A DNA stretch of 33,688 nucleotides from assembly GCA_001303125.1 (NCBI GenBank), contig LJNE01000004.1, positions 1 to 33,688 on the forward strand, given 5' to 3'. Origin of the DNA: Parcubacteria bacterium DG_74_1. GTDB taxonomy: Bacteria > Patescibacteriota > Minisyncoccia > Minisyncoccales > DG-74-1. The notes below the pieces were generated by a model. The model did not search any database. It was not told the DNA's origin and saw only the letters and a list, made by a program, of their open reading frames with translations. Below are positions 1-33,688 of the stretch, in pieces. The translations under genes were made by a program, and so were the position numbers. The stretch's first letter is position 1; each line of letters begins with the position of its first letter.

Positions 1-1
1 G

Positions 2-76
2 GTAACAAATTTAGAAGAAGAGCTGAAGACTATAAAGGCCCGAATTTCCGAACTTAAAGGACAAAATAAAAAATAA
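2..76 (+). CDS. C-terminal fragment of a coiled-coil small protein (possibly DUF5320-like), truncated by window edge
   Basis: Frame 2 reads VTNLEEELKTIKARISELKGQNKK* directly before the NifX-like gene; 5' end outside window. Confidence 0.5.
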   Translation, partial: VTNLEEELKTIKARISELKGQNKK

Positions 77-77
77 A

Positions 78-416
78 ATGAAAGTAGCCATAAGTTCAAC
101 AGGCGAAAAAGTTACGGACAATGTTAGCGAAGTATTCGCAAGGTGTCCTTATTTTGTTGTTGCCGAGATTGAGAACGAAAAAATTCAAACAACAGAAATT
201 ATAGAAAATAAAATCGCAAATCAGTTAGGTCAAGCAGGTATTTCAGCTGCCCAATTAATGGCAGAAAAAGATGTTAAGGCCGTGATTACAAAAAATGTCG
301 GGCCGAGAGCCCTTGACGTATTAAATCAATTTCAGATAGGCGTTTATACTGGAGAAGGTGGTGTGGAGAAGGTTTTGCAAGAATTTATTGACGGGAAACT
401 TAAAAGAATAAATTAA
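78..416 (+). CDS. NifX/NifB-type dinitrogenase iron-molybdenum cofactor biosynthesis family protein
   Basis: MKVAISSTGEKVTDNVSEVFARCPYFVVAEIE... is typical of the family. Confidence 0.85.
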   Translation: MKVAISSTGEKVTDNVSEVFARCPYFVVAEIENEKIQTTEIIENKIANQLGQAGISAAQLMAEKDVKAVITKNVGPRALDVLNQFQIGVYTGEGGVEKVLQEFIDGKLKRIN

Positions 417-417
417 T

Positions 418-765
418 ATGAAAATAGCGGTTCCGACGGATGAAAAAGGTTCTTTAGATGATAAAGTTGCCTTGCATTTCGGCAGGGCAAATAACTTCTT
501 GATTTATAATACAGAAACGAAAGGTTTCGAAATTTTTCCTAACCCCGAAGTTACAGGGGGAAAAGAATTTCCGCCAGATTTTTTGCATAGTCAAGGAGTA
601 AAAGCAATTATTGTTTTTGCTTTAGGGACATTGGCTCATCAGAAATTCAAAAACTATGCTATTAAAATGTATAAGGCAATCCAGGGCACCATTGCTGATA
701 ATCTACAAAAATTTGGAGATGGTAAATTACAGGAGCTGAAAGAAGAAGATGTAGACGTATTTTAA
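418..765 (+). CDS. second NifX/NifB-type dinitrogenase iron-molybdenum cofactor biosynthesis family protein
   Basis: MKIAVPTDEKGSLDDKVALHFGRANNFLIYNTET..., start 1 nt after the previous stop. Confidence 0.85.
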   Translation: MKIAVPTDEKGSLDDKVALHFGRANNFLIYNTETKGFEIFPNPEVTGGKEFPPDFLHSQGVKAIIVFALGTLAHQKFKNYAIKMYKAIQGTIADNLQKFGDGKLQELKEEDVDVF

Positions 766-770
766 TTTTT

Positions 771-1964
771 ATGAATCAAAGGTGGATTAAAGAAATTCAA
801 TCAAGGGTTGAAAAAGTACCAATTAGTAGCGGCCGGTCTGATAAAGCCAGCAAGGTTAGTTTTGACGATTTAGTTTTTGTTCCTGCCCAACTGGCTAAGA
901 GACCGGTTGATTATTTCAGGGATGGGATTTCAGCAAAAACAATTATAGGGAAAAATAGTAAGAAGCCCATTGAACTTCAAACTCCGATAATCATTGGGGC
1001 GATGAGTTTCGGCGCCCTTTCCAGAGAGGCGAAAATTGCCTTAGCTAAGGCCTCTGCTTTAGCTGGAACGATAGAAAACACTGGGGAAGGGGGAGTTTTG
1101 CCGGAAGAAAGAGAATTTTCAGATAAGCTGATTATTCAATATTCCACCGGTAGATTTGGTATTACCGAAGAAATCTTGAAAAAAGCAGATGCCATTGAAA
1201 TAAAAATCGGCCAGGGAGCTAAGCCGGGACAAGGAGGTCTTCTTCTTGGAGAAAAAGTAACCAAGGAGATTGCCGAGGTCAGAAACGTTCCCTTGGGCAA
1301 AAATATCGCTTCTCCAGCTTATCATTTGGACATTAAAAATATTGATGATTTAAGGAAAAAAGTTGATTGGCTTAGAGGGCTTGCCGGCGGAGTACCTATT
1401 ATTTTAAAATTAGGGGCAGGGGATATAGAAGCAGATGTAAAACTCGCCGTCAGGGCTAACCCGGACGTAATTGCCATTGATGGCTTGGAAGGCGGAACTG
1501 GTGCTGCACCAGAAGTAATGCTAGTAGAAGTTGGTATTCCCGCTTTAGCTGCCTTGACGAAAGCCAGGCAAGTTTTAGGTAAATTAGGTGCTAAGCAGGA
1601 ATTATGGATAGGAGGAGGATTGAATAAAGGTGGAGATTTTGCCAAAGCTTTAGCCTTAGGAGCAGATGCGGTATTTTGCGCCTTCCCCTTGTTAATTGCT
1701 ATGGGGTGTACTTACTGCCAGCAATGTTATTCGGGTAAGTGTCCCAAAGGAATTACTAGTCAAGATCCAGAATTAAGAAAAAATTTAAATACTGAAGAAG
1801 CTTCCCAAAATGTTGCTAATTTTATTGAAAATTGTACTGAAGAGATAAAAGTGGTAGCCGGAGCCTGCGGAGAAGATAATATTCATAATTTAAACAAAAA
1901 TCATTTGAGAGCTTTAAATTCAGAGATTGCTAAAATAGCCGAGGTAAAATTGTGCTCAGACTAA
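771..1964 (+). CDS. FMN-binding glutamate synthase family protein (stand-alone GltB synthase domain)
   Basis: PIIIGAMSFGALSREAKIALAKA, TGEGG, KIGQGAKPGQGG, GLEGGTGAAP, Cys cluster CTYCQQCYSGKCPKGI. Confidence 0.9.
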   Translation: MNQRWIKEIQSRVEKVPISSGRSDKASKVSFDDLVFVPAQLAKRPVDYFRDGISAKTIIGKNSKKPIELQTPIIIGAMSFGALSREAKIALAKASALAGTIENTGEGGVLPEEREFSDKLIIQYSTGRFGITEEILKKADAIEIKIGQGAKPGQGGLLLGEKVTKEIAEVRNVPLGKNIASPAYHLDIKNIDDLRKKVDWLRGLAGGVPIILKLGAGDIEADVKLAVRANPDVIAIDGLEGGTGAAPEVMLVEVGIPALAALTKARQVLGKLGAKQELWIGGGLNKGGDFAKALALGADAVFCAFPLLIAMGCTYCQQCYSGKCPKGITSQDPELRKNLNTEEASQNVANFIENCTEEIKVVAGACGEDNIHNLNKNHLRALNSEIAKIAEVKLCSD

Positions 1965-1992
1965 ACAAACAAGAATATTTAGTTAAATATAT

Positions 1993-2607
1993 ATGATAGA
2001 AATAAATCTCACGGATCAAAATTTCGAGCAATTTATTCAAAATTCAGAGAAGCCTGTATTGGTTGATTTTTGGGCCGAGTGGTGCATGCCTTGCTTTGCC
2101 TTAGGTCCAATTTTAGAAAAAGTAGCCCAAGAATATACTGAGAAAATTACCCTTGCCAAGGTTAATTTGGATGTCGCTCCTCAGATTTCCCAGAAATACA
2201 AAATTGAACGAATTCCAACCGTTATCCTGTTTAAGGGCGGGAAACCGATTATTGGATTCATCGGGGTAAGACCCGAGTCCTTAGTAAAAGAATTTTTGGA
2301 CGAAGCACTGAAAAAAGTCTCAGAAGCAGAAATTCCAGAAAATATAGAAGAGATAATAAAGAATTATCAAACATATGCCGAAGAGAACGGGTTTAAGTTA
2401 AATCCGGACAGAGAGACAGTAGAGAGATTACTGAAGGGGTTATTGGCTAATGAAAAAAAGTATGGAGCCAGATATTGTCCCTGTCGTAGAGTGAGCGGTA
2501 ATCGAGAAGAAGATAAGCCAAAAATCTGCCCCTGCCAGTGGCATAAAGAAGAGATTGAAAGAGACGGGCATTGCTTCTGCGGATTATTTGTGAAGAATTC
2601 TTATTAA
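1993..2607 (+). CDS. thioredoxin domain fused to ferredoxin-thioredoxin reductase catalytic-like domain
   Basis: N-term Trx WCMPC; C-term CPC-X14-CPC-X12-CFC (RYCPCRRVSG...ICPCQWHKEEIERDGHCFCGLF). Confidence 0.85.
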   Translation: MIEINLTDQNFEQFIQNSEKPVLVDFWAEWCMPCFALGPILEKVAQEYTEKITLAKVNLDVAPQISQKYKIERIPTVILFKGGKPIIGFIGVRPESLVKEFLDEALKKVSEAEIPENIEEIIKNYQTYAEENGFKLNPDRETVERLLKGLLANEKKYGARYCPCRRVSGNREEDKPKICPCQWHKEEIERDGHCFCGLFVKNSY

Positions 2608-2620
2608 AAAAAATAAAAAG

Positions 2621-3253
2621 GTGAAAATTACTATTGTTTACGATAACACAGCTTTTAGAAAAGACCTGCAGGCTGATTCGGGCTTTTCTGCTTTAATTGA
2701 GGCAAAAAACACCCCTAAGATTTTGTTTGATACCGGAGCCAACGGAAAGACTTTACTAAACAATATGGAAAAATTAGGAATTGACCCTTTGTTGATTGAG
2801 GAAATTTTTATTTCCCATCCTCATCTCGACCATACTGGAGGATTGGCTGATTTTTTGGAAGTAAATTCTCAGATCAAAAAAATCTATGTTCCTTCTACTT
2901 TAGGATTAGCGGATGAAATTATTTTACAAGAACCTCAGAAAATTCACGAAAATATATTTTCCACGGGCGAATTAGAAGATATAGAACAAAGCATAGGAGT
3001 AATAGCCGAAAAGGGAACAGTTTTAATCGTCGGTTGTTCTCATCCATATATGGGAAGTATTTTAAATATCGCTAAGCAGTTCGGTAAACCCCGTGCAGTT
3101 ATTGGGGGAATGCATGGGTTTTCCGCGTTTGAACTATTTAAAGATTTAGAATTAATTTGCCCGACCCACTGCACGCAACACAAAAGCGAACTCAAAGAGC
3201 TGTATCCCCAAAAATATATTGAAGGCGGAGCCGGCAGAATAATTACCCTATGA
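2621..3253 (+). CDS. MBL-fold metallo-hydrolase
   Basis: SHPHLDHTGGL and GCSHPYMGSILNIAKQFGKPRAVIGGMHGF; GTG start. Confidence 0.85.
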   Translation: MKITIVYDNTAFRKDLQADSGFSALIEAKNTPKILFDTGANGKTLLNNMEKLGIDPLLIEEIFISHPHLDHTGGLADFLEVNSQIKKIYVPSTLGLADEIILQEPQKIHENIFSTGELEDIEQSIGVIAEKGTVLIVGCSHPYMGSILNIAKQFGKPRAVIGGMHGFSAFELFKDLELICPTHCTQHKSELKELYPQKYIEGGAGRIITL

Positions 3254-3819
3254 TTACGGAGAAAACAAAGGAAGAGCTCAAAAAGATTAAAAACGATGTT
3301 TTAAATTGTCAAAAATGTCCTCTATATATAGAAAGAGCTAAAAGTAAATTTTACCCGGTGATTGGAGAAGGAAGTTATCAGGCGAGTATAATGTTTGTCG
3401 GAGAAGCTCCGGGACTGAACGAGGCCAAGACGGGCAGGCCTTTTTGCGGGGCAGCCGGTAAGGTATTAGACGAGCTTTTAGAATCTGCTGGCATAAAAAG
3501 AGAAGATGTTTATATTACCAATATTCTGAAAGATAGGCCCCCTGAAAATCGAGACCCGCAGCCAGAAGAAATTAAGGCCTGCACTCCTTATTTGGAGAGA
3601 CAGATTGAGGCAATAAAACCTAAAGTTATTTGTCCTTTGGGCAGATATTCAATGAAATTTTTGATGGAGAAATTTGGATTAGGAAACCAATTAGAAGGTA
3701 TTAGTAAAATTCATGGTAAATTATTTGAGAGCAATAATCTTTTTCAGAAGATTACCATAATACCCTTCTATCATCCAGCTGTAGCTACTTATAATCCAAA
3801 ACATGAAGAGGATTCTTAA
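3250..3819 (+). CDS. type-4 uracil-DNA glycosylase; C-terminus probably altered by frameshifts
   Basis: CPLY...GEAPGLNEAKTGRPFCGAAGKVLDELL, TNILKDRPPENRDP, HPAVATYNP; ATG overlaps upstream stop. Confidence 0.9.
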   Translation: MITEKTKEELKKIKNDVLNCQKCPLYIERAKSKFYPVIGEGSYQASIMFVGEAPGLNEAKTGRPFCGAAGKVLDELLESAGIKREDVYITNILKDRPPENRDPQPEEIKACTPYLERQIEAIKPKVICPLGRYSMKFLMEKFGLGNQLEGISKIHGKLFESNNLFQKITIIPFYHPAVATYNPKHEEDS

Positions 3820-3857
3820 AAGAAGATTTCAAAAATCTTGAAAACAATATAAAAAAT

Positions 3858-4411
3858 ATGGCTATCATCCTACCAAAACAGGTGTGGACCGGAGAAGGAG
3901 AGTTGCTTTTCCAAAAGGTCAGAGAAAAGTGACGGATTTTGAGCAGGCGAGAAAAATAGTAAATTCGTTAAAGAAAACCTTAGAGCGCTACGGTGGAGTA
4001 GGATTGGCCGCTCCTCAAATAGGCATTTCTCAAAGAGTGTTTATTGTGAATATTTCTCCGGATAATAACTACCGTCCGGATCTACCTAAAATTGGTTTCC
4101 GCGCTTTCTTGAATCCGGAAATTTTAGCAGTATCTTCGGAAACTAATTATGATATTGAAGGATGTTTGAGTATCTTTTACGGTACCCTTTATGGACCAGT
4201 AGCCAGAGGAAGTTATGTTAAGCTGAAATATTTGGATGTTAACGGAGAAGAACGGATAGAAGAAATTAATCAACCTTTTTATGCCAGAGTGGCCTTACAC
4301 GAGAATGATCACTTAGATGGCAAGATATTTTTACAGCGGATGAGTCTAGAGAATTTCTCAAAATTATCCTGGAATGAAGATTTAGACATAAGAAACAAAG
4401 GTTTAAAATAA
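3858..4411 (+). CDS. def: peptide deformylase with an apparent frameshift near 3924-3931
   Basis: GVGLAAPQIG, EGCLS, HENDHLDG motifs in the 3884..4411 ORF; likely N-terminus MAIILPKQVWTGEGELLFQKVREK is in another frame from ATG 3858. Confidence 0.8.
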
Positions 4412-4415
4412 CTTT

Positions 4416-5093
4416 ATGGCAGAACCTATTTTAAAAGTGAGAAATTTAAATGTAGATTTAGGGAAAGAAAAAGTAATTGAAGATTTGGACTTTGACTTAA
4501 ATGAGAAAGAAGTATTAATCATTTTAGGGCCGAATGGAGCCGGGAAAAGCGTTTTATTGCGCACTCTGCTGGGATTACACCAATTCCAGGGCCAAATCCA
4601 GTGGAAGAAAAATACCCACATTGGTTATGTACCGGAAAGTTTTGATGTTTCGCCGGACCTCCCCTTAAGTGTAAAAGAATTTTTTCAGTTTAAGAAAGCT
4701 AGCTTACAAGAGATGTTACAAGCTCTTCGGTGGATAGGCGTAGAAAATTTTTCTAAATTTTTAGAAAAAAGAGTAGGCGCCCTTTCTACTGGACAATTGC
4801 GTCGAGCTATTATTGCCTGGGCCTTAGTTGATAAGCCCGACGTTTTGCTATTAGACGAGCCGATGCTGGGGGTTGATATCCATGGCCGAGAGACTATTTA
4901 TGACACCTTGGTAAAGCTTTGGCAGGAGCAAAACCAGGCAATTATTTTGGTTTCCCACGAGATAGGAGAAGTTGTTAAAAAAGCTGATAAAATTCTGGCT
5001 ATAAACAGAAGAAAACTGTTTTTAGGTCCGCCGGAAAAAGTTATTACTTCTCAAAACCTAGCTAAAATTTATGGAGGAGCAATTTCTCTTTAG
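4416..5093 (+). CDS. metal (Zn/Mn-type) ABC transporter ATP-binding protein
   Basis: Walker A GPNGAGKS, LSTGQLRRAIIAWAL, LLLDEP; paired with ABC-3 family permease. Confidence 0.85.
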   Translation: MAEPILKVRNLNVDLGKEKVIEDLDFDLNEKEVLIILGPNGAGKSVLLRTLLGLHQFQGQIQWKKNTHIGYVPESFDVSPDLPLSVKEFFQFKKASLQEMLQALRWIGVENFSKFLEKRVGALSTGQLRRAIIAWALVDKPDVLLLDEPMLGVDIHGRETIYDTLVKLWQEQNQAIILVSHEIGEVVKKADKILAINRRKLFLGPPEKVITSQNLAKIYGGAISL

Positions 5094-5841
5094 TTTAATA
5101 ACAGGAATTTCTATTGGTGGGGTAGCTGGATATTTGGGATCTTTAATGATTACCAAAAGAATGGCTTTGGTGGGTGATGCCTTAGGCCATGTTGCCTTGC
5201 CGGGCGTGGCCTTAGCTTTGATTTATGGTTTTAGCGTTTCTTTAGGGGCTTTTCCGATTTTGCTTCTAGGTATTATTTTAATTTGGCTGTTTGAAATGAG
5301 AACGAAATTACCGATGGAAGCCTTGACTGGCGTTGTTTTTACAGCTTCCGTGGCTATTGCCTTTTTGCTTTTACCGGAGAGCCAGGTTTCTACTGCTTTA
5401 ATTGGCGATATTTCTCAGGTAGGGTTTTGGGACACTCTAGTTTCGCTAATATTCTGTATTGTTACCTGGCTGATTCTGTGGAAGATTTTTTCTAAGATCA
5501 TTTTAGCCAATCTCTCTGAGAATTTAGCCAAAGTAGAGCATGTGAAAGTCGAAAGATATAATTTTGTTTATTTAATCTGTATTGCTATTGTTGTCGCTTT
5601 GGGTATTAAAGTAACTGGCTCTCTGTTAATGGGAGCTATGGTTGTTACTCCAGCAGCGGCGGCTCGCAATTTTGCTCGTAATTTATCTCAATACTCTTAC
5701 GGAGCTTTGATAATTGGTGGCCTGAGTTGCGCTTTGGGGATTTTAGCTTTTAAATTTTTCGCCTTGCCAGCCGGTCCTTTGATTATTCTTGTTGCCACCC
5801 TTCTTTTTTTAATTTCTTTAATTTTTAAAAAATTAACTTAA
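5071..5841 (+). CDS. metal ABC transporter permease (ZnuB/ABC-3 family)
   Basis: MITKRMALVGDALGHVALPGVALA, GSLLMGAMVVTPAAAARN; overlaps ATPase gene. Confidence 0.9.
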   Translation: MEEQFLFSLITGISIGGVAGYLGSLMITKRMALVGDALGHVALPGVALALIYGFSVSLGAFPILLLGIILIWLFEMRTKLPMEALTGVVFTASVAIAFLLLPESQVSTALIGDISQVGFWDTLVSLIFCIVTWLILWKIFSKIILANLSENLAKVEHVKVERYNFVYLICIAIVVALGIKVTGSLLMGAMVVTPAAAARNFARNLSQYSYGALIIGGLSCALGILAFKFFALPAGPLIILVATLLFLISLIFKKLT

Positions 5842-5845
5842 ACAT

Positions 5846-6712
5846 ATGAAGATTGCCATAACCGGAGGAAAAGGCGGAGTGGGGAAATCAATAGTAGCGA
5901 CTTCACTGGCCGTGGAATTTGCCAGTAAAAATAGAACAATATTGATAGATGCGGATGCAGAATGTCCGAACGATCACCTCTTACTCTCCGTAAAAAGAAA
6001 AAAGTATGCCACTATTTATCAGTCAATCCCAAAATTTGATTATAGTAAGTGTAAAAAATGCGGCAGGTGCGCTCTTGCCTGTAAAAAAGAAGCTATTGTT
6101 TGGGTTAAAGGAAAATTTCCGGCTTTTGTAAAAGATGCCTGTATTGGTTGTTTGGCTTGTCAAGCTGCCTGTCCTTATGGCGCCATAAGAGAGACGAAAA
6201 AAGAAATCGGGAAGATTTATACCGGAAAAAACTATAACGTTAATTTAGTTTCCAGCGAACTTAAATTGGGAGAATTGGCTTCTGGAGAGGTGGTTGCCGA
6301 GGTAAGAAAACGCTCAGACGAAATCAATAAAAAAGTAAAGGCTAATATAATGATTATAGATTCTTCGCCAGGAATTGGCTGTCCAGTCATTGCTTCTTTG
6401 GTTGGTACAGATTATATAGTGGCCGTAACCGAGCCGACACCTTCCGCCCTGTTTGACCTGAAAAGGGTTTTGTATCTCGCCAATCACTTCAGGATTAAGC
6501 ACGGAATTGTTGTGAATAAATTCGATCTCACCAAAAAGTTTTATAGAGAAATTGAAAAATTTGCTAAAGAGAAAAAAATCCCAATCCTCAGCAGAATACC
6601 TTACAGAAAAGATTTCGTTACCTCCGTCATAAAAATGAAGCCCGTAGTTAAGATCAACCCGAAATATAAAAAAATGTTTAAAGAGATTATTGATAAAATT
6701 AATATAAAATAA
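5846..6712 (+). CDS. MinD superfamily P-loop ATPase with inserted 2x[4Fe-4S] ferredoxin domain
   Basis: GGKGGVGKSIVATSLA; CKKCGRCALACKKEAI and CIGCLACQAACPYGAI. Confidence 0.92.
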   Translation: MKIAITGGKGGVGKSIVATSLAVEFASKNRTILIDADAECPNDHLLLSVKRKKYATIYQSIPKFDYSKCKKCGRCALACKKEAIVWVKGKFPAFVKDACIGCLACQAACPYGAIRETKKEIGKIYTGKNYNVNLVSSELKLGELASGEVVAEVRKRSDEINKKVKANIMIIDSSPGIGCPVIASLVGTDYIVAVTEPTPSALFDLKRVLYLANHFRIKHGIVVNKFDLTKKFYREIEKFAKEKKIPILSRIPYRKDFVTSVIKMKPVVKINPKYKKMFKEIIDKINIK

Positions 6713-6713
6713 G

Positions 6714-7763
6714 ATGAAAGAAAAAATAGCTTTAATTTCGGTACTAGCAAATTTTGTTTTAGCCGGAGGAAAAATTGCCGTCGGTTTCTTTTCTCATTCT
6801 GCCGCTATCTTGGCAGAAGGACTTCATTCATTTATGGATATTTTCTCCTCAGCGGTCGGCTATATTGGAATCAAAATTTCCAAAAAACCTGAAGACGAAA
6901 AACATCCCTATGGTCATTATAAATTTGAGGTTTTAGCCGGAGTAATTATTACCTTGATTCTTTTAGCAACTGGTCTGGGGATAATGTGGGAAGCCTATAA
7001 GAATTTTTTAGCTCCGGAAAAAATTGAAATTGGCTATTGGGCCCTTGGGGTAATGCTCTTTTCAGCAGCCTTAAACGAAGTGATGGCTCGCTTGAAAATG
7101 CATTTCGGTAAAAAAGAAAACTCCATTGCTCTTTTGTCTGACGGCCTTCATTCGAGGGTTGATGTTTTTGCTTCTCTGACAGTTTTTGTGGGTTTGATTC
7201 TAGCGAGATACTGGATATTTATCGATTCGGCCCTGGCTTTTTTAATTGGCCTTTATATCATCAAAGAATCTTTCTCTTTGGGCAAAGAAGCAATTGATTC
7301 CTTACTTGACGTTTCAGCCGGTGAGGAAATAGAGAAACAGATAAAAACAATTACTGAGACAGAAGGCGTTGAAATGGCTTATTTAAAAACCCAGAAAAAA
7401 GGTTCGGCCGTTACCGCCAACTTGGAAATAAGGTTACCGAACAATTTAAATGTAGAGGAAGCAACCAAAATTTCCAATAGTTTGCGAGAAAAACTTATAA
7501 GAGAGATTGAGAGTCTTCAGTATGTTGTCATTCAAATTACCAGCCACCAAGTAGAAACCGGTTTTTACAAACCTGCTTTTGGTAGGGCTTTTGGCTGGCA
7601 AAGGAGAGGTAGGTTTAGAGGGGCATTTGCCACAGCAACGGGAGGAGGACCGGGCGGTTACTGTATCTGTCCCAAATGCGGTTATAAAATTATCCATCAA
7701 CGCGGCATTCCCTGCTCAAGCCTTACCTGTCCGAAATGTCAAACAAACTTAGTTAGAAAATAA
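6714..7763 (+). CDS. cation diffusion facilitator transporter with C-terminal Gly-rich/zinc-ribbon extension
   Basis: HSAAILAEGLHSFMDIFSS, HPYGHYKFE, LLSDGLHSRVDVFAS; C-term GGGPGGYCICPKCGYKIIHQRGIPCSSLTCPKC. Confidence 0.9.
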   Translation: MKEKIALISVLANFVLAGGKIAVGFFSHSAAILAEGLHSFMDIFSSAVGYIGIKISKKPEDEKHPYGHYKFEVLAGVIITLILLATGLGIMWEAYKNFLAPEKIEIGYWALGVMLFSAALNEVMARLKMHFGKKENSIALLSDGLHSRVDVFASLTVFVGLILARYWIFIDSALAFLIGLYIIKESFSLGKEAIDSLLDVSAGEEIEKQIKTITETEGVEMAYLKTQKKGSAVTANLEIRLPNNLNVEEATKISNSLREKLIREIESLQYVVIQITSHQVETGFYKPAFGRAFGWQRRGRFRGAFATATGGGPGGYCICPKCGYKIIHQRGIPCSSLTCPKCQTNLVRK

Positions 7764-7780
7764 TTCGATAAACTTACCAT

Positions 7781-8059
7781 ATGGTCAGACCATTAAAACC
7801 AAGGAGGGTATTATTCGATCCAAGCGTAGTTTATTTCAAGCCCCGAGCTGTACCTCTATCACTGTTAGAAGAAGTTGATTTGAGTATAGACGAGCTTGAA
7901 GCTTTGCGGCTTTGCGACTTGAAAAACTTGGCACAGGTAGAAGCAGCCAAAAAAATGGATATTTCCCAAAGCACTTTCCAGAGGATTCTGACTTCGGCCC
8001 GGCAAAAGGTTGCCCAGGCCCTTACTGAAGGAAGGGCCATAAAAATTAGAAAGAGATAG
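7781..8059 (+). CDS. DUF134 family HTH protein
   Basis: Pattern MVRPLKPRRV...F.P..VPLSLLEEVDLSIDELEALRLCDLKNLAQVEAAKKMDISQSTFQRIL. Confidence 0.9.
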   Translation: MVRPLKPRRVLFDPSVVYFKPRAVPLSLLEEVDLSIDELEALRLCDLKNLAQVEAAKKMDISQSTFQRILTSARQKVAQALTEGRAIKIRKR

Positions 8060-8090
8060 TCGCTGGCTAGTATCAAATAAAATTTCCTAC

Positions 8091-8119
8091 TTGACAGAGA
8101 TAATCCTTATAGCTTTAAT
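8091..8119 (+). promoter_or_regulatory. sigma70-like promoter for ferredoxin gene
   Basis: TTGACA - 17 nt - TTTAAT immediately upstream of ATG 8128. Confidence 0.65.
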
Positions 8120-8127
8120 GGAGCAAT

Positions 8128-8313
8128 ATGACCTGTAAGGTTGATAAAGAAAAATGTATTGGTTGCGGTCTTTGTTCCAATCTCTGTTCGGAGGTTTTTG
8201 AATTAACAGGAGATGGCAAGGCAACAGTGAAAGAAGGAGCAGATTTAGAGAAGAACAAAGAATGCGTTAAAGAAGCCAAAGAAAGCTGCCCGGTCGGCGC
8301 GATCGAGGCGTAA
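8128..8313 (+). CDS. single-cluster [4Fe-4S] ferredoxin
   Basis: VDKEKCIGCGLCSNLCSEVFEL...CVKEAKESCPVGAIEA. Confidence 0.9.
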   Translation: MTCKVDKEKCIGCGLCSNLCSEVFELTGDGKATVKEGADLEKNKECVKEAKESCPVGAIEA

Positions 8314-8382
8314 TAGCTCTATGTTTTTCCAGGATTAACCAGAAAGAACCACCAATACTTTTTGGGAATTATTTGTTGGATA

Positions 8383-8409
8383 ATAAAATCGCCAGATTGG
8401 CGGTTTTAT
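8383..8409 (+). terminator. stem-loop, possible terminator/attenuator before sufC
   Basis: ATAAAATCGCCA-GAT-TGGCGGTTTTAT, 12-bp stem with one T-G pair. Confidence 0.5.
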
Positions 8410-8424
8410 GTTAAGATAAAAAAC

Positions 8425-9144
8425 ATGAAAAAGGTCTTATTAAAGATAGAAAGCCTTTGGTCAAAAGGGGATAGTGGAGAGATCTTGAGAGGAATTAACC
8501 TCAAACTAGGACCTGGTGAGACTCAGGCGCTTTTGGGTCCGAATGCTTCTGGTAAAAGCACTCTCGCCCAGGTAATCTTGGGGAATCCAAAGTATAAAAT
8601 AATTAGAGGGAAAATCTACTTCTTAGGGAAAGATATCACCCGGTTTTCACCGGAAAGAAGAGCAAAACTTGGGATGGCTTTGGTTTGGCAAATGCCGCCC
8701 ACAATAAAAGGCGTGAAATTATCTGCTCTTTTAGAGAAGATTTCAAAAGAAAAGATAGAAACTACTGAAGGAGAAGAACTTTTAGAAAGAGAGATAAACG
8801 TTGATTTTTCAGGCGGGGAGCGAAAAATCTCAGAAATATTACAAACTATTGCCCTAAAACCAAGGTTGGTTATTTTTGATGAAGTAGATTCAGGGTTAGA
8901 TATTAAAAAAATAGAAACTGTCGCAAAGATAATAAAAAGGGAGCTAATTTCGAGAAAAATAGCTATTCTAATAATTACCCATTCTGGGCAAATTTTGAAA
9001 TTTTTAAAGCCCGCCTTTACCAATGTTTTAGTTAAAGGCAGGATTATTTGTAAAGAAAAAAATTATAAAAAAATTTTAAAGGTCATTGCAAAATATGGCT
9101 ATGAAAAATGTAAAAAATGTCCATTTTTGGCAGGTAGACAATAA
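8425..9144 (+). CDS. sufC: SufC-like ABC ATPase (Fe-S cluster assembly)
   Basis: GPNASGKSTLAQVILG, GMALVWQMPPTIKGVKL, FSGGERKISEILQ, VIFDEVDSGLDI; track ORF starts at 8362 but ATG 8425 fits the family N-terminus. Confidence 0.85.
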   Translation: MKKVLLKIESLWSKGDSGEILRGINLKLGPGETQALLGPNASGKSTLAQVILGNPKYKIIRGKIYFLGKDITRFSPERRAKLGMALVWQMPPTIKGVKLSALLEKISKEKIETTEGEELLEREINVDFSGGERKISEILQTIALKPRLVIFDEVDSGLDIKKIETVAKIIKRELISRKIAILIITHSGQILKFLKPAFTNVLVKGRIICKEKNYKKILKVIAKYGYEKCKKCPFLAGRQ

Positions 9145-10006
9145 GATAAAAAACATTATTCAGGTTCCAGGGAATGTCATTTTGCCCAGTGCTCAAGCTT
9201 GGCGAAAATTTAACTGGGTAAAGAAATATTTTGATAAAGAGCCGAAAGAAGGTTATTTCATTTGGATTAAAAAACAAGTCGATTCTCCACTAGCTACTTG
9301 CATTAACATTGCTTCTCCAAAAGCTTCCCAGAATTTAACAAATTTAATGGTGGTTGAAAAAGGAATAAAGGTTAAATCAAATGTTATCTGTTCGGCGATT
9401 GGAAATAATTTATGTGGCAGTCACAGGGCGAGGGGCAAATTGATTCTTAAAAGCGGAAGTTCTTTAGAATATAATCATTTCCATCAGTGGGGCCAAAATG
9501 ATTTTGTCTCACCTGACTACGAATTTATTTTAGAAAAAAATTCCCGATTAATTTATAATTACAAAAATTCCTTTCCACCCAAAAACCTTCTTTTAAAAAC
9601 AATTATTCAGAGCGGTGAGGGTTCTTCTTCGAACCTAAACCTAGTTATTAATAGTTTGAATTCTAAAGTGGGAATTTTAGAAAATGTCAACCTTTCTGGT
9701 TTAAATTCTCAGGCAGTAATGAAATTGAGATTAGTTGGAAGAGAGAATAGCCAGACTGAAGCTGTTAGCGTAATTTCAGCCAAATCTCCTTCTCGGGGTC
9801 ACTTGGATTGCCAGGGCTTGGTAGTTAGCCCGAAGGCCAAAATGTCTTTAACTCCGAGATTGATTTGTCAAAATAAAGATGCCCAGTTAACCCACGAGGC
9901 TTCGATTGGAAAAATTTCGGAAGAAGAATTGACCTATTTAAGAATGAGGGGATTAACGGAAAAAGAGGCAATTAACCTGATTGTTGCAGGGTTTTTGAAA
10001 ACATGA
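9101..10006 (+). CDS. SufB/SufD family Fe-S assembly scaffold (short form)
   Basis: C-term GHLDCQGLVVSPKAKMSLTPRLICQNKDAQLTHEASIGKISEEELTYLRMRGLTEKEAINLIVAGF; longer start at 9086 also possible. Confidence 0.85.
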   Translation: MKNVKNVHFWQVDNKIKNIIQVPGNVILPSAQAWRKFNWVKKYFDKEPKEGYFIWIKKQVDSPLATCINIASPKASQNLTNLMVVEKGIKVKSNVICSAIGNNLCGSHRARGKLILKSGSSLEYNHFHQWGQNDFVSPDYEFILEKNSRLIYNYKNSFPPKNLLLKTIIQSGEGSSSNLNLVINSLNSKVGILENVNLSGLNSQAVMKLRLVGRENSQTEAVSVISAKSPSRGHLDCQGLVVSPKAKMSLTPRLICQNKDAQLTHEASIGKISEEELTYLRMRGLTEKEAINLIVAGFLKT

Positions 10007-11025
10007 ATAAAAAAGTAGCCTGCTTAATGTCGGGTGGTCTGGATTCTTCGGTGGCGGCAGCCCTCTTAAAGAGGGCTGGCTTTAATCTGGTTGGAGTTTT
10101 TCTGAGGCTCGCCGATTTGCCAAACTTTAAAGAGGGCGAAAAAAGAGCTAAAAAAGTTGCTAAAATTCTGAAGATCCCTTTTTTGTTTTTGGATTTGAAG
10201 AAGGAATTCAAGAAAAGAATTATTAATTATTTTTTAGAAGGATATAAAAGAGGAGTTACGCCTAATCCCTGCGTGGTTTGTAATAAAGAAATAAAATTTG
10301 GGCTTTTCTTGAAAAGGGCCTTTAAATTGGACGCCGACTATCTGGCAACCGGGCATTATGTCCGCCTGCGGCAGAGAAAATTATTAAAAGCAAAAGATAA
10401 AGAAAAAGATCAGTCGTATTTTTTGTGGATGTTAACTCAAAAAGAATTAAAAAGAATTTTATTTCCGATAGGAAATTATACCAGAGAGGAAGTTAGAAAT
10501 TTAGCTAAAGAACTTGGGTTGCCCTCCCTTTTAACTACCTCAAAATCAGTGGAAATCTGTTTTATTCCCAAGACCATCGAAGGTTTCTTAAGGGATCATC
10601 TAAAAACAAAAATTGGCCAGATTCTTGATGTCAAAGGAAAGATTCTGGCTGAGCATCAGGGGCTGCCTTTTTACACCATCGGCCAGAGAAAGAGGATTGG
10701 CTTATCCGGCGGGCCTTATTGGGTTTTAGGCAAGGACTTTAAGAAAAATATTTTGATTGTCAGTAAAAACGAAAAAGATTTGTATAAAAAAGAATTAATT
10801 ATTAAGAATATCAACTGGATTTCGGGCAAAGAGCCAAGGTTACCCCTGAAGGCAATGATCAAAATTCGTTATCGCCACCACCTCGCCTTAGCTGTAATAA
10901 GAAAAAATTTAAAACCCGCAACTTACAACCTAAGATTTAGTCGTCCGCAGCGAGCGATAACGCCTGGACAATCGGCAGTTTTTTATAAGGGTAGCGAGCT
11001 TTTAGGCGGCGGGATAATTTGCTAA
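10003..11025 (+). CDS. mnmA: tRNA 2-thiouridine(34) synthase MnmA
   Basis: MSGGLDSSVAAALL, TPNPCVVCNKEIKFG, ATGHYVR, DQSYFLW, GQRKRIGLSGGPYWV. Confidence 0.95.
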   Translation: MNKKVACLMSGGLDSSVAAALLKRAGFNLVGVFLRLADLPNFKEGEKRAKKVAKILKIPFLFLDLKKEFKKRIINYFLEGYKRGVTPNPCVVCNKEIKFGLFLKRAFKLDADYLATGHYVRLRQRKLLKAKDKEKDQSYFLWMLTQKELKRILFPIGNYTREEVRNLAKELGLPSLLTTSKSVEICFIPKTIEGFLRDHLKTKIGQILDVKGKILAEHQGLPFYTIGQRKRIGLSGGPYWVLGKDFKKNILIVSKNEKDLYKKELIIKNINWISGKEPRLPLKAMIKIRYRHHLALAVIRKNLKPATYNLRFSRPQRAITPGQSAVFYKGSELLGGGIIC

Positions 11026-11085
11026 ATTTTTATTACGTGGTATAACTGAAAAGAAAGGTCAAGTTCAATAAAAGCAGAATAAAAT

Positions 11086-12588
11086 ATGTCTAAAAAAACA
11101 ATCGTTATTTTATTATTAGTACTTTTTGTTGGAATTATTGTTTATTTGTTTTTTGGAAGGGGTAAGCCACCAGAAAAAGAATTTTTTGTCGTTGAAAAAC
11201 AAGACCTAGTTCGAGAAATTAGCGTTGTCGGTAAAGTAAAACCGGCGGAAAGTCTCGATTTAGCGCTCGAAAGGACTGGAGTTTTAACTGGTGTTTTTGT
11301 AGAAACTGGAGATAAAATTGAAAGAGGAACTCTTTTAGCGCGGCTTGATATTAGCGATGCTGAAAAAACAATTAAAGACGCCGAGGTAGGGTTAGAAAAT
11401 GCAAAATTAGCCCTGGATAAAATAAATTTACAGCAAGAACAGCTATTAAGAGGTGATACCTTAAACAAAAATTATGAGGACGGACTGACTATTTTATCTA
11501 GTTTTTACGATGAAACAACTGCTATCTTAAATTCTTTAGACGATATTCTTTTCGAGGCCACGTTAGAAGAGGAAAAACAGAATATTGAGTATTATGCGGA
11601 ATACGATGAGCAATTTAGCAATGAACCTAAGCGTCTTTGGCGACTCTATCAAGAAGCGGAGAATTTAAACAAGGATGGCCTCATTGATTATCAGGTAGCC
11701 AAAAGAGGAGAGGGAGATGCTACCAGGAAAGCAATTAATTCAGGACAAAGTCTGACAGTAAAACTTGCTGAAATTATAAAATCAACAAGAGATATTATCC
11801 GTTATCTTCAAGATTATTTCGTAGAAGAGGATTTAGTCCATGAGAAACAGTCAATTATTAGCAGTCACGCCAACACACTTAGTCAATATGATTTAGTTAT
11901 CGATGATTATCTGAAGAACCTCACGACTATAGTTAATGCTATTAATGATTATTATGACAGAATAGAATCATTACCTCTTGATGTAAGAACCCAAGAATTG
12001 CTTGTAAAACAAAGAGAAAATGAGTTGGCTGACGCCAAAAACAATCTGGCAAAATATTTTTTATATTCACCGATTAATGGTGTAGTGGCTAGCTTGGATT
12101 TGAAAAGGGGAGAGATTGTGACGGCTAACGTCCCTGTTATTGAGCTTATTTCTAGCTCGCAGTTTGAAATAGTGGCCGATATTTACGAAGAAGATATTGT
12201 GAAGATAGAAATTGGTGCTCCCGTAGAAATCAGCCTGCCGGCTTTTCCCAAAGAAACATTTAAGGGAAGAGTAATTTTTATTGGTACGGCAGAAAAAATT
12301 ATTGATCGCGTGGTTTACTATGAAGCTAGAATAGTTTTTGATGAAGATTTACCAAAGGGAATAAAGCCTACCATGACAGCGGATGTTGTTATTCAGTCAG
12401 AGAGAAGAAAAAACGTTTTAGTTATTCCTGAAGAAGCCGTAAAGAAGACCGACGAGAAAACAACGGTTGAGGTTTTCCAAGACGGGGAAGTTAAAGAAAA
12501 AGAAATAGAAGTTGGCCTTGAAGGAGACGATGATATGGTTGAGGTTGTTTCGGGCTTAGAAGAAGGAGAGGAAGTAATTTTAGAGTAG
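11086..12588 (+). CDS. HlyD/MacA-type efflux periplasmic adaptor
   Basis: N-terminal TM, GVFVETGDKIERGTLLARLD, SPINGVVASLDLKRGEIVTANVPVIELIS, followed by MacB-like genes. Confidence 0.88.
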   Translation: MSKKTIVILLLVLFVGIIVYLFFGRGKPPEKEFFVVEKQDLVREISVVGKVKPAESLDLALERTGVLTGVFVETGDKIERGTLLARLDISDAEKTIKDAEVGLENAKLALDKINLQQEQLLRGDTLNKNYEDGLTILSSFYDETTAILNSLDDILFEATLEEEKQNIEYYAEYDEQFSNEPKRLWRLYQEAENLNKDGLIDYQVAKRGEGDATRKAINSGQSLTVKLAEIIKSTRDIIRYLQDYFVEEDLVHEKQSIISSHANTLSQYDLVIDDYLKNLTTIVNAINDYYDRIESLPLDVRTQELLVKQRENELADAKNNLAKYFLYSPINGVVASLDLKRGEIVTANVPVIELISSSQFEIVADIYEEDIVKIEIGAPVEISLPAFPKETFKGRVIFIGTAEKIIDRVVYYEARIVFDEDLPKGIKPTMTADVVIQSERRKNVLVIPEEAVKKTDEKTTVEVFQDGEVKEKEIEVGLEGDDDMVEVVSGLEEGEEVILE

Positions 12589-12629
12589 GTAATGCCATCA
12601 ACGTTCTCGCTGGAAGCGAAGTTCTTATA

Positions 12630-13346
12630 ATGACATCAGAGCCTGTTATAAAACTGGAAAATGTCTGGAAGATTTATCAATTAGGAAAAGTAGAACTCGC
12701 CGCTTTAAGGGGTGTAAGCCTCGATATTAATCGAGGTGATTTTGTGACCATTATGGGTCCTTCCGGTTCTGGGAAATCCACCCTTTTGAATATGATAGGG
12801 AGTTTGGATTTCCCAAGTAAAGGGAAAGTCTTTTTAAAAGGAAAAGACATTTCTTTGATGTCAGAAAATCAATTATCTCAGCTTCGGGGGAAGACTATTG
12901 GTTTTGTTTTTCAGGAGTTTAATTTATTGCCAAATTTAGATGTTTTAGAAAATATCACCTTACCCATGGTTTTTCAGGGACTCAGTTTAGAAAAAAGAAA
13001 AGCCAGAGCCGAGGAGTTAGCTTTATCTCTGGGTTTAAAAGAAAGAATTTTACATCAACCAGCTGAGCTTTCTGGCGGGGAGCGTCAAAGGGTAGCTATT
13101 GCTCGGGCTTTTGCCAATAATCCAGAAGTAGTTATTGCCGATGAACCCACTGGTAATTTAGACTCTATTACTGGAAAGAAAGTAATGGAAATTTTAACTG
13201 ATTTTCACAAAAAAGAAGGGAAGACAGTAGTTGTTGTTACTCACGACCCCAATATCGCAGGTTATAGTGAAAAAATAGTCAATATTAAAGATGGCCAGAT
13301 TACCGTTAATCATCAGCAAGCAGCTGAAGTGTTATGGAGGCATTAA
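12630..13346 (+). CDS. MacB/LolD-type ABC transporter ATP-binding protein
   Basis: GPSGSGKSTLLNMIG, LSGGERQRVAIARA, VIADEPTGNLDS. Confidence 0.93.
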   Translation: MTSEPVIKLENVWKIYQLGKVELAALRGVSLDINRGDFVTIMGPSGSGKSTLLNMIGSLDFPSKGKVFLKGKDISLMSENQLSQLRGKTIGFVFQEFNLLPNLDVLENITLPMVFQGLSLEKRKARAEELALSLGLKERILHQPAELSGGERQRVAIARAFANNPEVVIADEPTGNLDSITGKKVMEILTDFHKKEGKTVVVVTHDPNIAGYSEKIVNIKDGQITVNHQQAAEVLWRH

Positions 13347-14563
13347 AAGAATATTTTCATATAGCAGTTAGAAACATTAAGACCAGGTCTTTAAGGAGTT
13401 GGTTGACTATTTTCGGAATTGTTATTGGTGTTTTTTTGATTATCAGCTTACTTTCTCTGAGTGAAGGATTAAAGGCGACTATTAACGAACAATTGCAGGC
13501 CTTGGGAGGGGAAATGGTTATGGTTATGCCTGGAGGAGATGAAGATATTTTTTCCAGCATGATGTTCGGAGGCGCCCAACTGGAAAGAGAAGACATAGAG
13601 GCAATTGAAAAAGTAAGCGGAGTAGATACAGTTCTTGGATACTCTTTTACCGGAACCACTGGAAGGTATGAAGATGAAGCAAAGCAGATTGCTATAGCCG
13701 GCATGGATCCTTGGAAGGAAAGTCTGGAGATATTGGGTATTTTCCAGGGCTGGGATGTGGCTGAAGGAAGATGGCCGGTCAAAGATAATGAGGTTGTAAT
13801 CGGTCAGGTGGTGGCCTATGATGTTTTTTCTAGAGAAATAAAACCCGGTTCCGAAATAATCATAAAAGGAAGAAAATTTATAATAACAGGAATACTGAAG
13901 TCGTTGGGAAGCCGACAGGACGACAGCATAGTTTATATGGCAATGGAATCTTACCAGGATGTAACTGGTGAGAAACGGGGGACAGCAGCTTACGCCATGG
14001 TTAAGCTTGAAGAAGGAGCAGATGAAAATATTGTAGCCGAGGACATAGAGGATACTTTGAGTAAAACAAGAAAGAGACGGTTTGGCAGTGATGAAGAGGA
14101 TTTTTCCGTCATTACATCCGAAAAAATGGGAGATATAGCTGGCAATATTCTGGGAATAATTCAGTTAGTAATATTTTTGTTTGCCAGCGTAGCTATTGTT
14201 GTAGGCGGTATCGGGATTACAAACAGTATGTTTACTTCGGTAAGGGAAAGAACAAGAGAGATTGGGGTAATGAAGGCTATTGGTGCCAAAAATTCAGCGG
14301 TTCTAATCATTTTTCTTTTCGAAGCAGGTATTATTGGATTTATCGGAGGAATTGGTGGAACATTACTGGGAGCTATTTTAGCTAAAGGAATTGAATTATA
14401 CGGGCAGGCGCACCCCGTATTTTATTTCACAGCCTCAATTACCCCCGGCTTGATTATATTCGGTTTGGTTTTTTCTTTTTTTGTTGGCTGTTTATCAGGG
14501 TTTATTCCAGCCAGATCAGCAGCTAAGCTTAAACCCGTTGAGGCCCTGCGCAGATTTGAATAG
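13334..14563 (+). CDS. MacB-type ABC transporter permease (FtsX domain)
   Basis: RSWLTIFGIVIGVFLIISLLSL, GGIGITNSMFTSVRERTREIGVMKAIGA, PARSAAKLKPVEALR. Confidence 0.92.
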   Translation: MEALKEYFHIAVRNIKTRSLRSWLTIFGIVIGVFLIISLLSLSEGLKATINEQLQALGGEMVMVMPGGDEDIFSSMMFGGAQLEREDIEAIEKVSGVDTVLGYSFTGTTGRYEDEAKQIAIAGMDPWKESLEILGIFQGWDVAEGRWPVKDNEVVIGQVVAYDVFSREIKPGSEIIIKGRKFIITGILKSLGSRQDDSIVYMAMESYQDVTGEKRGTAAYAMVKLEEGADENIVAEDIEDTLSKTRKRRFGSDEEDFSVITSEKMGDIAGNILGIIQLVIFLFASVAIVVGGIGITNSMFTSVRERTREIGVMKAIGAKNSAVLIIFLFEAGIIGFIGGIGGTLLGAILAKGIELYGQAHPVFYFTASITPGLIIFGLVFSFFVGCLSGFIPARSAAKLKPVEALRRFE

Positions 14564-14568
14564 AAAAA

Positions 14569-15693
14569 ATGATTAGACTAGCTTCAATAATTACGATATT
14601 AATATTTCTGATACTTCCTTCTTTATCGCTGGCGGAAGAAGCTCCCGACCTTTATTTTTTTTGGGCAGAAGGTTGTCCTTTTTGTGAACAACAAAAAGAT
14701 TTTCTAAAGGAAATAGAAGAACAATATCCGAGAATAAATATTCGTCAGTATTCAACAGAAGAGCCCGGGAGTATAAATATTCTGATAAGGCTTGTAGAAG
14801 AGCACCCGGGGTCAGAAAGGTATTTAGGGGCAACCCCTATGACTTTTATCGGAGAAGATTTTTTTGTCGGTTTTAGTTCAGAAATAGGAAACGAAATAGA
14901 GAATTCAATAGAAAAATATTATCAAGAGACTGAGATAGAGAATGAAGAAAAAGATACATTTTATTTGCCGATTCTGGGAAACATAAATCCCGAGAAATGG
15001 CCCTTGGGAGGACTGGCTTTAGTGATAGGGTTAATCGACGGGCTCAATATTTGTTCTCTTGGAGCTTTAATCATAATTCTGATTTTAGTTTTTGCCCTAC
15101 ATTCCCGAAAATTAACTATTTTTTTCGGCGGATTTTTTATTTTTATTACTGCTTTAGTCTACGGTTTTTTGATTTTCATTTGGAATCAGTTATTTTCAGT
15201 CTTCCTTCCCTATATGTCTGCGATGGAAATGATAATTGGTTTAGCTGCTTTCCTTGGCGGGTTCTATTTTTTGAAGCAATTCTTTGATTTCAGAAAACAG
15301 GGGCCGGTTTGCCGGATCGAAGAGAATAAAATAATTAGTTCCCTTACTAAAAAGCTTGAAAATTCTTTTAAGGAGAAAAAGAGCAATTGGGCTTTATTAG
15401 GGGGAGTTATTTTTTTTGCTGCTATGGTTACCATAATTGAATTTCCCTGCTCAGCCGTGTTCCCGATTGTCTTTACTGGAATTTTAGCTCAGGCGAACCT
15501 TTCTATCGTTGCCTCTCTCTTTTATATTTTTATTTACCTGCTTTTTTACATGTTAGACGAAATAGCTGTTTTTTTAATCGCTGTTTTTACCAGAAAAATT
15601 TGGATTAATTCTGGGCCCTTTATGACTTGGATAAGCTTTATAGGCGCCCTGGTCTTATTTTTTATTTCCTATTATTATATTTTTGTTTTATAA
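14569..15693 (+). CDS. signal peptide + glutaredoxin-like (CPFC) domain + CcdA-like multi-TM domain
   Basis: LYFFWAEGCPFCEQQKDFL after a signal peptide, then several hydrophobic segments. Confidence 0.7.
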   Translation: MIRLASIITILIFLILPSLSLAEEAPDLYFFWAEGCPFCEQQKDFLKEIEEQYPRINIRQYSTEEPGSINILIRLVEEHPGSERYLGATPMTFIGEDFFVGFSSEIGNEIENSIEKYYQETEIENEEKDTFYLPILGNINPEKWPLGGLALVIGLIDGLNICSLGALIIILILVFALHSRKLTIFFGGFFIFITALVYGFLIFIWNQLFSVFLPYMSAMEMIIGLAAFLGGFYFLKQFFDFRKQGPVCRIEENKIISSLTKKLENSFKEKKSNWALLGGVIFFAAMVTIIEFPCSAVFPIVFTGILAQANLSIVASLFYIFIYLLFYMLDEIAVFLIAVFTRKIWINSGPFMTWISFIGALVLFFISYYYIFVL

Positions 15694-15745
15694 TAAGAAG
15701 GTGACTTTAAAGGTCGAGTAAAATTAGAAATTAATATTAAAGCGT

Positions 15746-16507
15746 ATGGAAGATTTAAAAGGAAAAGTAGCTATTGTTACCGGGGCTAGAAGGGGAATGG
15801 GAAAATCACACGCTCTGAAATTGGCAAAAGCGGGGACTAAAGTAACGGTTTCCGACATATCACAGGAAGAGTGCCAAGTGGTTGTTGACGAGATTCAAAA
15901 AGCTGGCGGCGAAGCTTTGGCAATAAAATGTGATGTCAGCAATAAAAAAGAGGTAGACCAAATGGTCCAAAAGACGGTTGAAAAATTCGGCAGAGTGGAT
16001 ATTTTAGTGAACAACGCCGGCATTTGTCAGTTCAAATCTTTCTTGGAAATGACAGAAGAAGAATGGGATAGGACTCTTAACATTAATCTCAGAGGATATT
16101 TCTTGTGCGCTCAGGCAGTGGCCAAAGAAATGGTAAAACAGAAGTCCGGCGCCATAGTTAACATTGCCTCCGTAGTTATGGGACAGATGGGCAAAGGCAT
16201 GGCCGGCCTTGCTCATTATTCAGCTTCTAAAGGAGGCGTTGCTGCCTTGACTAAGACTTTAGCCTTAGAGCTAGCTCCTTATAACATCAGAGTTAATGCC
16301 ATAGCTCCTGGGGCCATTGATACGCCGATGGCAGCTTCTACCAAAACGGACCCGAAGATACTGGAACAGACCCTAGCCATAATCCCTCTTCATAGAATGG
16401 GAGAAGCAAGGGAAGTCACTAACACCGTTCTATTTCTAGTGTCTAATGCCTCGTCTTATATTACAGGCTCTGTTATTGTCGTTGATGGCGGCTGGCTGGC
16501 CGGATAA
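15746..16507 (+). CDS. short-chain dehydrogenase/reductase (FabG-like)
   Basis: VTGARRGMGKSHALKLA, NNAG, YSASKGGV, NAIAPGAIDTPM. Confidence 0.93.
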   Translation: MEDLKGKVAIVTGARRGMGKSHALKLAKAGTKVTVSDISQEECQVVVDEIQKAGGEALAIKCDVSNKKEVDQMVQKTVEKFGRVDILVNNAGICQFKSFLEMTEEEWDRTLNINLRGYFLCAQAVAKEMVKQKSGAIVNIASVVMGQMGKGMAGLAHYSASKGGVAALTKTLALELAPYNIRVNAIAPGAIDTPMAASTKTDPKILEQTLAIIPLHRMGEAREVTNTVLFLVSNASSYITGSVIVVDGGWLAG

Positions 16508-16510
16508 TTT

Positions 16511-16547
16511 ACCCTGTTAAACAGTCACTAAGCAAATTTAACAAGGT
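16511..16547 (+). promoter_or_regulatory. stem-loop immediately upstream of DUF1858 gene
   Basis: ACCCTGTTAAA...TTTAACAAGGT, 11-nt arms with one mismatch; ends 2 nt before ATG 16550. Confidence 0.4.
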
Positions 16548-16549
16548 TT

Positions 16550-16753
16550 ATGTCAAAAATTACCGAAGACACAAGTTTAGCTGATGTTTTAGAGCATCCT
16601 GAAGCAGGAAAAATCCTGGAAAAATATAATTTGCCTTGTTTACAGTGCCCTTTTGCCAAAATCGAGGCAGAAAAATTGAAAATTGGTCAGGTTTGCCAGC
16701 AGTACGGGATTGAAACGAAAAAACTGTTGGAAGAATTAAACAAGATAGGATAA
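16550..16753 (+). CDS. DUF1858 domain protein
   Basis: ITEDTSLADVLEHPEAGKILEKYNLPCLQCPFAKIEAEKLKIGQVCQQYGIETKKLLEELNK. Confidence 0.8.
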   Translation: MSKITEDTSLADVLEHPEAGKILEKYNLPCLQCPFAKIEAEKLKIGQVCQQYGIETKKLLEELNKIG

Positions 16754-16814
16754 AATAAGAGGGCTTGACTATTATTCTTGCTTAAAATAAGCTAATATAA
16801 GTTGTGGATAACAA

Positions 16815-16894
16815 CCCGGTAGTGAAATTTTGACTCCCCTTGGCTATATTAATGCGTTGCGAAGCAAAACACTAGTCAAAATTCTACTACCGGG
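16815..16894. repeat. long imperfect inverted repeat (21-nt arms, about 38-nt loop)
   Basis: CCCGGTAGTGAAATTTTGACT (16815-16835) versus reverse complement of AGTCAAAATTCTACTACCGGG (16874-16894); inner TTGC-GAA-GCAA hairpin. Confidence 0.7.
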
Positions 16895-16937
16895 AAAAGG
16901 TCGAGTTTGAAAATTTAATTTTAATATATTTTGGACT

Positions 16938-17099
16938 ATGGCAACAACAGCATATTGCGTAAAATGTAAAGCAAAAAGAGAAATGGAGAATGCAAGGGAG
17001 GTTACCATGAAGGGTAAAGGTGGAGTAAAAAGAAGAGCGATGACCGGAACTTGTCCCAAGTGCGGAACGAAGATGTTCCGAATTTTAGGGAAGGCCTAA
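16938..17099 (+). CDS. DUF5679-like small zinc-ribbon protein (53 aa), not in ORF track
   Basis: MATTAYCVKCKAKREMENAREVTMKGKGGVKRRAMTGTCPKCGTKMFRILGKA*. Confidence 0.85.
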   Translation: MATTAYCVKCKAKREMENAREVTMKGKGGVKRRAMTGTCPKCGTKMFRILGKA

Positions 17100-17156
17100 A
17101 TATACAAAGAACAACGGGCACTGTCGCCCCAAAAATTTTGCAAGAAGAAATATAAT

Positions 17157-17191
17157 AAAACCGAGTTTAGGATTTACCTTGACCCGGTTTT
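17157..17191 (+). terminator. hairpin with T-rich tail after DUF5679 gene
   Basis: AAAACCG-a-GT-tt-AGG-attta-CCT-tg-AC-c-CGGTTTT followed by GTTTTC. Confidence 0.5.
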
Positions 17192-17213
17192 GTTTTCGAG
17201 TATTCTTGCTTAT

Positions 17214-17294
17214 CAAGAGGTCTTGGACACTTTAGAGAAATATGATATAACTGTTTTGAGAACCGATAGAGAGACGGAGATATTAAAATTATAA
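17214..17294 (+). pseudogene. possible remnant of a ComEC C-terminal MBL-type domain
   Basis: Reading frame ...QEVLDTLEKYDITVLRTDRETEILKL* resembles the ComEC C-terminus; no upstream domain present. Confidence 0.4.
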
Positions 17295-17322
17295 GCGATG
17301 GTAAAAATTTAAAAATTATATT

Positions 17323-18408
17323 ATGAAATTTCCAATTTTCAAAACCAAAACAAAAGGAGTAACAAAGAAATTCAATTTAGCCGACCCGAAAGAGAGAGCG
17401 GCTTATTTTCAATCAAAGGCCGGGCTGGAAATTGCTAAATTGAGGAAATATTTAAGAAGAAATACTTTCATTGCTTATTTTCTAGGAAAGAAAAATTCCG
17501 GCAAGGGAACTTATACAAAAATGCTTGCCGAGATACTTGCTCCGGAGAAGATATCGCACTTTTCAATTGGCGATATGATCAGAGAAGTGGATGAAGAACT
17601 TAGGAATAAAAAAAGAAAAAGAGAATTATATTCCTTTTTGGAAAGAAATTATCGGGGCTGGCTCCCCTTTAAAAGAGTATTTTCTGCCTTAGAAAAGAGA
17701 AGCACGAAAACTCTTTTGCCGAGCGAGTTAATTTTAGCTCTGGTAAAAAGGGAAATATTTAGAAGAAAAAAGAAAACTCTTTTTATTGACGGTTTTCCTA
17801 GAGACCTAGATCAGGTTTCTTATTCTTTATTCTTTCGGGATTTGATTGGCTATCGAGAAGACCTAGACATTTTTGTTTTAATTGACGTTCCCGAAAGTGT
17901 CATTGATGAAAGAATTAAATGGCGAAGAGTCTGTCCTAGATGTCAGACCTCAAGAAATTTTAAATTACTTCCCACTTCAAAGATAGATTACGATAGGAGA
18001 AAAAAAGAGTTTTATTTAGTTTGCGATAATCCAAGTTGTCCGGCCTACCTGTCGGGTAGACAGGGAGTAAGAATGATTGCCAAAGAAGGAGACGAATTAG
18101 GAATAGCACCGATAAAAGAAAGATTAAAATTAGATGAGAAATTAATAAGACAGGCCTTTTCTCTGTACGGAATTCCCAAAATATTTTTAAGAAATTCTTT
18201 ACCCGTAAAGATTGCTAAAAAATTCGTTGATGATTACGAAATTACTCCCGAATATAACTATCAATGGGACAAAGAAGAAAACGAAGTAAGGATCATTGAA
18301 AAACCATGGATTATTCGGGACGATGAAGGAGTCCCATCCTATAGTTTATTAGCGGCGCCGGTAACAGTTTCCTTAATAAAACAAATGGCAGATGTTTTAG
18401 AGCTTTGA
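17323..18408 (+). CDS. divergent adenylate kinase/nucleoside monophosphate kinase
   Basis: FLGKKNSGKGTYTK, FSIGDMIR, FIDGFPRDLDQ, RRVCPRCQ...CDNPSCPAYLSGR lid-like region. Confidence 0.8.
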   Translation: MKFPIFKTKTKGVTKKFNLADPKERAAYFQSKAGLEIAKLRKYLRRNTFIAYFLGKKNSGKGTYTKMLAEILAPEKISHFSIGDMIREVDEELRNKKRKRELYSFLERNYRGWLPFKRVFSALEKRSTKTLLPSELILALVKREIFRRKKKTLFIDGFPRDLDQVSYSLFFRDLIGYREDLDIFVLIDVPESVIDERIKWRRVCPRCQTSRNFKLLPTSKIDYDRRKKEFYLVCDNPSCPAYLSGRQGVRMIAKEGDELGIAPIKERLKLDEKLIRQAFSLYGIPKIFLRNSLPVKIAKKFVDDYEITPEYNYQWDKEENEVRIIEKPWIIRDDEGVPSYSLLAAPVTVSLIKQMADVLEL

Positions 18409-18409
18409 C

Positions 18410-18439
18410 TTGACTAATAGTTTGACTGAGAGGTAGAAT
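18410..18439 (+). promoter_or_regulatory. promoter for the structured ncRNA
   Basis: TTGACT - 18 nt - TAGAAT, start expected near 18446. Confidence 0.65.
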
Positions 18440-18445
18440 AAAATT

Positions 18446-18585
18446 AGCCTTGTGTCTTCTAGCTAGATTCTGGTCAAACGTTCTTTTCGGGAGTCGGATA
18501 TGTTCTCCTTCTATCGGAAGAAGACTTGGACGCCCACTTAATAATTTTCCGGATTACGAACCTTCTAGAAGAAACACAGGGCATC
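18446..18585 (+). ncRNA. structured ncRNA, candidate 6S RNA (ssrS-like)
   Basis: Arms 18447-18462 and 18565-18582 pair over about 16 bp with a 2-nt bulge; inner UCUGG/CCGGA, CGUUC/GGACG and apical CUUC/GAAG helices flank a large asymmetric internal loop; own promoter and terminator. Confidence 0.6.
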
Positions 18586-18614
18586 AAAAAACGTCCCTGG
18601 TCAGGGCGTTTTTT
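18586..18614 (+). terminator. rho-independent terminator
   Basis: AAAAAACGTCCCTG-GT-CAGGGCGTTTTTT. Confidence 0.92.
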
Positions 18615-18687
18615 GAATGATTGAAAAGTAAGTTCTTATATTTTAAAGATAGACAGTTAATAGAAGGTAATTTTTAGAGAGAAATTT

Positions 18688-18758
18688 TCGGGCCAGGGCG
18701 AATCGAACGCCCGCTTTACCCACCCCAAGGGCATGGACTACCATTATCCTATGGCCCG
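18688..18758 (-). tRNA. tRNA-Pro(GGG)
   Basis: Minus strand CGGGCCA/TGGCCCG acceptor, TGCCC-TTGGGGT-GGGTA anticodon arm, GGGCG-TTCGATT-CGCCC T arm; C1-G72 and A73 fit bacterial tRNA-Pro; CCA not encoded. Confidence 0.92.
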
Positions 18759-18768
18759 TAACCGAAGA

Positions 18769-18990
18769 TTATTTTTTCTTGGCTAGTGTTTTAATACATT
18801 TGGCGCAGGCCAAGATTCGTTTTCCAGCGAATTTTTTATAGGCCGGCTTTTTAACATCCGAAGGAATCTTTACCCATTGTAAGTTGGGATATTTTCTTTT
18901 TTTGATGGTTGGGTTATATTTTCCTCGGAGTTTTTTCAATCTCCAGACCATCGTGCCCCTCTTTTTGCAAATTTGACATTCTTTTGCCAT
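18769..18990 (-). CDS. rpmB: 50S ribosomal protein bL28
   Basis: MAKECQICKKRGTMVWRLKKLRGKYNPTIKKRKYPNLQWVKI...ACAKCIKTLAKKK. Confidence 0.75.
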   Translation of the reverse strand: MAKECQICKKRGTMVWRLKKLRGKYNPTIKKRKYPNLQWVKIPSDVKKPAYKKFAGKRILACAKCIKTLAKKK

Positions 18991-19095
18991 ATAATCTAAT
19001 GTTAAAATTTTTTTAAAAAATTTACAATATATGTTATACTGATAACGTCCTGTGTTGGAAAAGATGAGGGTAGTGACTGATTTTATATTATTGTT

Positions 19096-19716
19096 ATGGA
19101 ATATATTTTTTTAATTGCCATTTTAATTTTTTCTGTAGTTATTCACGAAGTTTCTCATGGAGCAGTAGCCAACTATTTAGGCGATCCGACTGCCAAATAC
19201 GCCGGCCGCCTGACTTTAAATCCAATCAAACACTTAGATCCGATTGGTTCTGTTTTGGTGCCACTATTTTTAGTTTTGATGAAAAGTCCATTCTTGATTG
19301 GTTGGGCAAAGCCGGTGCCGGTGAATCCTTATAATTTTAATGATCAAAAATACGGTTCAGCCAAAGTAGCCTTGGCTGGTCCAGGAGCAAATCTGGCAGT
19401 CGCTTTATTTTTTGGCTTAACTTTAAGGTTTTTCCCAGGGATTGCTGTTACGCCTAGCCTTGTTTTAATCTTCAGCTACATTGTCTTCATAAATATTCTT
19501 TTAGCCATATTTAATTTACTACCAGTTCCTCCCCTGGACGGTTCCCATATTCTCTTTACCTTTTTGCCCCCACGTTTTGAAAGGTTCAAAATATTTTTGG
19601 GGCAATTCGGCATCTTTGTTTTACTTTTTCTTATTTTCTTTTTATTCCGTTACTTATTTTTGATTATCAACCTGATTTTTTATCTCATTGTCGGATACCC
19701 TTTCCCTGCTTTTTAA
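19096..19716 (+). CDS. M50 site-2 protease family protein
   Basis: VVIHEVSHGAVANYLGDPTAKYAGRLTLNPIKHLDPIGS, NLLPVPPLDGSHIL. Confidence 0.93.
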   Translation: MEYIFLIAILIFSVVIHEVSHGAVANYLGDPTAKYAGRLTLNPIKHLDPIGSVLVPLFLVLMKSPFLIGWAKPVPVNPYNFNDQKYGSAKVALAGPGANLAVALFFGLTLRFFPGIAVTPSLVLIFSYIVFINILLAIFNLLPVPPLDGSHILFTFLPPRFERFKIFLGQFGIFVLLFLIFFLFRYLFLIINLIFYLIVGYPFPAF

Positions 19717-19719
19717 GTG

Positions 19720-19748
19720 TTGACTATTAAACTTAATCCTGTTAAAGT
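19720..19748 (+). promoter_or_regulatory. sigma70-like promoter upstream of rpsL
   Basis: TTGACT - 17 nt - TAAAGT, 10 nt before ATG 19759. Confidence 0.6.
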
Positions 19749-19758
19749 TCAATTTATT

Positions 19759-20169
19759 ATGCCGACTATTAGACAACTAATAAGAAAAAGAAGGAAGAGG
19801 ATAAAAAAACGCGGCAAGACGCCGGCCTTAGGAGCTGGCTTTAATGTTTTGAAAAATCAGCCCAGAAAGTATCCTTCTCCATTTAAAAGAGGGGTTTGTC
19901 TTAAAGTTTTTACTGTTACTCCAAAAAAACCAAACTCAGCCATGAGAAAAGTGGCCAGAGTGAGATTGTCCAGCGGCCAAGAAGTGACCGCATATATTCC
20001 CGGGGAAGGTCATAATTTACAGGAGCATTCAATTGTTTTAATTCGCGGAGGAAGAGTCAAAGATTTGCCAGGGGTAAGATACCATATTGTCAGAGGAATA
20101 TTAGATACTGGCGGAGTGGAAGGAAGAAAACAGGAAAGAAGTAAATACGGAACGAAGCGTGAGAAATAA
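19759..20169 (+). CDS. rpsL: 30S ribosomal protein uS12
   Basis: [14 protein letters not shown]...[56 protein letters not shown]; start moved from 19717. Confidence 0.97.
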
Positions 20170-20170
20170 T

Positions 20171-20638
20171 ATGAGAAGCACAAAGAAAACCAAAAGAGAA
20201 ATAACTCCTGACCCTGTTTATAGCAGCGTTACCGTTGCCAAATTTATTAATCAGGTGATGCGCCGAGGGAAGAAAAGTATTGCCCAAAAAATTGTTTACG
20301 GGAGTTTTGATATTATAAAAGAAAAGACAAAAAAAGAACCCTTGGAGATTTTTAATTCAGCCCTCAGCAATGTTAGACCTTTATTAGAAGTAAAACCGAA
20401 AAGAATTGGCGGAGCGACTTATCAAGTACCGAGACAGGTACCTGATGAAAGAGGAGAGACACTGGCTATCCGTTGGATAATTCGAGCAGCGACATTTAAA
20501 AAAGGAAAATCAATGAAAGAAAAATTAGCTGGAGAATTAATCGAAGCGGCAAATAATACAGGAGTCGCTGTCAAGAAGAAAGAAGATACTCATCGAATGG
20601 CCGAAGCCAACAGAGCTTTTGCTCATTTCGCCTGGTAA
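20171..20638 (+). CDS. rpsG: 30S ribosomal protein uS7
   Basis: uS7 signature ...[45 protein letters not shown]; start moved from 20159. Confidence 0.96.
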
Positions 20639-20676
20639 ACCCTGTTGAATTTAGTTTAACGACTATTTAACAGGGT
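20639..20676 (+). promoter_or_regulatory. stem-loop between rpsG and fusA
   Basis: ACCCTGTT...TAGT-ttaacg-ACTA...AACAGGGT; 3' arm ends 7 nt before fusA ATG. Confidence 0.5.
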
Positions 20677-20683
20677 AAATTTT

Positions 20684-22798
20684 ATGCCCAGACAATATCC
20701 AATTGAAAAATATCGCGACATAGGCATTATTGCCCATATTGACGCCGGTAAAACTACTGCTACCGAGCGAATTTTGTTTTATGCCGGAATTTCCCATCGC
20801 ATTGGCGAGATTGATTTGGGAAACACTATTATGGACTGGATGGCCCAGGAAAGAGAAAGAGGGATTACTATTACTTCAGCTGCCACCACTTGTTTTTGGA
20901 CACCACTGGAAGCTAAAAGCCGTGAGCGGGGCAATCCATCCGAAATACGCATTAACATTATTGACACTCCCGGTCACATTGATTTTACGGCTGAAGTACA
21001 AAGATCATTAAGGGTTTTGGATGGAGCGGTGGTAATTTTTGATGGTGTGGCCGGAGTAGAACCTCAGTCAGAAACAGTTTGGCGGCAGGCGGATAAATTT
21101 AATGTTCCGAGAATTTGTTTTATTAATAAAATGGATAGAATGGGAGCCGATTTTTATAAAAGCCTAGAGTCTATCTGGCAGAAATTATCACCCAATGCAG
21201 TAGCTATGCAGATTCCCATTGGCGCAGAAAGTGCCTTTGAGGGTGTAGTTGACTTATTAAAGATGAAAACCCTTAAGTTTAAAGGAGATCATGGTGAAGA
21301 AGTAATAGAAGAAGATATTCCAGAAGATTTACTAGAGAAAGCCAAAGAATGGAGAGAAAAATTAGTTGAGAAAATTGTCGCTGAAGACGAAAAGACCCTA
21401 GAAAGATATTTAGCTCAGGAAGAAATTTCTATTGAGGAACTAAGAAATAGTTTAAGAAAGGCAACCATTAATTACCGGTTGATCCCCGTTTTTACTGGAT
21501 CGGCTTTAAAGAACAAAGGAATTCAGCCAGTCTTAGACGCTATTTGTTATTATTTACCAAACCCTACAGAACTTCCGTCAGTTAAAGGAATTGACCCCAA
21601 AACCGGAAAAGAGGCCGAGAGAAAACCAGCGGACGTAGAGCCCTTTTCGGCTTTGGCTTTTAAGGTTGCCACTGATCCTTACGTTGGAACATTAACTTAT
21701 TTCCGGGTTTATTCTGGAAATTTGAAACGGGGCGTCTACCTATTAAATACTACCAGTCAAGAAAAAGAAAGAATTGGTCGAATTTTGAGGATGCATGCCA
21801 ATTCTAGAGAGGAGGTGGAAGAAATTTTTGCTGGAGACATCGTCGCTACTGTAGGATTAAAAGCTACTTCCACCGGCCACACCCTTTGCGACCCGATGCA
21901 CCCCATTGTTTTAGAAAAAATTATTTTTCCCGAGCCGGTCATCGGTATTCGCATCGAGCCGAAAACCAAGGCTGACCAGGAAAAGATGAGTTTAGCATTA
22001 AAGAGGCTAGCCGAAGAAGATCCGACTTTTCAAATCAAAGGAGACCCGGAAACTGGTGAAACTATTATCTCTGGTATGGGCGAGCTGCATTTAGAAATTA
22101 TTGTTGATCGAATGAAAAGAGAATTTAATGTAGAAGGGAACGTCGGTCGGCCTCAGGTGGCCTATAAAGAAACGATTAAAGAAATGGCGGAAGCGGAAGG
22201 GAAATATGTTAGACAGACTGGCGGCCGCGGTCAATATGGCCACGTTTGGCTAAGAGTAGAACCAAAACAGAGAGGAGAAGGTTTTGATTTTATTGATGAA
22301 ATCAAAGGCGGGATTATTCCTCAGGAATTTATTCCGGCTGTGGAGAAAGGAATTAAAGAAGCTCTGGACAAAGGAATCTTAGCTGGCTATCCTCTGGTAG
22401 ATCTTAGCTGCGCCTTATATGACGGCTCCTTCCATGAGGTTGATTCCTCGGAATTGGCTTTTAAAATTGCTGGCAGTATGGCTCTTCAAGCAGCTGCTAA
22501 AAGAGCCAAGCCGGTTTTATTAGAACCGATAATGAGGTTAGAAGTTATTTCGCCCCAAGATTTTTTTGGCGATGTTATCGGGGATTTATCTGCTCGACGG
22601 GGGAGAATTGAAGAAACGAAAGACAGATTAAACCTAAAAGTGATTGATGCTAAGGTTCCTCTAGCTGAGATGTTTGGCTACGCTACTTCTTTAAGATCGT
22701 TGACAGAAGGAAGAGGAACTTTTACAATGGAATTTGATCGGTATGAAGTGGTTCCTAATAATATAATGCAAGAAATTATTGACGGCAAAAGACGATAA
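20684..22798 (+). CDS. fusA: elongation factor G
   Basis: [55 protein letters not shown]. Confidence 0.98.
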
Positions 22799-22816
22799 TT
22801 ATTCACAATTTAACTA

Positions 22817-22845
22817 TTGACCAAGCACTTAATCTTTGTTATAAA
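22817..22845 (+). promoter_or_regulatory. tuf promoter P1
   Basis: TTGACC - 17 nt - TATAAA; spacer contains CACTTAATCT, one arm of a dyad. Confidence 0.55.
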
Positions 22846-22895
22846 TTACCTAAGTCTACTTACCGACCAGAAATAAAATTAGATTAAGTGTTCAG

Positions 22896-22923
22896 TTGAC
22901 TATTTTAAAAAGGTTAATAAAAT
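22896..22923 (+). promoter_or_regulatory. tuf promoter P2
   Basis: TTGACT - 16 nt - TAAAAT. Confidence 0.5.
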
Positions 22924-22944
22924 AATAATATAATTAACGTAATT

Positions 22945-23015
22945 AAGTAACTAGTGATCGGTAACCAGTAATAAACAAATGTTAATAATTACTGGTTATG
23001 GTTTATCCGTTACTT
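22945..23015 (+). promoter_or_regulatory. nested stem-loop in tuf leader
   Basis: Outer AAGTAAC (22945-22951)/GTTACTT (23009-23015); inner TAACCAGTAAT (22962-22972)/ATTACTGGTTA (22988-22998). Confidence 0.6.
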
Positions 23016-23027
23016 GTTAATAAATTT

Positions 23028-24227
23028 ATGGCAGAGAAAGAAAAATTTGTTAGAGGAAAGCCTCACGTTAATATTGGTACCATTGGCCATGTCGCTCATG
23101 GAAAAACCACCTTAACTGCGGCTATTACTCATATTTTAAAATTAAAAGGATTGGCTGCCAAAGAATGGACAGTCGATGAAATCAATGCCGCTCCCGAAGA
23201 GAAAGCCAGAGGGTTAACTATTACTATTACTCACGTGGAATATGAGACTGATAAACGCCACTACGCCCATATTGATTGCCCCGGCCACGCCGATTATGTC
23301 AAAAATATGATTACGGGAGCTGCTCAAATGGATGGGGGTGTTTTAGTTGTTTCAGCTTCCGACGGTCCGATGCCGCAAACAAGAGAACATATTCTTTTAG
23401 CCAGACAAGTTGGCTTACCTGCTTTAGTAATATTTTTGAATAAATGCGATGCGGTAGATGATCCGGAAATGATTAATCTGGTAGAGTCAGAATTGAGAGA
23501 ACTTCTGAAAAAATATAATTTTCCCGGGGATGAGATTCCAATTATTCGGGGTTCAGCCCTGAAAGCCTTGGAGACAAAATCAGTTGACGAAGAGGCGGCC
23601 AAGCCAATTTTGGATTTAATAAAAGCAATTGATGATTATATTCCAGAACCTAAGAGAGAAATAGATAAGCCGTTTTTAATGGCGATTGAAGACGTTTTCT
23701 CAATTGCCGGCCGAGGAACAGTGGCCACAGGAAGAATTGAGAGAGGAGTAATTCATCAAAATGAAGAAGTGGAAATAGTAGGAATTAGACCAACAGCTAA
23801 AAGTGTGGCTGTTTCAGTTGAGATGTTCAGAAAAGTATTAGATGAAGGAAGGGCTGGAGATAATGTAGGGATTCTCTTACGAGGGTTAGAGAAAGAAGAT
23901 GTTGAGAGGGGCCAGGTTTTGGCAAAACCGGGTAGCATTACGCCCCACACTGAATTTGAAGGAGAGGTTTATGTTTTGACCAAAGAAGAAGGTGGAAGGC
24001 ACACTCCTTTCTTTGCCGGCTACAAACCCCAATTTTATTTCAGAACTACCGATATTACTGGAGATGTTACTCTGCCAGAAGGGACGGAAATGGTTATGCC
24101 GGGCGACACCATTAATTTAATAATTAAATTAATTGCGCCGATCGCCCTTGAAGAAAAACAAAGATTTGCTATTCGAGAGGGTGGGAAAACCGTAGGGGCA
24201 GGAGTGGTTACTAAAATAATTAAATAG
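23028..24227 (+). CDS. tuf: elongation factor Tu
   Basis: [57 protein letters not shown]; start moved from 22998. Confidence 0.97.
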
Positions 24228-24311
24228 CTCTCACAAATAGGAAACGGATTCAGAAGCGAACAAAAAGATAATTGATTAGTTTATTATCCGCTAAATATCC
24301 ACTTATAATTA

Positions 24312-24674
24312 GTGAAAGTTCTTTTGAAGAAGATGGCCAAAAAGAAGGCAACAGTAATCAAAGAGGAAATTAAACCCAAGATCCGGATTAAATTACGGGC
24401 CTATGACAATAAGGTGATTGATAATTCGGCTAAACAAATTATTGAGGTAGCCGGTCGTTATGGAGTCGAGGTTTCTGGTCCGGTTCCTTTGCCTACCGAG
24501 ATTCATAAATACACCGTCAATCGTTCTTCTTTCGTACACAAAGATAGCCGGGAGCAATTTGAAACGAGAGTTCACAAAAGGCTAATTGATATCATTAGCC
24601 CAACTCCAAAAGTAATTGATGCTTTAATGAGCCTGACTCTGCCAGCCGGAGTGGATATTGAAATCAAAATGTGA
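24312..24674 (+). CDS. rpsJ: 30S ribosomal protein uS10
   Basis: [71 protein letters not shown]. Confidence 0.95.
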
Positions 24675-24723
24675 TTTGTCAAGACCAATAAACACGGATA
24701 ATAACGCAGAAAGACACACGAGA

Positions 24724-24752
24724 TTTACAAAAATAAATTTTCGCTGTATAAT
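24724..24752 (+). promoter_or_regulatory. strong sigma70-like promoter upstream of rplC
   Basis: TTTACA - 17 nt - TATAAT. Confidence 0.75.
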
Positions 24753-24817
24753 TTAAATGGTTAAAGTTAATGAATTTAAAATTTAATTTTTAATAAAAAA
24801 ATAACCATGGTAGATTG

Positions 24818-24840
24818 CCGGGTTATTACCCGGTTTTCTG
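24818..24840 (+). terminator. terminator/attenuator-like hairpin in rplC leader
   Basis: CCGGGT-TATT-ACCCGG followed by TTTTCTG; overlaps an alternative pairing AATAACC (24800-24806)/GGTTATT (24821-24827). Confidence 0.5.
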
Positions 24841-24867
24841 TTATTCGTGTTGCTAGTTCTTATAAAT

Positions 24868-25500
24868 ATGAAGTTTATTCTTGGTCTGAAATCAGGCATG
24901 TCTCAAATTTTTGATGAAGAGGGGAATGTTATCCCGGTGACTTTGGTTGAGGCCGGCCCCTGTATTATTACCCAGATTAAAACCGAAGAGCCCCGAAGTA
25001 TCGCCAAAGGTAAATTGCCAGATAAGAAAGATAGCTATGAAGCAATTCAAATTGGATTTCAGAATTTAAAGAAGAAAAAAACAAAAAAAACACAAAAAGA
25101 TAAGCCATTCAGGCATCTAAGGGAATTTAGGGGCGATATAGACATTTCAAAATACAAAGAAGGAGATAAGATTGATGTTTCAATTTTTCAAGAAGGAGAT
25201 ATGGTTAAGGTTACTGGACTCTCCAAGGGCAAAGGTTTTGCCGGAGTGGTAAAAAGATGGCACTTTACCGGTCGACCAGCCACCCACGGAACAAAACATG
25301 AATTGAGAACCCCGGGTTCGGTTGGCTCTTCTTTTCCCGAAAGAGTAATTAAGGGTAAAAAAATGGCCGGTAGAATGGGTCATGAAAGAAGAACAATTAA
25401 AAACTTAAAAATAATAAAAGTTGACCCAGAGAAAAATCTAATCGCTGTTCAGGGTGCAGTGCCCGGAGTAAAAGGCGCTCTTCTTGAGATTCGAGGTTAA
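24868..25500 (+). CDS. rplC: 50S ribosomal protein uL3
   Basis: MKFILGLKSGMSQIFDEEGNVIPVTLVEAGP, KGFAGVVKRWHFTGRPATHGTKHELRTPGSVG; start moved from 24847. Confidence 0.96.
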   Translation: MKFILGLKSGMSQIFDEEGNVIPVTLVEAGPCIITQIKTEEPRSIAKGKLPDKKDSYEAIQIGFQNLKKKKTKKTQKDKPFRHLREFRGDIDISKYKEGDKIDVSIFQEGDMVKVTGLSKGKGFAGVVKRWHFTGRPATHGTKHELRTPGSVGSSFPERVIKGKKMAGRMGHERRTIKNLKIIKVDPEKNLIAVQGAVPGVKGALLEIRG

Positions 25501-25519
25501 CCATAAAATTTTGAAAATT

Positions 25520-26167
25520 GTGAAAACGATACTTTATAATCAGAGAGGCGAGGAGGTGGGAACAACTTTATTACCAAGAGAGATTTTTGATGTAGAAATA
25601 AATCCTGATTTAATACATCAGGTGATAGTTTCGCAGATGGCAAACCGGAGAAAAGTTGTTGCCCATACCAAGAATAGAGGAGAAGTTAGGGGTGGGGGAA
25701 GAAAGCCTTGGCGGCAGAAAGGAACAGGTAGAGCCAGACACGGTTCAATTCGTTCGCCTCTCTGGCGAGGAGGAGGAGTAACCTTCGGCCCAAGAAAAGA
25801 AAGAGTTTTCAAGAAAAAAATTCCGAAGAAAATGAAAAGAAAAGCCCTCTTTATGGTTTTATCGAGTAAATTTAAGAATAAGCTGCTGATCGTTTTAGAT
25901 GAATTGAAATTAGAAAAAGCCAAGACTAAGTTTTTAGTTAAATTATTCGAAAACTTGAAAACAAAAATTAAAAACTTTAAGGGAGATAATGCCTTGGTTG
26001 CCTTACCGGGTTATGATAAAAATATAATTTTGGCGGCCAGAAACTTTTCTAAAATCGATACACTCTGGGCCCGAGATCTTAATGCTCTAGATGTTCTTTC
26101 TTCTAAATATTTAATTCTCCCTAAAGATTCAATAAAAGTAATAAAAGATACTTTTACCAAAAGATAA
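25520..26167 (+). CDS. rplD: 50S ribosomal protein uL4
   Basis: QMANRRKVVAHTKNRGEVRGGGRKPWRQKGTGRARHGSIRSPLWRGGGVTFGP; GTG start 25520 fits the family N-terminus. Confidence 0.95.
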   Translation: MKTILYNQRGEEVGTTLLPREIFDVEINPDLIHQVIVSQMANRRKVVAHTKNRGEVRGGGRKPWRQKGTGRARHGSIRSPLWRGGGVTFGPRKERVFKKKIPKKMKRKALFMVLSSKFKNKLLIVLDELKLEKAKTKFLVKLFENLKTKIKNFKGDNALVALPGYDKNIILAARNFSKIDTLWARDLNALDVLSSKYLILPKDSIKVIKDTFTKR

Positions 26168-26194
26168 TAAATTTAACAATAAGTTCATACTTAT

Positions 26195-26650
26195 ATGGGC
26201 ATTAGAGATATTTTTAAAAGAAAAAAAATAAAACCGCTTGAGGTTAAAAAAAAGGAGGCTAATGAGATTAAAACTCAACAAATAAAACCTGAACGAGAAG
26301 TAGACAAGGAGAAGGTCAAGGATAAGGGCCGGCCGTCGACGACAACAAAAACTCGGGAGGCAAAAATTACCAAAGCTTACCGTATTTTGAAAATTCCTCA
26401 GGTTACTGAAAAGGCAACTGATTTGACAAAGGAAAACCAATATATTTTTAGAGTCTTTCCAAGAACTAATAAAACAGAGATTAAAAAAGCGATTAATGAT
26501 TTGTACGGAGTAGATGTTTCAGATGTCAAAATTATAAAAGTGCCAGCCAAAAGAAGAAAGATAGGCAGAATTAGTGGCTGGCGAAAGGGATATAAAAAAG
26601 CAATTGTTAGATTAAAGGAAGGACAGAAGATTGAGGTTTTACCTAGATGA
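26195..26650 (+). CDS. rplW: 50S ribosomal protein uL23 with charged N-terminal extension
   Basis: ILKIPQVTEKATDLTKENQYIFRVFPRTNKTEIKKAINDLYGVDVSDVKIIKVPAKRRKIGR after about 60 K/E-rich residues. Confidence 0.92.
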   Translation: MGIRDIFKRKKIKPLEVKKKEANEIKTQQIKPEREVDKEKVKDKGRPSTTTKTREAKITKAYRILKIPQVTEKATDLTKENQYIFRVFPRTNKTEIKKAINDLYGVDVSDVKIIKVPAKRRKIGRISGWRKGYKKAIVRLKEGQKIEVLPR

Positions 26651-26690
26651 AGATTAGAAAATCGAAATTTTAAATTTGAAGCAAATTAAA

Positions 26691-27482
26691 ATGACCAAAA
26701 CCCAAAACTCAAAAAAGATATTAACAAAGAAAAAACCGGAAAAAAAATTACTTCTATCTTTAAAGAAAAAAGCTGGTCGCGGAAGATCAGGCAGAATCAC
26801 TGTTCGTCATCGGGGTGGCGGAGCAAAACGGCTTTATCGCTTGATTGATTTTGGACAAGAAAAACTAGAGATTCCGGGAAAGGTCATTGCCTTAGAGTAT
26901 GATCCCAACCGAACAGCTTATATCGCTTTAATTGAATACGAGGACAGTGAGAAAAAATATATTTTAGCACCTAAAGACTTACAAACCGGAGATAAAATTA
27001 TTTGCCAGGAAGCGGCGGAGATAAAGATTGGCAATAGAATAAGATTAATGAATATTCCGGTGGGAGCTCAAGTTTACAATGTTGAATTAGAGCCGGGCAG
27101 GGGCGGAAAAATAGTTAAGGCAGCTGGAACTTCGGCCAAAGTAATTGCCCAGGAACCGCCCTATACTCATTTGGAGCTTCCCTCAAAAGAAATTAGAAAG
27201 ATACCTCAGCAATGCTTCGCCTCGATTGGCCAGGTCTCTCATCCCGAGAAAAGATTTGAGAAGATTGGTAAGGCAGGCAGAAAGAGATTGAAAGGCTGGC
27301 GACCGACTGTCAGGGGGACGGCAATGATTCCGCCTGATCATCCTCATGGCGGCGGCGAAGGAAGATCTCCCATTGGTTTAAAACATCCAAAAACGCCGTG
27401 GGGGAAACCTGCTAAGGGAGTAAAAACTAGAAGAAAAAAATGGACCGAGAGACTAATTATAAAACAGAGAAAACACCGATAG
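26691..27482 (+). CDS. rplB: 50S ribosomal protein uL2
   Basis: [75 protein letters not shown]. Confidence 0.96.
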
Positions 27483-27519
27483 TAGAACGATTGGCGTTCG
27501 CTACGGGACAAGAAAAACT

Positions 27520-27849
27520 ATGACGCGTTCACTTAAAAAAGGCCCATACATTTACCAAAAATTATTAGAGAAAGTCAAGAAAACTAAACCCGGGGAAATT
27601 ATCAAGACCTGGTCTCGGGACAGTGTTATTACGCCGGAAATGATTGGTTTTACTTTCGGAGTTCATAATGGCCGAGAGTTTATTCCAGTTAAAGTGACTG
27701 AAGAGATGGTTGGTCATAAACTTGGCGAGTTTTCGCCGACCACCAAATTCTCCAGGCATGGCGGAAGAATGCAGAGAGAATTAGAGGCAAAAGTGACTGA
27801 AAAAGAAGCCGCCCAAATAAAACAGACACCAGAAGAAAAATCAGAATAA
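27520..27849 (+). CDS. rpsS: 30S ribosomal protein uS19
   Basis: [18 protein letters not shown]...[39 protein letters not shown]. Confidence 0.96.
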
Positions 27850-27850
27850 T

Positions 27851-28366
27851 ATGTCGGTGACAGCCAAGCTCCCATATTTAAGAATCGCGCCCCGCAAGGT
27901 AAGAATAGTTGCCGATTTAGTGAGAAGAAAATCAGTTGAGGAAGCTCAGGCAATTTTGAATTTTACAACGAAAAAAGCAGCACCGATTTTACTTAAACTT
28001 TTGAAACAAGCTGTTTCCAGCGCCAAAACAAACTTACAATTAGAAGAAAAAAATCTTTATATTTCTAAAATTTTAATTGACGAGGGCCCAAAATACAAAA
28101 GATGGAGGCCGCGAGCCAGGGGAATGGCTACCCCAATTCAGAAAAGAACTTCTCATGTAACCATCGTATTAGATGAGGTCGTGAAAAAACCAAAAAAAGC
28201 TAAGAAGCTTAAAAAGGCCAAAGAAATTCGTCCCGAGCCCGCTAAAGAGAGAGAGTTTAAGAAAATACCGAGGATAGAAAAACCAAAACTAAAACCAGAA
28301 AAAGAAGAGAGAAAGCCAGTAATTGAAAGAGGTATAAGGAGAATTTTCCGACGTAAAGCCTTTTAG
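27851..28366 (+). CDS. rplV: 50S ribosomal protein uL22 with basic C-terminal extension
   Basis: LRIAPRKVRIVADLVRRKSVEEAQAIL...GPKYKRWRPRARGMATPIQKRTSHVTIVL. Confidence 0.94.
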   Translation: MSVTAKLPYLRIAPRKVRIVADLVRRKSVEEAQAILNFTTKKAAPILLKLLKQAVSSAKTNLQLEEKNLYISKILIDEGPKYKRWRPRARGMATPIQKRTSHVTIVLDEVVKKPKKAKKLKKAKEIRPEPAKEREFKKIPRIEKPKLKPEKEERKPVIERGIRRIFRRKAF

Positions 28367-28379
28367 TAAAACGTCCACT

Positions 28380-29048
28380 ATGGCTAAAAAAGTTCATCCA
28401 AAAGCATTTAGGATAAAACAAATAACTGATTGGGAGTCTCGAGGATTTTATAAAAAAGACTCTGGGAAGTTGCTGAAAGAGGATTTTGAAATTAGGCAAT
28501 TTTTGAAAAAGAAGATTGGGAAATTAGGGGTGGAGAAAATCCAAATTGAGAGAGCTACAGGGAAAATAAATATTATAATTTTTTCCGCCCGACCCGGTCT
28601 GATTATTGGTCGAGGAGGAGAGGGCGTAGAAGCCTTAAAAAAAGAATTAGAGGAGAAGATTTTGAAAAAAGGAAAAGCAGCCCTCGCTAAAAATAAGGTA
28701 ACTAAAGAAATAAAGCTGGAAATTAGAGAAATCAGAGATCCTTGGGCGTCAGCTGCTTTGGCTGCTCAATATATTTCACAGCAAATTGAAAAAAGAGTTC
28801 CTTATCGGCGAGTTTTAAAACAAGCCCTGGATAAGATTACGACAGTCAAGGGAGTTGAAGGGGCTCGGGTTCAAGTGGCTGGCCGATTAGATGGGATAGA
28901 GATTGCCAGAACTGAGTGGTTAAAAAAAGGTCGTCTTCCGAGGCAGACCTTAAGGGCCGATATTGATTTTGCTCAGGATACGGCTTATTGTACCTACGGA
29001 ACAGTCGGAGTAAGAGTCTGGATTTATAAGGGTGAACGCTTTAGTTAG
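28380..29048 (+). CDS. rpsC: 30S ribosomal protein uS3
   Basis: MAKKVHPKAFRIKQITDWESRGF, FSARPGLIIGRGGEGVEALKKELE, GRLDGIEIARTEWLKKGRLPRQTLRADIDF. Confidence 0.96.
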   Translation: MAKKVHPKAFRIKQITDWESRGFYKKDSGKLLKEDFEIRQFLKKKIGKLGVEKIQIERATGKINIIIFSARPGLIIGRGGEGVEALKKELEEKILKKGKAALAKNKVTKEIKLEIREIRDPWASAALAAQYISQQIEKRVPYRRVLKQALDKITTVKGVEGARVQVAGRLDGIEIARTEWLKKGRLPRQTLRADIDFAQDTAYCTYGTVGVRVWIYKGERFS

Positions 29049-29142
29049 ATTAAGAGTTTAAATAATAAGATTTAAATTGCGAAGTGTTATTTCAGAAAAA
29101 TCGTAGAAATCTTTAATACCAAATTATAAACCCAATATGTTG

Positions 29143-29541
29143 ATGCCTCGTAAAGTTAAACATCGGAAGTGGCGGAAAGGTGTTTGCAAAGGGATCGAGA
29201 CTCGGGCAACCGAACTAGTCTTTGGCTCCTTTGGCCTAAAAAGTTTAGGGACAAGACGAATTTCCGCTCGCCAGATTGAAGCTGCCAGACGAGCAATCTT
29301 GCGTTATCTGAAAAAAGGGGGGAAAGTATGGATTAGAATTTTCCCGGCAAAACCAGTTACTAAAAAAGGAATTGAGGTACCAATGGGTGGTGGAAAAGGG
29401 GCAGTTGATCATTACGTTTTTCCAGTTAAGCCAGGTCGAATTATTTTTGAATTAGAAGGAATAAAGGAAGAGACTGCCCGAGAATCCTTAAGAACAGCTG
29501 CTGATAAATTGCCAGTTAAAACTAAATTTATAAAAAAATGA
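29143..29541 (+). CDS. rplP: 50S ribosomal protein uL16
   Basis: MPRKVKHRKWRKG...GSFGLKSLGTRRISARQIEAARRAI, KKGGKVWIRIFPAKPVTKKGIEVPMGGGKG. Confidence 0.95.
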   Translation: MPRKVKHRKWRKGVCKGIETRATELVFGSFGLKSLGTRRISARQIEAARRAILRYLKKGGKVWIRIFPAKPVTKKGIEVPMGGGKGAVDHYVFPVKPGRIIFELEGIKEETARESLRTAADKLPVKTKFIKK

Positions 29542-29644
29542 GCCCCGTTAGAAACCTCATGGGATATTTATCGGGGACACTATTTACGAACAAGGATTTG
29601 CTTAAAGTTAACATCAGTTATATAAAAGCAGATTTTTAACGAGA

Positions 29645-29824
29645 GTGGAACTAGCTGAGTTACGACAAAGATCAAAAAATGAATTGCAAAAAATGCTTCA
29701 AAGTTCGCAAGAGAGATTGCGACAACTACGGTTTGATTTAGCTGCTGGCAAGATAAAGAATGTTAGGGAAGTCCGAAAAATAAAAAAGGAGATTGCCAGA
29801 ATATTAACCTTGTTAAAACAATAA
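29645..29824 (+). CDS. rpmC: 50S ribosomal protein uL29 (GTG start), not in ORF track
   Basis: [59 protein letters not shown] between uL16 and uS17. Confidence 0.92.
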
Positions 29825-29828
29825 ACTT

Positions 29829-30059
29829 ATGCCGAAAAGACAACTAACAGGCACAATTATATCAAATAAAATGGCAAAGACGGTAGTGGTTAAGGTTGAA
29901 AAACTGAAGGAGTACCCGAGGTATAAAAAGAGATATAAATTTTCCAAAAAATATAAAGCCCATACCGACCAAAAACATCAAGTCGGCGATAAGGTCATAA
30001 TTGAAGAGTGTAGACCAATTAGCAAAGAGAAAAGATGGAGGGTTATTAGAAAAATTTGA
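29829..30059 (+). CDS. rpsQ: 30S ribosomal protein uS17
   Basis: [41 protein letters not shown]...[22 protein letters not shown]. Confidence 0.95.
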
Positions 30060-30079
30060 ACTATATTTAGACTATCACT

Positions 30080-30451
30080 ATGATTCAGCCACGCAGTATG
30101 TTAAAAGTTGCTGACAATACAGGAGCAAAGATTCTCCAATGCTTTCATGTCCTCGGTGGCTCAAAAAGAAAATATGCCCAATTAGGAGATGTTATTGTCG
30201 GAACAATAAAAAAAGCCGAACCAAGAAGATTAGTAAAAAAGCACGATGTAGTTAGGGCAGTAATTATTAGGCAGAAAAAATTCTTGCGTCGGCCGACAGG
30301 TATCTATATTCGATTTGATGATAATGCCTGCGTTATTCTGGAAGGAAAGACAAAAGCTCCTAAAGGAGGAAGAATTTTAGGGCCAGTAGCAAGAGAAGTA
30401 AAAGAAAAAGGATTCGAGAAAATAGCGGCATTGGCGGAAGAACTGATATAA
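30080..30451 (+). CDS. rplN: 50S ribosomal protein uL14
   Basis: MIQPRSMLKVADNTGAKILQCFHVLGGSKRKYAQLGDVIVGTIKKA. Confidence 0.96.
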   Translation: MIQPRSMLKVADNTGAKILQCFHVLGGSKRKYAQLGDVIVGTIKKAEPRRLVKKHDVVRAVIIRQKKFLRRPTGIYIRFDDNACVILEGKTKAPKGGRILGPVAREVKEKGFEKIAALAEELI

Positions 30452-30502
30452 TGATAGATACAAGATTAAAGCGAGGTTCACATAAGATTATTTAGCATTT
30501 AT

Positions 30503-30856
30503 ATGAAGATAAAAAAAGGCGATACAGTTTTAATAATTTCAGGAAAAGATAGGGGCAAGAAGGGTAAAGTTTTAGAAGCTCTTTCAAAAGAAGGAAAAAT
30601 TTCGATTGAAGGTATAAACTTGATGAAAAAACATCAGAAACCAAAAAAAAGCGGAGAAAAAGGCCAGATTGTTCAGTTACCAAAACCAATTGATATCTCA
30701 AATGTAAAGTTAATTTGCCCAAAATGCGGAAAGGCTACTAGGATCGGGTACAAATTATTCAAAGAGCATCGCTCTTCTCATGCCTCAGCTGAAGCCTTGG
30801 CGGCAGAAGATAAGAAAAAATACAGAATATGCAAGAAGTGCGGACAAGAAATTTAA
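30503..30856 (+). CDS. rplX: 50S ribosomal protein uL24
   Basis: MKIKKGDTVLIISGKDRGKKGKVLEAL...CPKCGKATRIGYKL. Confidence 0.95.
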   Translation: MKIKKGDTVLIISGKDRGKKGKVLEALSKEGKISIEGINLMKKHQKPKKSGEKGQIVQLPKPIDISNVKLICPKCGKATRIGYKLFKEHRSSHASAEALAAEDKKKYRICKKCGQEI

Positions 30857-30871
30857 AAATGGATCAATTAT

Positions 30872-31429
30872 ATGCTTAAACTAAAAGATAAATATAATAG
30901 TGAAGCAATTCCCGGAATGATGGAGAGGTTTAATTATAAGAATGCCATGGCGGTTCCTAAACTTGAAAAAACAGTGATTAATGTTGGTTTCGGAAGATTG
31001 ATTGCTGGTAAAAATTCCGACGAGCAGAAAAAGATTCAAAATGTCATCCTAGGGGATCTGAGCTTAATTTCTGGTCAGAAACCAGTTCTTAAGAAAGCCA
31101 AAAAATCAATTTCTGCCTTTAAAACAAGAAAAGGCCAAGTTATCGGAGCTACCGTTATTTTAAGAGGAAGAAAGATGTCTGATTTTTTAGAAAGATTAAT
31201 TCATATTGCTCTCCCCAGATTACGGGATTTTCAAGGAATAGAAACTTCTTCTTTTGATAAAAAGGGAAATTTAACTATCGGAATCAGCGAGCATATTGCT
31301 TTCCCAGAAATTTTACCAGAAAAGGCCAAAAACATTTTTGGTTTAGAGATAACAGTAGTTAGCACAGCGAGAACCCGTGAAGAAGGTATAGAATTATTAA
31401 GATTACTTGGTTTTCCAATAAAACAATGA
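30872..31429 (+). CDS. rplE: 50S ribosomal protein uL5
   Basis: [75 protein letters not shown]. Confidence 0.96.
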
Positions 31430-31611
31430 CGACTAAAGCGCAAATAGCAAAATCGCAAAAGAAACCAAAATATAAAAGTCGAGTTGTCAGACGCTGTTTT
31501 CGTTGTGGGAGAAAAAGAGGATATATGAGAAAATTTGGGTTGTGCAGAATTTGCTTTAGAGAATTGGCTAATCAAGGATTGATACCAGGAGTAAAAAAAT
31601 CATCATGGTAA
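31426..31611 (+). CDS. 30S ribosomal protein uS14, zinc-binding type
   Basis: [47 protein letters not shown] overlap with rplE. Confidence 0.95.
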
Positions 31612-31626
31612 ACCGTTGATACAACC

Positions 31627-32013
31627 ATGGATCCTATTTCCGATATGTTAACTTCTATAAGAAATGCTCTGGCCGTGAAACATTCAACGGTTATTATTCC
31701 TTTTTCCAATTTAAAATATGAGATTGCCAAAATTTTTGAAAAAGAAGGCCTTGTTGAGAGAATTGAAAAAAAAGGGAAAAAATCAAAAAGGCTTATTGAG
31801 ATTACCTTGAAATATAGTGATAATGAACCGGCAATTTCGGGATTAAAGAGGATATCGAAACCTGGTCAAAGAATTTACTCTAATTGGAAGAAGATAAAAA
31901 GAGTTAAAGGAGGTTACGGAATGGCGATTATTTCTACTTCAAAAGGTCTAATGACCAACAAAGAGGCCAGAAAAAATAAAGTAGGAGGAGAGATGATTTG
32001 TGAGGTATGGTAA
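31627..32013 (+). CDS. rpsH: 30S ribosomal protein uS8
   Basis: DPISDMLTSIRNALAVKHSTVIIPFSNLKYEIAKIFEKEG...GGYGMAIISTSKGLMTNKEARKNKVGGEMICEVW. Confidence 0.96.
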   Translation: MDPISDMLTSIRNALAVKHSTVIIPFSNLKYEIAKIFEKEGLVERIEKKGKKSKRLIEITLKYSDNEPAISGLKRISKPGQRIYSNWKKIKRVKGGYGMAIISTSKGLMTNKEARKNKVGGEMICEVW

Positions 32014-32063
32014 CTATTCTATAGGCGTAGGGTTACCACAAGTAAAATCAAAAGATAAAAATT

Positions 32064-32609
32064 ATGTCAAGAATAGGCAGAAAACCTATTTTAATACCGG
32101 GAGACGCGGAAGTAAAGATTGAGGGCAATGTTATTATCGCCAAAGGTCCTAAGGGTGAGCTTTCTAAAGAATTTAGACCTGAAATTACAATTGAGATAAA
32201 AGAAAGCAGAATTTTTGTTTCACCCCGGATTGAAAACAAGCAAACCAGGGCGTTATGGGGTTTAACCAGAGCCTTAATATCCAATATGGTAAAAGGAGTG
32301 ACCGAGGGTTTTGAAAAAAAATTGGAGATAGAGGGTCTAGGCTTCAAAGCCCAAGTAACAGGAAATGACCTAGAATTGTTTATCGGATTTAGCCATTCTG
32401 TTAAAGTAAGAGCACCAGAAAATGTAAAGTTTACAGTTGAAAAAAATATTATTACTGTCTCTGGCCCCGACTTGGAAAAGGTTTCTCAGATTGCCGCCAA
32501 AATAAGAAAGACAAAACCAGCTGAACCCTATAAAGGCAAGGGAATTAAATATCTCGGTGAGGTAATTAGAAGAAAAGTGGGAAAGAAAGTGGTGACAACG
32601 GCCGTATAA
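32064..32609 (+). CDS. rplF: 50S ribosomal protein uL6
   Basis: MSRIGRKPILIPGDAEVKIEGNVIIAKGPKGELS, KPAEPYKGKGIKYLGEVIRRKVGK. Confidence 0.96.
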   Translation: MSRIGRKPILIPGDAEVKIEGNVIIAKGPKGELSKEFRPEITIEIKESRIFVSPRIENKQTRALWGLTRALISNMVKGVTEGFEKKLEIEGLGFKAQVTGNDLELFIGFSHSVKVRAPENVKFTVEKNIITVSGPDLEKVSQIAAKIRKTKPAEPYKGKGIKYLGEVIRRKVGKKVVTTAV

Positions 32610-32641
32610 AGTTATGTTTGCTGAATTTACAATTCGTCTCA

Positions 32642-32683
32642 CGTTGAGCGAAGCGAAACTAAAGATTAAGTTTTGCTTCAACG
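32642..32683 (+). repeat. intergenic hairpin between rplF and rplR
   Basis: CGTTGAgcgaAGCGAAAC - 10-nt loop - GTTTTGCTTCAACG. Confidence 0.6.
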
Positions 32684-32710
32684 ATCATCTCAATAAAAAA
32701 ATTTACTTCG

Positions 32711-33037
32711 ATGCTGAAAAAACAAGAAAAAAGATATAGGCGTCGTAAAAAAGTTAGAGCCAAAATATTCGGAACCGCAAAACTACCGCGTCTATCTGTT
32801 TTTAAATCTAATCAGTATATCTATGTTCAATTGATCGATGACGATAAGGGTAGAACGATTGTTTCAGCTAAGGGTAAATTGAACATCAAGCAGGCAAAAA
32901 AAACAGGAGAATTAATTGCCAAAAAAGCCCGGGAAAAAAAGATTGAGAAAGTAGTTTTCGATCGAGGAGGATACGGATACCATGGAAGAGTGAAAGCGAT
33001 AGCCGAAGGAGCTAGAGAAGGAGGACTTAAGTTTTAA
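32711..33037 (+). CDS. rplR: 50S ribosomal protein uL18
   Basis: [41 protein letters not shown]...[28 protein letters not shown]. Confidence 0.96.
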
Positions 33038-33067
33038 TTTTGAATTCCAAATTTTAAAATTTAAATC

Positions 33068-33559
33068 ATGATTATTCAAAAAAATAAGTTTCTAGGAGAT
33101 AAATTTAGGAAAAAGGACGAATTTGAGTCCAAGCTTTTAGATTTGGCCAGAGTAGCCCATACTAGGGCCGGGGGAAAAAAATTAAGATTTAGGGCAATAA
33201 TCGTTACCGGAGATAAAGCTGGGAAAGTGGGCGTAGGTGTAGCTTCTGGGTTAGATGTCGCCCAGGCGGTGGAAAAAGCTACTTTTCAGGCAAAGAGAAA
33301 TTTAATTAAAATCCCAATTGTTGAAAATACTATTCCTCACGAAGTAGAGGCCAAATTTGGGCCAGCCCAAATTTTGCTTAGACCTCAAAGAAAAGGCCGG
33401 GGTTTGGTAGCCGGCGGAACAGTAAGAATTATCTGTCAGTTAGCTGGGATAAAAAATATTTCATCTAAGGTTTTAAGTAGAACCGGAAATAAATTAAATA
33501 ACGCTAGAGCAACCATAAAAGCGCTCAAAAAAATCAAATATGCAACTTCACGAAATTAA
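33068..33559 (+). CDS. rpsE: 30S ribosomal protein uS5
   Basis: GDKAGKVGVGVASGLDVAQAVEKATFQAKRNLIKIPI...GTVRIICQLAGIKNISSKVLSRTG. Confidence 0.96.
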   Translation: MIIQKNKFLGDKFRKKDEFESKLLDLARVAHTRAGGKKLRFRAIIVTGDKAGKVGVGVASGLDVAQAVEKATFQAKRNLIKIPIVENTIPHEVEAKFGPAQILLRPQRKGRGLVAGGTVRIICQLAGIKNISSKVLSRTGNKLNNARATIKALKKIKYATSRN

Positions 33560-33688
33560 GCCAATCCATAAATTAAAAAAGTCAAAACGCATTGGCCGCG
33601 GCGGTAAAAGAGGTACTTATTCTGGTCGGGGAATAAAAGGCCAGAAATCTAGGGCCGGCCGGAGGTTTAAGCCGGTTATCAGGGAATT
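33540..33688 (+). CDS. rplO: 50S ribosomal protein uL15, N-terminal part (truncated by window)
   Basis: MQLHEIKPIHKLKKSKRIGRGGKRGTYSGRGIKGQKSRAGRRFKPVIRE, overlaps end of rpsE by 20 nt. Confidence 0.93.
   Translation, partial: MQLHEIKPIHKLKKSKRIGRGGKRGTYSGRGIKGQKSRAGRRFKPVIRE

Follow-up and report, generated by a model that had tools for sequence, protein, structure and literature searches.

The structured RNA described here is very probably the 6S RNA gene (the ssrS equivalent) of the Parcubacteria/Patescibacteria in a short and divergent form, an identification drawn from sequence homology, with a role at RNA polymerase predicted on the same grounds. In bacteria, 6S RNA restrains RNA polymerase by mimicking an open promoter, and it has been described as nearly universal. 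No relevant paper on 6S RNA in CPR/Patescibacteria, Parcubacteria or Saccharibacteria was found in the open-access literature. The RNA is encoded in Parcubacteria bacterium DG_74_1, within a stretch of 33,688 nucleotides that is referred to below as the window.

The small-RNA locus occupies a 280-base gap between an adenylate-kinase-like gene (17323-18408, + strand) and a tRNA-Pro gene (18688-18758, - strand). The gap contains a sigma-70 promoter, a rod-like RNA of about 140 nt and a terminator ending at 18614, and no open reading frame of at least 60 aa overlaps the RNA or lies within the gap. The features of the locus, with the evidence for each, were as follows.

18410..18439, + strand: sigma-70-type promoter TTGACT-18-TAGAAT (promoter search; fixed distance in homologs)
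18444..18586, + strand: 6S-like RNA (bounds by covariance model R2, 97.9 bits)
~18446, + strand: predicted transcription start
18447..18462, + strand: lower closing stem, 5' strand, GCCUUGUGUCUUCUAG (minimum-energy fold; covariation helices 1-3)
18468..18473, + strand: upper closing stem, 5' strand, UUCUGG (covariation helix 4; RF00013 alignment)
18474..18488, + strand: central bubble, 5' side, UCAAACGUUCUUUUC (comparative data)
18489..18535, + strand: apical arm of 47 nt with a GGG-A-GUC / GAC-G-CCC base, an AUAU internal loop and an apical hairpin (covariation helices 5-8; RF00013 alignment)
18489-18495 / 18529-18535, + strand: base of the apical arm, GGGAGUC / GACGCCC (comparative data)
18536..18548, + strand: central bubble, 3' side, ACUUAAUAAUUUU (RF00013 alignment; position of the -10-like element in known 6S RNAs)
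18549..18553, + strand: upper closing stem, 3' strand, CCGGA (covariation helix 4)
18565..18582, + strand: lower closing stem, 3' strand, CUAGAAGAAACACAGGGC (minimum-energy fold; covariation)
18586..18614, + strand: intrinsic terminator AAAAAACGUCCCUGGUCAGGGCGUUUUUU, a 12-bp stem with one bulge and a T-run (minimum-energy fold)

The promoter and terminator proposed in the initial annotation were both recovered. TTGACT (18410-18415) and TAGAAT (18434-18439), separated by an 18-nt spacer, agreed with the consensus at ten of twelve positions, and two such sites were found against 0.4 expected in shuffles. Among 100 homologs a promoter score of at least 10/12 was reached in 64% compared with 2.4% of shuffles, and the -10 element started 10 nt upstream of model position 1 in fifty-four. 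The minimum-energy fold includes the terminator hairpin with its T-run as far as 18614, and the element at 18586..18614 is omitted by a stricter consensus terminator scanner because of the bulge in its stem. A terminator-like hairpin was present downstream of 63 of 99 homologs, where four were expected. The conserved promoter and the terminators in homologs support autonomous transcription of the RNA as the probable arrangement. A tRNA gene was often located within about 200 bases of the 6S-like gene, as in the flanks of loci L076, L103, L105, L106, L107 and L113 and as with the tRNA-Pro gene of the window mentioned above.

The minimum-energy fold of the RNA was -53.8 kcal/mol (z = -3.3) and none of 200 shuffles was equally stable. 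Both the long closing helix GCCUUGUGUCUUCUAG/CUAGAAGAAACACAGGGC and the UCUGG/CCGGA helix that had been drawn from the sequence were present in this fold, while the inner helix CGUUC/GGACG was not conserved as drawn, and the comparative data leave CGUUC unpaired in the 5' bubble. The overall layout of closing stem, bubble and apical hairpin was borne out by covariation in alignments of 100 and of nine sequences. With a stable fold, covariation and no open reading frame of at least 60 aa, the rod-like non-coding RNA of about 140 nt can be regarded as real.

In the alignment of 100 sequences (A3), which had been fitted to the structure, all 34 of 34 base pairs had compensatory changes on both sides. 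Pairing was retained in 94.2% of cells as compared to 67.8% in shuffled and 43-53% in slid controls, and double changes numbered 903, as opposed to 224 after shuffling and 114-164 after sliding. An alignment of nine sequences made with MAFFT from the sequence alone served as an independent control and gave 14 pairs with double changes versus 8.2, with a covariation of 0.405 versus 0.245 (0.07-0.19 when slid). The consensus consists of the lower closing stem followed by the upper closing stem UUCUGG/CCRGAA, a 5' bubble mostly of 15-17 nt that begins (G)NACAAA, an apical arm GGG-A-GYC...GRC-A-CCC with a near-invariant GGG/CCC base and an interior of an AUAU internal loop and a variable hairpin, and a 3' bubble of 13-14 nt with ACYUGGA then a U-rich run. 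The median core length of the homologs was 140 nt, and the window RNA measures about 169 nt up to the end of the terminator.

An alternative conformer with two small hairpins was considered and rejected, as its 5' hairpin GGAC-AAAC-GUUC showed no enrichment and was disrupted in the closest relatives. Its 3' hairpin (CUGGA...UCCAG) was enriched in homologs and was retained as a possible alternative state. Hairpins formed by the 3' bubble with the 3' strand of the upper closing stem beat 95% of shuffles in 41% of the 100 homologs, where 5% would be expected, and no strong hairpin of this kind was found in the window sequence itself. A 3'-bubble hairpin is a feature of E. coli-type 6S release and does not occur in all known 6S RNAs.

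Homologs were detected by blastn in nine of 60 genomes including that of DG_74_1, and these nine sequences were used to build covariance model R1; the 100 sequences of A3 gave model R2. Of the 196 genomes searched within the order to which DG_74_1 belongs, R1 detected the RNA in 148, and in a class sample it did so in 62 of 238, almost always with one copy per genome; R2 matched 96 of 287 genomes in a phylum sample. Absence from a quarter of the genomes of the order may reflect loss, incompleteness or strict filters. R1 also matched the reverse strand at the same places with far lower scores because the stems are palindromic. When a degenerate pattern was searched, the named genomes with a match were restricted to Candidatus Parcubacteria, Nealsonbacteria and Paceibacterota plus two MAGs labelled just 'bacterium', and the pattern search of viral contigs gave no match.

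The proposal in the initial annotation that this is a candidate 6S RNA, though a short one, fared differently at the two levels at which it was checked against Rfam. At the level of the window sequence the check was negative: no family matched the RNA even at E<=10, the standard search gave tRNA only, and the 6S family RF00013 had no match in the whole genome, the RNA thus not reaching the gathering score of 46.4 bits. Weak Rfam matches up to E 10 elsewhere in the window fell on the terminator or flank and were dismissed as chance. For LOOT and other motif families of the Weinberg type there was no Rfam match and nothing relevant in the literature, and they were set aside. At the level of the homologs the check was positive, and it is these that bridge to RF00013. 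When all 4227 Rfam families were searched against 20 homologous loci, RF00013 was found at exactly the RNA and on the correct strand in eight; seven of these eight matches covered the full model, the best at 42.4 bits (E 8e-6). The three best RF00013 matches over the 196 genomes of the order (E<=3.5e-4) were all on R1 intervals, with scores below the gathering score in every genome searched. By estimate, random coincidence of an RF00013 match with an R1 place would occur about once in thousands per match.

Among the 287 phylum genomes RF00013 gave 22 matches at E<=0.1, of which 16 shared an interval with R2 and the remaining six were in genomes without an R2 match under fast filters. Three phylum genomes exceeded the RF00013 gathering score (55-60 bits), two of them at R2's own match and the third with a weak R2 match on re-scoring. 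Re-scoring of 14 RF00013 phylum loci (L177-L190) with filters off gave an R2 match at the 6S place in every one, weakly so in L183 (27 bits), L177 (21.9 bits, E 0.014) and L184 (21.2 bits). An RF00013 match in genome G156 (18.6 bits) was taken as chance, R2 giving it no support. R2 had no match to E. coli ssrS (6S RNA) with filters off, and the link to 6S therefore rests on the intermediates. In the printed RF00013 alignments GGG...CCCACCUGGA and both bubble strands were in register with the apical arm tip deleted, and the bubble strands measured 16-17 and 13-14 nt in homologs as compared to 16 and 13 in the RF00013 consensus.

A new and unrelated structured RNA might have come to resemble the 6S rod by convergence, its RF00013 matches then stemming from no more than a shared layout, and this would fit the failure of RF00013 to match the window member. 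Such convergence is nevertheless highly unlikely given that the best genome-wide RF00013 matches co-locate exactly with R1 and R2, that the CCCACCUGGA bubble edge is conserved in common with 6S, and that matches above the gathering score occur within the same phylum. We conclude that the family of the window RNA is homologous to 6S RNA, as the bridging sequences indicate. This shortened, strongly diverged relative of 6S RNA is widespread in Parcubacteria, and in most of them, this genome included, it scores too low to be recognized by Rfam.

A short, near-universal, single-copy rod could also be expected of a clade-specific SRP RNA or of another housekeeping RNA (RNase P, tmRNA) missed by Rfam, and SRP RNA (RF00169, RF01854) was not detected in the organism's own genome or in 100 relatives. 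This explanation is scarcely credible, since the 20 homologous loci were matched by 6S and none by SRP, and tblastn with E. coli sequences recovered grpE, ftsE and rplS from the genome but neither Ffh nor FtsY, so that an SRP RNA would be without its partner. SRP RNA was consequently rejected as the identity, there being neither a covariance-model match nor an Ffh partner, and it is possible that the SRP targeting pathway has been lost in the order. RNase P RNA was located elsewhere in the genome. tmRNA was also rejected, as ARAGORN found none in the assembly (L194-L227) and the RNA is not tmRNA-like; its absence could be due to incompleteness or divergence. The assembly is about 92% complete and its all-Rfam scan excluded one 20-kb stretch (L226).

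Known 6S RNAs carry a -10-like element on the 3' side of the bubble and a -35-like region in the apical arm; synthesis of a pRNA by the polymerase begins on the 5' bubble and runs on into helix P2, upon which P2 opens and the enzyme is freed. Each of these parts has its counterpart in the window RNA. Probably driven from its own promoter, this RNA forms a rod that consists of a closing stem, a bubble of 15-16 plus 13 nt and an apical arm of reduced length, as the comparative data show. By homology with known 6S RNAs it would bind the RNA polymerase that contains the housekeeping sigma factor, acting as an open-promoter imitation, and would have a role tied to growth phase. An RpoD homolog is present in the genome. 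In this imitation the non-template -10 region would be represented by the 3' bubble strand (CCCAC then UUAAUAAUUUU in the window, YUGGA and a U-rich run in most relatives), the upstream -35 side by the apical arm, and the downstream duplex by the upper closing stem (helix P2). At about 7 + 6 + 8 steps, the apical arm would by estimate be just long enough for the -35 contact. Under an ample supply of nucleotides, synthesis of a short pRNA would begin on the 5' bubble strand and run on into the UUCUGG helix, opening this helix and letting the polymerase go. The pRNA would probably start opposite C18475, which is the conserved C in the ACAAA/UCAAA motif, and would read 5'-GACCAGAAUC....

The pRNAs reported so far have in common a GG at positions 4/5 or 5/6 and an adenine beside the start (PMC8414754). 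In the family described here, a possible pRNA start with its adenine is provided by the well conserved C-A step of ACAAA, whereas the 5' template strand UUCUGGNAC reads GG, so that the predicted pRNA has CC in place of the GG at positions 4/5 or 5/6. The 5' strand of the upper closing stem (UUCUGG) is G-rich here and C-rich in known 6S RNAs, and the predicted pRNA therefore differs from theirs.

In other respects the RNA resembles the RF00013 6S RNAs (E. coli SsrS, B. subtilis 6S-1 and 6S-2) in its closing-stem rod, its apical arm and a bubble that matches theirs in size (16 + 13 nt), in the conserved GGG...CCCAC(C/U)UGGA at the bubble edge, and in being a single-copy gene with its own promoter and terminator. 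The apical arm of 47 nt is about 25 nt shorter than the ~72 nt of RF00013, and the total of about 140 nt compares with ~180-200 nt. The core also falls short of the 160-200 nt or so that is typical of 6S RNAs, a length that does not strictly define them (PMC9130861). The Aquifex aeolicus 6S RNA is also short at ~160 nt (PMC9130861); the Parcubacteria RNA is shorter still and from another phylum, and the two are likened by length, not sequence.

Ms1 RNA of Actinobacteria, of ~300 nt with extra terminal hairpins, binds core RNA polymerase without sigma and first came to light as a candidate 6S RNA on structural grounds, hence structure alone cannot separate Ms1 from 6S (PMC9130861). The window RNA might accordingly be a 6S-related RNA with a changed partner, like Ms1, which by definition is not 6S, and its pRNA template polarity differs from that of known 6S RNAs. 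Such a change of partner is unlikely, as the sequence homology is to RF00013 and the RNA has the central-bubble rod in common with Ms1 but only about 140 nt without the extra terminal hairpins. No Ms1 family match was obtained in the window at E<=10 or on the 20 homologous loci.

For the 6S RNA favoured here, there is a tentative case that Patescibacteria carry a structurally reduced type, whose arm would just extend to the -35 contact and whose pRNA template helix has its G/C polarity reversed. If true, this RNA would be one of the smallest natural 6S RNAs and would represent a distinct mode of binding and release, and global polymerase sequestration would have been kept even in genomes of ~0.6 Mb. 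Truncated B. subtilis 6S-1 RNAs with short arms bind ~10-fold more weakly but still complete the cycle in vitro (PMC8876501). A 6S RNA that is minimal by nature would fit this work and make the minimal requirements of polymerase mimicry testable. Patescibacteria/CPR account for a very large share of bacterial diversity and have minimal genomes in which gene regulation is largely unknown, and a covariance model of the Parcubacteria RNA family would annotate the 6S gene in hundreds of Rfam-silent genomes.

Two full matches to the 6S-like model were observed in each of three genomes, G083 (C2:9395-9538 and C5:19114-19260), G189 and G151. These doubled copies are possibly paralogs like 6S-1 and 6S-2 of B. 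subtilis, or the result of MAG contamination.
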